Both the position numbers and the translations under genes were made by a program. A DNA stretch of 64,000 bases from Kappaphycus alvarezii (Eukaryota > Rhodophyta > Florideophyceae > Gigartinales > Solieriaceae), in NCBI GenBank assembly GCA_002205965.3, contig NADL03000506.1, positions 806,001 through 870,000 on the forward strand, read 5' to 3'. The notes beneath the pieces are model-generated. The model was not told the DNA's origin. It did not search any database and saw nothing but the letters and a program-made list of their open reading frames with translations. How positions within the stretch are numbered: position 1 is the first letter of the stretch; each line of letters begins with the position of its first letter. Below, in pieces: positions 1 through 64,000 of this stretch.

Positions 1-85
1 AGAGAGCCAGACAGATTGTGACGGAGAGAACGGGAGAGCAGGAGAGAGAGGGAGAGAAGGGTAGAAAGAGTGAGGGACCGATAAT
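1..85. repeat. GA-rich low-complexity tract
   Basis: Purine-rich stretch made of short GAGA, GGAGA and GAGAG runs, truncated by the window edge. No coding signal is seen. Confidence 0.6.
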
Positions 86-2300
86 GTGGTGAGGTACTTT
101 CCTCAGGTAGAAGATGGAGAGAGACCGGGGCTTATATAGACTTCAGGGCGAGTCGACTGATGCTTTCTATTGATTGAAGGGAGTTTCCAAAAGACATGTA
201 GACGACGGTGAGGGTCTAACCTTAATCCTGCTTGGGCTGATCTAAAGTAGATCAGCTCAAGCTTACAGCACTGTACAGTGCATAAACATAACGGTCAAGT
301 TCTAGGTTGAACGGTAAAGTACAGTAATACCTGCAAGCCTTTTTGCGAGTTGTCAGCTGTCAGAAAAAGGCAAAGAAGTGAAATTGCACTAACAATCAGA
401 ACTTGCTGATGCTGTTTAATGTAGAACTTCCAGAATTCGTGCGACAAACAATAAGATTAATATTCTCTAATACTTGCGGAGGTAAAAAGGGAGGACGGGT
501 TCGCGAATAAATTTCCCCGTTACATGCTTTGTAATAACAAATTGTAGTGTAAACAGATAAATCATGATACATTTATAGTAGTACCAAGAACATCAAATTC
601 CTCTCTAAGGGCCTTCGGACCTCAGAAATCAAGCTTAACGACTTAAGATTCGAGAAAATCTAATTAAAACAGGCCCAGAACTCGAAAACCTCTATTCCAG
701 GCGGTCGGGGAGCATCCGTCGCAACGTAACGCTAATTCAGTTGAATATCAGTGGGTCTAGTTCGATTCCCCTTAAAGTTACTGTGTGTTTGTTCTGTGCA
801 GAATTGTCAGGTCGTACATATTGAACTGAGCGGGAACATTAAAGATTCCATTTTAAGGGATTGGCAGATCCTTTAGTATAAAGGAACAGCTATTTATGCG
901 GATAGAGTGCTACTAAGAACTTGTTACATCTTAGAAATTAACGGCTTGTTCAGCTAAAAGAACATTCGTTGTCTGCAAAACCGACCGTAGTCATGATAAG
1001 CTTCCTTACGGAGCATCTTATTGGTTTAGATAGCTTCAAAAGACATCTTTTTAGGCCTTAGCCACGATCCTGTGTGCCTACGAGTACCTGCTACCATAGA
1101 TTCTCTGCAACTTTTCAATAAGGGTGATTTTTACCTCCTTAGTATCGCAGTTAGTGAGGTGTAATGAAGGACTAAAAGCAAGGGCAGGGGAAAAGACCAT
1201 GAAGTAGGTCAGAAACGGCTGCGGCAGCAAATGAATCTCGGCGACCGTTTAGTAACGACGCTGGTATTGGCTACAAACTCTCCTTTTTTAGAGGCGCCGT
1301 TCGGTTCCCCATATAACATCTAGCGTTGATTGCGCCTATCTACAGATATAACTAATCTGTTCCCCACACTAACTTTGGTTGGGGGCGTTGCCCTTGATGA
1401 TAGTGTAGAGCGACAAGAAATTTACCCGCACCATGTGGAAAGCGATTTACGCGGCGCTCCTCACACTAACTGGTACTCTACCGTCCTCTTACAATACTAT
1501 ATGGTGCGCAAAATATACCAGTTCGTCTGTGACGTGAGCTGTGCTACATCTGAGCCGCATTAAAGAAGTCCGCAGATATGAGAGGGAGTAGTATTGCTGG
1601 CGAACATGCGAGTTGCGCTTCTAACAGAATACAAGAAAAACCTGCACGCGTCGCTAAACTGAGTTGGGACGCTGCTAACACACCTATATAGTTTCAGTAC
1701 GCCCTAGGCTTCACCCCCGGATATCGACTCCCCGGATGAAGCCAGGATCTCAGAGATTCTATCGAATCTCGTGACAGATGACAACACCTTACCAAAATAC
1801 GCGGGTGCTGTCCGCTGAGCAAACGCATGAAAATCGCCTGTTTCTTAATGACAGCCCTATCAGCTTCGCCAATCAACTATTGTTACCTGGAAAATCTACT
1901 GAGGATGTACGCAGCGAGAACGAAGGGCACTATTAGCACACCATATTGGGTAGACGAATAGTGGAAAATGATAGGTATTCTAGTTTGATTAAATTGTTTC
2001 TGAATCTCAAATTGTTTATTTCACATAAGTACATATATATACAGAATAGATATGATATGTTCTTTCTTGTAGAAATTTATAACCACTGTCCTGTATAGCA
2101 ATGTTCAGTACAGTGCTTACTGTACTTTAAAAGATTTACATAAATTAGATAGTACACATAATATTCACTCTATACGCTGGATAGCGGCTGAGTTTTGAGT
2201 CCAATTTCAGTCTCGATTGGGATACTTGAGGGTAAGTAAGAGTTATTTCTATATTAAAAGATTAATTCAAATAGATAATTTCACAACAGGTGAGCTTTGA
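86..2300. other. No gene recognised
   Basis: Only ORFs under 80 codons occur here and none resembles a known domain. Composition is mixed, near 42-45 percent GC up to about 1.9 kb and AT-rich afterwards. A T-arm-like string near 757 has no matching tRNA fold around it. A pair of TACTGTA/TACAGTA motifs is present near 2105-2130 and another near 270-325. This is probably old, decayed intergenic or transposon DNA. Confidence 0.4.
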
Positions 2301-4440
2301 GGATATTTTAAAATTTAGTTGAGAAGGGAGCTAGGGAAACTAAGATTGCTTGGAACCCTACTTCTGAGCCTTCAATAAAGGAATTTTTTGCTCTGTGTAG
2401 GTCTGCAGTATGAAATAGTTTAACTCCGAGAGATATTACTGGAGGAATGACGTGCTGCACACCCTGTTTCAGTAGTTTTTTTGTCTCTCTCCTGTCGATT
2501 GAGGATGTCGGTTCGTATAAAGCTTTGAAATGCCTCACACTAGCTCAGCAAGCTAGCCTAGATTACAATAAAACTCCGGCGGTCTTTTATATACATATTT
2601 TGCCATACTGGCCTAAACAGAGTAATTAACTGGTGAGAAAAACATAAAACGGAAGAAAAACTGTTTACGAGTTTAGTAGGAAGACTATAATTGACAGTTT
2701 AGTGAGGAAAGTTAAGCTTCATGTAAATCTGCGATATTTTATATTTGAAGCCAGTGAAACTATTGGAAAAAAGAAGAGAGAGAGATAATGTTACAATGTT
2801 TTTTTTGCCTCTGACTAAGGATGGCCGATCATTTAGAGCTCATGTACGACCAAGTTTTACAAGAAAATGGCTTAAATAATAGTAAAAACCCGGTTTATGT
2901 ATATAAATGTGTGCCATACTCGCCCACGAAGGAAAAATAGTAACCGCTAGGAAAATAATAAACAGGAGGAAAAGCTTTGTTTGGGGTTGGATCGTATGAA
3001 TACTTGTAAGCGAACAGTGAGTAAAGTTTGTGCTCCAGATAGCCTTGCTCGATTAGATATCTGTACTCTGAGTGAAATTGTATTTGAGGCAAAGAGATAG
3101 AGACTCTGCTTTAATAGTTTCTGTTTGTTTTTCACTCCCGCCAATTAAGAAGGGAGGCTCATATAGGGCTTTAGAAAGCCCCAGCGAAATTGCAGAAAAC
3201 AACCCATTGTGTTACTGATATCCTAGGTGACCTAGTCGACTCAAATCAGGTACAGGAAATTAAGTTAGTTGTCAAATAATGTGTGTGGGTGGCATATCCA
3301 CCCACAATATACTGTACACCAGTAAATAGTTCAATGATGCAGTTTATCCTCTAGGGTTTTCTCTGGGCCCCTTTTAGGTATGTTCATCCTATTCAGATGA
3401 ATTCTACTTCTTATCGTAGTATCCCTTGTTGCCCTACTTGGTTCGGCAGAAAAACGTTTGAATCTTCACTTTTTCACGGGGCCTATTGTCTCCTGCAGAC
3501 CTCGGCCTGCTACCTTTAATCAATTTAGCTTTGTCCTTGCTAGTATACATAAACTGAAATTAGTACCGGGGTTCGGCCGAGTAGCGGCCTGAGTCAGTCA
3601 GCGGTTTCACAAAGTTCTACGCAAGCAGTTAAAGTCACAGAAAAATTTCCCTGGTGTCGCGAAACTTAGTGACATAAACCACGAGATTACATATATACTT
3701 GTTGCAGTAGTTTCCGAAATAGAGTGATAAATATATCGTTAAAAAATTGTTAATGAGAAAGAAATCAGTTTATGGGTTTGGTTGGAGGCAAAATGATAAG
3801 ACATAAGTAAGAAAAGATCTTTCTCCTCTAGTTCTGCTTTATTTCATATTTCCCATCTCTGTTAAACTATCTGTAAATGAAACGATAGAGACCCTTTTCT
3901 GTTAGTTTCTTTTTGTCTTTCAATTGTTTATTAAGGACGGAGGCTCATACGAATATTCGTAAGACGACTGCTAAACGCAAAAAAGGAACCTAGATAAGAT
4001 TAAAACATCGTTTTGCATTTTTTGTGTTGTTGAGACATTTCTTTGCTCAATTTGTAGTGCTGAACAGTAAAATCTAATTTGCCAGGATTTTTAGCTCAAT
4101 ACAGTACTTAACTGCTCTATATTTCACATCCTGCTGTACAGTACAGTATGATAATGTCCATGCGAGACATTGGAGATGCTGGAAGATCGAGGGAAATCAT
4201 GACCTTGGTTCGGAGTAGGGATTTTCTAGCTCTACACACGCCTCTAGTACGCACGAATATCCACCCTATAGAACAACTAGATCAATTCATACAAAACAAT
4301 GAAAACAACGGAGACCAAATTTCCAATCAGCGACCTATTGAAGGAATTCCATAAAAGCGCGTGACGTTAGATATAAGCGGATATAAATTATATTGAAATA
4401 CTCAGTACTTATTCAATGGAAAAATTACAAAAAAAACATA
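2300..4440. other. AT-rich region with a diverged direct repeat, no gene
   Basis: No ORF exceeds 76 codons. A diverged direct repeat can be seen. The block around 3085-3165 (AGAGACTC, TTAGTTTCTGTTTGT-like, then AAG.GAGGCTCATA) recurs around 3880-3955, with a weaker third match near 2795-2835. The end motif GGAGGCTCATA is the best-conserved part. The repeat type is unknown. Confidence 0.35.
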
Positions 4441-4442
4441 AT

Positions 4443-5010
4443 TTATAAACTCTTATCCAAAACATTGGATTGTAACCAGAAGTTGTTGCCGTATTGCAAA
4501 TCAAACAAAGGATGGCCACTTTCGAGCATAAAATGGACCAAACATGCAAATGAGATAAAACAGTCCCGATGCAGGGACAATCTATGCCTTAATGGAGCTG
4601 ACACTACCTTCAACTGCTTAATTCGACTATTTGCAACTTTATGTCTTGCTCGGATCCTTCGAAGCACCTCAGCATCCATTGGCGGCGTTGGCCCACAGAG
4701 GAATGCCCGGTCGAGATAAATTTTACCTGTAGCAACCATTTCAAAATCAAAAAAATGCTCGTTAGATTCATCCTATAGATGTTGACATAAGGGTAACTTC
4801 CGCAAAGATATGATAAGTTGGTTGGTAAAATATCTCCACTCAAAATGCTCATCGCAATTTCATACCTTAGCCCCAAAGAATGCATCTTATGCGAATGAAT
4901 TCGGGTACCGAACTCTCCAGGCTCATTAAGAAGACAATAAGTACAATCAACGGAAGCCTCGCAGCGAGAGAAGGCATGATTTCGGAGTCGATTTGAACAG
5001 CGCGTCTAAA
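4443..5010 (-). pseudogene. DDE transposase fragment (DDE_Tnp_4-like)
   Basis: Pieces in two or three frames on the minus strand read in order as part of a PIF/Harbinger-type or related DDE_Tnp_4 nuclease. First comes a segment with SVDCTYC (first catalytic Asp) near 4965. It is followed by a SHKMHSLGLRYEIAMSI-like stretch near 4870 and a CGSYPYVNIYR stretch near 4790, where the second Asp appears to be Tyr. The end is RARHKVANSRIKQLKVV followed by a HPLF-like tail (4500-4660), typical of the C-terminal helix of such transposases. The frame changes near 4740. Upstream and downstream parts and any terminal repeats are missing, so this is a dead fragment. The family call rests on motif order seen by eye. 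A more distant DDE family is possible. Confidence 0.6.
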
Positions 5011-6600
5011 TAAATGCTGGTTTACTTATAAGTAAATCTCGGAAAGAAAATATTATTTAAACTTACTAAATCGATCTATGCGAGACAATTAATCCTGTTA
5101 CATCACTATTTGCAACATTTCCTCTCGTCGAAATTATCAAATAGGTAATCCATAGATTCAGATTGGTATCCTTTCAAGAGATACGGTGCCCAGAGAAGAT
5201 GGACAGGAACAATTCCTCTCTACTTTCTTTCAACGATTCGAAGCCAAGCCTTGTAGCAAACCAAAGGAGTTACGCCGAGTAAAAAAAAAATTGAAGGGTA
5301 AATATGGAAGAGGAAATTGATTGACGTGAACCTTCCCTCATAAGGCGCAGGCCAGCAAAAGCAAATGTTGATATGGAAACAATTGATAATGAACACATGT
5401 CGAACTTTTCTGAGTGTTCCAATTCGTATAGGCATAAAGTATATGGCAATAACGTACCTTATATATAAGAATCTTGTGGACATAAACTCTTTGCTTGATT
5501 AACGTACTAAGCTAGTGGGCTCAGTGGAAGTAATAATTTCTAACGAAATTAGCATTATTATGGTATGCCTTTTTTGTCATATCATAAAACACGTATACGG
5601 AAATAAATGGTCTCAGGTTCTGATTCGAGTAGCTTCAAATTTTTTTTGTAGTAATTTTTGATCTTAACATCATCAAAGCAACTTTCACCTTATTTAGAAC
5701 GTAAGTGCCAATTCAATAGAATTTTAGGTATTTTTTAGAGATACAAAAATTCTGTTCATGAATATCCTATTTAGATCTAAATGAACCGAAAGTAGAATTA
5801 AAGTCCTTTATTTGATACAGCTGCTTTTTTGTCAAAAGAACTCATGTTTGATGCAATTGGTTCTTTATCAATAGTAATTATTATTTATCCTTCCGAAAAC
5901 AGCTGAATAAATCGAAAAAATAACAATTACGAAAAGTCTCAAAGATATTGCGTAATATGAGCTCGAAAATTACAAACAAAAACTTTTGCAACATAATCGA
6001 TTCGTAAATGAAAATCCGTGCTATAGATTTAATATTTTTCCCCTGTATGTTTGAATTTACGTATTTTTGCAACAATACAGTTTCGATCCGACACTTTTGG
6101 CGAAAATCTCGGTCCGAAGGCATTTGAACGAAACTGCAGACCTTTTTGGAGACACTGTTTCTTTGTTGAATTTTTCCAATTTTTTATCAATTAAGGGCTG
6201 CATTTAGGAAGATACGAGTAATATATCAAGAAACAGTTGCGCTTAGATACCTTTTAGTTGATAGGAAGCTCGCCCCCAAGGGGAAATGACATTAGGGCGA
6301 AATTTCACCCAAACAGTTTTTCGAAAACTTTCTGTACCCTGTTTCGAGTTTTCTAGTAGATTTTTTGCAAATAGAAGGCATTACTGCATTATTTGTGTTA
6401 TTCTGTACAGTATATAAAAACTGTGCTTACTTTAAGCCTATTTACAGGGCCTGTGGTTGATTTCATTTTTTGGACTCGAAATCCTACCTGTAGCATACAG
6501 AAGCTTACTGTATACCCAGTACTTCTTTGCCGATCAGAAACAAGCTTCCATCGCGCCAATGGTCCCAAAAAAGTTACTGAAGGGGCCGGACTAGCGCGAA
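5011..6600. other. AT-rich spacer, no gene recognised
   Basis: Strongly AT-rich with only short ORFs of low-complexity composition. The last 200 bases lead into the gypsy-type sequence at 6.6 kb. They could include the remains of its 5' LTR or gag N-terminus, but no LTR partner was found. Confidence 0.35.
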
Positions 6601-6615
6601 GGAGGGCATGAACAA

Positions 6616-7251
6616 ATGGAGGACAAGGGTGACCAACTAACTGGACATTTTGCGGAGTTGTCGTTTTTGTTAAGAAGCAGTTTGGGAGGAAAGGACCTTT
6701 CGATTTGGTTGAGGAAGACTTCAGTTGCAGTTTCTGTGGGCAAAGGAAACATCGTGCTATCCAGTGCTCTCAGATACCGCACAGGCACACTCGCGGCTCC
6801 ATATCTGGAAGGAGAGGCGACGTGTTGGTCCACGTATCAGCGCGGCGGAGACCGCCGGGTTGGATTCGCCGGGGCAAGGTCTGATTCCGGAAGGGAACTT
6901 CGGATGACAGAAAATGCAGATGAAGAGCCACTGGCCGTAGTCAGGGGGGCCAGGAACGCCGATGTTTTCTCAGCGTCTATGACGAATACAGAAGACCAGG
7001 CACTTCCGAAACAATGGATAGAAAACGTCAAGTATGTTGACGCATTGGTAGAGCATAATCGAATGGCCCCTCCGCCAATGGTGGTACCAGCGGCCAGAAA
7101 GAAGAAAAATAGGAAAAGAGAGACGAAGAAATTACCCGGAGGGCCCCAAGAACACGGACGTAAATACAACGTGATCGCGGAGCTTGCATCCGCTTCTTCT
7201 GGCTTGAAGTTCGGCCAGTTAATTCGCGGAGATGCAGAAGAATCCAGGTAA
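6616..7251 (+). pseudogene. gag C-terminal region with zinc knuckle (G1)
   Basis: A 211-codon open frame lies here, but the recognisable motif is in another frame. At 6726-6767, frame 3 encodes a perfect CX2CX4HX4C zinc knuckle (C-SF-C-GQRK-H-RAIQ-C), the nucleic-acid-binding part of retroelement Gag. A frameshift therefore separates the knuckle from the long frame. The rest is basic (KKKNRKRETKK near 7100) and leads into the protease. The capsid part upstream is missing or unrecognisable. Confidence 0.7.
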
Positions 7252-7329
7252 CAACTTAAGCGGTTGATAACGGAGACCGTTCCGGTGACGCAAGCCGATT
7301 ACTCGAGCACGGCAGGAGGGCCGCATAGG

Positions 7330-7878
7330 TTGACGGTATTTGTCGTAAATATATAAGGCACAGAGACCTACGTGTTATTAGATAGTGGAGCCGTGCTTAA
7401 CTTGATGTAATCGGACTTTCGCCAAAAATTAGAGCTTTCGCCAACTTCTACGGACCGTCAGGTTACATTTGCTGATGGGACAATGGAACAGGTTGTTGGT
7501 TCTGCTAAGAAAATTCCAGTCTCGTGCTGGGCGATAGTGACTCATTTCGGCTTTATAGTGGTTCGCAACGCCCTATTCGATGCCAGTGTCGGAAGCCCCA
7601 CCTTAGATTCTCTGCAGGCAAATCTAGACTATAAGCGACAACAGGTCACACTGGTCGTCTGGGGAAAAGAAGTGCTCCTGCCTCTGCTTGGAGAACCTCC
7701 CGTGATTGACGGAATTCACACCGATAACGACGACTTCACATCACCAAGAGAGACGGAGAGTGAAAAATTCGCGGCTTCCTCGTCCTCTGAGTCCGGTAGC
7801 AGTAAAGATGGGGCTGATAGCAAGCAGGAACTGGTATTGGCAATTCTGAACGAGGAACCGAACGAACACGATCTCTAG
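7330..7878 (+). pseudogene. aspartic protease region (G1)
   Basis: A frame with two stops encodes YVLLDSGAVLNLM near 7370-7410, the retropepsin active site (D-S-G). It continues as a typical gypsy protease with FADGTMEQV near 7470 and VIRNALFDA-like sequence near 7570. The 131-codon open part runs from 7483 to 7878. Stops at about 7353 and 7408 disrupt it. An acidic, serine-rich linker (7740-7870) leads toward the reverse transcriptase. Confidence 0.75.
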
Positions 7879-8049
7879 CCACTAGGAGAGGAAAAAAGTA
7901 GCTCTGTGGAGGGCTGTGGAGCGGATCCTGCCACGAGTCTCGCTTCTAAGATGAGATATCTTGAGTGGAAGGACAAGCAGGCCCTAGCTAAGGCACTCAT
8001 TGACACTGATGTTATCGTGTGAGATATTCACGACCCTAAGAAAGCTGTT

Positions 8050-8760
8050 TTGCCCGTCGTTAACTCTTTCGAGCTAAATGAAGAGACTCCTATAAATTCG
8101 AGGTCCCGCTGGATGGCGCCGAGGCACAATGCTGTCTTCAAGAAGGAAGTCGACGAGCTACTTCAGGAGGGAGTCATTACCCGAGCAAGTTCAGCTTGGT
8201 CCTTCCCGGTGGCCATTGAGACCAAAAAGGATGGACGGCCTCGCTTTTGCGTTGAATATCGTCATCTTAATACGGTTATGAAGCCTGATCGATGGTAGTT
8301 GACAGATATCGAGGAACTCTTCGAGGACCTTGCGATTGCCAAGGTTTTCACGACACATGACCTTTATATAGGCTATTGTCAGGTACGGATGTCCGAGGAA
8401 TGCATGGAAATGACGATATTCGTATGCCGTTACAAAACGTACAAGTTTGAAGTGATGCAATTTGGACTAATGAACGCTCCTTTGACTTTCTAGAAGATGA
8501 TGGAAAATTTTTTGAAGGGATTACCCTTCGCAATGGTGTACGTAGATGATGTGATCATATTCTCCAAGAACATAGAAGACCACGTATGTCATTGCGAGCA
8601 GGTTTTCGGGAGGGTTCAGAATGCAAATTATAAGATCAAGATGACGAAGTGCAGCTTCGGTCACTCGTAGATCAAGTTACTTGGCCAAGTTGTAAAACAA
8701 ACTGTAATTAAGGTTGACACGGGCAAAATTAAGGATATAGTTGAGTCCCTTCCTCCAAAG
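8050..8760 (+). pseudogene. reverse transcriptase (G1)
   Basis: The frame reads as a Ty3/gypsy RT palm: an entry motif, then VFKKEVDELLQEGVI and SAWSFPVA, then RFCVEYRHLN (consensus RxCVDYRxLN), then FEVMQFGLMNAPLTF, and the catalytic box MVYVDDVIIFS at about 8533-8565. Three in-frame stops interrupt it (8296, 8491 and 8668). The second falls where the family normally has Gln after APxTF, which fits a CAG-to-TAG change. The first catalytic Asp region reads TTHDLYIGYCQV, so the D is retained. The order and spacing are normal, but the gene cannot make a full protein. Confidence 0.9.
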
Positions 8761-8772
8761 AATAAAAAGGAG

Positions 8773-9231
8773 TTGAGGAGCTTAATTGGACTGGCAGACT
8801 ACTACCGGTGCTTCATTAAGAACTTCGCGGAAAGCTCTGCTGTGTTTAACGCTGGTACGTCGGTTGAGAAGGATTTAGAGTGGACGGAAGATAGGCAAGA
8901 GGTCCCCCAGAACCTTAACATTAAGCTCAAAACACCCCCAGTTTTCGCATACAAGGACTTTGAGACCCATTTTATAGTCGATGCAGATGTTTTTTCCTTT
9001 GAGCTTGGAGTCGTTCTAGCACAGAAGAAAGACTATGGTAAATTTCATCTGGTTCTTTACTCTTCGTACGATGAAGGAACAGGAACGCTATTAGTCCAAA
9101 AGCGAACGCGAGAATCTCGCATTGGTGTTTGCATTGAAGAAGTTTCGAGTTTATCTGCTTTCGGACAAGCCATTTTCCGTTTACTCAGACTATCAAGCGC
9201 TACGGACTGCTTTTATAGAAAATCATATTAA
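8773..9231 (+). pseudogene. RT connection and RNase H region (G1)
   Basis: The frame continues the RT (LRSLIGLADYYRCFIKNFAE, the gypsy connection motif LxGLxxYYRRFIxxFA). It then enters RNase H with FETHFIVDADVFSFELGVVLAQ at 8960-9020, where the family has DAS.xGxGAVLxQ. The first Asp is retained. The end of RNase H after 9080 loses the family pattern, so a frameshift is likely around 9085. Confidence 0.8.
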
Positions 9232-9403
9232 CGGAAGACTAGTGCGATGAATGGATTTGATGGCGGAATACAAATTCGAAATGAAATATTGCCCGAGTTC
9301 TGGTAGCAGCGCAGCGGACTATCTATCGAGGAAACCCCAAGGCGTTTTAGGGAAGTAGTAAAATGTGAGTGAAAAACTTGTGGCCACGATTTGATCGTCC
9401 GAT

Positions 9404-10620
9404 TTGAAGCTGGACGGACTGAAACCACAATTGTTGTACGTGGATAGGTTCTTAGCTGGTGAGCAGTTACGAAAAACCGAGCCAAGGAAGAATAGCGCTC
9501 GTCGGCGCAACGCAAAGAAGTTTATGCTGTGGAACAAAATTTTGTTCCGCCATGAGAAGGATGGATTGCGGGTCGTGTCGCTCCTTGGACAACGTGCTGA
9601 GTTCTTGGCTACATTCCACGATCATGTAGGACACTGGGACGTTGGATAAAACACGGAAGTTTGTAAGGGAGCGTTTTTGGTGGCCAGGGGTTTATCGTGG
9701 TGTGACGGGCCATGTCAAAACGTGCGAAGGTTGCCAGAACGCTCGAAGATTACCGAAATGTCACACGACCCTCAGGGCCCCCGTCATGTAGTGTTTCGAG
9801 ACTTTCTAGATCGACTTCGCGGGCCCCTTCAAGCCATCAAAGGCAGGGCAAAGATTGGGTCTAATTGCGGTGGAACACATGACGGATTGGCCAATGGCGT
9901 GAGCCACCAAGGATACTACCTCGGATACTGTCATCAGATCCGTGAAGCAGGAGATAATTGTGTCATTCGGGCCACCAAGAAAGATAGTTTCGGAAAATGC
10001 CACAGCCTTCATGGCAGCTTCCGTCCAAGAGTTCATGGGGAGGCACGGAATAGATTGGAAAGCTTCCCTAGCTTACGCACCGATGGAGAACGGAAGGGCC
10101 GAGAGAATGATGGCGACCATAAAGCAAACGATCAAAAGGTCCGTAGTTCAGAGCTGTGATGACTGGACGGAGGCCCTACCACGGATCTTGTATGGTTACC
10201 ACAGGCGGGATAGCGGCAAAATTTTTTCACCGTTCCGACTGATGTACTTGGTGAATTCTAGGATGCTTGCTAGCGACGCTATGGCCTTGATCAGCGACTA
10301 ACAACCCCATCACCGCCTCAAAGAGCTGTTAGGTGATTCGGATAGGCGCGCGGAGAAGAGAGAAAAGTCAAGAGGACAAAAGAGGACTGCTAAGACGACA
10401 AAAGAGGACTGCTGGAAGAGTTGAATCTTTCGCAGTTGGGGAAGATGTCTTGGTTGATCACAGTGCGACCTTCAATAAGGTAAGGGTTTGGCCTGCCTTT
10501 GATTCGTTCTACTGAGGGCCTTGAAAGGTCATTCAGGCCGAATATCCACGGTACAAGCTCGTTTTGTCCAGCGGCAAGATCACCCGTAAGGATACCCATG
10601 CGAGGAAACTAGTGCGTTAT
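9404..10620 (+). pseudogene. integrase (G1)
   Basis: Several frames combine into a gypsy integrase. The N-terminal HHCC zinc region shows FHDHVGHWDVG near 9615 and TCEGCQ near 9723. The core has DFAGPL near 9815 (first Asp). SENATAF near 9977 stands where the family has SDNGxxF, so the second Asp is lost. ENGRAERM near 10088 carries the catalytic Glu. Typical text follows: DDWTEALPRILYGYH near 10165. The tail (10333-10620) contains FAVGEDVLVDH, the usual start of the C-terminal SH3-like part. No chromodomain is seen. Confidence 0.85.
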
Positions 10621-12100
10621 TGCAAGGCGGTAAATTATGTAACTGTATTAGGAATAATGTAGAACGGTTTAAAATCGACGGTAGGGACTACGAGCACGGC
10701 AATGAGGAGATAAAAGAAACAAGTCTGGGCGGAATTATGAGAATTGGAGAACTCTACGCAGTCGTTGAGAGCCTAGCAGAAGCATCTGACCTCTCGATCT
10801 CTTCTCGCTTAGTTCGCGTGTCGCCTCGACGATGGCGAGACCGCTTGGAGGAATGACCGCCGAGCAGCACTAGCTTTCGGACTTCGCGAACAGAGAGAAA
10901 TTAGGAGGTCTTACCAACTCAAGAATGCAGGGCGTAAACGTAAAATTCAAGGACAAAAGCCTCCGCAGGATTTTGGATGCGGGAGGTGGCGAGATTAGCG
11001 GTGACGCAATGGATCACTCCGTTTATTCCGGCCATGATCAGGAGGTGTACTCCCAGGTGTAGACCGGACAGGTCCTCGGTTGGTAGATTGAGCGGGAGAG
11101 CGCGTTGCAGCACGAGTCCCTCGGGGTAAAATGCTTCTGGGCGGCCTTGAGATCTAGGACTCGCCCACCACTGGAGGGGTCCCGTTAATTCCTGGCTGCC
11201 ATCTCCTTGAAATACGGGAACCATCTGACCGCCTCTGCGTGATTAACGAGCTTATAGAGACCGTTTGTAATAGAAGCGCTTATGCAGCCATCGTTGCGAT
11301 CGGTGAACGGCACAGGGACCAAGGGAATGGCACTGTGGGTGAGTTTATTAGTGCGGGGAGCGCGCGAGCGGTTCTAGACAAGGACGAGTTTCCAGCTGAG
11401 GTTTTCTTTGCAACATGTGTGGGTGTGCAGGATGACAGTAAGTCGATCGCAAACGATCTCAAACTGGTTCTCTTCTTCGATTTTGTGCTCTACTTAATAG
11501 TCATATTCCTAGAACACTCGCGTGCTCACAAGGAATGGGTGCCTTCCACCCGTCTCTTCGTATGTGGCCATGTACACTTCAGTGGCGTTGCACCGTCAGA
11601 CGTCTCGAAGGCCCCAGGCTCCTTTTGGGGGCGACCAGGTAATCGTTTTGGTCATTACATAACTCGGTCAACACAAGGCTGTAAGGTTCCTCGCAGTTTA
11701 ACTCGGAAAGACTGCGAGCAAAGAGAGGGATATGACTTCCAAGAATAGTGATGAATTCATCTTCATTGATAGCGATCGGATTGGCCAAGCGCCTTTTATA
11801 AACCTTGAAAGGGAATTGGGACTAAATCCGGTATAAGATCTTGTCGACATCGTACACAACTAACCACTTCACGCCAAGCCTTGCCAGTGATGAAATAGAC
11901 CTCACCTGGCTTCCTGCCGCCTTGTATATAGCACAGGGCGGGCGGCCACCCGTGCTCTTAGCTGCAGTTTGGCGTGTTTACTAAGACGAAGCATGCTAGT
12001 CAACTTCCGTTCCACGGTCAGTGGCACTCACCACAAGAACTGATCACTTGTTTCCCTCGCGTACACCGGCAGACTTGACTGCACATCGGCGCCTCGCTGG
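10621..12100. other. Decayed sequence, possibly a minus-strand gag-like remnant
   Basis: ORFs of 101 codons (minus, 10919-11224), 69 codons (minus, 11579-11788) and 169 codons (plus, 11239-11748) overlap. None matches a domain I recognise. The minus-strand pieces have a gag-like look, and a TATA-like sequence (minus, about 11925-11930) sits beside a GCACAGGG/CCCGTGC inverted repeat (11931-11955). This resembles an LTR promoter reading leftward. The identity is uncertain. Confidence 0.3.
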
Positions 12101-12179
12101 GTTCACTCGTATACGTTCAAGCGCATGTGCTGTTGCCACGTAGTCCGGAGTTGGCAAGAAGACGAGGTCGACAGAGTGG

Positions 12180-12430
12180 ATGGAGAAGTGCAAGTGGAGG
12201 CCGGTACTGTAGACGAGGCTCGGAACAGGCGAGGAATGGTGCAGTAGGCAAAAGATTCGGTGAAGGAGGATGTCGGCACTGTAGGATGGGTTCGGTGCAA
12301 GCGGAGGCCGGTACTGTAGATGAGTTTAATTGCAGACAACGACCGTTACTGTAGAAGAGGCTAGTACTGGAAGAGGACGGTCCTGTTGGCGAGGCCAAGT
12401 GCAAGCAAAGGCCGACTGTGGGCAAGGTTA
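12180..12430 (+). repeat. Degenerate minisatellite with TACTGTAG motif
   Basis: Repeated variants of GGCCGGTACTGTAGACGAGG and GTGCAAGNGGAGGCC recur between 12180 and 12430 (TACTGTAG or CACTGTAG near 12205, 12278, 12312 and 12345). Spacing is irregular. Several frames stay open because of the repeat, which explains the overlapping ORFs here. No protein is implied. Confidence 0.55.
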
Positions 12431-12439
12431 AGTAAAAAT

Positions 12440-12485
12440 ACGGCCGGGAAGGGGGGGCTGTCGCAGAGGGGGGGAGGGGGACAGT
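12440..12485 (+). other. G-rich tract
   Basis: Four or more G runs of 3 to 7 (GGGAAGGGGGGG, then GAGGGGGGGAGGGGGA) lie within 40 bases. The pattern could form a G-quadruplex. No gene is nearby. Confidence 0.5.
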
Positions 12486-12644
12486 GAGTTGTCATGACAG
12501 AAGACCTCGCCCTCTTGTACGGTGGGGACCGGCGGTGCACCCTGGCGGAGGGGCGTGTGGTATACAGAAGCTTAATTTATGCATAGTTCAGTATTGTGCA
12601 CCGAACAGTACTGTGCAGGCCTAGATTCTGATAGATGCGTCTGT

Positions 12645-12704
12645 AACATGGGAGATGCATCTGGAAGTTTGCGTCCGGAAGTTTCCAGACGCATCTGCCA
12701 TGTT
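12645..12704. repeat. 28-bp imperfect inverted repeat (hairpin)
   Basis: The left arm 12645-12672 (AACATGGGAGATGCATCTGG and following) and the right arm 12677-12704 are reverse complements with about four mismatches and a very short loop. Flanking GTGCAGG/GCACAGTGC-like strings hint at a longer foldback. It lies about 450 bp before the Tc-type transposase. It could be a MITE remnant or an ncRNA hairpin. Confidence 0.6.
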
Positions 12705-13159
12705 GCACAGTGCGGTACATTTATGGTAGAGCTGTACATAATATAATAATAATATAATATATCGTGTCACTTTATTGAAAAAAAGAAGGCGAGAGGTTTC
12801 GCTTGGCCCAGAAAGTGAAAGCAAAGCAAATCACAAGCATGACACTACCTCTTTGTATAGCGAAACTTTGAAAATAATTTCTGCGAAATTTTCGTCGATT
12901 CGATGTTTGCAATGTACTGAACTGTACTCTGCAATAAGTATTTGCGGTATTGTACTGTAATATGAGGCACAGTTCAGTACAGTACTGTATTCAAAGTGTA
13001 CCTACTACTGTACTATGTTATAATGTATGCACAGAACAGTACAGCACTGTACAGTAGTGTAATATACAAGGCTTCAGCTTTTTGAATAGATAATCCCACA
13101 CCACAAACGCCAGTCCTGCACCTTTCTACAACTCTTCGCTCAACACAAGAGCAACCGAA

Positions 13160-14155
13160 ATGACAAAATGGAAAACAATCTCCCTTTTTGATCAAGGAAA
13201 TGTCCAGGCTTGGGCAGCGGAATCAATTTCAAACAGAGAAATGGCTAGAAGGCTTCAGTGTCCGGAAAAGGCCGTCCGAACCATCCTTAATGACCTGAAG
13301 GACTACAACGCAAATATAAACGGGGACGACCTCCGAAAACCTTTGCACTGGACCTCCGCCATCTTCGCTAAGAAGCATCGAAAGGGCAAAAATATGCTGA
13401 CCAGATCAGAAAAGAGATGCAGTTACCAATTGGATAGCGCCGCACCCAGCAGATCCTCTCTGATACTTCGTACCTGAAGTATTCGAAAGAAAAAAGAGCT
13501 TCAACTATATCAACATCCCATATTCAGGCTCGCCTGTTTTGATGAACGGAAAAGGCTGTATGGAACATGGTTAAATGGAGTCAAGTTGTATTCTCCAATG
13601 AAAATAAATTCAACCTGGACGGACCCGATGGTTTTCAATATTACTGGTATAGTCTTAGAAGTGATTAGAGACTGCTATCTAGGCGACAGTGTGGTGAAGG
13701 TTCGGTTAGGGTTTGCGGTACATTTTCGGAAAAAGGTATTTTAGCTTTAGCATTTCTCAATGGAAAACAATATGCAACAAAGTACGAGAAGACTCTAAAG
13801 GATCATTTGCTTCCTGTTGTCAACGAGAAGCTCCAAAACGGATACATTTTTCAGCAAGGCAACGCTTCTATTCATAAGGCAAAGGTCACCCAGGATTGGT
13901 TTATTGGAAAAGAAATGAATGCTATGAGCTGGTCGGCTAAGAGTCCCGACCTGAAACAGGTAGAGAAAGTCTGGGGGATTCTCGCTCGTGCTTTGCATGG
14001 GGGTTTGCGCCAATACAACAGCGTAGAGGAGCTCAAAACTTCAATTTAGCGAGAATGGGAAAAACTTGACAAGAACTATCTAGAAACCCTTGTTCGCGGC
14101 ATGCAGCAGCGCTGTCTGGATGTCGTGGAGCTTCAGGGACGTGCAACAGATCATT
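13160..14155 (+). pseudogene. Tc1/mariner (Tc3-like) transposase, dead copy
   Basis: The 5' frame (13160-13477) encodes an N-terminal helix-turn-helix region (LFDQGNVQAWAAESISNREMAR). After frameshifts and stops, the catalytic region reads on from 13555: WSQVVFSNENKFNLDGPDG, YYWYSLR, FQQGNASIHKAKV and SPDLKQVEKVWGILAR. In the family the motifs are FSDE, QQDNA and NPIEN. Here the first Asp is Asn and the second is Gly, and only the final Glu is kept, so the DD34E triad is destroyed. In-frame stops occur near 13540 and 13665, and one at 14047. The frame after that last stop continues to about 14155. A matching left terminal repeat was not found. Confidence 0.9.
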
Positions 14156-14170
14156 AAATGCTTTTTTTTG

Positions 14171-14460
14171 TAAGAAAAGCGATGATGAAAGCTAGTGCGT
14201 CTATAGTTTTTCTCACCCTTCGGAGTAGCCTATTTGTGTTGATATATATATGTTGTAGTCCGCTCAGATGCCAGCGCATGTGGCTCAGTGGTTAACGTTT
14301 TCAACAATTTGAAATATGTTTTTAAAAAATACTTCAATTCATCTGATTTTTTTGTGGAAATAACATTTTTTAAAGACAAAAGGATTGATAAACTTTTCAA
14401 TTAAATCGAAGTATTTTATCCTAAGTTATCTAAGAAAAAGCGCTGCGTCTATAGTTATTT
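14171..14460 (+). repeat. Direct repeats of TAAGAAAA..GCGTCTATAGTT downstream of the Tc element
   Basis: TAAGAAAAGC followed by TGCGTCTATAGTT (14171-14208) recurs as TAAGAAAAAGC followed by TGCGTCTATAGTT (14431-14456). These could be two copies of the Tc element 3' end. The interval contains a tRNA A-box-like string (see 14270-14302) and a decayed AT-rich sequence. The Tc-end interpretation is an inference. Confidence 0.45.
14270..14302 (+). repeat. tRNA A-box-like SINE fragment
   Basis: GCGCATGTGGCTCAGTGGTT resembles the 5' end of a tRNA with its A box and matches two other places in the window (61997 and 62229). No B box follows, so only the head is kept. Confidence 0.4.
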
Positions 14461-14499
14461 CGCGCAATGTATGATAGGGTCGCTTTGCTTCGATTTGCT

Positions 14500-14640
14500 T
14501 TACCTTGCTTCAGTTTACTAGGATTTGATTTGATTAATTTGATTTCTTTTCTTTTGATTTGATTAGATTTGAATCAATTTGATTTGGTATCTTCTATATC
14601 TCTTTGACTTGATTTGATTTGAATTTTTAAAATTGTTTTA
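14500..14640 (+). repeat. Degenerate (TTTGA)n / TTTGATTTGATT repeat
   Basis: The pentamer TTGAT/TTTGA recurs many times between about 14490 and 14625 with interruptions. Simple AT-rich microsatellite, no coding potential. Confidence 0.75.
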
Positions 14641-14684
14641 ATAGGTGGGTTTCAAAATGTACTTAGATAATAAAATACGACTCA

Positions 14685-14950
14685 TTAACGTATAGATGCG
14701 TGTTGGGGAAATGCTGTGGAGCTGTTGAGAGCTGGGAAAAGTGGTTGCAATATTAGGGGAAGTGAAGCGAGAGAGGGGTCGAATGATCCCGGGGAGCTCA
14801 CTATTTTACTGTAGTGTGCTCCAGTAGGAAGGCGGGGTCGTTTTTTCGGGTCCTGAAGGGTCTTGGAAACCCCCATATTCCGCTATTTGTATGAAACGTT
14901 TGGTGGTTTCTGAGCTAGTCAGTTACAGTACTCTACAGTTATTTTCTACA
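14685..14950. other. No gene recognised
   Basis: A 63-codon minus ORF lies here without recognisable motifs. The sequence leads into the LTR fragment at 14955. Confidence 0.3.
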
Positions 14951-14954
14951 ATTT

Positions 14955-15125
14955 TTTACAAAATTTTTTTTAATTATTGTCGGTCTCGCGGTGTGTGGCT
15001 CTGGAACGTTTAGCCACACCCGCGAATGCGATATAAACAGTGCCGATCGTTGGTGGGGGGTGAGGAGAACACACGACACAACGTTAGAAACCCTCTTCCT
15101 AGGGTCACCTTTCAATTTTTTAATT
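14955..15125 (+). mobile_element. Solo or truncated gypsy LTR fragment, plus orientation
   Basis: This stretch matches the reverse complement of 19885-20045: TCGCGGNGTGTGGCT, AGCCACAC, ATATAAACAGTGC, CGTTGGTGG and CTTCCTRGGGTCA appear in the same order. It contains a strong hairpin (14987-15000 with 15012-15024) and a TATA box at 15032-15037. No gag or pol of the same family follows in plus orientation, so it is a solo or truncated LTR. Confidence 0.7.
14987..15037 (+). promoter_or_regulatory. LTR hairpin plus TATA box
   Basis: The arms CGCGGTGTGTGGCT and AGCCACACCCGCG pair around an 11-nt loop and are followed after 7 nt by TATAAA. The same layout is found in the LTR at 19955-20005. It is probably the core promoter of this LTR family. 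Confidence 0.6.
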
Positions 15126-15129
15126 TTCC

Positions 15130-15600
15130 GACCCTAACATTGCATACTACAGTAAGTTCTAATTATGAATGAGTGTAACGTTGATAGCAGTAAAACGGCG
15201 GAGAAGGGATATCCGAAGCTCACTATCTCATAACGGGAATGTAGCAAGCGACAATAGTGCTACCGAAGTATAGTCGCGGATCAGAGAGTGGTATGGATGA
15301 GGGACCAAGGGTCTATAAGTGTATTCAGAAGGGGGAACCTCTACTACTACCGTCGCTAAAAGAAGTATCAAGAGCGCTTACTCGGTCTGAAGTCAACTTT
15401 CAACTTCGAAACTTTGGGGCTTGACTTGAAGTTGTCTGCCAACTTGCTTGACCTCTGCAAAGGGGAGCAGTGTACTCAACTTATGTTTACATCTGGCTAC
15501 CCCTAAAGTCGGAACAAAACTACAAAAGATACCAGGAAATGCATAGAGACACTTTGCGCGGGTGATATACTCTAAGCAAAAGATACTTGAGAAACGAACA
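15130..15600. other. No gene recognised
   Basis: A 77-codon minus ORF (15393-15626) overlaps the end of the acidic ORF described next, in another frame, and shows no motif. Confidence 0.3.
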
Positions 15601-15604
15601 AACG

Positions 15605-16092
15605 ATCTAGTCTTGTCATTTCCCATCCCCTAGATCAGACCCAAACAACTCCTTCAAAATATCCATGCTACTCAAGCAGTCCCCGCAAATATCCGCGAAC
15701 GGCTTACAATTCTCTATTTCCTCCTGGAAGATATCTAATCAACTAAAGATGCCCCCATCCGGTTCCAGCGTCGGGACCACCTAGTCTGTAGTATCCAGCC
15801 CCCGCCCACCCATTCAAACACTTTCCATATATCCCTTCCCCTTGTCCCCCTCGTCTCCCTCGTCCTCGTCCTCCCCTTTCTCTTTGTTCTCATTCTCGTA
15901 AACCAATTCCGGGGCCGCCCACTCCTCAAAAGTCTCCCCAGCTCCATCATCTACCTCCCCCTCCTGCCCCTCACCTGCCTCCTCCGCCTCATCCTCGATG
16001 AGCAAACGACGAGAAAACTTGATCACCTTCTTCTTTGTTTGCCGGCGGAGATTTTCATCGCAGTCAGTAGGGCCAAAAGGTAATAGGGCCAT
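15605..16092 (-). pseudogene. Acidic protein, decayed; possibly N-terminus of a tnp2-like element
   Basis: The first 92 codons from 16092 are open: a basic stretch (LRRQTKKKVIKFSRRLL) followed by a very acidic run rich in Glu, Asp and Gly. The same frame then continues through three stops (near 15812, 15780 and 15740) with plausible protein text, LDIFQEEIENCKPFADICG and KELFGSDLGDG, ending about 15620. The upstream DNA (16190-16230) shares a TTTCAAATGRTTAGGG block with 27410-27430, ahead of the tnp2-like element. This could therefore be a truncated relative of that element's first exon. A host pseudogene is also possible. Confidence 0.4.
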
Positions 16093-16229
16093 GGCGTTTG
16101 GGGGGCAACGGTGGCGGGTTTTGGAAATGACGCTGGAGGGGCATACGGTTTTTATTTTGGTGGAATTTAGGGAGTGACAGGAGATTGAGGGTGTTTCAAA
16201 TGGTTAGGGGTAGAGGGGTAGTGAGTAGA

Positions 16230-16800
16230 ATGATCGGTGGTTTGAAACTTGGAATGAAGGGGTTTGAATAGGCTCCCCAGGACGCATTCTATAGATTTGA
16301 AATAGATAAAATAAACCAAAAAAAGAATTTGCAGTAGTTCATTTGCGCCATTTTTCTCAGAAAAAAATTTATTTGGAGGAGGTAAGCAAAAAGGGAAGAA
16401 GAACTTCAATTGGGATCGATTTAGAGGGGTGAATACAGTATTAAATATCTAGGTAGAACGGCCGTAATTTTGGAGAGGACCGCAAAAAAGGTGAGCGCGG
16501 ACAGGGAAGAATAGATAGCATCTATTCGACGACGAGTGATGAACGTAGGTATAAGCAAATTCGTAAAGGGGAAGGCGTTACAATTATACAAAAATCTACG
16601 CATATCCGTCTTGCGCGCATCTTACACATACTGTAGCCCTCGCCCCTGCACCCTTTTCTGAGGGTATAATTCTACCCTATCTATGCAGCAAATATTCCAT
16701 AGATATTTATATCCATGTCAGGTCTATCTAGGCCACAGAATCTATTGATATTTACTACAGTAGATATTTATGGATACTCAAGAAAGATTTTTATCCTAGT
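16230..16800. other. No gene recognised
   Basis: Short minus ORFs (60-80 codons) of low complexity. AT-rich toward the right. Nothing recognisable. Confidence 0.3.
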
Positions 16801-17985
16801 AGACACAACTTCCCGCGCATACTAGGGCTAGTCGACGGTGCCGGGATTGTGTATAAGTAGTGCGAATGTCGCACTCCGGTGAGTAAAGGAGTACAAAATG
16901 CATCGATCTTCAACTCAGGCCCAGCTAGCAGAAACCCTTCTGTTTCTTCAGAGTCGCCCGCAAGCGCCACTCTGCTTTTTTTTACCTTGGAATTCACGAC
17001 ATTCCGGATTTATCCGTGCTTTCAGGTATTTCAAAAGTGAGTTTCTGCACTATCCAGTGAGACCAATCCTATCGGTTACGGTTTACAGCGTTGTTTAGAG
17101 CTACGTGTAGGTCTGCAAATTCTAACCACACGATTGCCTCTTCTATTCTCTGAACACTTGGTTGTGCCCGAACATCAACCAGAAAGCGCCTTAGTACTCC
17201 GTCCTGTAACAGGCCCGGGGCTAGTTGCGTCTAGATCGAGACCCGCCCGGGTAGTTAGCGTTCAGCTGTCCAGTAGCTCCCTCTGTGACTGGTTGCGAGC
17301 CGTCAACTGCGGCAACTGCGCCAAGGTAACCGTCACGCTCCTAGCCAGCTCCTTGAACTCTCTTATCACTCTCCAGCTGCCAGGTGTTCCTAATCGGGCT
17401 AATCAGAGAGCATTTGAGACCAATTGAAAACTGCCAAGTGGAACCCAGAAAACCCCCACTTCCAACAATATCTCGACACGTGTGAGATCTTCGACCAATC
17501 AGAACGCTTCTTTTGCAGAAAGAACCAATCAGGTCTCAGCGGATAAGGAAAGAGCCACTGAAAAGGTGACAAGTGTAACCCGAAAAAACACTATTTTGAA
17601 TCAAGTTCCAGACGCCGATTAGGAACTGCCTCGTGTGCTTCGTCTGCAACGTACGCCACCGAACGAATTTAAGGGAGTGTTGGCCGAGGAAAAGGGTCTT
17701 CCGACGATTGTAATGCGCGGTAAGCAAGACCGCCGCCTTGCCGACCGAGCCGGGGTTACAAAGAAGACTTCATCGCAAAGGCCTAAGGTAAAGGGGTACT
17801 GTTAGTCCTGCCACGTCAGCTGCAACAGCCAGAAGAGGTTTCTCTACCACCGTCTTAGCTGTAAGCACTTGGATAGCCGTGCTATCAAAAAGGACCCACC
17901 GCAATCTAAGACTTGCTCCAAGAGCTTCGGAAGTAACTCTCATTTAGAGCGTCACCTTTGTAGAAAGGCCCATAAGGCCCAATAA
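16800..17985 (+). pseudogene. Decayed ORF ending in two C2H2 zinc fingers
   Basis: Frame 1 keeps protein-like text for about 390 codons interrupted by only a few stops (16858, 17038, 17425, 17620 and 17803). The longest open part is 17134-17427. The last 60 codons encode two tandem fingers of the pattern C-X2-C-X12-H-X5-H. Finger 1 (17800-17870) has an internal stop between its cysteines. Finger 2 (17905-17970, KTCSKSFGSNSHLERHLCRK) has Ser in place of the first Cys. The middle is Ser/Thr- and basic-rich. I do not recognise the N-terminal part. It could be a transposon-encoded or host DNA-binding protein. The H-X5-H spacing in both fingers argues for a real, duplicated finger. Confidence 0.5.
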
Positions 17986-18146
17986 TCACCTAGCTTTTTG
18001 TGTTAGTCTACATGCGTGACTTGATCTAGTACAGTAAAATTGGAATTCATTTCAAAAAAAATCCTTTGCAGGAAAAATTAAAAATCGAAAAAATCCCAAA
18101 GTACACTACTTGTCGGCGCCTATTGCTTCGGGCTCTAAAGACAGCA

Positions 18147-18728
18147 TCAATCCTTCAGAGCCAATCTGTAGACGAACGCATTGGGTCCCGAAGTCCAAAT
18201 CTGCCCGCATTGACGAGAGATTTGGACAATAATTAGATCAAATGGTGACTTCTCCACAACCAGATGGTCCGGCTTGACCATTTGATCCCCGGAGGTGGTA
18301 ACAACTTTGAGCGAAGAGTCTAAACAAGAGGCGCTATCTCCGTTTGCTACATTAATATTTCTAGATGTGTAGTTCGGTGACAGGTAGAGGCGTCGAGATA
18401 GCTCCGCAGTCATTACGTCCGATACAGCTCCAGAGTCCAAAAGCGCCCATACTTCCGTGCCATAAACCTTGACCTGCACCAATCACAGCAAGCATTGTCC
18501 TTTATCGGCCACGAAGGCAATTCTGGGCATATTTTCTCTCCTAAAAGCCTTCGCATACCTCTTCGGCTCCATCAGTATCTCTTCGAAGAATCTGACCGAA
18601 CGTGAGCCCGCAGTTGTCATTCGCGAGCTCAGCGACAACATCGTCTTTTCCGACGTACTCTTGAAGACTACTTGAACCCTTCGTTCCTCTTTTGTTCCTC
18701 TTTTGCTTCCTCCTGCTGCTCGAAACAC
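18147..18728 (-). pseudogene. aspartic protease region (G3)
   Basis: The open frame from 18482 holds VWALLDSGAVSDVM (retropepsin D-S-G), followed by INVANGDSASC and SPFDLIIV, as in gypsy proteases. The same frame continues upstream, across one TGA (18480-18482), into an 81-codon ORF with a basic start and EEILMEPKRYAKAF. The stop splits the gag-protease junction. The spacing from active site to end is normal. The downstream pol is missing. Confidence 0.75.
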
Positions 18729-18989
18729 GGAATTAATCTGCCCGCGGAACGTGGGGAATTATTCGTACTCTTTGCGAGCTATACAAAGCACGGGATACCG
18801 GAATTTACCCGTGAACTTCCCGAAGAGGCTGATTCGGAAAACCTTCTCCTTCAAATATTGTCTTCGTTGCTTTAAGTACTTCTTCGATTTACTGATCGGT
18901 GTCCGATTGACTTTCACGGAAGACGTCGCATTGATCAGCTATTCGAAGTTCATCATTCTTATCCTGATCTTCCGAAGCCCTGGAAGCCT

Positions 18990-19835
18990 TGTTTCTCGTT
19001 GCGGACCAGCACGTAGCCTCAAAAAGCCCCAATTGGCCGAAAAGTGTAACTATGATCGCGGTACGGATTATTTTCGCTTCTGAATGCTCTATGACCGGGT
19101 TTGCGACAATGAGAGCACAATTTAGTAGCATTCACTCTGTGAGCAGGCGAATATTCTCCTGCAACTGTCTCGTCAATTCCCTTCTTCTGCTTTACAGGAG
19201 GGGTAAGGCAAGAGAGGTCTTCAGCAAGGACATGCAACTTTTTCTCGATGTCTGTTGAGAGGGCATCGGGAAGAACTAAGAGTCTTGCCGGCTGTACTTC
19301 CATAAATTTAGGAGATGATCGGGAAAATTCAATTCGATTCGCGTGAAATTTATTGAAAGCCTTACCTAGATCAGCGTGATTCTTCGGCCCTCTGAATCAC
19401 GGGAACTGCTCCAACTGTTTATTTAGACATGCGTAGGACCTCAGTATTACGAATCTTGCCATATTTTAATAACCAGCCCTCTCGTAGAACAGCTCCGATT
19501 CTTCAAGGAGTTCGGTATGCTTTCAATCTCGAGGTCGATTTCCAATGCGTGACGGATGATTTCCTGGGGCTCTTCTTCCTCCGCGAAATGTTAGGAGAAC
19601 CTCTCCTCTCGGACAACGTCATAGTTCTTGGCGTCTTCGAACAGCTCTCCCTGAGCTGCGAAGGAATCTTAGTAGAACTCAACCGCGGGTCATCTAGGGG
19701 TTCGAGGAAGGATAATGACTTCTCCTCACTGGACTTTCCGGCCATCACAACATTTTCGTAGAAGAAGAAGTACTTATTTACATCGCCGTTCCCGTCGTAA
19801 AAAACGGTGCTAGCTCCGAAGGAAGAGGTCCTCAA
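18990..19835 (-). pseudogene. gag with zinc knuckle (G3)
   Basis: Frames joined by shifts give a gag-like protein that starts near 19765 (MAGKSSEEKSLSFLEPLDD) and contains FPWFRGPKNHADLGKAFNKF near 19390. Near 19100 is the knuckle CSHCRKPGHRAFRS, in which the last Cys of CX2CX4HX4C is Ser. The preceding text EVQPARLLVLPDALSTDIEKK (19240-19300) is a likely linker. Function would be RNA packaging. The gene is broken by frameshifts near 19500-19560. Confidence 0.6.
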
Positions 19836-19884
19836 TAAGAGTACAATTATATCGTAGGAAACTGAGAAGGTGAAAGTTGATTAC

Positions 19885-20045
19885 TGACCCCAGGAAGGGG
19901 GGGTTCTGTGGTGTACCTTGTCCCCATTCCCCCTGCCACCAACGACCAGCACTGTTTATATGGCACTCGGCGGTGTGGCTGAACCTTCTATAGCCACACG
20001 CCGCGAGGCCGAGAATAATTTGAAAATAACTAAAATACTCTATAA
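19885..20045 (-). mobile_element. LTR of element G3 (5' LTR, minus orientation)
   Basis: Contains the hairpin 19968-19980 with 19992-20005, then 7 nt, then TATAAA (complement of 19955-19960), CAGTGC, CGTTGGTGG and CTTCCTGGGGTCAG. The same order is seen at 14955-15125. It lies upstream of the G3 gag on the same strand, so it is the 5' LTR. Exact ends were not determined. Confidence 0.65.
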
Positions 20046-20223
20046 ATAATGGGAAAAAAACTCGAGAGTGCAGTAGCTGACCAGCTTAGAAACCGCCGAA
20101 AAGAGGTCCTAGAAGCAGCATAATACGGGGATTTCCGCGAACCTTCAGGAAACACCTACACTGAGCAGTACTTAATACCACATTTGATCATAAGGCTCGG
20201 TACTTTATATCTCAAAATGCTAT

Positions 20224-21344
20224 GGCCCGTTCCAACAAAAAATACTCTTATATGGGATATAATATACTTATGTATTATTTCATTCTATATCATACTACCA
20301 TTTACAAGGTTTTTGCTGATACACGAAACTTTCACGACCTGAGCTTCAGAATAGTGCCATTGCTCTCATCGCGATGTTCGTTGGGATCGAATAGAATGAG
20401 AAGATCTTCAGCAATACCGGATAATGCGCCTGGAATATCCGGTTGGAAGTCTTGGATACTAAGCAGCCCTAGAAAATCATATCCAAACCGGTCTTGATGG
20501 CCAGCGTTAAGTTTAGGACGTGTCTGAATACGTTGATACATTCGCGCAACGATAGAATAATGACTGGCATCGGCGATGAAATGACAAAAACGAGCTGTTT
20601 CGTGCTTTGTCCAGTTCGTTGCCCGACCAAGCCTAGTACTGTCGTGAGCTGCTCCTGTGATTGCAGAATCTACTGCTCTGAGCTCTTCTTACATAGCCGC
20701 TGGTTCCATGATTCTCGCGATAAAAGATATGGCAGCCAGTTCTAGTCTGGCTGAGAGCACTGCCTTTGATCCGGAACTGGAAAGCACAATACGTCTCAGA
20801 GCCTCGGAGAGAACTACCAGTGTAAGGCGACGGGGTTTTTTTTGTTGGGTCGTAGTCATCGGTTGTGCTGGCATAGTAGCCCTTTGGTTTTCTGGGAGAC
20901 TGAGGGTTGTTCGGTGAGGAACATCGTTTTGATTCTTGGAGCAGAGAACAGGACAGGGCACTTGTAGGGTATGCGCGTTTGAGCTTCCACCCGGCATCAT
21001 GGTAGGTAGGGTAGACTCCTGATGATATCCGGGACTATCACTTGCTGGTCTCGAAGGTCTCCAGTCATTGGTATCTATTGGAGTAGCCATGTTTGGCTTG
21101 AATAGGTGGAATGGTTTTGATAGAGGCGAGCTTTACTGTGGTGAAGTTTGTATGGGTAGCAGAAAATTCATGGGATATGGTCATAATACAGAAAGATCTA
21201 TATTATTCCACTGGTGAGGAGGGATTGTAACAGATAAATAACATAATCAAGCCAAAACATGAAATGTCCAATCATCTGCTGCCAAGTCCAACAGGGTTTC
21301 CCATATATTATATCCCATATAAATTTCTTTTGTTGAAACGGGCC
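20224..21344 (-). mobile_element. Non-autonomous PIF/Harbinger-type element with ORF1 only
   Basis: Terminal inverted repeats of about 42 bp start GGCCCGTTCCAACAAAA at 20224. The inverted right copy ends at 21344. Both ends share the inner motif ATATGGGATATAATATA. The 3-bp sequence TAT flanks both sides (20221-20223 and 21345-21347). The outer end GTTCCAACAAAAAA is shared with the complete Harbinger element at 33,433-36,472. The interior encodes only the accessory Myb-like ORF in decayed form and no DDE transposase. It could only have moved with a transposase supplied in trans. Confidence 0.85.
20332..21090 (-). pseudogene. SAP/Myb-like accessory protein (ORF1) of the Harbinger family, decayed
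   Basis: The open frame 21090-20689 holds a Pro/Thr-rich N-terminus and then a SAP-like segment (RRLTLVVLSEALRRIVLSS, then KAVLSARL). After a stop, the same order as in the 33.7-34.7 kb ORF follows: GRATNWTKHETARF near 20630, then MYQRIQTRPKLNAGHQDRF and a DLLILFDPNEH-like stretch (20541-20332). The W..HETA helix and the MYQRI helix resemble a Myb/SANT or trihelix fold. The protein would bind transposon ends or host DNA for the transposase. It is truncated and contains a stop near 20688. Confidence 0.7.
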
Positions 21345-23450
21345 TATACACCGCAATATTCAGTAAAGTATAGAAGTGTACAGTATGATGTACGTAATAC
21401 GGTATTGTACTGTGCAATACTTGCGCATATGCATGCACTACGGACAATATTATTAAACTATTGTACTCAATATTATAAAATCGAAATGACATAGGAGTAA
21501 ATATGCTGTGCAGTATAGTTCTGTACAGTACACAACATAATCTTTAAACTAATGTAAAATACAATATTTCCCATGGACAAAAAAAATCTACTAACGAAGT
21601 GTATTACAAAAAAAATTAGCTGGACATAAGCAGTAATGATTTCACAGCTACAAAGCAGCTGAACACCACAAATAACTCGGAGAACAGCCCCTTCAAAAAA
21701 ATTATGGCCAAGAGCTTGAATTGTTAAACTAAACATTCAAGCCCCACTTTCAACCGCATCAACCAAGAAGCTATAGAAGATATACCAGAAACCAAGGACG
21801 CAAATTTTGGCGTTAAAAAAGTTCATGTGACGGTAAAATAATCGCAAAGTGATGGTAAATCGAAGCAGAAAATTGGCTGTAAATAGGAACAACCTATTCG
21901 GCTCTAAAAAAATTGGTCGCATGGTAGAAAAGAACGAATGTTATACAAATACGAAAATATTTTAACTTCTTATTCCTCGATAAACTCCGCTCCCAACTCA
22001 TCTGCAACATGTCCCAGCTCACAAAGTACTCTTGTTCTGTATAGAGACTAAGAACAATCTTGGAAAAAGGCAAAAATTACAGGGGCCGAAGTGACTGCCA
22101 TCGTCAAAAAAAAATAATTTTCTTTTTCATGACATTGGCAGTGACACCCTCAGAATTGGCTGTAAATAGCCAGAGAACTCTACAGGATTTGGAAAAAGTA
22201 CGTTTTCTTTTATTTTCTCTCATTACGTCTTACTGCAATTAACTAAATTTTACATATCAACATTTTCAAATTATTTTAGCACCGCTTGGCATGTAGAAAA
22301 AGGGGGGAGAGTATTTTTTAGGTAACTTAGACGATGGGGAGGAAAAAGTTAGTTCAATGAAAGATGGTGTTCTTAGTGGGGATCTGGACTTTTGCCCCAT
22401 TCATGAGTGTTTTATTTAGTATGTGGAAGAGATGGGGATGAAAAGGATGTCGGCGTCAGCTGTGCTGCCAACTTGTGCATCTTCGGGACACAAAAAGTTT
22501 CGCGTTAATGATGCCGGAAATGTGCTGGAAATAAAAGTTATATGGCCCGCTGAGGTATTGAGCCTGAAGCTCCTTCTGAAGGCCTGGGACAGGGTAGGAG
22601 ACACCGCGGGGCCCCTTGTCACTCATGCAGAGTTCTAGGGGTTCTATATAATATTTAGAGATCACTGTGGACTGTTATATGAAAACTATATGTCTACAGG
22701 TAGGATTAAGTTACCGTTTAGATGTTCACTGCAATGTCGTTTTCAAAAAGCAATATTGTTTTTTTAATGAAATGATTGCCCAAATTTCGGTTTTGATATT
22801 TCTAATTATTCGATCCAGAGCACCCTTTAACAGTTCTGATTCCAAAAAATATATGATACCCGCCGCTTAAGTTTTCAATTTCGCTGCAATGCGCTTTTGG
22901 TTCTGAACCCGCCCCAGGTAATACTTCAAACTATTTCAAATCGATTTACAAAGCAGACCTGTCTTGTTAGTTCAAATTATTAAAAGTCAGTGACCCGGAA
23001 CTAATGAAGGCAACAAATTCACAATTACTCTCAATAGTTTCGGACCATTAAATTCGAATAATATATTTAATACACTAATTCCTACTGGAACAGTAGTAGT
23101 AATGGTTTGCACTGATCTCAATGAAAGCTCCTCACAAATAAATATACTTGAGTAGCTTAATATTTTCATTACTACAGAATCAGTTTTATCATGTTGTTGA
23201 TGACCGATCTGCACCAATATCTTTACTTTTGAATATTCACTGTCAACGATACCACGGGGAGTCCACTTCTGTACACAGCTCGGCTGCGCGTCGTCAGCCC
23301 TGGTTCGGAGGCTATCCATCCTCCCTGCGTTGAATGTAGTACTATCTGCCCTTTAGTAAACTCATTTCATGGCTAACCACCTTATTTTTAACATTGACTG
23401 TGCAAGAGAAGTCGCAGAGGTGGTAGACAGCAACATGGCGCACTCCATCT
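21345..23450. other. AT-rich region, no gene recognised
   Basis: Many short ORFs of AT-rich composition on both strands, none recognisable. TACAGTA/GTACTGT palindromes cluster at 21335-21545. AATTGGCTGTAAATAG occurs twice (21870 and 22155). The right part (22980-23330) leads to the tnp2-like remnant and may contain its 3' end. Confidence 0.35.
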
Positions 23451-23457
23451 CCCAAGG

Positions 23458-26400
23458 TCACAGCTGAATACGACCCTTCGAAATCTCGTTCGCGATTCTC
23501 ATCTTATTTCCACATTGTTCACAACCTAACCTTATTGCCCATGGGTTCTCGTCGCCGCGTTTGACAATACCTATAAATTCGAACAAGTTCTTTTCCATGT
23601 CCCAAGTTGAGTGCGTACCAAATTCCAATCCATCGTCAAGTGATAGTTGCAGCGATTCATTTACTTTGGCCGTGTAGGCCTGCACCACACAAACGCAAGA
23701 TATTCGGTCATTCTTGTATGCCTTTGCGCCTTTCAATCCCTTCGCAACTCGAACTCGCCTTGCGCTTCTGTATAACATGATTCATTAGCCGTTGCGAATG
23801 ACTCCACCACTATCGAGAGCTTACTTTCCAGTAGCGCTTCTACCCATCCCAAAATATCTCGCATCGACAAATAGAGGCCGAAGTACACGTTCACTAACAT
23901 TTCAGACCGATACTTGACCAACAGCACCCATTGCCATTCAAATTGACCACCATACCGCACGGGGCCTGATTTGGTCTCACATTGAAATTTTTTCACCAGT
24001 ACTGGCACGAATAAATCAGAGGGCGACCGCTAAAAATCAATAATGAATGCCTGATGCATGACATTTTTTTATCTAAATCGTTCGACAGAGGCCCGAACAA
24101 TAATCGACGCAACGCAGCACAAACTTGGGAGTCCTCCCCTTTTCTGCGTAGCCTCTGCGCGTTAAGCGATGCAATTTTTCCTTGCCAGTCTCTCACCAGG
24201 CATTATTCCACTGCCGACAAATGAGCGCAAAGATTATTGCTCCTCACACAACAATTCTTCAACGGGTGGTGCATCGCCTCAAATACCAACTCCGTAATGT
24301 GAAGAGAATTTCCGTAGCATGGAAGCGTGTGGTAATAGAAGTCTAAGAGACGATGGAGATTAGGGACATCTATGTTAGCCGCCATTGCAACTTGTATCCC
24401 CTTCGAGTGTAGGTACGCCTTAAACGCGTCGATGTCTCTCACATACTGAGTGGACATTCGTTGGAGATCTTTGATGTAAGTACTTTGGTCATAATCGACG
24501 AAGTAATCCACGGCAGATTGGCCGTCTACATGTATAACTTGCTACCAAAACTGTCAGTGCAACGAGCCGATGTAATGATTTGAGCATCGCAAAAGCCTTC
24601 CAAAATGCATCTGTCACACTCTCTTCTTTTATATCAACACCATATTGAAAGACAACGGTATGAATAAGCAACACACAGTACGTACCAGAAAGCATCACGC
24701 TGTTTAGCGACTTCGAACCCAAGATATACACCCCCGATTGCGGAATGGTTCCATTGTCACGCGGGCACGCATATATCAGAACGTCAGTGCGGGCCCGCAT
24801 GGAGTTCTTTGGCATCAACTGTAAACAGACATCGATGAAATTCTTAGCCAAACCAGTCAGTGGATGGTCAGATGCCACATTATTTGACCGTTATGGATCG
24901 AAAAGACCACTTACGGCAGGATCTCCACGATCATTGAGGGGAATAACATCCCTTGCAATACTCAACGGCTGGCTCAGCGCAAGTAACGGTTTGGGATGAA
25001 TGCTTATTTCGGCAGAGGCACTTATACCAAGATGCCTGGCATCTTCCACTGATATTCTGCTCTTCCGAATCGTCTGGTGGCCCTCAAACTATCTCAATTG
25101 ATCGGAGTCCTCCGAATGTATCTTCTGGCTGTATCCATATCGCGTAAACTTTTCATGGTTACTCTTCTAAAGGAGCGAAATGTGCACAGCGCTGTCGCTT
25201 TGTGACCCAGGCAGTCAATTACGTGTGTTGCAGCCGGGTGATCGGTGGTAAAACCCACGACGTCAAGGAATATTTTAACCATATTCCCCTCTGGATCGAT
25301 TCCATCAACTCCGAGGACAGCGGCACTAACTATGTCTTCAATCGGGTTACTGAGCACAAGAATTGTACTGAAGCCTGGAAGGATCAACCATATTAAACGT
25401 ACGGAAACCCTCAACGCACAAAACGAAGGAGTTGGAGCGAGTGGCATGAGGTGGAAACCACCAGCGGAACCTTGGGGCGACAGCGAGGAAAAAGGCTTGA
25501 AAAGGTCACAATATGGGATCACCCAGTACATAAGATAAGTCTTTCCCTTTCGCAGGACAACCGATGATGCGGAGCAGATTCGCTCCTTCCATACATCATT
25601 AATGATCGCCATACGGTCGTTACTGTCAAGGAAAGTGCCACCATACAACGACTACTTCCTGAGAATACGGATCACAACTCGAGGCTGGGCACTCCGCCCG
25701 TTCCGAGCGGACATCCCTTCGCTACAAGATGAAGACACATCTGTCCACATCAAAAGCTCAGAACTCTCCCCCCTTACATGCTTCCAGAATCGCGAAACCA
25801 GTGTGCAAATAAACCAGCGCCCAGTAACCATTGCTTCACGATAATCCAGTTCATTGATATCCGCAACTGGGGGTGATAACAGAGCACAAATATCTCCTGG
25901 TAAAAACTTCGCTGCGACAGATTTTTCTTCTCTGTGAATACAACTCTACCGGCATCGTACTCACCGTACTCAGGCCGCAGTTTTGTGGCACTCATCAGGC
26001 TTCTAACAACTTCACGCTCAACGCTAGATGCCAATTCAAGAGCAATCTTCCCGCTCTCTGCAGTGTACTCAGCCGATCCCACTCACCGAACTGCTCTTAC
26101 TTCACCTTCCACTATGTATTAATACCTTTCCTGTGTGAGGGATCCCCTCCTCCAAACCTATACTTCAAGGTACCAACTGTTACATGCTGCATCTTGGGGG
26201 GGAAATCACTCAGGCTCATTTTAATGACAGAACCCTTACCCGCCTTAGCGGTGTCACATCCATCACGGACAAAGATGAAGGTTGTCACACGAAGTAGTAC
26301 TGCTCTATCTTTTACAGTTAGCGTCGTTTTTATTGACCCTGGGGTTTGCGCCCCTGCACGGATGAAGTTTTAGATCAATGGCGTCACCACATCAACTTTT

Positions 26401-27377
26401 GCCCACTCGCTTGGCGAAGCCATTCTAACATTTGCAGCCTCACAGTTCATCCGACATTGCTGACCATTTCGGTAGCTGACTACCACGGAGCTCTCCGCCC
26501 CAAACAAGTCTAAGATCTTCGTCTAAGGAAGAAGGTGTCTCGAATCCACGGTATACTCGCGCAGATAACTCGCCGGGTAACAGTTTTCAAAGAGATTTTT
26601 AACAATATTTCGCCTGGCCTTTGAATATGAAGGAAATTTTACGCCGTCGGTGCCCAGGAACATCTTAAGAAGACGACGAACTACTTTGTACTGTGATAAT
26701 TTAAACCGCACACTTCCACAAACGACCAAAAGTCCAACAATATTCTCCCACTTTGTCATCAGCGTCATCTCCTTCCGGAGTTGTGTAATCAATGTTCGGT
26801 CATGGCCGACTGCCGCCGCTGTGCTGTGACCGGTAGCGACTGTCCCATCTTATTTTTTATTACCCTAAACACTAACGTCACCGTATTCAAACTCTTCCAA
26901 TACTTAGCCATCTGGGTCAGGTTGAAGGAATTCCAAAACTTCATTCAAAACTACAAGCCTAAAGTTCATTTCACTAACGTCTTCTTCCTCTTCATTAAAT
27001 TCGCCGTAGAAATTTGAATCTTGGGAAGATTTTTCTTCCTCTTCGAGATCGCTAGTTGATTCTAGTGTTTCGCAAGGCCGAATTAAGCAGTCCGCATCAT
27101 AAAATGCATTTTCACTTCTTACGACACCGGTTCTCATTTCACTAGGGGAAGGGGGGATGTGCTGTTGATTTAAGGGTACTTTAAAATCTGCTTAGGAGCC
27201 CCATCTGGCATGATCGATTCGCGCGGATTCGATTCTTGGCCAAGACTCTTCCGGCACAGGTGAAGTCTGTGGCGCGAATCCATTAGAATGAAAATCGTCG
27301 AATAAAGTGCTAAGATCCTGAGCTTCGTGAATGAACTGCCGCCAATCCAGTGTTCGTCGCGTTCTACTTCTCTTCAA
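23458..27377 (-). pseudogene. Decayed tnp2/CACTA (En/Spm)-like transposase
   Basis: A chain of minus-strand frames forms one decayed protein, N-terminus at 27377. The order is: a basic start (MKRSRTRRTLDWRQF), an acidic region (27137-26904, LEEEEKSSQDSN and NEEEEDVSE), an N-terminal part (26792-26523), then 26082-25774, then the most telling part, 25648-25094. That part has GSAGGFHLMPLAP, ILPGFS, EGNMVKIFLDVVGF, PAATHVIDCLGHKATALC and TFRSF. This matches the layout of tnp2/Plavaka transposases: YxxxLNLP, IPGP, LxxDLPAxxxxxGFxxH, then CxxC (second Cys here Arg). More frames continue to 23458 (for example LFGPLSNDLDKKMSC at 24100). There are more than ten stops or shifts. No terminal repeats were found. 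Another DDE superfamily remains possible. Confidence 0.55.
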
Positions 27378-28980
27378 AATCGCGTCTGGAAAGGAATAAC
27401 ATACGCGAGGGGGTTCAAATGATTAGGGATAGAGAGGGACAGAGGATAGAGCAGGAGGGAGAGTTGGAGGAGTAGGATTCACTTTGAGGGCGGGTCGATG
27501 CATGTTGATAGCCTTTGGAAGCTTCAAAGCGACGATCGTCCGATGCATTGTGCATGCACACTTTATAATTTCAAATTTTAGTTGCGGGGTTTGCCACGTC
27601 TTTTTCGGGAATGTTGTTTTTAATAAAGGTATGAAACGAACTGCAGTGTGCCGAGCTCATCAGAGCTCTGTTCTTATGTATGCCTTTTTTTCCCTAGCTC
27701 TAACAAAGAACGAGAAAAATGATTATTTGCGTATCAATTACTCGGAAGTGGCGGCGGAACGATGCCTCTGTGCCACTTTCAAAATGTTGTTTAATTTAGA
27801 TAAGATCCGCCGAAATCTACAGCGACGATCTCCAAACTTGGACGAGAGATAACGTTTAACCGCCGATCTCTTGTACAACAGAAAGAATTCGTGAAAATAT
27901 TTGCATATTCATTGCGAAAGGGCACATTACGTGTACAATGTATGATATTGTATTGTCACTCCCTTGCAAACCTGATCTGCTGAACATGTATTCTAATACA
28001 CCCATGACCACAAGTGTGCAAAATCAGGCAGACGCATGTTTAGGAAAAGGTAGACTGGATATGAATGGCTGCATGAAGCGACTTTTGGCGGCACTGAGGG
28101 ACTATTACCGTTTGTCCCGACGCTCACTGGTGCCGGGATTGGTGGGACCTGCAGCTCCAGTTGGGGTAAAACGATATTACAGGAAACTGTATATGCAGAC
28201 GCCGTACTTTTCCAGCAATATATTGTTTCGATCCAAGGCTAGATTCGCATGGGTGAGCCGAGCTTCGCTGCAGTGTAGACCAGGGTATCGTCGAGGGAGC
28301 AACTTGGGATTTCTACGACGCCGACTCGACGATATCGCCGGCCTTGTCGTAATAAATGCCGAAGTTGTGTGTTGTTAAGCGCACACGAGCAGATCTGGGT
28401 ATAACTGTGGTTGGAACTTTGGTTGACGTCGGCTAGGTTAAGCCTGCCACTCCATACCAGGGTTTATATAGAACAGAAGGTAGCTACAAACTAAAGGAAA
28501 ATGCAGTCTAACAGTTGCGAATTAAAAGTTTTTCTCGTAAAACAGCCCTGACGGTATCGTAAGTAGCGCTTTCAGAATTGTAGTCGGCACAAGTGACATA
28601 CTCTGACAACATGCAAGAAGTACATTGGTCCAGGTGGCAGAGGATAGCAAGGCAACTTTTGATTGGTAAAGCAATGATATAATATCCTATTGTGCAGCTC
28701 GCCCGTAACTATTCCAAGTGTACCAATGGGGTCAAAGGCTTTGTTCAGAACTGTAAGAAAAATGCAATGGCAGCCAAGTACCTAGTAGCCCTGGTTGTAA
28801 GGTTACCAGTGGTTCGAATCTACAGTACAGTAGATGTAGTGAATTCTTGTACTGGTGTAAGGTCTGTGAAGTGAAATACAACATCACTACACCCTACAGA
28901 GAAGAGTCGCCCTGATTCTTGAGGTTCTGCTTCTACTTATTCAAAAGTTCTTGTGAATTCTTAAGGTATGCTTCGGGAAG
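27378..28980. other. No recognised gene; unassigned ORFs
   Basis: Two plus ORFs occur, of 122 codons (27484-27852) and 146 codons (27938-28378). Neither has a domain I know. The second is basic and Arg/Leu-rich (RRLDDIAGLVVINAEVV). The last 600 bases (28380-28980) follow the chromovirus stop and should hold its 3' untranslated part and LTR, but no LTR partner was found. Confidence 0.35.
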
Positions 28981-28983
28981 CCT

Positions 28984-30717
28984 CTAGTTCTCATGATCCC
29001 CGTACCACTTCCATTTGACAAGGAATTTATTTTTTCCACGTTCTTTCTTATGAGCGATTATAGATTCAACTTCGTATTCCTCATGTCCATCTTGAAATTG
29101 GAGAGGTAGCGGACGTGGAATTTGTCGGTTGAATTCATCTTCAAAAAACGGTTTCAAGAGCCTAGTGTGGAACGCATTATGTATTCCTCTGTCAATCATC
29201 GGTTGAGATAAATGCAGACGGTACGTCACACCGTTAATATCTTCTGTGATTTCAAAGGGACCACAATACTTTGGGTTCAGTTTGCATGATCCAGCCGCAT
29301 CTTCAAGTGATAATTTCTTTGTTGATAGCCAAACCTTATAACCAATATTGAACGTAGACGGCCTTCTTTTCTTGTTTACATATTTAGCGGTGGACTCATT
29401 CGATTTTCGGATCTGATTCTGGGCTTTCCTTGATGCTTCTTGCATATCTTTTAGGAAACCTGCTGCCGCTGGATTGCCTGACGCTAAAACATCTAAGGGT
29501 ACTGTTCGTGGTTGAATTCCATAATTGAGGAAAAATGGTGAGAAAGTTGTGGTTGCATTCACGGAGGAGTTGTAAGCAACTTCAAAGTCGACCAGGTAAT
29601 TATCCCAATCTGATTTGTCGAAGCAAACGAAATCACGGATCATTTCCTCTATTTTCTTGTTCATTATCTCCGATTGTCCATCAGTTTTTGGGTGGTATGC
29701 AGAGGAGGGGGATATCTTTGTTCCTAGTAGAGCAAAAAGTTTTGTCCAAAACTTGTTCATGAATATGGGATCTCGGTCACATATGATATTCTCTGGTAAT
29801 CCATGATTTCGGTAAACGTGATTCTTGAACAGCAGAGTTGTTTCAGGATCATCTATGTTTGGTTTCGATGGTATTATTCTGATCATCTTAGAATGTCCGT
29901 TAACGACTGTTAACACGCCGTTGTTTCCACTTCTCGACTTTGGGAGAGGTGTAATGAAATCCATGGTTATGAGGGTACATTTGGTCTTCGGTGGTTCTAG
30001 TGATTGTAAAAGACCTGCGGGCTTCTGATTGGGTGCTTTGGTTCTCTTGAATTGGCAGGAACGTACGTATCGGATTACATCTGATCTTAAATTTTTCCAG
30101 TAAAACTTTGGTGATATTCTGTTGATAGTTTTGCTTATTCCTAGGTGTCCCGTGTTAGGCGTGGAATGATAGTCATGCAGGAGCTTGACTCTGAAATTTC
30201 CTTCTGGTACACAGATCTTCTTGTTAATAAGTAGAAGCACCCCTCGAAGCTCAAAGGGAGCTTTAGGATCTTGATCATGGGTTCTGAGGTTTTCATCCCT
30301 ACCATATTCTTCTGCCAACCCCACTAACTCAGTGTTCGTGAATGATATAGTCGAAATGTTATTGGATTCTGAGGATGTCTTGGTAATAACTTCTTGGAGT
30401 AATGAATTGTTCCGGTGATCAGGTGATGGCACATCTTGTGGTTGCCTTGATAGTGCGTCCGCCAGTACATTTGATTTTCCTGAGATGGGGATTATCTTGA
30501 GCTCGAAATTAACTAATCTTTCTAGCCATCTCACTTGTCTCAGGGACAAGTTTTCTTGGGTTTCTAGGTATCTTAGGGGATAGTGGTCCGAGTGAATGAT
30601 GAATGAATTACCATAAAGGTAGGATCTCCACCACTTTAGGGAATCTACAATGGCCAAAAGTTCCCTTTCATGGGCCGAATAGTTTTTTTCCCGCATCATT
30701 AAGTGTACTGGACGCAA
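28984..30717 (-). pseudogene. RNase H, integrase and chromodomain (G2)
   Basis: A 577-codon open frame. It starts in RNase H (NYSAHERELLAIVDSLKWW, FIIHSDHYPLRYL). Next is the HHCC zinc region (HDYHSTPNTGHLG and CQFKRTKAPN; the second Cys appears to be Lys). The DDE core follows: TMDFITPLP, ICDRDPIF and YHPKTDGQSEIMNK. An SH3-like part follows (FNIGYKVWLSTKKL, KYCGPFEI). The end is a chromodomain (EEYEVESIIAHKKERGKNKF then LVKWKWYGDHEN). A TAG cuts the chromodomain at 28984, and matching text (RLPEAYLKNSQELLNK) continues beyond it. The chromodomain would direct integration to chromatin. Confidence 0.95.
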
Positions 30718-30899
30718 AATCGACCGGCCTTTTAGAACTTAGTCCTTCATGTTCCAATACTGCGCCAATTGTATACTGTGATGCATCTGTGGTTATGTAG
30801 ATAGGCAGTGTGGCGTCGAAATTTCTGAGAACCGGTGCGCTACAAAGTGTTTGCTTGAGTACTTTGAATGTATCATCTTGAGTGCGGCTCCATTGGAAA

Positions 30900-31780
30900 T
30901 TCACGTTTTTCGTCAATTCTGTCAGAGTTTTTGCAAGGATTGAACAGCCTTTTATGAATCTCCAGTAATAATTGAAAAAAACAAGAAAAGACTGCACTTG
31001 TTGCTTATTGTTTGGTATCGGCCATTCCATTACTGCACTTATCTTATTTGGATCAACAGAAATACCACTTTGAAAAATGATGTGTCCTAGGTACTCCACC
31101 TCAGTAACTCCAAAAACACATTTAGATAATCTGCCAAACAACTTTTCTTTCTGAGGATCTCGAGTACAGTTCGAATATGATCCAAGTGATCCTTCCATGT
31201 CTTACTGTAAATGAGAACATCATCAAGATAGAAGATCAAAAATAAGTCGAGCCGATCCTTGAAAATATCATTCATTAGGTTCATGAAAGTTGCTGGGGCA
31301 TTGGTGGGTCCAAACGGCTGAACAAGAAATTCAAAGTGCCCGTATCTTGTTATGAAGGCGGTAAATGGAATCTAATCTTCTTGGAATATGGTGATAACCA
31401 GATCTAAGATCAATTTTGCTGAAGAACTTTGCTCCTTTAAGCAGTTCGAAAATGTCGTCAATTCCTGGTAAAGGACAGAAGTTTTTTACAGTAAGCCGGT
31501 TTAAGGCTCTGTAATCCACACACATCCGTAGACCATCATCATTCTTGCTCAAGAATAGAAAGTGAGCCCCCCAGGGGCTCTTACTAGGTCTTATAAATTC
31601 AGCATCAAGTAGCTTGTGCAACTGTTTTCGGAGTTCAGACATCTCTTTGTCAGAAATTCTATAGAAACCTTTCTTCTGTGGTTCTGCTCCTTCCTTTAAT
31701 TCTATTTCAAGGTTCTGTTTCCTTCTCGGTGGAAAAGCTCTTGGGATCTTCTGTGGAAACACATCAGCAAATGTTTCCAA
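30900..31780 (-). pseudogene. reverse transcriptase (G2)
   Basis: The 149-codon frame 31780-31331 has [56 protein letters not shown] and [14 protein letters not shown]. This covers the first Asp (KIDLRSGYH) of the gypsy RT. After a shift, 31284-31087 carries the catalytic box [13 protein letters not shown] (Asp-Asp at about 31221-31230). The frame 31198-30900 continues with the thumb and connection ([30 protein letters not shown]). A stop or shift around 31330-31290 breaks the protein. The family call is certain. Confidence 0.95.
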
Positions 31781-31819
31781 AACATTCTGTACGTCTCGAG
31801 GGTATACTGGTGCTCTTGG

Positions 31820-32383
31820 TCAACTCGAATGTAAAGGTCTAAGTAACACTGCAAATAACTCTTTTTTCTCATCGAAATCACTAACTGTGGTATTGAAAGA
31901 TACAAAAGGACTCACTACGGCATCACCAGCAATAAATACGAATGAATTTCCCTTACGTTCGCATTTCACCTCCTTATTAAGGCAATTGATTTTTGGCCCA
32001 TGCGAGGCGCACCATCCTTTCCCAAGAATTGCATCATAACGCTTCAATGGGCTTACCGCAAAGTACAGAGGTTCAGCATAGGAGGTAATATGTACACTGA
32101 CAGCATTTACCAATTCTTGAAGTATCTGGTCCGCACCGTTGGCCAGTTCAGCTAGCTCTCTGGAATTTCGGGTCTTTATTTGATGTTTCTTGCAAAATTA
32201 TTCACTTGAAAAGTTGATCTCACCACCAGGGTCTATAAGGATTTTTGCTGACCCACCAGCAATTGTACCCTTGGAAATGAGAATGCCCTTGTGGTTTCTC
32301 TCGAATGCAGGGGAGAATGTTTCAATGAACGTTGACTTCGATCTGATGGTGGACACGATGGACCTTTTTGTTTGCTTCAACAA
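31820..32383 (-). pseudogene. aspartic protease (G2)
   Basis: The frame 32383-32198 includes SAKILIDPGGEINFSSE, where the active site is D-P-G instead of D-S/T-G, so it is probably inactive. After a shift, 32113-31820 (97 codons) carries the downstream protease half, with YDAILGKGWCASHGPKI-like text (family: Y D V ILG M D W L). Both parts are in gypsy order before the RT. Confidence 0.75.
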
Positions 32384-32460
32384 TATATCTCGAGTTTCGT
32401 TTCCTAATTCAAGGGTTCCTAATGGTTCTTCAATGAATGTAACTGACTGGGCACCTTCAA

Positions 32461-33406
32461 TCAGTTCCTCCGGGCTTTTGGGCAGGTCTTGGCCATGTGG
32501 CCTTTCATTCTACACCTGAGACAGAGACCTTCGCGCATACTTCTTTCACGTTCTTCTTTGTCCAGCTTCTGTAAATTAGGAGTGTTTCCTTTCACCCCCG
32601 TTATTCCTTCTATGTTCCCGGTTTCCATCGGGACTGGACTGCTGTTTCCAGCAAAAGAGCTTCCCTTTCCATTCTTTCCTCCAGAAGACTTTGGTAGGTT
32701 ACCGGGTCCAGAACGCCGATAGGCCGACTTTACTTGTTCAGCGTCCCTCATTAGGTCGGAGAAGTTGAATTATTCTTTAGTACACAACGCCTTCCAGTTA
32801 TGGGCTTTAAACAGCGAGAGTAGCGATCTATCTGGTCTTTAAGTATAACTCCAATATCGGGATGTCCAGTATAATTTTTTTGAAGTCTTCGTTGAAAGTA
32901 GGAACATCTTTGACTTGTTTCCAGCGGGCGAGCTTGCCTCCAGCGATCTTCTGTTTGTTCAATGTTTCAAGACGCTGGATCAAAGCACCCTTCAGGGTCT
33001 TCCAGGAATTTATTCCTTTCCCTTATTCTGTCTTGGAGTGGACCATCCACCATTCCCGGGCATTGCCAGACAAGTAGCTGAGTGCTATTTGTAGGGGTCC
33101 ATTTCCATCATTTGGTTCGAAGTAGTTGTCCATCTGAACACAACAGCTGCCAATTGATCCTTTCTCAGTGAATATAGTTGGCTTGTTTTTCTTTGGACAA
33201 GCATGACTATCCATAGGTGCATTACTTGACGAATTGGCCTGGATTCGGGCGTTTACCAGGTCAGATTCTAAGGAGGATAGCTTTTGCGCTGCAATAGAAA
33301 GCTTTGATCTTCGTGCGGCAATCTGGTTATTGGCATGCTCAAAATTCTGCTGCATCTGAAGCACCGTTTCCATAAGGGACTCTAGGGTGACTTGTGGCTG
33401 ATCCAT
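32461..33406 (-). pseudogene. gag (G2)
   Basis: The gag start MDQPQVTLESLMETVLQ is followed by a coiled-coil-like Gln/Ala-rich stretch and YLSGNAREWWMVHSKTE (33023-33080), the typical capsid motif LxGxAxxWW. After frame changes and two stops the region 32751-32461 encodes LPKSSGGKNGKGSSF and the knuckle CLRCRMKGHMAKTC (CX2CX4HX4C). The protein would form the particle and bind RNA. Two or more stops and shifts (near 32830-33050) break it. Confidence 0.85.
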
Positions 33407-33703
33407 AGCGATTAGGTTCACAAAGGCAGTAAGGGTCGTTCCAACAAAAAAAATTATTGTATGGAGCATAAAATATCATGAATGCTGCCTGACCTGGCAT
33501 CTGATGATTGGTCATATGTAGTTTGGGGGTAAAGCATGTTGTGGGTCTTCCACGAACTTCTGTGACAGTTCCATTGCAAACGTTTTTTGTATAGAAGCGG
33601 CAGATTTGTCTTCACATCTCCACATTCCCACAACATATCCTAACCTCCTTACCGCCAACTCCACCATTCTTGGTAGCAATCGGCCGTCCTATCCTCCATA
33701 ACC

Positions 33704-34987
33704 ATGACAGACACGAACACCAACTCTCACCGCACTCCTGAAGAGAGTGCACCCGCTTCCCTTCCTTCTTCACACCACATACCCCAAACATGTACCAACC
33801 TATCCCAACCAGCTCCCCTAGAACAATCACCTACCTCCAATCCCACTACCTTTTCAGACGCTGGCGCTGTGGTGATACTATCAGCTTCTGAACCTGCGGA
33901 ACGGGACTTTCTTCTCCAGTCGCGACGTCTAACTCCAGCTATTCTATCGGGCGCGCTAAGACGCATCGGCTTTTCTGGATCCGGGGCTAAGTCTGTTCCA
34001 ACTGCTCGGCTGAGCCGAGCCGGCGTCTCCGACTGCATGCGAATAATGGACTTCGCCCGTATGTGGGAGGAGCATAAGACTGTTGATACCGAAGTGCAAA
34101 CTAATGCCTCTCGTGCAGGCGCAGAGTGTGGTCGCGCACCAAACTGGACAAGACACGAGACAGCCCGATGCCCGTCACTCTACAATTGTCGCACGGATGT
34201 ATCAGCGCATTAAGAATCTCTCGGAACTTGACGCTTGTCGCCATGACCCATTCGCGCACGAGTTTCTCGAATTATTCAATGACGAAACATTCGCTCCAGA
34301 TATGCCCGAAGCTGTATGTGGCGTTACTGAAGACCTGCTGCTACAGTTTGACCCTAACTTACATCCACACAAGCGGAACAAAACCATTCTCAAACAGAGG
34401 TGGGGCAAACTGCGATCTTCGTACACAGTGGAGGGTGAAAAGTACAACAGGTCTGGACAAGGAGACCCAGATACGTTCCCAAACTTCACAAATGGCGATG
34501 AAAGTCTCTGCTACATGCATAGTGTGTTCTGCAATCACCCCAGTCTGGATGCAGTGGTAAGAGCCATCCCTCCCAACGCTCAAATTACGGCAGGCTTGAA
34601 CGAGGTTGACGTGAACAGATCGTCGATTCCTTCGGTTCGAACGTCTGCTCGTAAGCGGAGGAGAGAATATGGCATCGAATCTGTAGCAAAATGGCAAAAA
34701 CTGGTACATCTCCGCAACCAATAGTAATTCAAGACTCCGGTTCTGTAACTGCGACGGATCCTAATATTTTGCATCTAGAGAGGGCGAAAAAAGTGGCTTC
34801 AACTGTGACACGCCTAATGGAGCTGGAAAGCAAGATTATCAGTAGTATTGACAGCATCCCAAGCGACAACATGGACCCCAACAATACCAGAGTGCTACTT
34901 GAGAACCGTTTAGCACAAACGCGAAAAATTATCGAGAGCGCAATGTCCAGTATGGACGAAACTTCGGAGAATGTTGATGGAAGTTAG
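33704..34987 (+). pseudogene. Harbinger ORF1: SAP plus Myb/SANT-like protein, frameshifted
   Basis: The start ATG is at 33704. Residues 1-60 are Ser/Thr/Pro-rich. Residues about 74-105 form a SAP-like segment (RRLTPAILSGALRRIGFSG, then KSVPTARL), a DNA/chromatin-binding fold. Next is GRAPNWTRHETAR (34130-34170), the start of a Myb/SANT or trihelix helix. A frameshift near 34170 moves the reading to the frame of 34083-34724, which has HSTIVARMYQRIKNLSEL, LLLQFDPNLHPHKRNK and ILKQRWGKLRSSYTVEG. A second shift near 34690 leads into a 98-codon helical C-terminus (SLMELESKIIS-like). Myb-like proteins accompany Harbinger transposases and are thought to help nuclear import and end binding. The SAP fusion is an observation here. 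Confidence 0.75.
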
Positions 34988-35037
34988 GTCTAAAGCTATG
35001 CACTGTAAGCCGTTTCGTTTCTTGAACGTCACAGTTT

Positions 35038-36042
35038 CTATGTAAATGGACTTCGACGGGCACTTGCTTCTATCTCAGCTGTAAAGTCATCACGAAGCTG
35101 AGATGATTCAAGATCCCGACGCCTCCGGTGTAAAGCCTCGTTAAGATCGCAGTCATCTTGAAGGTAAATTTGTCGATCTTCTGGCTCTGTATGATGTACA
35201 ACATCAGCACCAGATGGCAGTGGGATAACGACGGCTTCTTCATTGTCTATAATGAAGTTGTGCAACTTGCAACAAACTGCGATAATGGTAGCGTTTTGGG
35301 TCACAGTACATTTCAGTGGTCGCCAGAAAACACCCCACCTTCCGACAAGCATCCCAAAGCTCTGCTCGATGTGAATTCGAGCATTAGACTGCCAGTAGTT
35401 GAAACAAACCTTAGCGACGCTCAACGCCTTACCAGGACAAGGCGTCAAGAGCCTGTTGATGCAAGTGTACGCATCATCCGCGGCAACCCAAAAACCTTCT
35501 AACAGTCCTCCCTGTCTCCGCTCAAGTAGTCTGCAAAGGTCGCTTAACGCGTAGGCAATACTTTCATGCGTTGATCCAGGCGACAAACATGACACGAATG
35601 TGAATCTGTACTTTGAATCACACATTGCCTGCACGTTCAGCGCAAAGAAGCCTTTTCTTCTATAATATGTAGACGAATTTGGTACCTCCCATGCGGCAGG
35701 TTCTTTAATCTTAACAGAAAGTTAGTCCAAAGCGCCGCAACAAATATCCAACGCACTACGTCCTCCACGAGCAAATCCCTCAGAAACTTCCTTCAACCAA
35801 GACTCATCACGATATGGATAGCATATTTCAAGTGCTTTATCTATTGCACATAGGGTTTCGTCGATGTAGTGATATATGGTGGACGTAGATAGATTATCAG
35901 CCGGAGCTATGTCGAGGTAAGATCCTGCCGTAAGCCATCGCAGCGTAACGGATAGCCTTTGCAATGGAGAACTCCTTCGAAACTTGCAATCGTCCACTAG
36001 AGCAATTTGTTCTACAAGAAGCATGAAAGTGGAATGAGACAT
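35038..36042 (-). pseudogene. PIF/Harbinger DDE transposase, one in-frame stop
   Basis: The N-terminal frame 36042-35722 ends in DICCGALD. The first catalytic Asp is followed at once by a TAA stop. The same frame reads on as LSVKIKEPAAWEVPNSSTYY and FALNVQAMCD. The main frame 35634-35038 contains LLEGFWVAADDAYTCINRLL (second Asp) and NARIHIEQSFGMLVGRWGVF (catalytic Glu). It continues with CKLHNFIIDN, a family hallmark. The triad D-D-E is therefore intact and only the stop at about 35725 prevents translation of the whole. The start at 36042 is preceded on the same strand by an alternative frame, so the true start may lie slightly upstream. Confidence 0.9.
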
Positions 36043-36472
36043 GGGATAGAGACGTTTGAAGAACCGTGGAGGTGTTCCTGCTAGCTCTGTAGAGTATGAA
36101 AAAATACATCGGGGTATGGTGCGCTACCCACGCCCTTCACCGCCGACCATGAGCAAGAAGAAAGTAGATACTGCTGTCAAAACGCGCCCGTTATGTCTGC
36201 GACGTCGAGAGATGACAGCAGCTACGGCATTCACGGTTTTCTTGGATGTCATCTTGTTGTCAAGACTGGTGTGATAACAGGATGAGGAAGAGTATACAAT
36301 TGTCCAAGCCCCAAATGCGAGGACGATACTCGTATACGATCAATCCGGTACGCAGATGATGATCCTATACTGTACAATACAGAAAGTGTTGGAAAGGTTG
36401 AAATGGTATGGCATCGCACAAAAAATATATTTTTTATGCTCCATACAATAAATTTTTTTGTTGGAACGACCC

Positions 36473-36707
36473 TAACAGTGTTTTCGTCTTTTATCATTGG
36501 TGTACAGTCCAAATGTGCAACGTTGCAAAGTACTTAAAAGAAAACTAACAGTGTTTGGTCTGGGGTCTGAGAGGAGTTTTCGGCGTCACACGTGTACATG
36601 TGGTAATGCGTGAATACGTTTTCTGTAACACCTCTAGAGTAACAGAGAGTTTCTTAGATTGTTCTTGGGCTAATTACCCACGATGCGAAGCCTCCAGCAA
36701 GCTGATT
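36473..36707. other. Spacer between Harbinger element and LINE block
   Basis: If the Harbinger element inserted into the chromovirus leader, this stretch should be the displaced leader and 5' LTR of G2. It contains two copies of TAACAGTGTTT (36473 and 36547), but no recognisable PBS or LTR pair. Confidence 0.3.
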
Positions 36708-37095
36708 TTCGCCAAGTGGCGAGTGACACTTGGACGCGATCCGCGGAACTAACTCCTCGATAAACCCTAATGTACCAAGGGAAGGGGCACCCAGGGAATC
36801 AAACGCCGGAGGTCGAAACGTGAAGTGCGGCGTGTAAGGCGCAGAAGATGGGCTAGTTGAGGGAGCGGGGAGGCGTCGGGCGAGGTTGCGTTCCAGGGTT
36901 GTGACCTTGTCGCGGGCCGCCAGTTCAGTAGCGCCTCCGGCAACCTGGGTCGCCTTGGTGCGAAATGCGGCCTTAAACGGTGAGACCACAGTGAGGTCAC
37001 ACGCAATGGGGCGCAACGTTGTGCCTCCCGGGGTTGGGGGCGGTTGTACAAGGATATCGGCGGGCCGTAGCTCAGTGCCCGGGACGAGGAACGAA
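36708..37095 (-). pseudogene. LINE copy A, endonuclease fragment
   Basis: It encodes the C-terminal RLE-type endonuclease region (IACDLTVVSPFKAAF, ATELAARDKVTTLERNLARRL, LGFIEELVPRIASKCHS). It is about 95 percent identical to copy B (40992-41380) by eye. It begins abruptly at 36708 and is cut at 37095, where an inverted segment begins. Confidence 0.85.
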
Positions 37096-38095
37096 GAAAC
37101 TTTACTTCATTGAGTATCTACGGAACCTCATTATCCATCATGCCTCTCCACTCCCCCAACTCCCATGACTTCCCCTCTTCCTGCGGCCGCCGCGCCCTCT
37201 CCGTCTCCCGCGCGGCCGCCCTCTCCGCCCGCATGGACCGGGCAGACGCCCTCCCCCTGGATGCGCGCGCCGCACGCGGTCGTCGCATCCCGTCTTCCAC
37301 CCCGCCTATCCACGCTGCGTCCGTTACCGTCGGTGCAGCTCCCCGAAATCGACCCCGCTATTGGCCACAATATTCTCAATCTCCCGAAGGCGCGCCATAT
37401 GATTGGCCACCCGGAAGATTTTTCCCAAGCCTTGCCCGCACCCGCGCCGGCGCCCTCCTCGCCACCGTCACCGACAACCTCTGCCGCCTTGACCCCCGCA
37501 CGGACGAGCCCGAACCCGTTCGACCGCCTGCCCCCGACCTCCTCCACGTGGGATTTGCCCCGTCCACTACGTCCTCCTTCCCATCTTTCGACACCGCCCA
37601 CCGCCAGCTCTGCTGGCCGCCGCCCTTGCCAAGACAAACCTGCCCCCCTTCGTCCTAGTCCCGCATGTCGGGAAATGGTTCTACCTGTACTTTCCCGCCC
37701 CGGCCCGCCCTGACGTTTTCAACGTCCTTGCCCATCTTCGTCTCACGTATCCGGACCTGCACGTCTCGCCGCTTACGCTGACGCAGCACTGCTACACACT
37801 GGATATCTCTGCCGCCCAGGGTGTGGCCACCCGCCTCCAACGTGAAGCGGCTCGCCTGGTGAGCCCCAAGCTGCGCTCGTGGGTTGCCCCCCACGTCCGC
37901 AACGCCATGGCGATCGCCCTCCGTCACGATGCCCGCCTCATTACTGAGGCGCGCCGCCCGACCCGCGGGATTCCCGCCCGCACGCCCGCCCAAACACCGG
38001 CCGAAAATCCCGTCAAACCCACCGCCCCGGCCCCGACCAAACCCGTCCCGACCTCACCCGGCCCCGCACAAGCCCCCAAACGCCCCAACGGGGGC
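37096..38095 (+). mobile_element. Inverted LINE 5' segment (ORF1 region) inside copy A
   Basis: On the plus strand this segment carries the LINE 5' end: a short leader, then ATG (37140) and ORF1-like text (MIGHPEDF, DPAIGHNILNLPKARH), up to the ORF1 middle (GVATRLQREAARLVSPKLRSW). It matches the minus-strand segments 44270-45200 and 39880-40800. Its element 5' end lies at the inner junction (37096). Its interior end meets the RT fragment at 38095/38096 with a 2-nt CA overlap. The coding frame is broken by indels in the GC-rich part. Several long overlapping ORFs here are due to the low frequency of stop codons in GC-rich DNA. Confidence 0.8.
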
Positions 38096-39547
38096 ATGGA
38101 AGCCAACCGTGGGACAATCTCGGGCAAGGAGCCTGAGCGCCTGACGGATGGCGCCAAGGTTCCCGACGATCGTGCCGTCATCGGCGTACCATTGGCAGAG
38201 AGCAATGTTGGGGATCTCAGCAACCCGGCGGATGAGGGGTTGGATCGTTAGCGAGAACAACAATATGCTGGCCGGGTCACCCTGTTGGGTGCCCTGGGCA
38301 CTTGGTATGACGGTGCGATCCCGGTTCAGGACAAGCAATGGCGGTTGCATTCGGCCGTAGATCATCTTTGCGAAGCGGGCTAGCGAGGGGGCGAGCATTG
38401 GTTGGTGGTCCAGCATAGACTGCCGATCAACGCGGTTAAAGGCGTTGTTAGTGTCTATGAGGACCGTGGCGACGTTCGGGGTGGCGGAGAAGCGGCGTAG
38501 TGTCGTGCGGGTGTCGTGTACATTAGAGTCCAACCCGGCTCTAACACCGTTGGCCGTCTGGTGCGGCGACATAACCGAGTGTGAATCGGCTATTGCGGCC
38601 GGGAGCAGTGCCTTCGTCACTATCCTGCGAAGCACAGACCCGATGGCGATCGGGCGGACCTTGTCGGGAGTCGGCTGAAGCGGGAGGAGCGTCGCCGCTG
38701 CCACGAGGAGGAGCACAGCGTCCGGGAGTTCCCCCCGTGCGAGCCGAGAAACGAGCTGTGTCAGGACACGCAGACCGGTCACGCCGGCTTCGGGACTGAC
38801 GCGAGTCTTAACCAGGAGGTGGAACCAGCGGGACGGCGTTCGTTCGGGTCCGGCGGTGGTGTCCCGCGGGACGCCGCGGACCGCGTGTTCCGCAGCAGCC
38901 TCGGTGATGCACGGGGGCGGCGGGAGCCGTCCTTCCGGGAGCGGCGAGACAGGGCTCGGCGGGGACGGGTGCAGGTCCCGGAGTCGCTGAATCGTCGCCG
39001 GGTCGTTGACGTCGGCGAGCGGGCCATTGTGGAGGGCGCGCATGGCCATACCATAACGCGCATCGGCGCAAAGGGCCTCTGCACGACGGGCGCGCCCGAT
39101 GTCGCCGGGGACTGTTGGGGCGTACAGCGTGTTTCCTTCCCACCATTCTAGCCGAGCCTGATGAGCTGCGAGAGCTTCGGCCCAGAGTGCTCCCCACTGC
39201 GAGCCCGTGTGCGCACGACGGAGGCGTTCTCGGAGGGCGATCCGTTGGCTCTTGGGGTCCCGCCATCCGCGCTCTCCCCGAAGACAGCGACGGAGGACAG
39301 CCGTGGGCAGCATGTGGAGGTGAAGGAATGCTCGTTGAGTGGCGTCTTCCCCACGAGCATTTGCCGCAGCTTTGACCAGCTTGATAAACAGGAGGATAAA
39401 TTGGGTGAGGCAGGGAGCGGGGATATCTTGGAAGATATCCGTGTCGCGGTAGGGTGTTGAAAGGATTTCCAGGGGAGTGGGCAAGGGGAATGACGCCGAT
39501 GTATCATGCGGCGGGGGGTCCGATTCCATAGGGTGGACCGGATACAT
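38096..39547 (-). pseudogene. LINE copy A, reverse transcriptase
   Basis: A 497-codon open frame. The N-terminal part has TDIFQDIPAPCLTQFILLF, RARRAEALCADARYG and RALHNGPLADVNDPATI. The RT core has RPIAIGSVLRRIVTKALLP, VLIDTNNAFNRVDR, AQGTQQGDPAS and WYADDGTIVGN (catalytic box near 38179-38190). Unlike copy B, the frame is uninterrupted through the G-run near 38920, so this copy preserves the ancestral frame there. It ends at the inversion junction: the last 14 residues come from foreign sequence. Confidence 0.9.
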
Positions 39548-39599
39548 GGTGGGGAGGAGCGGAGTTAGGCCGACTGGCCTCTTGGCTGGTGGTGGGGCT

Positions 39600-40831
39600 C
39601 CTCCGCACCTTGTATGCCAGCCATCAACGGCTGCATGGGAACGTGCGATGCGGACTCCTTACCCATCGTTGCCGCGGAGGCGACGGTGGGAGGGAGAGCG
39701 GCCGTGGGAGCCAGTGGTGCGTTTGGCACCATAAGAAACTCCGAGGCCTGGCGTCTTCGGTTGCGGGGCATCGGCGTTTTGACGCCGACGGGGAAGAGCC
39801 CGGGGACCGAAGTGTGAGGTCGGATGTGTGTTGAGGGGCGGGGCGGGGAGCGGCAGGGGGGGAGGATGGTGTGCCCCCGTTGGGGCGTTTGGGGGCTTGT
39901 GCGGGGCCGGGTGAGGTCGGGACGGGTTTGGTCGGGGCCGGGGCGGTGGGTTTGACGGGATTTGGGGCCGGTGTTTGGGCGGGCGTGCGGGCGGAAATCC
40001 CGCGGGTCGGGCGGCGCGCCTCAGCAATGAGGCGGGCATCGTGACGGAGGGCGATCGCCATGGCGTTGCGGACGTGGGGGCAACCCACGAGCGCAGTTTG
40101 GGGCTCACCAGGCGAGCCGCTTCACGTTGGAGGCGGGTGGCCACACCCTGGGCGGCAGAGATATCCAGTGTGAGCAGTGCTGCGTGAGCGTAAGCGGCGA
40201 GACGTAGGTCCGGATACGTCAGACGGAGATGAGCGAGGACGTTGAAAACGTCAGGGCGGGCCGGGGCGGGAAAGTAAGTAGAACAATTTCCCGACAGCGG
40301 GACTAGGACGAAGGGGGGCAGGTTTGTCTTGGCAAGGGCGGCGGCCAAGCAGAGCTGGCGGTGGCGGTGTGTCGAAGATGGGAAGGAGGACGTAGGGACG
40401 GGGCAAATCCCACGTGGAGGAGGTCGGGGGCAGGCGGGCGAACGGGTCGGGTTCGCCCGTGCGGGGGTCGAGGCGGCAGGGTTGTCGGTGACGGTGGCGA
40501 GGAGGGCGCGGGCGCGGGCAAGGTCAGCCTGGAAAAAATCTTCCGGGTGGCCAATCATATGGCGCGCCTTCGGGAGATTGAGAATATTGTGGCCAATAGC
40601 GGGGTCGATTTCGGGGAGCTGCACCGATGGCAACGGACGCAGCGTGGAGGGGGTGGATGGGCGGGGTGGAAGACGGGATGCGACGACCGCGTACGGCGCG
40701 CGCATCCAGGGGAAGGCGTCTGCCCGGTCCATGCGGGCGGAGAGCGGCCGCGCGGGAGACGGAGAGGGCGCGGCGGCCGCAGGAAGGGGGGGGAAGTCAT
40801 GGGAGTTTGGGGAGTGGGAAGGAAGTTTAAT
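39600..40831 (-). pseudogene. LINE copy A, ORF1 region
   Basis: A 357-codon frame (39659-40732) spans ORF1: MIGHPEDFFQADLARARALL, FPAPARPDVFNVLAHLRLTY, TRLQREAARLVSPKLRSWVA, then a Pro/Ala-rich tail. It is colinear with copy B (44003-45216). It ends at AAGGAAGTTTAA (40820-40831), the same sequence as the copy B 5' border (45239-45250). Directly right of it begins the 3' end of copy B, so A and B are head-to-tail without a spacer. I do not recognise the ORF1 fold. Confidence 0.75.
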
Positions 40832-40875
40832 GCGTTCAGTATCTACTGGGGACTGCGCACGTCCTAACTATACGG

Positions 40876-41754
40876 TTAAGATCTAACCGGGTGTACTTCG
40901 TCGTCCATGCGCATCGGGGCTCGCGACAGGATAGCTTCAGCGATGGATGACCAGAGGGTGCAACTCAGTCGCTGGTAGATACGGCGGCGGATAACGCCAA
41001 CTGTCGAGTGACACTTGGACGCGATCCGCGGAACTAACTCCTCGATAAATGCAATAGTTCCAGGGGAAGGGGCACCTAGGGAATCAAACGCCAGAGGTCG
41101 AAACGTGAAGTTCGGCGTGTAAGGCGCAGAAGATGGGCCAGTTGAGGGAGCGGGGAGGCGTCGGGCGATGTTGCGTTCCAGGGTTGTGACCTTATCGCGG
41201 GCCGCCAGTTCAGCAGCGCCTCCGGCGACCTGGGTCGCCTTGGTGCGAACTGCGGCCTTAAACGGTGAGACGACAGTGATGTCACAGGCAATGGGGCGCA
41301 ACGTTGTGCCTTCCGGGGTTGGGGGCGGTTGTACAAGGATATCGGCGGGCCGGAGCTCAGTGCCCGGGACGAGGAACGGAACCTCGTGCCGAGTATCCAG
41401 ACCCGCGGCGCGGGTAACGTGTGTCGCAATCGCATTACAGAGCGAGTTATGGCGGTGACGACGGCCGAAACCAGGGCAGCAGAGGTCGGCGGCGTGATCC
41501 CCGAGGGTGTCCAAGGGGTGGTCACAGTGGTGGCAGTTGAGGGGCATGGAGTCATCATACACTGGCAGTCCGAGGTGACGGCGGAGCATGGTCTGCCAGT
41601 GTGTGGTGTGGACCTTCGTAGCTGCCGTGGGGTGAGCGAAGAGAAACGCCGCAGCGGGGCTGCGGCGGAACGCTAGCCACGGATGCGATGTCGAATGTCG
41701 GCGTCGCTGTGTGCGGTCGGGTTTGGGGCATTCGCCCAGGAGTCGTCGTGCCAA
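40876..41754 (-). pseudogene. LINE CCHC finger and restriction-like endonuclease (copy B)
   Basis: A 292-codon frame. HPWLAFRRSPAAAFLFAHPT leads to the zinc motif CHHCDHPLDTLGDHAADLC (CX2CX9HX4C). Next is a helix, GRRHRHNSLCNAIATHVTRA, then the endonuclease core VPGTELRPADILVQ (P..D) and LRPIACDITVVSPFK (D-I/V-T-V). This resembles the PD-(D/E)xK fold of R2-type elements. The C-terminal helical part contains VTTLERNIARRLPAP and IEELVPRIASKCHSTVGVIR, then RRRIYQRLSC. It ends with TAA at 40876. The enzyme would nick the genomic target for target-primed reverse transcription. Confidence 0.85.
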
Positions 41755-41835
41755 TGTACTCTTGCCCGCGCCTCTTGCTGCACCCGTTTGAGAAGGGTTA
41801 GAGTGTTGGTGGGTGAAGCAGCTAGAGTTGGAGGG

Positions 41836-43865
41836 TCAAGGGTGGAAAGGTCGACTATCCCGGGATGGAGAGGGCGAAACGGCGGAGAGAAGGCCCAGCC
41901 TGACGGAGGAGGAAGGACCGGTCGCCGCGGTAGCGGCCAGAAGCAAGTGCACAAGCACGCGGCGTGGCGTATGCGGAAGTTCGCTGCCGTGCGGGCGCAG
42001 CATCAATGATGCTGGCGGCGGCAGCGCCGTGGAGGCACGAGGCGATGCTTTCGAAGCCCTGACCTCCGAGGTGCATGGGGAGGCAGACTTGGTCCCAGGC
42101 TCGGTCGTGAGAGCTATGCCGTGTAACTTTTCATATGATGACCGTTGTAGATCATCAAATTCTTCTGCGGCGGACTCGGCTAAGCGCGGATCTGAGAGCT
42201 TGAATGCATGCGATAGGAGGCATGCAGAGGCACAGATCCGGTGCATGTGGAACCGGGCGCGGGCGTCGCGGACCAGCAGGAGGCGGTCCAGGGTCCGGCG
42301 GCACTGAGCAATCTTGGACCGGAGAAAACTCTCCGTGAACGCTTTGTTCCCAATGGGGGCCCCTAGAAGCGGAAAGCCGTCCCGCGAGCATTCTGCGAGA
42401 GGGAATTCCGCTAAGAGGGCTGCTCGATCCTGCGGCATGACGTGAGGCCAGTATATGCGTGTCTTTCGTGGGTTGACATGGAAGCCAACCGTGGGACCAT
42501 CTCGGGCAAGGAGCCTGAGCGCCTGACGGATGGCGCCAAGGTTCCCGACGATCGTGCCGTCATCGGCGTACCATTGGCAGAGAGCAATGTTGGGGATCTC
42601 AGCAACCCGACGGATGAGGGGTTGGATCGTTAGCGAGAACAACAACATGCTGGCCGGGTCACCCTGTTGGGTGCCCTGGGCACTTGGTATGACGGTGCGA
42701 TCCCGGTTCGGGACAAGCAATGGCGGTTGCATTCGGCCGTAGATCATGTTTGCGAAGCGGGCTAGCGAGGGGGCGAGCATTGGTAGGTGGTCCAGCATAG
42801 TCTGCCGATCAACGCGGTTAAAGGCGTTGTTAGCGTCTATGAGGACCGTGGCGACGTTCGGGGTGGCGGAGAAGCGGCGTAGTGTCGTGCGGGTGTCGTG
42901 TACAATAGAGTCCAACCCGGCTTTAACACCGTTGGCCGTCTGATGCGGCGACATAACCGAGTGTGAATCGGCTATTGCGGCCGGGAGCAGTGCCTTCGTC
43001 ACTATCCTGCGAAGCACAGACCCGATGGCGATCGGGCGGACCTTGTCTGGAGTCGGCTGAAGCGGGAGGAGCGTCGCCGCTGCCACGAGGGGGAGCACAG
43101 CGTCCGGGAGTTCCCCCCGTGCGAGCCGAGGAACGAGCTGTGTCAGGACACGCAGACCGGTCACGCCAGCTTCGGGACTGACGCGAGTCTTAACCAGGAG
43201 GTGGAACCAGCGGGACGGCGTTCGTTCGGGTCCGGCGGTGGTGTCCCGCGGGACGCCGCGGACCGCGTGTTCCACAGCAGCCTCGGTGATGCACGGGGCG
43301 GCGGGAGCCGTCCTTCCGGGAGCGGCGAGACAGGGGTCGGCGGGGACGGGTGCAGGTCCCGGAGTCGCTGAATCGTCGCCGGGTCGTTGACGTCGGCGAG
43401 CGGGCCATTGTGGAGGGCGCGCATGGCCTTACCATATCGCGCATCGGCGCAAAGGGCCTCTGCACGACGGGCGCGCCCGATGTCGCCGGGGACTGTTGGG
43501 GCGTACAGCGTGTTTCCTTCCCACCATTCTAGCCGAGCCTGATGAGCTGCGAGAGCTTCGGCCCAGAGTGCTCCCCACTGCGAGCCTGTGTGCGCACGAC
43601 GGAGGCGTTCTCGGAGGGCGATCCGTTGGCTCTTGGGGTCCCGCCATCCGCGCTCTCCCCGAAGACAGCGACGGAGGACAGCCGTGGGCAGCATGTGGAG
43701 GTGAAGGAATGCTCGTTGAGTGGCGTCTTCCCCACGAGCATTCGCCGCAGCTTTGACCAGCTTGATAAACAGGAGGATAAATTGGGTGAGGCAGGGAGCA
43801 GGGATATCTTGGAAGATATCCGTGTCGCGGTAGGGTGTTGAGAGGATTTCCAGGGGAGTGGGCAA
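41836..43865 (-). pseudogene. LINE reverse transcriptase (copy B)
   Basis: The frame from 43865 (MPTPLEILSTPYRDTDIF) runs to about 43290. There copy B has one G fewer in a G-run than copy A (about 43292 against 38920), shifting the frame. The RT core continues in the 43275-41836 frame: VTGLRVLTQLVPRLARGELP, RPIAIGSVLRRIVTKALLP, VLIDANNAFNRVDRQTML, AQGTQQGDPASM and CQWYADDGTIVGN (42559-42573). After NPRKTRIYWPHVMP and RRTLDRLLLVRDARARFHMH, another shift near 42080 moves the reading to the frame of 41855-42076 (LGGQGFESIASCLHGAAAA). Palm residues D and DD are intact. Confidence 0.9.
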
Positions 43866-44002
43866 GGGGAATGACGCCGATGTATCATGCGGCGGGGGTC
43901 CGATTCCATGGGTGGACCAGGTCCATGGTGGGGAGGAGCGGAGTTAGGCCGACTGGCCTCTTGGCTGGTGGTGGGGCTCCTCCGCACCTTGTATGCCAGC
44001 CA

Positions 44003-45216
44003 TCAACGGCTGCATGGGAACGTGCGATGCGGACTCCTTACCCATCGTTGCTGCGGAGGCGACGGTGGGAGGGAGAACGGCCGTGGGCGCCAGTGGTGCG
44101 TTGGGCACCATAAGAAACTCCGACGCCTGGGCGTCTTCGGTTGCGGGGCATCGGCGTTTTGACGCCGACGGGGAAGAGCCCGGGGACCGAAGTGTGAGGT
44201 CGGATGTGTGTTGAGGGGCGGGGCGGGGAGCAGCAGGGGGGGAGGATGGTGTGCCCCCGTTGGGGCGTTTGGGGCTTGTGCGGGGCCGGGTGAGGTCGGG
44301 ACGGGTTTGGTCGGGGCCGGGGCGGTGGGTTTGACGGGATTTGGGGCCGGTGTTTGGGCGGGCGTGCGGGCGGGAATCCCGCGGGTCGGGCGGCGCGCCT
44401 CAGCAATGAGGCGGGCATCGTGACGGAGGGCGATCGCCATGGCGTTGCGGACGTGGGGGGCAACCCACGAGCGCAGTTTGGGGCTCACCAGGCGAGCCGC
44501 TTCACGTTGGAGGCGGGTGGCCACACCCTGGGCGGCAGAGATATCCAGTGTGTAGCAGTGCTGCGTCAGCGTAAGCGGCGAGACGTGCAGGTCCGGATAC
44601 GTGAGACGAAGATGGGCAAGGACGTTGAAAACGTCAGGGCGGGCCGGGGCGGGAAAGTACAGGTAGAACCATTTCCCGACATGCGGGACTAGGACGAAGG
44701 GGGGCAGGTTTGTCTTGGCAAGGGCGGCGGCCAGCAGAGCTGGCGGTGGGCGGTGTCGAAAGATGGGAAGGAGGACGTAGTGGACGGGGCAAATCCCACG
44801 TGGAGGAGGTCGGGGGCAGGCGGTCGAACGGGTCCGGGCTCGCCCGTGCGGGAGTCGAGGCGGCAGGGGTTGTCGGTGACGGTGGCGAGGAGGGCGCGGG
44901 CGCGGGCAAGGTCAGCCTGGAAAAAATCTTCCGGGTGGCCAATCATATGGCGCGCCTTCGGGAGATTGAGAATATTGTGGCCAATAGCGGGGTCGATTTC
45001 GGGGAGCTGCACCGATGGCAACGGACGCAGCGTGGAGGGGGTGGATGGGCGGGGTGGAAGACGGGATGCGACGACCGCGTACGGCGCGCGCATCCAGGGG
45101 GAAGGCGTCTGCCCGGTCCATGCGGGCGGAGAGAGCGGCCGCGCGGGAGACGGAGAGGGCGCGGCGGCCGCAGGAAGGGGGGGGAAGTCATGGGAGTTGG
45201 GGGAGTGGGGAGGCAT
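44003..45216 (-). pseudogene. LINE ORF1-like protein (copy B)
   Basis: Start ATG at 45216 (MPPHSPNSHDFPPLPAAAAP), Ala/Pro-rich. Then LPSVQLPEIDPAIGHNILNL and MIGHPEDFFQADLARARALL, conserved in all three copies in the block. Next is a shift near 44880 into a Pro-rich part. After another shift near 44690 the frame reads FVLVPHVGKWFYLYFPAPAR, then DVFNVLAHLRLTYPDL and GVATRLQREAARLVSPKLRS (44690-44470). A Pro/Ala/Thr-rich tail ends near 44003. It may bind the element RNA, as ORF1 proteins do, but no known domain is visible. Whether it is separate from the RT protein or its N-terminus is unclear. Confidence 0.55.
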
Positions 45217-45335
45217 GATGGAATTGAAGAAGTGTAGGAAGGAAGTTTAAACAAAGGGAGAAATTTTGCACTTTTGTTTTTTTTGGAAAACAGATTTAAA
45301 TATTCTTCTAATTCCTCCTCTCAGCATCGGAAATA

Positions 45336-45433
45336 GCCACTGTGGCCGAGTGGTTTCGAGGCCTCAGTAAGGCGGTAGGCTTAAGACCTGCTTACCCTGA
45401 CGGGTAGCACGGGTTCGAACCCCGTCGGTGGCA
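45336..45433 (+). tRNA. tRNA-Leu(UAA) with a 13-nt D-loop insertion
   Basis: Acceptor stem GCCACTG pairs with CGGTGGC and A is the discriminator. The D stem is GCC/GGC. The anticodon arm GTAGG-CTTAAGA-CCTGC carries anticodon TAA. The long variable arm TACCC-TGAC-GGGTA and the T arm ACGGG-TTCGAAC-CCCGT identify a class II leucine tRNA. The D loop is 13 nt too long: between GAGTGGTT and AAGGC lies 45356-45368. Removing it gives an 85-nt standard tRNA-Leu. A T-run follows at 45438-45443 (Pol III terminator). No intron lies at the usual position 37/38. Confidence 0.93.
45356..45368 (+). other. Probable D-loop intron of tRNA-Leu
   Basis: TCGAGGCCTCAGT contains the palindrome GAGGCCTC and separates the D-loop halves GAGTGGTT and AAGGC. 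The exact edges are ambiguous by 1 nt because T flanks both ends. Small D-loop introns are reported in red-algal nuclear tRNAs. Splicing is inferred, not shown. Confidence 0.7.
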
Positions 45434-45437
45434 ACTC

Positions 45438-45443
45438 TTTTTT
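45438..45443 (+). terminator. RNA polymerase III terminator
   Basis: A run of six T (CTTTTTTC) starts 4 nt after the tRNA 3' end. Confidence 0.8.
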
Positions 45444-45681
45444 CTGGACTTCTACCCTCAATTCTAGCGGGAATCACTCCCCTGCAGGATATACCAGGCC
45501 ACAACCGACCATATCTTTGAAATATTAAACCACCCCACATTCCCCCTTCGCTGGGCTGCACGAAATTTTTTTTTAAGTTTCGCGCAAACCAGTTTGCAAA
45601 AATCGCGCTATTCAGATAAATCCTTCCTTCCAGCGAAGTCGGTCAGATGACAAGTTCTTTAGTAGCTGGTTTGTTCCAGGG

Positions 45682-46842
45682 CTAGAGCGGTGGTAAACAA
45701 CGATCTGTTTGCTGATACTTTTCTAACCAAGCCCTCACTCGAGCTCTGCCCTCCTCAATATATTTCTTCGCGTCGCCACGCTTATCGTAAGTGTAGCGCG
45801 GGGGTGCAATTTTTGACGTGTCTTTCGGATGTGCCAAAGCGTAGTCAACATCTTCGACGCGGTTGCGCACCTTGATCTCTCCCCGATACTTGCTAGCTTG
45901 AAAATGGTTATAAACAAAGTTGATCCAGTAATCGTTATGAGCCGAGTTGTACGGGACGGGGTAATAGATACCTCCGAAAATCTCCATATGCATGCGAGTG
46001 GAGACATGAAACGTAAATGTTGCCCAGCTTGCCCACTCATCCTTGAACCTGACAATACCAAAGTAGCGACATGGTCTCTTGTGTCCCTTTGGTGAACCAA
46101 TACCTGCTAGGGAATCCCTGGAGCGCGAGACCCAGGCGTCGGTGAAAAAAACCATGTCATCGTTTGACAAGAAAAAGTAGTCACAGCCGTCATAGTATGC
46201 ATCCTTCGCCAAGACATTCCAAATGGCATTGATGCGACTGTGTAATCCGTATAATGGAGAAAAAACCAATTTGATGCCATCATGTTTAAATCCAGCCTGC
46301 TCGAGAATACGCCACGCCTCTGCCTCAAACTCTGCCCTCAAGGCAGCATCACCCAGGACAGCGTCATCACTATCATGTCCATAGTAGATGGAAAAACGAA
46401 AATCCCTTCGCTCGCCATCTGTAACGGTGGTTGCAAACGTGCGCAGAAAGGCTCTCAAGGCGATATGTTCGCGTGCGTCATCCGTAGACCAATGTGTTTT
46501 GCCAGCCGATAACGTGGGTTGCAAAATGCAGAAATGGTTGCCGAGATGTGACTGGGCACTGACAGCGGTGGCGTTGGCTGCATTGGCAAGGCGGGCGCGC
46601 AGAAGGGAATCTTCTTGAAGAAGGGAGGCGGCGGCGATTGCGTCATGGGATTCGCCGGTGCCGAGGTCTGTTTCGAGTGAGTTGGTGGGGGGATGGGCTT
46701 GGAGGTAGATGATGTACAGGAAGAGGACGAGGGAGATGAGATAAGCGGGGTGGAAGCGACGAAAGAGGTGACGTAAGCGGGAAATGGACTTGGAAAAGCG
46801 GGGCGATGAGCGAAGGGTGAACGCGGAGAGATTTCCAGCCAT
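45682..46842 (-). CDS. Type II membrane glycosyltransferase-like protein (GT-A type, putative)
   Basis: A 386-codon intact, single-exon ORF. Residues 1-31 are basic. Residues 32-49 (PAYLISLVLFLYIIYLQA) form a transmembrane segment. A Ser/Thr/Ala-rich stem follows, then a luminal domain from about residue 100. This is the layout of Golgi glycosyltransferases. Residues 221-237 (DYFFLSNDDMVFFTDAW) hold an NDDM motif that resembles the DXD metal/nucleotide-sugar site of GT-A enzymes. HND at 302-304 with YWINFVYN may be acceptor-side residues. The N-terminal luminal part includes HFCILQPTLS and RFSIYYGHDSDD. The exact GT family is not recognised and the substrate is unknown. It is the only intact protein gene in the window, 249 bp from the tRNA and surrounded by transposons. 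The ATG at 46842 is chosen because the membrane anchor follows directly. Confidence 0.8.
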   Translation of the reverse strand: MAGNLSAFTLRSSPRFSKSISRLRHLFRRFHPAYLISLVLFLYIIYLQAHPPTNSLETDLGTGESHDAIAAASLLQEDSLLRARLANAANATAVSAQSHLGNHFCILQPTLSAGKTHWSTDDAREHIALRAFLRTFATTVTDGERRDFRFSIYYGHDSDDAVLGDAALRAEFEAEAWRILEQAGFKHDGIKLVFSPLYGLHSRINAIWNVLAKDAYYDGCDYFFLSNDDMVFFTDAWVSRSRDSLAGIGSPKGHKRPCRYFGIVRFKDEWASWATFTFHVSTRMHMEIFGGIYYPVPYNSAHNDYWINFVYNHFQASKYRGEIKVRNRVEDVDYALAHPKDTSKIAPPRYTYDKRGDAKKYIEEGRARVRAWLEKYQQTDRCLPPL

Positions 46843-48587
46843 AGGAGGTGGGTGAAAGGGGTGGAGGGTGGAGGGTTTTGAGAAGGGGAAAGATGTAAGG
46901 ATGTAGGAAGGAAGAATTGGAGTAGCAGGAGTTCAGTAAAAAGGGGTCAGCGAAGGTTTGCTTGGGAGAATAAAGAAAGGACGCGAGCGGGATGACGGAT
47001 GGTTTGGCATGGATGTGGGGACAACAAAGCAACGGAGCATATGAGGATCGATGGTAAATTTAGTCATTCTTAAGCTTACTCGAGTGTACCGTTCGGTTAC
47101 AGTTTTGAACGTAATTTTAAGCAGCTAGTGCTTACATACAGGACTGTACATTACTGTACAAGCGACCTCACGATACAGTGCACCATACGTCACACCGACT
47201 GGGTATCAGGCGCAAACTCTGTCAAACAAAATACGTACAGTACTGCACAGTACAGAACTGAACACGTGAAGTTAACCCCTAAGGGCATTCCCGGAGAGTT
47301 CCGTGCCGCGGAAAAAAAGGGCCTTGTGCGCATGCTTAAGGGAAAGATGATATTCAGTCATTCAATAACTCTCCCATTAGGCGCATCGGCATTGCGAAGC
47401 ACGCACGACTTGCAGTCGTGGATGAGATCTCCACAGAGGAGAACGCAGAATAAATCGCCTTAACGCCGGGTAAAGGGGCGCAGAGACCAGAACAGTATCT
47501 TCTTCACTTTGCTAGACATCGCTAATGAAGGTCGGGCTTTGTGAAACACTCTCACACTCTTCAACAGTCAGCCGACCATATCTTTCAAGTATTATACCGT
47601 AGCACCCTGCGCTTCCACCCTCTCACAAATTTTCAAATACAGCTTCCCGAATCTCATCATAACTCTAGACGCAGAACCAGTCTTATACAAGTATTCTGGA
47701 CCTGAGTGGATCACCTCATAACGTTGTACACAGCTCGTCCTTACACATGATGTTGTTGCATCACACGCTTTGCATCCGACCCATGCTGAGATCACTTGTC
47801 ATCTGAACTCAGCGGGTATCGCTTTTTAAGTAGTCATGGAAAGGCCGTGGCATGTGTACGGAGAGCAAGATATCCACTTCTCGGCTGACGTGGAACACCC
47901 GATAAGTTCTTAGCTGTATCATTCGGACACAGTTCCTTTCGGCAGGACAGCTTTTCTTACAGTAACTGAAAATAGAGGAGTCTTAACGGAAGACACATCC
48001 CGGTATACTGCATGTGGACTGTAAGGCAAAAAGGAACAAGGGCGGGAGGAATATATGTACTGCACAGCAAAAGGGCTGCTTTGCTCAACTGCAGCTGAAA
48101 GGGAGAGTTGCGCTCTGTAAACTGTTACGTAAGTGAAATACAGTATGTACTGTACAGTACAGCAGGTGTCCAAAATTGCTGAATACTGTAGCCATATTTA
48201 CAGTAAGCCAATTAATGAGCCAGATTTCCAAAAAAAGGAACTCAGTAGCGTCCCTTTAATTCATTTGGCACACGTGGACCATCTAGTAAGATCTTAACTA
48301 CTGTAAATAAAGTGGTGACAATGCTTGCCTCAGACATGGCCACGGCGGCTTGACATCCTTTCCTACCTCCACGTCGATAGGTTTGGTGAACATTTATACA
48401 AACTCCTGACTAATGAAAGCCACCTAGTGGGCTATGTTGTAGGTGCGCATGCGGATTACCCTAACAGATGTGTTGGATTTCTCCGCGAAGCGCTACAAGA
48501 GACCCTCTACGAAAAAGATGGTAGCAGGGGAAGGCGAACCCAGAAAATCGAAGGTCCGCGGCTGGAACTCGAAATTGGGGGCCTGTG
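46843..48587. other. No gene recognised; TACAGTA/TACTGTA-rich
   Basis: Upstream of the glycosyltransferase gene lies a CT-rich/GA-rich stretch (46850-47020) that may be its 5' flank. A 111-codon plus ORF (47128-47463) and an acidic 115-codon plus ORF (48325-48672) show no known domain. GTACTGTAC-type palindromes cluster at 47140-47260 and 48130-48190. Confidence 0.35.
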
Positions 48588-48897
48588 TGTAGATACTCTG
48601 GGACAAAGTGAAATACCAACGACCGGTATTTGTGCAGTTCTCTCTCTCTGTACCCCGATCGGGGTGTTGTGAAGGATAGTTGCAATTGTTTTCCCTTTGT
48701 CTGTCTGTGCCTGGCCTCGTCTCTCGGGTGAGAGGTTCGAGTCCAAACCTTTATAAATATTTCACCCCAGAACACCATGGCTGGTATTGCACAATAGAAT
48801 CTAAGAAATAAAGCTAAAATCTAAAAAATGGAACACTAGAAAGATAGTATTGCGGAAGGCTTACAGCAATTACATCATTGCCGTACAGCTCATATCA
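48588..48897 (-). repeat. LTR of C1 (3' LTR)
   Basis: Matches 54278-54586 throughout, for example GAAGGATAGTTGCAATTGTT, TTTGTCTGTCTGTG, GAGAGGTTCGAGTCC and AATCTAAGAAATAAA. GAGAGGTTCGAGTCC is a perfect Pol III B-box string on the plus strand, conserved in both LTRs, antisense to the element. Confidence 0.9.
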
Positions 48898-48919
48898 AAA
48901 CTTTCACACTGCTACCACT

Positions 48920-49380
48920 CTATATAAGAGCGATACTATCCCGGATTACCCACTGAACCACTTCTGTGTTGTCAATTCCCTGCGAAAGGATAGACATAAA
49001 CGATTTGTTGGGCGTGCCCTTAGTAAAAGCATCAGCAATTTTGTCTGTTCCTCGCACTAAATCGACTTCGGATATTTCAAACTTGTTACATGCTTCTCTC
49101 ATAACAGCAAAATCGATCACCAATCTTCGTTCGGTTGTTGCGGATGACTTTGTGATAACATCAAATAGTTGCTTAGAATTCGCAGGCATACGAATTGGAA
49201 TCTTCTTTCCATACATGCCCTACATGTCACTCTGTAGCATAAAGGCTGAGTGAAATCCAACAATGAACTCATACACTCCTCCACCCAATATTGATCGCAC
49301 CACTCTCGTTGACTTCCGAACGGAGTAGTCCAGAATATGACAATTGTCGTATGTGTCACAAAGCAGGATAATATATCCTA
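48920..49380 (-). pseudogene. RNase H C-terminal part (C1)
   Basis: The frame 49216-48920 reads NSKQLFDVITKSSATTERRL, DFAVMREACNKFEISEVDLV and RGTDKIADAFTKGTPNKSF, ending about 24 bases from the 3' LTR. The motif DKxADxxTK is the copia RNase H end. The segment 49216-49380 is an upstream RNase H part in another frame (for example TTPFGSQREWCDQYWVEECM). Confidence 0.85.
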
Positions 49381-49389
49381 ACTAAGAGC

Positions 49390-50313
49390 TTAGGTCGTAA
49401 TTCGTGCCGAAATAATACGTCTGATTGCCTTATTCAATTGACTGATGGAATCAACACAGAAGAGGCCTTTCGTGACTTTTGCAGCTTTGTTAACAAGCAA
49501 CGTGATGTCGGGCCTTGAATATGTGCACCATGCTAGTGCAGCTCGAGAACTACGGAAGTCATTGAAGGTTGCATCCTCAGGCACCAGGCTAAGTCTGGAT
49601 ATGTATTCCCTTTGGCTGATCTCCATCACTCCGTTATCATCTCTCTTGATATTCAGCCCAAAGAAATTCAGCTCATCCCATTCGATAGGTTTAGAGTCAA
49701 AGTCAATGCCAATGCCAACTTGCTTGATCAAGTCAACAAAATCAGAGTTCCCTGCTCCAAGTGAATAGTCTACATAAATACTGAAGATACCTGATACTTC
49801 CTTTTTCCTTTCTTCTTGCCATGTATACATCGATGGGTCGCCATGAGAAGGTAATAAACCGATGTTTTCCTGAAGATACGTGCGGATAGTGTGCATCCAG
49901 TATTCTCCGCTGTCTCATAATCCATTCAACGGTCTGCGTAGCTTAAAGACCTCATCTGAACTGATTTTGAAGTGCGGCAGGTCAGAAGCACGTGGTTGCA
50001 AATAAACTTCGCGTCCAAATGGGTCCCGACTTTGTAGGTAAGCTTGGCTTATGTCATTGCTTAACACTCTGAATCCCTTCACCGCAGCAAATGATACAAT
50101 CATTCGAGTCGACTTTTGCTGCAAAACCGGCATGTTGTGAACGACAAATTCTTTGTCCACATCCCTGTGCCCTTGCATAATGTACCTGGCTTTGCGCCAC
50201 TCGTTTTGCGTCCTCGGGTTCTTGATTGCTTGTACGAATCTTCCACCCAGGATGGTCGCACAGTTCGGAACGTACTTCTTCTTAACCACTTTGAATACCT
50301 GTCTGCCAGTCAA
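49390..50313 (-). pseudogene. reverse transcriptase (C1)
   Basis: The frame 50313-49915 includes RFVQAIKNPRTQNEWRKARY, FAAVKGFRVLSNDISQAYLQ (copia motif DVxxAFLxG, first Asp) and EVYLQPRASDLPHFK. The second frame, 49896-49390, has DPSMYTWQEERKKEVSG and SIYVDYSLGAG at the YVDD position: the second Asp is Tyr, so it is inactive. RDDNGVMEISQREYI and YSRPDITLLVNKAAK follow. A TAG at about 49914 separates the frames. Confidence 0.9.
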
Positions 50314-50397
50314 TCCTCTTACCTCTTGTTCTATGGCCTACTTTAGCTCCAGGTTGTTTGATCTAGAATCTCCAGGCTTCAAAACTTCAGTGATTAA

Positions 50398-51650
50398 TTA
50401 ATCGGATGTGATAAAATCACTGACGTCCAGCGGTTCATGCTGATCTTCCTGGCCGGAAGCTGTATCCATCAACTCATCAATTGTTTCATCGATTGCGACA
50501 AGCAAATTGTTGCCCTGCAAACCACTATGTTTGGGCTCCCGTTGTTCAACATTGTCTCTTCTGTTGGCCTCTGTGTCGTTATCATCATCAGCCACGCTGA
50601 CAGTCATACCTTTACGGTACTTCTTCACTCTGTCGACTGAAAATTGCTTATCCTTTCCATTGAATTCAACAGTCACATTCTTCTCTGAGATGTCACGGAC
50701 AGGATATGGACCTATCCAAACAGAAGGATTATCCCTATAGACCAGCACATCGTCACCGATCCTTATGTCTGCCATTGTTGCTCGCGGCAGCTTGCTCTTC
50801 AGAGCTTGATTTACCCTACTTCCCGCAATCACGCGCGCCATTTCCTTTCGAGCATCATCCATAGCAGTCATTCTTTCTACTTGGGTTGGCAGCTCCGTTG
50901 CCAAGAAGGGAATGCAGGCATAACGCCGAAGACCAATAGAATCTGTACCAAACCGTTTGGACCGGTAGTCTCATTGAGAGCTTTCAAATAGGTCTCCAAG
51001 ACAGTGTGCTTACTCATCCCAGGGCGTTCTAATATGACCTAACGATAGATCTTTCATAGGTAAGCGTAGTATCGTTCTCCCACACCAAGATAATTGTGGC
51101 TTTCAATCCCTGCCAGTTTCAGTTTGATACCAGCGAGTCGACAGTAATTCTTGAAGCGCAATGCCTGGAACTGAGGGCCTTCATCTGCATGGAGTTCCAG
51201 CGGATGACCAACATACTGACTCGATCAGATGCTGAGGTACGTCCTCCATACTTCATCTGTTGTCTCTTTGGAAAGGAGGCCTGCAGCGTTGAACTTGGTT
51301 TCCTTGTCAACAACATGCAAGATAGTATCGCCCTCAATCGTCAACAGATCACTGCTCAAAGGCTTGTCGAATACGATGTCATCATCGGTCAATGTGACCC
51401 TGAATCTACTTGGTTTGTCACTCAAGCGTTGACATATGTCACAAGATGATTCAATATCCTGCAACTTATCAAGAGTTTCCTGCGGGTACTCCTCTGGTTT
51501 TGCAGGGCGGAGAACATTGAAAAGTCTTTGAGACTCAGGATAGTAGAAATTTCGATGGACTTTGCGAGTTCTTCTGCAGAAAGCAATACTTCCTTGTCGG
51601 CATCCCAATGTAAACAAATGACCCGTTGGCGTGTTAGCCCAATTTCCCAT
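50398..51650 (-). pseudogene. integrase (C1)
   Basis: The frame 51650-51225 starts with a GAG-pre-integrase region containing the HHCC zinc motif (HRNFYYPESQRLFNVL and SCDICQRLS). Next is the core, SDLLTIEGDTILHVVDKETK, whose first Asp position is Glu or Asp. From 51225 to about 51060 the minus strand encodes LHADEGPQFQALRFKNYC and GIESHNYLGVGER, matching the second Asp and Glu regions. The C-terminal part (50904-50398) has IGDDVLVYRDNPSVWIGPYP and NVTVEFNGKDKQFSVDRVKK. This would insert the cDNA into the genome. Confidence 0.8.
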
Positions 51651-52360
51651 TCTCCTGTGTTCGGGACAATTTTGTCGCGTGACAAGTCAATAGTTACCTG
51701 GTAGTTGTCCAGTAACTCAAGACCAACAGGAAGTGGAACGTCGACATCAACAAATTCGACGTAAAAAGAAAGGGATATATCACCGTTGATAGGGATGCGA
51801 ATGTTGATAAAACCAAGTCCTCTGAACTTATTGTTACCGAAATTGTACATACGGTGACCATTGATACCTTTGGGATACAACGGTATACTCATGGTATTTC
51901 AATATGCTTTAGCCTGCTCGACACCAATTACCGACTTCTTTGCTCTAGTATCAACACAAGCACCGTGGAAGGAAACAATTTGCTCTTTTTCAGCTATGAA
52001 GAGCTCTATATCCGAATCCTTCTCCTCAAACACTGTGGAAATGGACTCTTTCGCACTGCCGTATCCTTCGTTTGAATCTTTTTGTAGTGAAGTACAGTCT
52101 CCGTATTCATTCTCAAGATCCGTATTGTTAACAGAGGATGCTGATTGCGCTGAGTGTGAACTTATGCTCCAAGTGTTGATGTTGATTTCCGCTGAAGAAA
52201 GAAGGCTTTCAAAGACATCTTTATCCAGTAGTGCCTCCTGTTCGTCGTTATTCTCAGCGGGGATGTTAGCATTACCATTGTCGAGTTGATAAGATAGTTC
52301 AGCTAAGACATAATGTACGTTTTTTTGGGCACTAGAGTTCTTCTTAGCGTAATAATCCAA
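51422..52360 (-). pseudogene. aspartic protease (C1)
   Basis: The frame 52360-51899 ends in GACVDTRAKKSVIGVEQAKA, where the family has D-S/T-G-A. Here it is D-T-R, so the site is probably inactive. The preceding Ser/Glu-rich text is a linker. The frame 51892-51422 continues the protease (FRGLGFINIRIPINGDI and PLPVGLELLDNYQVTIDL), typical of copia-type elements in which VPFLLGLDxL occurs. A TGG or TAG between the two frames near 51895 breaks the reading. Confidence 0.7.
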
Positions 52361-53720
52361 CTTTTCGCGACTGTTCTGGCTACGTTAAGTGGCCGTTTGC
52401 AATACTTGACAAGATGGGTCTTTTCACCACAGTTAAAGCATCCTGCGATAGAGAGAGGATTAAAGGAACTTGGTTTCCTTTCTGCTTCCCTCGTTCTCCT
52501 CCAGGGCACTAGGGATGCTCTGCGAGCATAGTGACCTGGACCAATGAAGTATACCTCTGGCGATTCTTCATTGAATATTATACCAGTAATGTCGTCATTT
52601 CGGTCAACATTCAAAGAGCGGTTCCTCCTGAATATCTCATCCTTTAAGCGAGCGATTCTGCTTTTTGATGAGCTGAAGTTGGGCCACAAGCTCTCCATAG
52701 AGCTGTTGAAGGTTCAAACTGCAAGTGGCCACTGTTGCGAGTGGTTCCGTTTCCCACTGATATCCGGCTACAGCCGAAGACAAATACTCAACTTTGTGTG
52801 CGTCTCCTCTGTATGCGACGGGAGCTTGTTGTGATAGCTTAGTGATAATCTTGTAAACCCGTTCAGATGCTGCCGCAGTATCCATTCCGTCACTCACAAG
52901 TTTGCTCATACGAAGCGACTTGAGATGGTTCTTCACCATATTCTGCCTCACTGGCGAGTTATACTCACGTTCAATCTGGTCGACTGCTTGTTGAAATGTC
53001 TGATCGTATTCAACCACTGCCTAAAGATAAAACCTTTTTGCGTCACCGCGGAGCAGTTTGTGCAAAAAGTGTAGCTTCTGCGTCGCGCTCAGATTGTAGT
53101 CATGACCTATCTGTCGATATTCATCAAAAAAATTCCTGCCAACATTCTCCTATGTCTCCTAAGAATTTCCTCTCAAAGTCACACAAACGCATGGTAACGT
53201 TATAGGCCAATTCATCCGAGCTTGTGCCGTTGACGGACATGGGTTGACTAGGACCACCAAGGCTGGTTATTTACTCGGTTGTTGGGTTTCTTCGTCCGGC
53301 GGCAATCACCCCATGAAAATAACAATGGCAGCATCCTTGTCCTCGTTTTCTTCATAAAGGTTAGTCGCCAAAGTCATCATGATTCTTCGTGACGAATGCT
53401 GAGCCATATTTGCGCCTTTGCGGTCCAAGAAATTCCGAAGTTCTGAGTAGAATGCAGGCACACTGCGAAGTTCTTAACTGAAGAGCGTTGAAGGTGGGGA
53501 AAGCTCAGAAACAGCTCTAACCAAGCTGGCTCCAACCATTGATTGGCCTTCCTCAAGAATTCGGATGGTTGTTATGAACCCACTCTGCATATTCGTCATT
53601 GTGCTCAAAGAAGCGGTTGAGAGGGATGACATTAGAGATGATGTTGGCAATGTCGACAGAATTCGTAATCTAAGGTCTCCTTGGCCCGAGTTCTCCTCGG
53701 TAGGTTGCTGTGTACTCATA
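52303..53720 (-). pseudogene. gag with zinc knuckle (C1)
   Basis: The gag start ATG lies near 53718 (MSTQQPTEENSGQ). Frames combine over 53700-52640 with DIANIISNVIPLNRFFEH, a helical text (KNHLKSLRMSKLVSDGMDTA, 53017-52637), and the knuckle CFNCGEKTHLVKYC near 52435 (CX2CX4HX4C). This is capsid and RNA-binding protein. There are several stops, for example after 53474. Confidence 0.7.
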
Positions 53721-54277
53721 TGCAAGTTTATCTCGAAAAGTAAAACCCCAAGTAGCAAGCTTATACACCATTTGACTGGTAGACTCTTGATTCACAAATT
53801 GAACACGTTTGTTGGTAGCACGTAGTTCCAATAAGCCACTTTACTTGAGAGCTGAACTACTAGAGGTTGAATGAGATGCACAGTGTTCAGACATCTGGCC
53901 ACACGGTGTGACACCACGTCAAAGTAAGCTGCCCAGTTCATACGCAGAGCTCCTGCAAGCAGAAACTACCGACCCCCATAGTCAGCACCAGGTTATCCCA
54001 CGGTGTGAGTTAAGCAGCATCAGACAGCGCCGATTTGTAGCCCAGGCACCCCCCGAGGGAGAGATTCTAGACAGCCCCTCACAGCATGACTAAGGTATAG
54101 GCGCAACAGGTAAATTGCCTTTGTCGATTCAACGACTATCTGATCACCCTTACTCATTGTTTCAAGTCACCACCCGCTCCCTCTGAGGGACTCCCGCACG
54201 GTACGGGGCACTGAACGATATTAGAATACGGCTCTCAGTTGCTCTCTTGACAGTTGTTCCCAGGACTGGTTGCGGAA

Positions 54278-54586
54278 TGTAGATACTTTGGGACAAAGTG
54301 ATATAACAACGACCGGTTTTTGCCCAGCTCCCTCTCTGTACCCCGACGACTGGGTGTTGTGAAGGATAGTTGCAATTGTTTTCCCTTTGTCTGTCTGTGT
54401 CTGGCCTCTTCTCTCAGGTGAGAGGTTCGAGTCCAAACTTTTATGCATATTTCACCCCGAACACCATTGCTGGTATTGCCCAATAGAATCTAAGAAATAA
54501 AGGAAAAATCTAAATAAAGGAACACCAGAAAGATAGTATCGCGAACGGCTTACAGCAATTAAATCATTGCTGTGCAGCTCATATCA
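54278..54586 (-). repeat. LTR of C1 (5' LTR)
   Basis: Partner of 48588-48897. The internal sequence directly adjoining (plus ...GGACTGGTTGCGGAA at 54263-54277) shows no iMet-type primer site on the minus strand, so the primer tRNA is unknown. Confidence 0.9.
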
Positions 54587-54777
54587 ACTGTTTTACAATG
54601 TGTAGGATTTTCTGAGGGTGGGGGCATCAGAAAGAGAGATATTTTTACTTACTGTATTAAATATCTCAAGCGGGGGTAAATTTGGGTATTCTAATTATTG
54701 AAAACTAGATTATCCTACTAATTTAGAGTTTTCACTGACTGGCCGACTACCTAGTTAAGTGCTAAGTAGCACGAAAT

Positions 54778-55042
54778 TGTTTTTTATTGATTCAAGTGGT
54801 TGCAAAATAATGTTTAAAGATGCAAGTAGATGTGTATTATTAATGGTCGCAATTAATGGTTGCTTTATATAGTGCTAGTAATTCTCATATGATAATGTTT
54901 TGTCACATGTGTCGTAGGGTATATAAGACGCTTAGAGATGAAAAAAGTAAAAAGGTACCGATGTGGGATTGAGCTATCCCGTACTGAGAGCTATAGCTAC
55001 TACTTCTATTGCTGAAGTGTTGTGTAACACCTGTTTGCAATA
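54778..55042 (+). repeat. LTR of C2 (5')
   Basis: Shared text with 59555-59828: AGATGTGTATTATTAATGGT, CGCAATTAATGGTTG, AAGACGCTTAG and GAGAGCTAT. It contains the TATA-like GGTATATAAG at 54921-54930, which has become GGTAATTAAG in the 3' LTR. The right edge is uncertain (55029 or 55042). Confidence 0.88.
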
Positions 55043-55052
55043 GTTATGGGCC
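55043..55052 (+). promoter_or_regulatory. Primer-binding site complementary to an internal part of tRNA-iMet
   Basis: GTTATGGGCC directly follows the LTR. It is complementary to GGCCCATAAC of the initiator-tRNA anticodon arm, the same internal priming (half-tRNA) used by Drosophila copia. It overlaps the gag ATG (55046). The match is 10 nt, so it is good but not decisive. Confidence 0.65.
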
Positions 55053-55890
55053 TTTCTGACACAAGTTTGCCATCGTTGCCGACAAGACCCCGCTTCACTT
55101 GGGACATACGTAATGTTCCCTGGACAGACGGGAAGGGAAATCAGAAGTGGTATGCTAAGGCTGTCGAATTATGGAATGCATTCCGTAATAAGTTGCCTGA
55201 TTCCAATTGGAACAAGATTTACACTGAGCTACGTGGTTTAATGCTTCAGTCTGAGCTCTATTGAAGAGCTAAATATATGTTTCGTTCAGTAGAAGATAGT
55301 GATATCCAGTCGGCTGAAGGCTGGGAAAAACACTATACAAGCTATCTATAAGCGAGATGCACTTTCCGTTGTGAGTGAAGTGTCCCAAAACTTCACAGCA
55401 TTGTTATCAATGAAGCTTGCATCGAACGAGACGTTTAAGAATTTTGAATATCGGTATGTGGCTCAGGTATCTATGTTTAACTCAAACTCTAGCACGAAAA
55501 AGTTACCTGAAGCCTTGACTGCTTTTCTACTACTGTAGAATTCGGCAGCAGATAATGGACAGAAAATTTTTGTTCTCGCCTCAACCTTTAACGGTCCGGT
55601 TCTAGACTCTACAGCCACTACGGACCAATATCTAGAAGCAGTGTCAAACGAAAAGGTTTCATCTGTGTTATGACAATGTGATAAATTTAAGACCTATTTC
55701 ATTCAGTCTATCAATGCTAATTCGGTTACGCCGCAGAATAAGAAATTTGATGGAAGTCGCTCGGGCGGTTGCAACAAGCGAAGAATGATACCAGCTCAGT
55801 TTGCGGCTTTCAAGGGTAGATCTAAGTGTCAATTGTGTTATAAGTACGGACATTGTAAGTCTGACAACAAGCCAGATGGAAACTTAAAGC
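55046..55890 (+). pseudogene. gag (C2)
   Basis: ATG at 55046 in the PBS (MGLSDTSLPSLPTRPRFTWD), then NVPWTDGKGNQKWYAKAVEL, a stop at 55264, then 55299-55538 in another frame (SQNFTALLSMKLASNETFKN). The zinc knuckle CQLCYKYGHCKSDNK is at 55828-55870. The last Cys of CX2CX4HX4C is not in the normal place, so it is degenerate. Confidence 0.7.
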
Positions 55891-56450
55891 CTGGTGTTAG
55901 AAGCAGTGCTACACCAATATTTGGACATGAAATAAGTCATGCACCGCAGAGGAAGACTGTTACCTTTAACATGGCCAAGATGACGCAAGAGTTTGGAACC
56001 ATTGATGAAGAGTTTGTTTGGCCTCTCCTAGATAATGGTGCCCCATGCAGTGGCATGAGGATAAATGATTTAAAGGTATTGAAGTCAATTTTATTGCCGT
56101 AGTAGACTTCAAATTTAGATGACATACCTCAAGAACTCCAATCCCGCCCCTTCTGACAATACAGCAATGGAGAACATTCCAACAAAGTCCGGAAATTTTT
56201 AAGATCGATATTACTATATGTCCAAACTGATAAGAGCAATCTGGTACGCATCGGTAATATGATTATCAAAGGATATACTCAATGGTTGGTAGGAAAGAAT
56301 GCTACAAGGAAATTTAAAGTACAACATATTGGTTTTAATAAGGTCGTTTTGCCCGACAAAAACAAATCTATATCCTTGGTCGATCACGATATTCATAGCT
56401 ATCTGCCGTACAAAGCCTTCTATCCAGAGTATGTGGAATGTGTGTCATTG
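55890..56450 (+). pseudogene. aspartic protease (C2)
   Basis: EFVWPLLDNGAPCSGMRIND (56010-56070) is the active-site region with D-N-G in place of D-S/T-G. The preceding KTVTFNMAKMTQEFGTIDEE links it to gag. The following frame (56259-56450), IIKGYTQWLVGKNATRKF and YLPYKAFYPEYVECV, is the typical text before the integrase. A stop after 56100 and a shift break it. Confidence 0.65.
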
Positions 56451-56465
56451 TAAACTAGCAACAAA

Positions 56466-57660
56466 GTGATTTGTGCAACAGCTCAGTTGAGAGATCAGAA
56501 ACTAACAAGACCTTGGAGTGAGGTCGAGAAGGTGGTTGACAAAGCCCATAAGCACGTTTGGGGACACTCTAAATACTCCGATATTAAGACACCTCTGGAG
56601 CGAAAGAACCTTTGGAGCAACGAAGTTCAGAAATATTTAACAAGAACTTTAGTCGAATGATCCCATTGTTTGACTACTGCGTTACCAAAGCAGACCAGAA
56701 AAAGTGTCGCTCAGTTCAATGAATACACAATTCAACACTTTGGTCTGCATTGAGCATGTACATCTAGATAGCAAGCTTTTTTTATAAATAATGGATTCTA
56801 AATCAAGATATTCCGTGGGTTATGTGGTTGAATCGATGTCTATGTTGAATGCAATACCATTATTTGAAAGTTTGTGGGTCAACCAATTTTGGACCCCAGA
56901 GAAAGTCTTATTCGATACTGTCTTTGACAATTACGAGTTTATCGAATACTTGAAACGAAATTTTATCGAAGAACGCCCAATTCAGCGCAGAAGGCACAAT
57001 TAAAACGTGCTAGAATAGAAGCATAGAGTGATTCGAGATGTTTATCCGAAGCTTATCGATGAGGCAGAACGTGATTCAACTGAAAACGAATGAATCCTTG
57101 TCCAAGCTGCTATAAGAATATCGAATGATTTGTATGGAAACTACCTCTGCTCAGCTCAAGAGCTGGCAAAGGCTTAAACAAGGCCAGTGCACAATGGTGC
57201 CTACCCGAACATTGTACCGCAAGAAATATTGGACGCATATGACAAACACAGAGCAAGCAGGAAGCTTACCCGCATAATAAGATCCAATTCTGCCTCTGAC
57301 GACCGACACTATTAGCTTGGGAGATACTGAGCAAATCTTTTTCAAAAGACAATTCGAAAAGGGCGGGAAGTGGTCCGCACCTAAAGTTGTGCTATCCCAC
57401 GACAAAGATTTAGGAATCATTACTGTCCCAGGGAAAAACGGACGGCATATAAAGGCAGCTATCGAAGACAAGAGGATACCTCTGCCAGAAAATTCGTTAG
57501 CCAGTACTATTCAGGAAGTCATTGACACTATTACTAAAAGCCTTGATGAATGTATTGATGAACTTTGGACAGAGGAAGAAAATCAGCAGTGTCAAGAAGG
57601 CGAAATAGTAGACGCTCTAATACAGGACAATCTGCCAGTGCTAAATTAAAATAATAATGA
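56466..57660 (+). pseudogene. integrase (C2)
   Basis: The GAG-pre-integrase/zinc part VDKAHKHVWGHSKYSDI (56540-56600) contains the HxxxH half. CIEHVHLDSK (56748-56775) holds the first catalytic Asp region, then MDSKSRYSVGYVVESMSM and LFESLWVNQFWTPEKVLF. The core Asp DTVFDNYEF follows (56914-56940). The C-terminal part 57317-57649 has GDTEQIFFKRQFEKGGKWS, APKVVLSHDKDLGIITVPGK and HIKAAIEDKRIPLPE, the copia region between core and RT. There are at least three stops or shifts. Confidence 0.75.
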
Positions 57661-57814
57661 AGAAAGATTAACACCGCTATCGTCAGTCGGAGATTTGATT
57701 TAGGTGCATCGGCCTCTGGATGATTGGTATTATCCTGAAACTGTTGCCCCAATTGATAATGACGAGAACAAGTAGCACATTGACTACAATGATGGTGAAA
57801 AAGAAGTATTCGAG

Positions 57815-58720
57815 ATGTCCAACGAAGTTTGGAGGCACTTTAATGCATATTCAGTAGGCGCCAACAATGTTCAGATAGGAGCACATAAACTCAGAAGTAC
57901 AGAACAATATTTTCTCAAGTATTACATGAATGATTTCGGTCCAAAAACTTTCATTAAGTTCCAAGCGCAAGGATTACCAACGTTCCCCTTGTCTAATGCA
58001 TATGAATACGAGGAGAACTCATTTAAACAGAAACTGAAAATGGTACCGATTTCCACAGTCCCCCAGGACGCGAATGTCATAAGTAGTCATGCATCCTACG
58101 AAATGAAAACAATTTATGATTACTCCCTTCAGATAGGAGCTCATATAGCTCTACATAGTAACAAAGACTCAGAAAAGGTTGACTTGAAGACAGATTAAGC
58201 TGTCTGTCCACCAATTGGGATTAGAATTTTGCTATCACTAGCAACTATATTTAATTGGCATCCAGCAAAGATTGATTTGAAGAGCGCGTTTCTTCAGATT
58301 AGAGAAGCTTTGAGGGATTTATATGTCATCCCACCTAGAGAAAGTAACGAAAAGAACCGTTATTAGTTAATACTTGCTGCTTCGTATGGACTTGTCAATG
58401 CCGGAGCTGAATGGCAAGAGCAAAGTGATGCTTTTCTCAAGTCCTTTAATGTGATTCAGCTAATATAGGTACCACAGCTCTTCTACATACGCAATTCTAC
58501 TCGTGAGTTGTTGGCTGTGGCGGTTAAGATTGTCGATGACGTATTGTTTGCTGGATATCAAGACAATCTGGACGAGTTAGTGCAAGGCATCCAGAAAGAT
58601 GTGAAATAGGAACTGTGGTATACGATCATGGAACGTTTCTATTCTTTTGAATTACCATTTTTCAGGACGATAACTTGAGTATTCAGATCCATGGTAATCA
58701 AAAAATGAAAGGGCTCTAAT
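57815..58720 (+). pseudogene. reverse transcriptase (C2)
   Basis: The open frame 57815-58198 precedes the RT core (YNHFQ-like entry not seen; LPTFPLSNAYEYEENSFKQK). After a stop at 58198 the core reads WHPAKIDLKSAFLQIREALR (first Asp), VIPPRESNEKNRY, ASYGLVNAGAEWQEQSDAFL and KIVDDVLFAGYQDN (VDD box near 58530). Stops occur at 58363, 58468 and 58606. Order and spacing are normal for copia RT. Confidence 0.85.
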
Positions 58721-58989
58721 GTGACCTGATTTTTAGACAAAGAAGAAAGCAATGGGGACTGGCACTGAATACAGTTGAAGCAAGATAGTTCCGCTCTGTC
58801 AATAGCTCGATCGGATGGCTTGGCATTGCTGCCTCTCCTTTTTGTGCCTTCTATGGGAGCCACTTACAACAGAAAATACCGTCGACGAAGGTACATGTTT
58901 AGATAACTCAAACCAGCTCTGTGCGATTGCTTCAAAAGCTTGGATCTGCAATCAGATATTAGAGACAAACCGATGACACAGAAATATAG

Positions 58990-59522
58990 ATGTCAGTTTG
59001 GGTGTTTTCCGACGCAAGTCGAATTGTCGACTATGGGCAGCTAGGCATGTTTGCCGGTTTACTTATTGATTATTTTAATACGGGATCCATATTCCACAAA
59101 TTCAACTGGTCTTCACATAAGTCTAAGAAACCAGTAAAGTCAATCGGCGCTGCTGAAATTCTCGCAGCTGGAGAAGCTATAGACGATGTGAAGGTCACAT
59201 TACAAGCTTACAAAGCGTTGCTTGAAGGGATGTCGATCTATTAGTTGCAATTGACTCCAAGGATCTATTTGAAACCCTATCAACATGCAAAAATTCTGTA
59301 GATCGATCTATTCGCGGCGATGTTAGCGTGATTCGATACGATTTTGAGACGCAGAAAGTCAATCGAGCAATATGGGTTCCTGGGAAAGTGAATTTGGCTG
59401 ACGCGCTCACGAAGCCCAGTAGTCCACTAGTAGAGCCTTTAAGGTTGATAACGTTCAGTGGAAAGCTCGCCTTATCATTCAAAGATTCGCTGAGCCGACC
59501 TTTAATGAATTTCACAGGATAA
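58990..59522 (+). pseudogene. RNase H (C2)
   Basis: Frame 58990-59244 has VWVFSDASRIVDYGQLGMFA (first Asp, DAS) and SIGAAEILAAGEAIDDVKVT (Glu, consensus SSAEAEY). After a shift (59245), 59328-59522 has RYDFETQKVNRAIWVPGKVN and LADALTKPSSPLVEPLRLI (final Asp, ADxLTK), ending before the LTR. The three acidic sites are kept. One shift disrupts the frame. Confidence 0.85.
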
Positions 59523-59554
59523 ATACACCAAAGAAAGTAAGGGTATGAAACTTC

Positions 59555-59828
59555 TGTTTTTATTGATGCAAGTAGTTGCGAAGTAATGTTTAATGATGCA
59601 AGTAGATGTGTATTATTAATGGTCGCAATTAATGGTTGTTTTATAAATTGATAGTATTTCTCATCTGATAGTGGTTTATCACATGTGCCATAGGGTAATT
59701 AAGACGCTTAGTGATGAGAAAAGTAAAAAAGTACCAACGTCGGATTTGGTTATCGCGTACCGAGAGCTATGACTAGCAATGCTATTGCTAAATTGTTGTC
59801 CTACACCTTTTTAATATAGCTGGATGAG
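59555..59828 (+). repeat. LTR of C2 (3')
   Basis: Partner of 54778-55042. Follows the RNase H stop (59520) after 34 bases. TATA box decayed (GGTAATTAAG). Confidence 0.88.
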
Positions 59829-59839
59829 CCAAATTGGTC

Positions 59840-60560
59840 AAGGGCAGCTCGACTCGCTATGTGATAGCCATAGCCACCGACGAATACAACGCGCGACGGA
59901 TGCGCAGGTGCCCGTTGGTTCGGGTGCGAATAGCAGCGTCCGAGGTGCGGCATTTCCTGGAAACACGGGTTACGAACTCTACGATAAATAACGCAGTCTC
60001 CGGAGAAGGGGTGCTGAGGGACCCAAGAACCAGTAGCTGCAATCGGAAACCCGAGTGGATGGAGGGTTAAAAGAGGGAACCAGGGAGCTTTAAGGCTTTT
60101 GTAGAAGGTCTTGTACTTTGCGGTGGTGCGACTTTTTTCATTTTCATGAGTGAGGACTGCTTAAATGGAGACATCATGGCGACGTCAAATGCGATGGGCC
60201 GTTCCGAAAATCCAGCCTTAGGGTCATGAGGGGGTTGCAAGGGGAGAATTTGGGCTGGCTTAAGATCCGTACAAGGGAAGAGATTCTCGACTCCAAACTC
60301 CTAATCCAGGCCGGTAGAGCTGAAATTGCCAATCTGTAGCGCAATTGGCACTCGTACCGTACTGCTACCACCAGAGCTGATTTTAGTGGTCCTTTTAAGA
60401 TCCAATTTTTGATCATACTGGCGCATTGCTACCAGCAGGCATTGTCCCGTACAGTAAGGGCATTCTTTCGATTTTCGACCGCAGTTGTTCTTGCTGCCGT
60501 AATTTACCCGAGTGCGGCTGAGGTCGGGCAGTCGGGACCACTCGGCCCCCAACTTGAAAT
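59840..60560 (-). pseudogene. Diverged RLE-LINE endonuclease remnant
   Basis: Minus-strand text matches copy B in order: SKECPYCTGQCLLVA near 60450 (finger remnant, His lost), FPCTDLKPAQILPLQPP near 60260 (copy B: VPGTELRPADILVQPP), RPIAFDVAMMSPFKQS near 60190 (copy B: RPIACDITVVSPFK) and TPSPETALFIVEFVTRVSRK near 59980. It then ends with ALYSSVAMAIT. It is AT-richer than the block at 37-45 kb and has stops, so it is an older relative. Core Asp residues are replaced or kept irregularly. Confidence 0.75.
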
Positions 60561-61373
60561 TTATATTTTCGCAGGAAAAAGGTAATTATTGGGCCAAGTA
60601 CCGACTTTATACATCTCTAACTTGTATCTACATCACTTGGCAGGCATTCACTTTACTAGTACCGCCTTTTTAGATAAATCTAACCTATCTAACTACTATT
60701 TATAACTACCTGGCCACTAGGACCCCAGAATAGACAGCCACCTCGGTGTTGGCTCTGAACCTTACTTCCAACTTCTGTCTTCGCAGCAAACTTACCAACG
60801 GCATCTTCGGCAACAACCACATTTACCCCTCCCCCAGTTTCTCCCTCTATTTCCCCTCCTTAGCCCATATTTTACCATCCCTTTCATTGTTTGCCTGTGA
60901 TATTTCCTGACACTTCGCGTCCCGGACTCCAGCGTCTATATACAAATTATATCTTCTAGGTTGTCGTTATTTACAGCAAACGTATCTGCAAAGGAGATAA
61001 TCAGCACTGCTGACCCACAAATAAATTTCTTTTTTGTCCGATATTTCACCCTTAGTGTCCATGGTTCTTTTGACTCGATTCTTCTCAAGGTATAGTATTA
61101 CGCGGATCTCGACCCGGCCTTACAACCCGCAGGACAATTATACCGTCCAGCCGTCCAAGTAGTCAACCCAGCTCTACTACCCCATCTACTTCTCCTCGTT
61201 GGAGAGCTGTCCTAATGTATCGCATGGTGCTTAAAGAGAAAGAGGGACGGCGAACATCTGTGAGTCTAAGTGTTTGTGTGTTTTTATCGCATTGTCTGAT
61301 GGAATTCCATACCTAGACGGGAGCAACCGCGCACCGCAAATTGAACTAAAATATCGTCCACCATACAATCTAT
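60561..61373. other. No gene recognised
   Basis: No ORF above 60 codons is recognisable. CT-rich text occurs around 60830-60890. The stretch lies between two LINE endonuclease remnants and could contain further diverged LINE text. Confidence 0.3.
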
Positions 61374-61450
61374 AATTAAAACATCGATACTAGCCCGTAG
61401 TCGAAAGTTGGGAAGCGAAACACTCCAAATATCCTAGCTTACTCTGTACA
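61374..61450 (+). repeat. Direct repeat, left copy (about 75 bp)
   Basis: ATTAAAACATCGATACTAG to TCCTAGCTTACTCTGT matches 61865-61940 with mismatches. Both copies are followed by GTGTNTTTATC-like text. Confidence 0.6.
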
Positions 61451-61509
61451 CAGTTTACGTCAAATCTTTTCTATAGTGCCAACTGCAGGATCCTGTTATA
61501 GGGCGAGGA

Positions 61510-61690
61510 ACTAACTGGATGGTCCACTTCTTTCAAATAAAGCGGCGTTCGCGAGCAGATAGCCATAGCAGTAAACGAACAAAAGATGCCACTAAGTCTC
61601 TGATACACACACCGGCGTGTCACGCCTACAGCCGTATAATAATTCCGCGCTATTCGCTGGACTAATTCTTCAAACCAAAATAGAGTAGTT
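61510..61690 (-). pseudogene. Second LINE endonuclease C-terminal remnant
   Basis: The minus frame from 61690 reads TTLFWFEELVQRIARNYYTA, VGVTRRCVYQRLSGIFCSFT, AMAICSRTP and KEVDHPVS. Copy B has TIAFIEELVPRIASKCHSTV, GVIRRRIYQRLSCTLWSSIA, EAILSRAP and DDEVHPV. The match is colinear over about 60 residues without gaps. The rest of the element is absent. It lies between two copies of the 75-bp repeat. Confidence 0.8.
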
Positions 61691-61864
61691 TACATCAAAT
61701 AGTTTCTAGTTCTGTCCTAACCAAACGGTTTCCATCAAGATTCCTCAAGTTAAAGTGTGTTTTATCCACTTTATAAAGAAAGAAGTAAAGATGATTGTAT
61801 ACTTGACATCTCACAAAGAATCTCTTCAACCATATGGACTACCATTGAAACATATGTAGTGCCA

Positions 61865-61940
61865 TTAAAACATCGATTCTAGAATGTACTCCCAAGTTAG
61901 GGAGCGACGAACTTCAAAAATCCTAGCTTACACTGTCAGC
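61865..61940 (+). repeat. Direct repeat, right copy (about 75 bp)
   Basis: ATTAAAACATCGATTCTAG to TCCTAGCTTACACTGT. Partner of 61374-61450. The DNA after it (61945-62000, TGTGTCCTTTATGAACC, CGACATGCTAAC) resembles 61755-61815 after the LINE remnant. Confidence 0.6.
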
Positions 61941-61996
61941 TAGGGCTTGTGTGTCCTTTATGAACCATGAGGTAAATATGATTAACACTCGACATG

Positions 61997-62062
61997 CTAA
62001 CGCATGAGGCTCAGTGGTCGATGAGTTTCCACATACTATCATTGTGGGCTCGAACCCAGCGA
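61997..62062 (+). repeat. tRNA-derived (SINE-like) sequence
   Basis: CGCATGAGGCTCAGTGGTCG is an A-box-like head (62001-62020). 25 nt later TGGG-CTCGAA-CCCA (62045-62058) is a B-box/T-arm-like hairpin. The acceptor stem does not pair, so this is not a functional tRNA. Related heads are seen at 62229 and 14270. Confidence 0.55.
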
Positions 62063-62228
62063 ATGTTCACATTGGTGAACATTCAATTTGCATGTTTTTG
62101 GCATTTCTTTCGGTCATATGTTTGATAAGAATTATTTGTAACCTGTCTCTGTCCTTTCAGCACTGTGTGGTTCCTGAATTAGGGAGAGTAATAAGATAGA
62201 CTGTTCACTCAGTACACCATTTGATATA

Positions 62229-62300
62229 CCGGCGCATGTGTATTAGTGGTCGATTTGTTTTTCCTACACCCGTATCTGTCCTCGCGTCGAACTTCTTAGT
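62229..62300 (+). repeat. tRNA-derived (SINE-like) sequence, second copy
   Basis: CCGGCGCATGTGTATTAGTGGTCG resembles the head at 61997, and CGCGTCGAACTTC (62284-62296) stands at the B-box position. More decayed than the first copy. Confidence 0.45.
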
Positions 62301-64000
62301 GGCCTCACGACGAGTAACCACTGTCTTGTGAGTAAAATGACCGTGAGATAGGAGCTAGTACATTTTTATAGCAAACTCTAAATTTACCCCCTTGCCTAAA
62401 TTTTAAGTTATTCAGCGCAAAAAACCAGAGACTCAGCAGATCTCTGATATATTATGACCTGGGCTTAAAATGAAAAGCGCAATCAAATTTTGAGACGACC
62501 TAAAATGGGGTGGTTGATTGGCGCGACTGATGGTGCGAGTCCCGAAGGCTTGGGAGGGGCAGAATGGGGCAAGCTTTTCTTCTCTCCCAACTAATTAGTA
62601 TCTAAAATCCGTTACAATGATAATAATTTCAACTACCCTCCGATACAACAGTCCAGAATAGTGTCTATAGACACCGATTCCTCATATGAGGACGAAGAAA
62701 AGGACTAATATTTATAAGCGAAAAGGTTTTTTGTTATTTTTTACGCATTCTCATACTTTCAATGGTGTTGAAGCTCAATCAAAACAAAAATTTTGGTAAT
62801 ATTAGAGCTGTTAATAGCATGAACTACTTTTTTCACCCAATAATCTGTCTATTTGTCATATTTTATCCTCTAAAACCTGTAGATAGATTAATTAGCCGAT
62901 TTTGTGTAGATTTTAAGCTAGTAGACATCTATTAATTGTAATTACTTGTTTTTAATGCATCTTTTTTAGTAAATTCTACGAGACCAAAAAAAATTTAATC
63001 GGTACTGCTACTGTAAATATTAGAATGATGAAGACCTCATTCTTTATACTAGGACAGTGATATTCTTGGATATGCACTAGTTGGTATGGTTGTGTATTTA
63101 TTCAAAACAGTCCCGAGCGCGTTGACGTCGGACGCAATTTGCGTTCAAGAAATTCATTAATTGTTAAAATTTTAAATACTTCTAACCGCTACTAACCCTT
63201 CATAGATGATATAAATAGTATTAAATTATGCACTACTGTATCGTCTAGCCCACCAATGCGGGGGCTCAATGTGGGCTCCAAAAAAGTATCACGGGATGTA
63301 CATTCCACACAATGACGATGCCTAAATATTTCGGGTGGTACAAATAATGCGCTCTGTTCAACTTTCGGAACCACCTAAACTGCTTTCAAGGTACTCCCTC
63401 CATTTTTTGACGGAACTATTTTGATCATAAGCGACCGCCTTGTTTTTTCTGGTGCCCAAATTCCCGCACACTCTCGTGTCTCTCAAGCACAGAACAGACC
63501 ATACAATGGTTCCGGGGCCCTTAGCACGGACGACGCTATAATTAGAAAGCTGGGGGGCATTACGGGACGTCACGCTTGTTTCAAAAGTTTCAGGGACATC
63601 TGACAAGAATATAATGCGATATATCGCTGCTACGAGGCCAGAAGTAAGCCGTCTGTCAGGGTGGGCTACGAAAATTTGTGTTCACAGGACGACTCGATGC
63701 AACACTAGAGCAATGAATCATTCGGAAATAATGACGTCATTAGTTAAAGATTTCAGAAGATTTTTTAACTTGTTTTTATCCCTAATTTAGATACCAATAC
63801 AGCTCGCGCACTTCTGCGACATAGATTCAACTTGTGGTGTCCCCACTAAAATCCCGAAGGGCATTCTGGGAAAGTCGCTTTCCTCGTGTTTCCTCACCAT
63901 TCATATTTTCCTTTTTCAGCACATCGATTACGAAAAAATGTTCAACGATTGCCCTAGCGCGAAAGCTCACAATGAATACTCTTTCCATCAATTTAGCGAC
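62301..64000. other. AT-rich, no gene recognised
   Basis: AT-rich with short ORFs. The 82-codon minus ORF at 63358-63606 (MSDVPETFETSVTSR...VKKWREYLESSLGG) has protein-like composition, and its frame continues to 63240 through stops. I do not recognise it. It may be a decayed transposon ORF cut by the window end. Confidence 0.35.

What the first reader, a model, noticed from the sequence alone, without database searches (positions are those of the whole stretch)
45336..45433. tRNA-Leu(UAA) with an insertion in the D-loop that looks like a non-canonical intron
All arms fold perfectly only if 13 nt (45356-45368) in the D-loop are removed. The usual intron position 37/38 is empty. D-loop introns are known from red algae such as Cyanidioschyzon, but are rare elsewhere. 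The insert contains the palindrome GAGGCCTC. This is the best taxonomic clue in the window and a processing question of its own: the normal tRNA splicing endonuclease would have to accept a D-loop site.
Basis: partly seen in the sequence, partly recalled or inferred. Interest (0 to 1): 0.75.

Follow-up and report, generated by a model that had tools for sequence, protein, structure and literature searches.

The report
Red seaweed tRNA genes with D-loop introns
In a red seaweed related to Gracilaria, the genes found for one leucine transfer RNA, and some for two serine ones, are interrupted in an unusual place by 11 to 13 extra letters that very probably have to be cut out of the RNA, so odd tRNA gene structures known from a hot-spring microalga also occur in seaweeds.

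Summary
Window 45336-45433 is a tRNA-Leu(UAA) gene with 13 extra nt in the D-loop; without them all 26 stem pairs form. A neighbouring protein places the contig in a florideophyte red alga near Gracilariaceae. The window's own assembly (336 Mb) decided most of the question. The one other Leu(UAA) gene found has the same insert: 85 of 85 exon letters identical, 4 of 13 insert letters different. Ser(GCU) and Ser(UGA) genes carry 11-13 nt inserts at the same site, each in two copies. Pooled: exons 0 of 247 differences, inserts 12 of 37 plus one indel, flanks 82 of 294; an intronless Ser(GCU) gene has the identical 81 exon letters. That is how introns behave. All four Ser inserts can form a 4-bp helix with the D-loop in bulge-helix-bulge geometry; the Leu inserts cannot, so Leu splice-site recognition is unexplained. 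Matches to Sen54, Sen15, tRNA_int_endo and RtcB exist. Three loci look like circularly permuted tRNA-Leu(CAG) genes. No RNA data were at hand: splicing is inferred, not shown.

The parts
45336..45433 (+). tRNA-Leu(UAA) gene, 98 nt with the insert, 85 nt without
   Evidence: Rfam RF00005 47.8 bits; ARAGORN tRNA-Leu(taa) after removal of the insert
45336..45355 (+). 5' exon (positions 1-20a)
   Evidence: identical in the second copy on C587
45356..45368 (+). 13-nt D-loop intron between positions 20a and 21 (letters also allow 45355-45367)
   Evidence: 4 of 13 letters differ in the C587 copy, exons 0 of 85; same site as the Ser(GCU) and Ser(UGA) inserts
45369..45433 (+). 3' exon (positions 21-73)
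   Evidence: identical in the second copy
45382..45384 (+). anticodon UAA in loop CTTAAGA; no intron at 37/38
   Evidence: sequence and ARAGORN on the spliced form
45343..45353 (+). A box TGGCCGAGTGG, left intact because the insert lies just behind it
45412..45422 (+). B box GGTTCGAACCC
45294..45304 (+). TATA-like box ATTTAAATATT; TTTAAATATT is kept in the C587 copy although the surroundings differ
45438..45443 (+). T6, a likely RNA polymerase III terminator
   Evidence: kept in the C587 copy

Best explanation
This is a working nuclear tRNA-Leu(UAA) gene of a florideophyte red alga whose precursor carries a 13-nt intron in the D-loop, between positions 20a and 21. Shown by sequence: Pol III signals are present, the exons are under strong selection in both copies, the insert drifts like the flanks, and the same site is interrupted in Ser(UGA) and in some Ser(GCU) genes. 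Inferred: Pol III transcribes the gene, the tRNA splicing endonuclease (matches to Sen54, Sen15 and the catalytic domain are in the genome) cuts on both sides of the insert, and a ligase (an RtcB match is in the genome) joins the halves into the 85-nt tRNA. In the Ser precursors the D-loop letters G15-U16-G18-G19 can pair with CCAC (or CCGU) of the intron and put both cuts in small bulges or loops, a bulge-helix-bulge-like site. How the Leu cut sites are recognised, where this helix is missing, is open.
For: Leu(UAA): only two genes found in the assembly, both with a 13-nt insert, exons 0 of 85 different, insert 4 of 13 (Fisher p = 2e-4). The two lie in homologous regions about 90% identical; at 5-9% substitution the chance of 0 of 85 is 0.013 to 0.00025. 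Ser(GCU) C61/C585: 13-nt inserts differ at 5 of 13, exons 0 of 81, and an intronless Ser(GCU) gene on C64 has the same 81 letters. Ser(UGA) C540/C813: inserts of 11 and 12 nt, exons 0 of 81, plus an ordinary 37/38 intron. Pooled exon 0/247, insert 12/37, flank 82/294: insert v exon p = 4e-12, insert v flank p = 0.57. Central helix 4 of 4 pairs in all four Ser inserts, 7-12.5% of shuffles each; the two differences inside it in C585 keep pairing; in both Ser(UGA) precursors D-stem and helix have pair probabilities 0.86-0.99. SEN and ligase matches. Permuted-looking Leu(CAG) loci in the same genome would need the same processing. Precedent: C. merolae has D-arm introns, and its permuted Leu(UAA) is joined at 20/21 (PMC9602550, PMC3978253).
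Against: No RNA evidence. No strict bulge-helix-bulge in either Leu copy; a relaxed 3-bp helix GAG/CUC is met by 19% of shuffles and makes the C587 precursor less stable. In the Ser(GCU) precursors the helix has probability 0.08 (C61) and 0.00 (C585) in the whole-precursor fold. Short D-arm inserts in eukaryotes have been taken as pseudogene marks (PMC4090602, passages). The search for Leu(UAA) genes used patterns and the assembly may be incomplete.
Confidence: 0.87

Rival explanations
1. The insert is kept: the mature tRNA has a D-loop of some 23 nt and works nevertheless.
For: No splice motif is visible in the Leu copies. Both Leu inserts are exactly 13 nt.
Against: Insert length differs between the two Ser(UGA) genes (11, 12) and insert letters drift like the flanks; an intronless Ser(GCU) gene has the same 81 exon letters; with the insert the D-stem has pairing probability near 0 in both Leu copies (weak, since 289 of 400 shuffled inserts also give less than 0.1, and even the spliced form reaches only 0.28); the Ser inserts form a splice-site-like helix.
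Confidence: 0.08
2. The gene is a dead copy with a chance insertion, and another gene supplies tRNA-Leu(UAA).
For: Such inserts are mostly seen in one of many synonymous copies (PMC4090602).
Against: Both Leu(UAA) genes found carry it; exons 0 of 85 different in about 90% identical surroundings; Pol III signals kept; three isoacceptors interrupted at the same place.
Confidence: 0.03
3. The interruption is 11 nt at 22/23 to 25/26, not 13 nt in the D-loop.
For: In the window copy this also gives a full cloverleaf.
Against: It puts G at position 21; the C587 copy lacks the needed GGC; the Ser genes point to 20a/21.
Confidence: 0.01
4. The insert is removed, but by something other than the SEN endonuclease.
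For: Leu copies lack a bulge-helix-bulge site; many Guillardia nucleomorph tRNA introns lack a defined one too, and removal was seen by RT-PCR according to the reviews (PMC3978253, PMC4090602).
Against: Ser inserts at the same site have a near-proper site; SEN matches are present.
Confidence: 0.1

Closest known systems
Non-canonical (ectopic) tRNA introns of Cyanidioschyzon merolae, e.g. tRNA-Ile(UAU) with a D-arm intron at 12/13 and permuted tRNA-Arg(CCU) with an intron at 14/15
   Same: Short introns in the D-arm of nuclear tRNA genes of a red alga, sometimes with a second intron at 37/38 as in Ser(UGA) here
   Different: Here one site only (20a/21), in three class II isoacceptors, in a florideophyte; Leu without a bulge-helix-bulge
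Permuted tRNA-Leu(UAA) of C. merolae, type I, junction 20/21
   Same: Same isoacceptor, same place in the D-loop where the precursor must be cut and joined
   Different: There the halves are swapped and a 37/38 intron is present; here the order is normal and 37/38 is empty
Ectopic tRNA introns of the Guillardia theta nucleomorph (a red-algal remnant)
   Same: Very short introns in D and T arms, many without a defined bulge-helix-bulge, removal seen by RT-PCR according to the reviews read
   Different: Reduced nucleomorph genome; here a large nuclear genome
Archaeal (Crenarchaeota, Thermoproteales) non-canonical tRNA introns
   Same: Introns at positions other than 37/38, removed through bulge-helix-bulge sites
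   Different: Other domain of life, other endonuclease architecture

Membership tests
Ectopic tRNA introns of red algae | Nuclear tRNA gene interrupted at a position other than 37/38 | tested here: met
   insert between 20a and 21, exons form a full tRNA
Ectopic tRNA introns of red algae | Exons conserved, insert not | tested here: met
   Exons 0 of 247, inserts 12 of 37 over three pairs
Ectopic tRNA introns of red algae | Bulge-helix-bulge at the exon-intron borders | tested here: inconclusive
   Ser: 4 of 4 central pairs in 4 of 4 inserts, but the helix dominates the whole-precursor fold only in Ser(UGA). Leu: not met, 2 of 4 central pairs in both copies; not all known members have a defined motif
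Ectopic tRNA introns of red algae | Mature RNA without the insert observed | not testable with these tools
   No RNA data
Ectopic tRNA introns of red algae | Host is a red alga or red-algal remnant | tested here: met
   Neighbour protein 79% identical over 74% of the query to Agarophyton chilense, 89% to a GFKZ transcript whose species the output does not name
Pseudogene with D-arm insertion | Relaxed exon sequence or an intact gene elsewhere | tested here: not met
   Exons identical; no intact Leu(UAA) found by the patterns
Circularly permuted tRNA (considered for the window gene) | 3' half upstream of 5' half | tested here: not met
   Window gene has normal order; three other loci in the genome look permuted

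The most novel reading that the evidence does not exclude
The D-loop site 20/21 of tRNA-Leu(UAA) was already interrupted in the common ancestor of red algae: florideophytes keep it as an intron, and in Cyanidioschyzon a tandem copy of such an intron gene lost its outer halves and became the permuted tRNA-Leu(UAA) joined at 20/21. Disrupted tRNA genes, D-loop introns and permuted genes alike, would then be an old trait of the whole phylum, overlooked because gene finders misread them, and permutation would be derived from ectopic introns.
Probability: 0.3. Interest if true: 0.82.

Novelty: new member of a known kind. Interest (0 to 1): 0.66.

Why it matters
In the papers I could search, non-canonical tRNA introns of the red-algal line come from an extremophile microalga and a nucleomorph, both with reduced genomes. 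Finding them in a large seaweed genome, with an identical intronless Ser(GCU) gene as built-in control and permuted-looking genes beside them, makes the cutting rules directly testable: why one D-loop site, why only class II tRNAs among those seen, and how the Leu precursor is cut without the usual motif. It also warns annotators: ARAGORN in intron mode calls the window gene Leu(tag) with a 6-nt intron, and at gathering threshold Rfam lists neither of two of the Ser copies and misplaces a third, which could make the UUA codon look undecoded.

Tried and rejected
Strict bulge-helix-bulge in the Leu copy: 4 of 10 pairs, 696 of 1000 shuffles as good. Relaxed helix GAG/CUC: 3 bp, 19% of shuffles. 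The strong quasi-palindrome of the first 38 nt (24 of 1000 shuffles as stable) is not kept in the C587 copy (-16.8 v -9.7 kcal/mol), so rejected as functional. 11-nt reading: rejected by the C587 copy. Related tRNAs in virus contigs and prokaryote genomes: none (one chance hit in a planctomycete contig without a tRNA); neighbour protein in virus contigs: no relative. Translating the tRNA to look for spurious ORFs of relatives: no candidate. A DNA search of the assembly with the tRNA itself did not complete. The general tRNA search scored 63 of 11601 candidates and does not list the window gene, so it is no census. D-loop inserts in class I tRNAs, one D-stem type only (GCTCA..GAGC): 5 matches against 6 in the reversed control, none tRNA-like in the letters shown. 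A Ser(AGA) candidate with a long D-loop insert (C598/C609; 4 matches against 25 in the control) has no T arm that I can see, no ARAGORN and no Rfam hit, and was rejected; ordinary Ser(AGA) genes exist, 3 of 8 read, none with an insert. One search was void: wrong spacing, it could not even find the window gene. Of the 37 matches (114 in the reversed control, so a noisy pattern) 30 were read with surroundings, 7 judged by the matched letters. Of the 62 matches (10 in the control), 36 were taken with surroundings; five further long-gap strings (C546, C652, C675, C692, C809) were not examined, C652 being a near twin of C166, which is no tRNA. The leader-trailer pairing of the permuted loci is not strong by itself: 271, 24 and 59 of 1000 shuffles as good.

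Full report
What is there. Window 45336-45433 (+) is a tRNA-Leu(UAA) gene; Rfam gives 47.8 bits with 15 D-loop letters where the model has 1. With 13 nt removed, all 26 stem pairs are standard pairs and ARAGORN reads tRNA-Leu(taa); with them in place ARAGORN finds nothing without introns, and a Leu(tag) with a 6-nt intron in intron mode. A box (45343-45353), B box (45412-45422), a TATA-like box (45294-45304) and a T6 run (45438-45443) are present. The insert lies just behind the A box.

Whose genome. The protein encoded next door (45682-46932, minus) is 89% identical to a transcript-derived protein GFKZ01008629 (species not named in the output), 79% over 74% of its length to Agarophyton chilense and 47% over 72% to Porphyridium purpureum: a florideophyte red alga, probably Gracilariaceae or near it. 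The window is part of an unnamed 336-Mb assembly of 884 contigs, which also holds bacterial-type tRNAs with an encoded CCA, so some contigs are not algal nuclear DNA.

The second Leu(UAA) gene. A pattern for the Leu(UAA) anticodon loop plus T loop gave 37 matches (114 in the reversed control); 30 were read with surroundings and two of these are tRNA genes, the window's and one on C587; the other 7 were judged by the matched letters. The two genes have the same length. Exons: 85 of 85 identical. Insert: 4 of 13 different. The regions are homologous: window 45271-53142 matches C587 in three collinear pieces at about 90% identity, so they are alleles, homeologues or a duplication; I cannot tell which. 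The TATA-like box and the T run are kept. A class II D-arm plus anticodon pattern gave 43 matches (4 in the control): by their letters 35 distinct tRNA-like loci, 4 further matches overlapping these, and 4 that are not tRNA-like; the same two are the only Leu(UAA) among them. Most of these loci were judged by the matched letters only.

The same site elsewhere. One search (62 matches, 10 in the reversed control) showed four more tRNA genes with inserts at the same place, read: Ser(GCU) on C61 and C585 (13 nt each) and Ser(UGA) on C540 and C813 (11 and 12 nt, plus a 10-nt intron at 37/38). Of Ser(GCU) genes of nuclear type found, 2 of 4 have the insert; the intronless one on C64 has exactly the same 81 exon letters, the one on C658 lacks one letter. 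Of nuclear-type Ser(UGA) found, 2 of 2 have it; a third Ser(UGA) match (C534) is bacterial in type. The Leu(AAG), Leu(CAG), Leu(UAG), Leu(CAA) and Ser(CGA) matches have none. So 6 of the 35 loci carry the insert, always between GGTT and AAGGC, positions 20a/21.

Intron-like behaviour. Over the three pairs, exons differ at 0 of 247 sites, D-loop inserts at 12 of 37 plus one indel, the 37/38 intron at 2 of 10, and flanks of up to 50 nt on each side at 82 of 294. Insert against exon p = 4e-12, insert against flank p = 0.57, exon against flank p = 8e-25 (flanks were aligned end to end, which may inflate their count). The exons are selected as tRNA; the inserts are not.

How it is probably cut. In the four Ser inserts the exon letters G15 U16 G18 G19 can pair with CCAC (C61, C540, C813) or CCGU (C585), placed so that UU^N and NN^A flank the helix: 4 of 4 pairs in all four, against 7-12.5% of shuffled inserts each; the two changed letters in C585 keep pairing as G-U pairs. 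The isolated D-arm takes this fold in 3 of 4 Ser inserts and loses one pair in C585. In the whole precursor the D-stem and the helix have pair probabilities 0.86-0.99 in both Ser(UGA) genes, whose predicted fold keeps acceptor stem and anticodon arm but draws the T arm differently; in Ser(GCU) the helix is not favoured (0.08 and 0.00). The two Leu inserts have 2 of 4 pairs and no convincing alternative. The genome has matches to tRNA_int_endo (5 places: C5 twice, C697, C33, C782), the Sen54 N-terminal domain (C608, C645), Sen15 (C530, 35.4 bits, cut-off 22) and RtcB (C530, in pieces, one with an in-frame TGA); none of these genes was studied further. According to the reviews read, no Sen15 was found in C. 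merolae (PMC3978253 section 8, PMC4090602 passages), so its loss is not needed for such introns if this match is real. The enzyme step and ligation are inference.

Permuted-looking genes. Three loci (C19, C54, C497; L065, L069, L083) have the 3' half of a tRNA, 7 nt, then the 5' half. Joined the other way round they are tRNA-Leu(CAG) in 3 of 3 (ARAGORN), junction at 29/30 in the anticodon stem, with TATAAATA 58, 58 and 66 nt before the 3' half. Leader and trailer can pair, but 271, 24 and 59 of 1000 shuffles do as well. Against: in two of the three, ARAGORN in intron mode also reads the leader plus 3' half as a linear tRNA-Leu(CAG), with two mismatches in the acceptor stem; the permuted reading has a full acceptor stem and the usual A box. 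The anatomy is that described for permuted tRNA genes in C. merolae (PMC3978253 section 4 part 1). There, Leu(UAA) (20/21) and Leu(CAG) (37/38) are permuted; here the same two isoacceptors are an intron gene interrupted at 20a/21 and a gene apparently joined at 29/30. That parallel is suggestive, no more.

Known or new. Seen: PMC3978253 (passages, section 4 part 1, section 8), PMC4090602, PMC9602550, PMC10496412, PMC8450103 and PMC9023262 as passages, PMC6461891 by a term search without hits (29). Soma 2007, Soma 2013 and Kawach 2005 were not seen and are cited through these. Searches, limited to open-licence PubMed Central papers, listed no title or abstract start reporting non-canonical tRNA introns or permuted tRNA genes in a florideophyte. 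The kind of feature is known; this is a new member, with one fixed site and an unexplained Leu splice site.

Verdict. Main gap: no RNA.

Noticed in passing
L065, L069, L083 (G000 C19:244842, C54:430468, C497:2251604): Loci that look like circularly permuted tRNA-Leu(CAG) genes: 53-nt 3' half, 7 nt, 30-nt 5' half; joined they are tRNA-Leu(CAG) in 3 of 3. In the 2014 review read, permuted tRNAs of red algae are listed only from Cyanidioschyzon. In two loci ARAGORN also offers a poorer linear reading.
   Followed up: partly
L070, L094, L093, L096: Ser(GCU) and Ser(UGA) genes with D-loop introns; Ser(UGA) has a second intron at 37/38. At gathering threshold Rfam finds only L096 properly, misplaces L070 and lists neither L093 nor L094.
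   Followed up: yes
window 36654-45222: Copies of a reverse transcriptase element (RVT_1; probably non-LTR): 38095-40822 and 42477-45213 are 97.5% identical, 37134-38096 is inverted to 45222-44252. The nearest end stops about 114-122 bp before the tRNA gene; the C587 region has a shorter stretch of the same element beside its tRNA gene.
   Followed up: partly
window 45682-46932 (-): Conserved red-algal protein of 386 aa without a Pfam match, with relatives in Agarophyton, Porphyridium and others.
   Followed up: no
G000 assembly: Several loci occur as two similar copies on different contigs (C502/C587, C61/C585, C540/C813, C33/C782; perhaps C5/C697), about 90% identical where measured (C502/C587): two haplotypes, subgenomes or large duplications.
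   Followed up: partly
L102 (G000 C658:802300-802420): An intronless Ser(GCU) gene lacking one letter compared with the C64 copy; possibly a dead copy.
   Followed up: no
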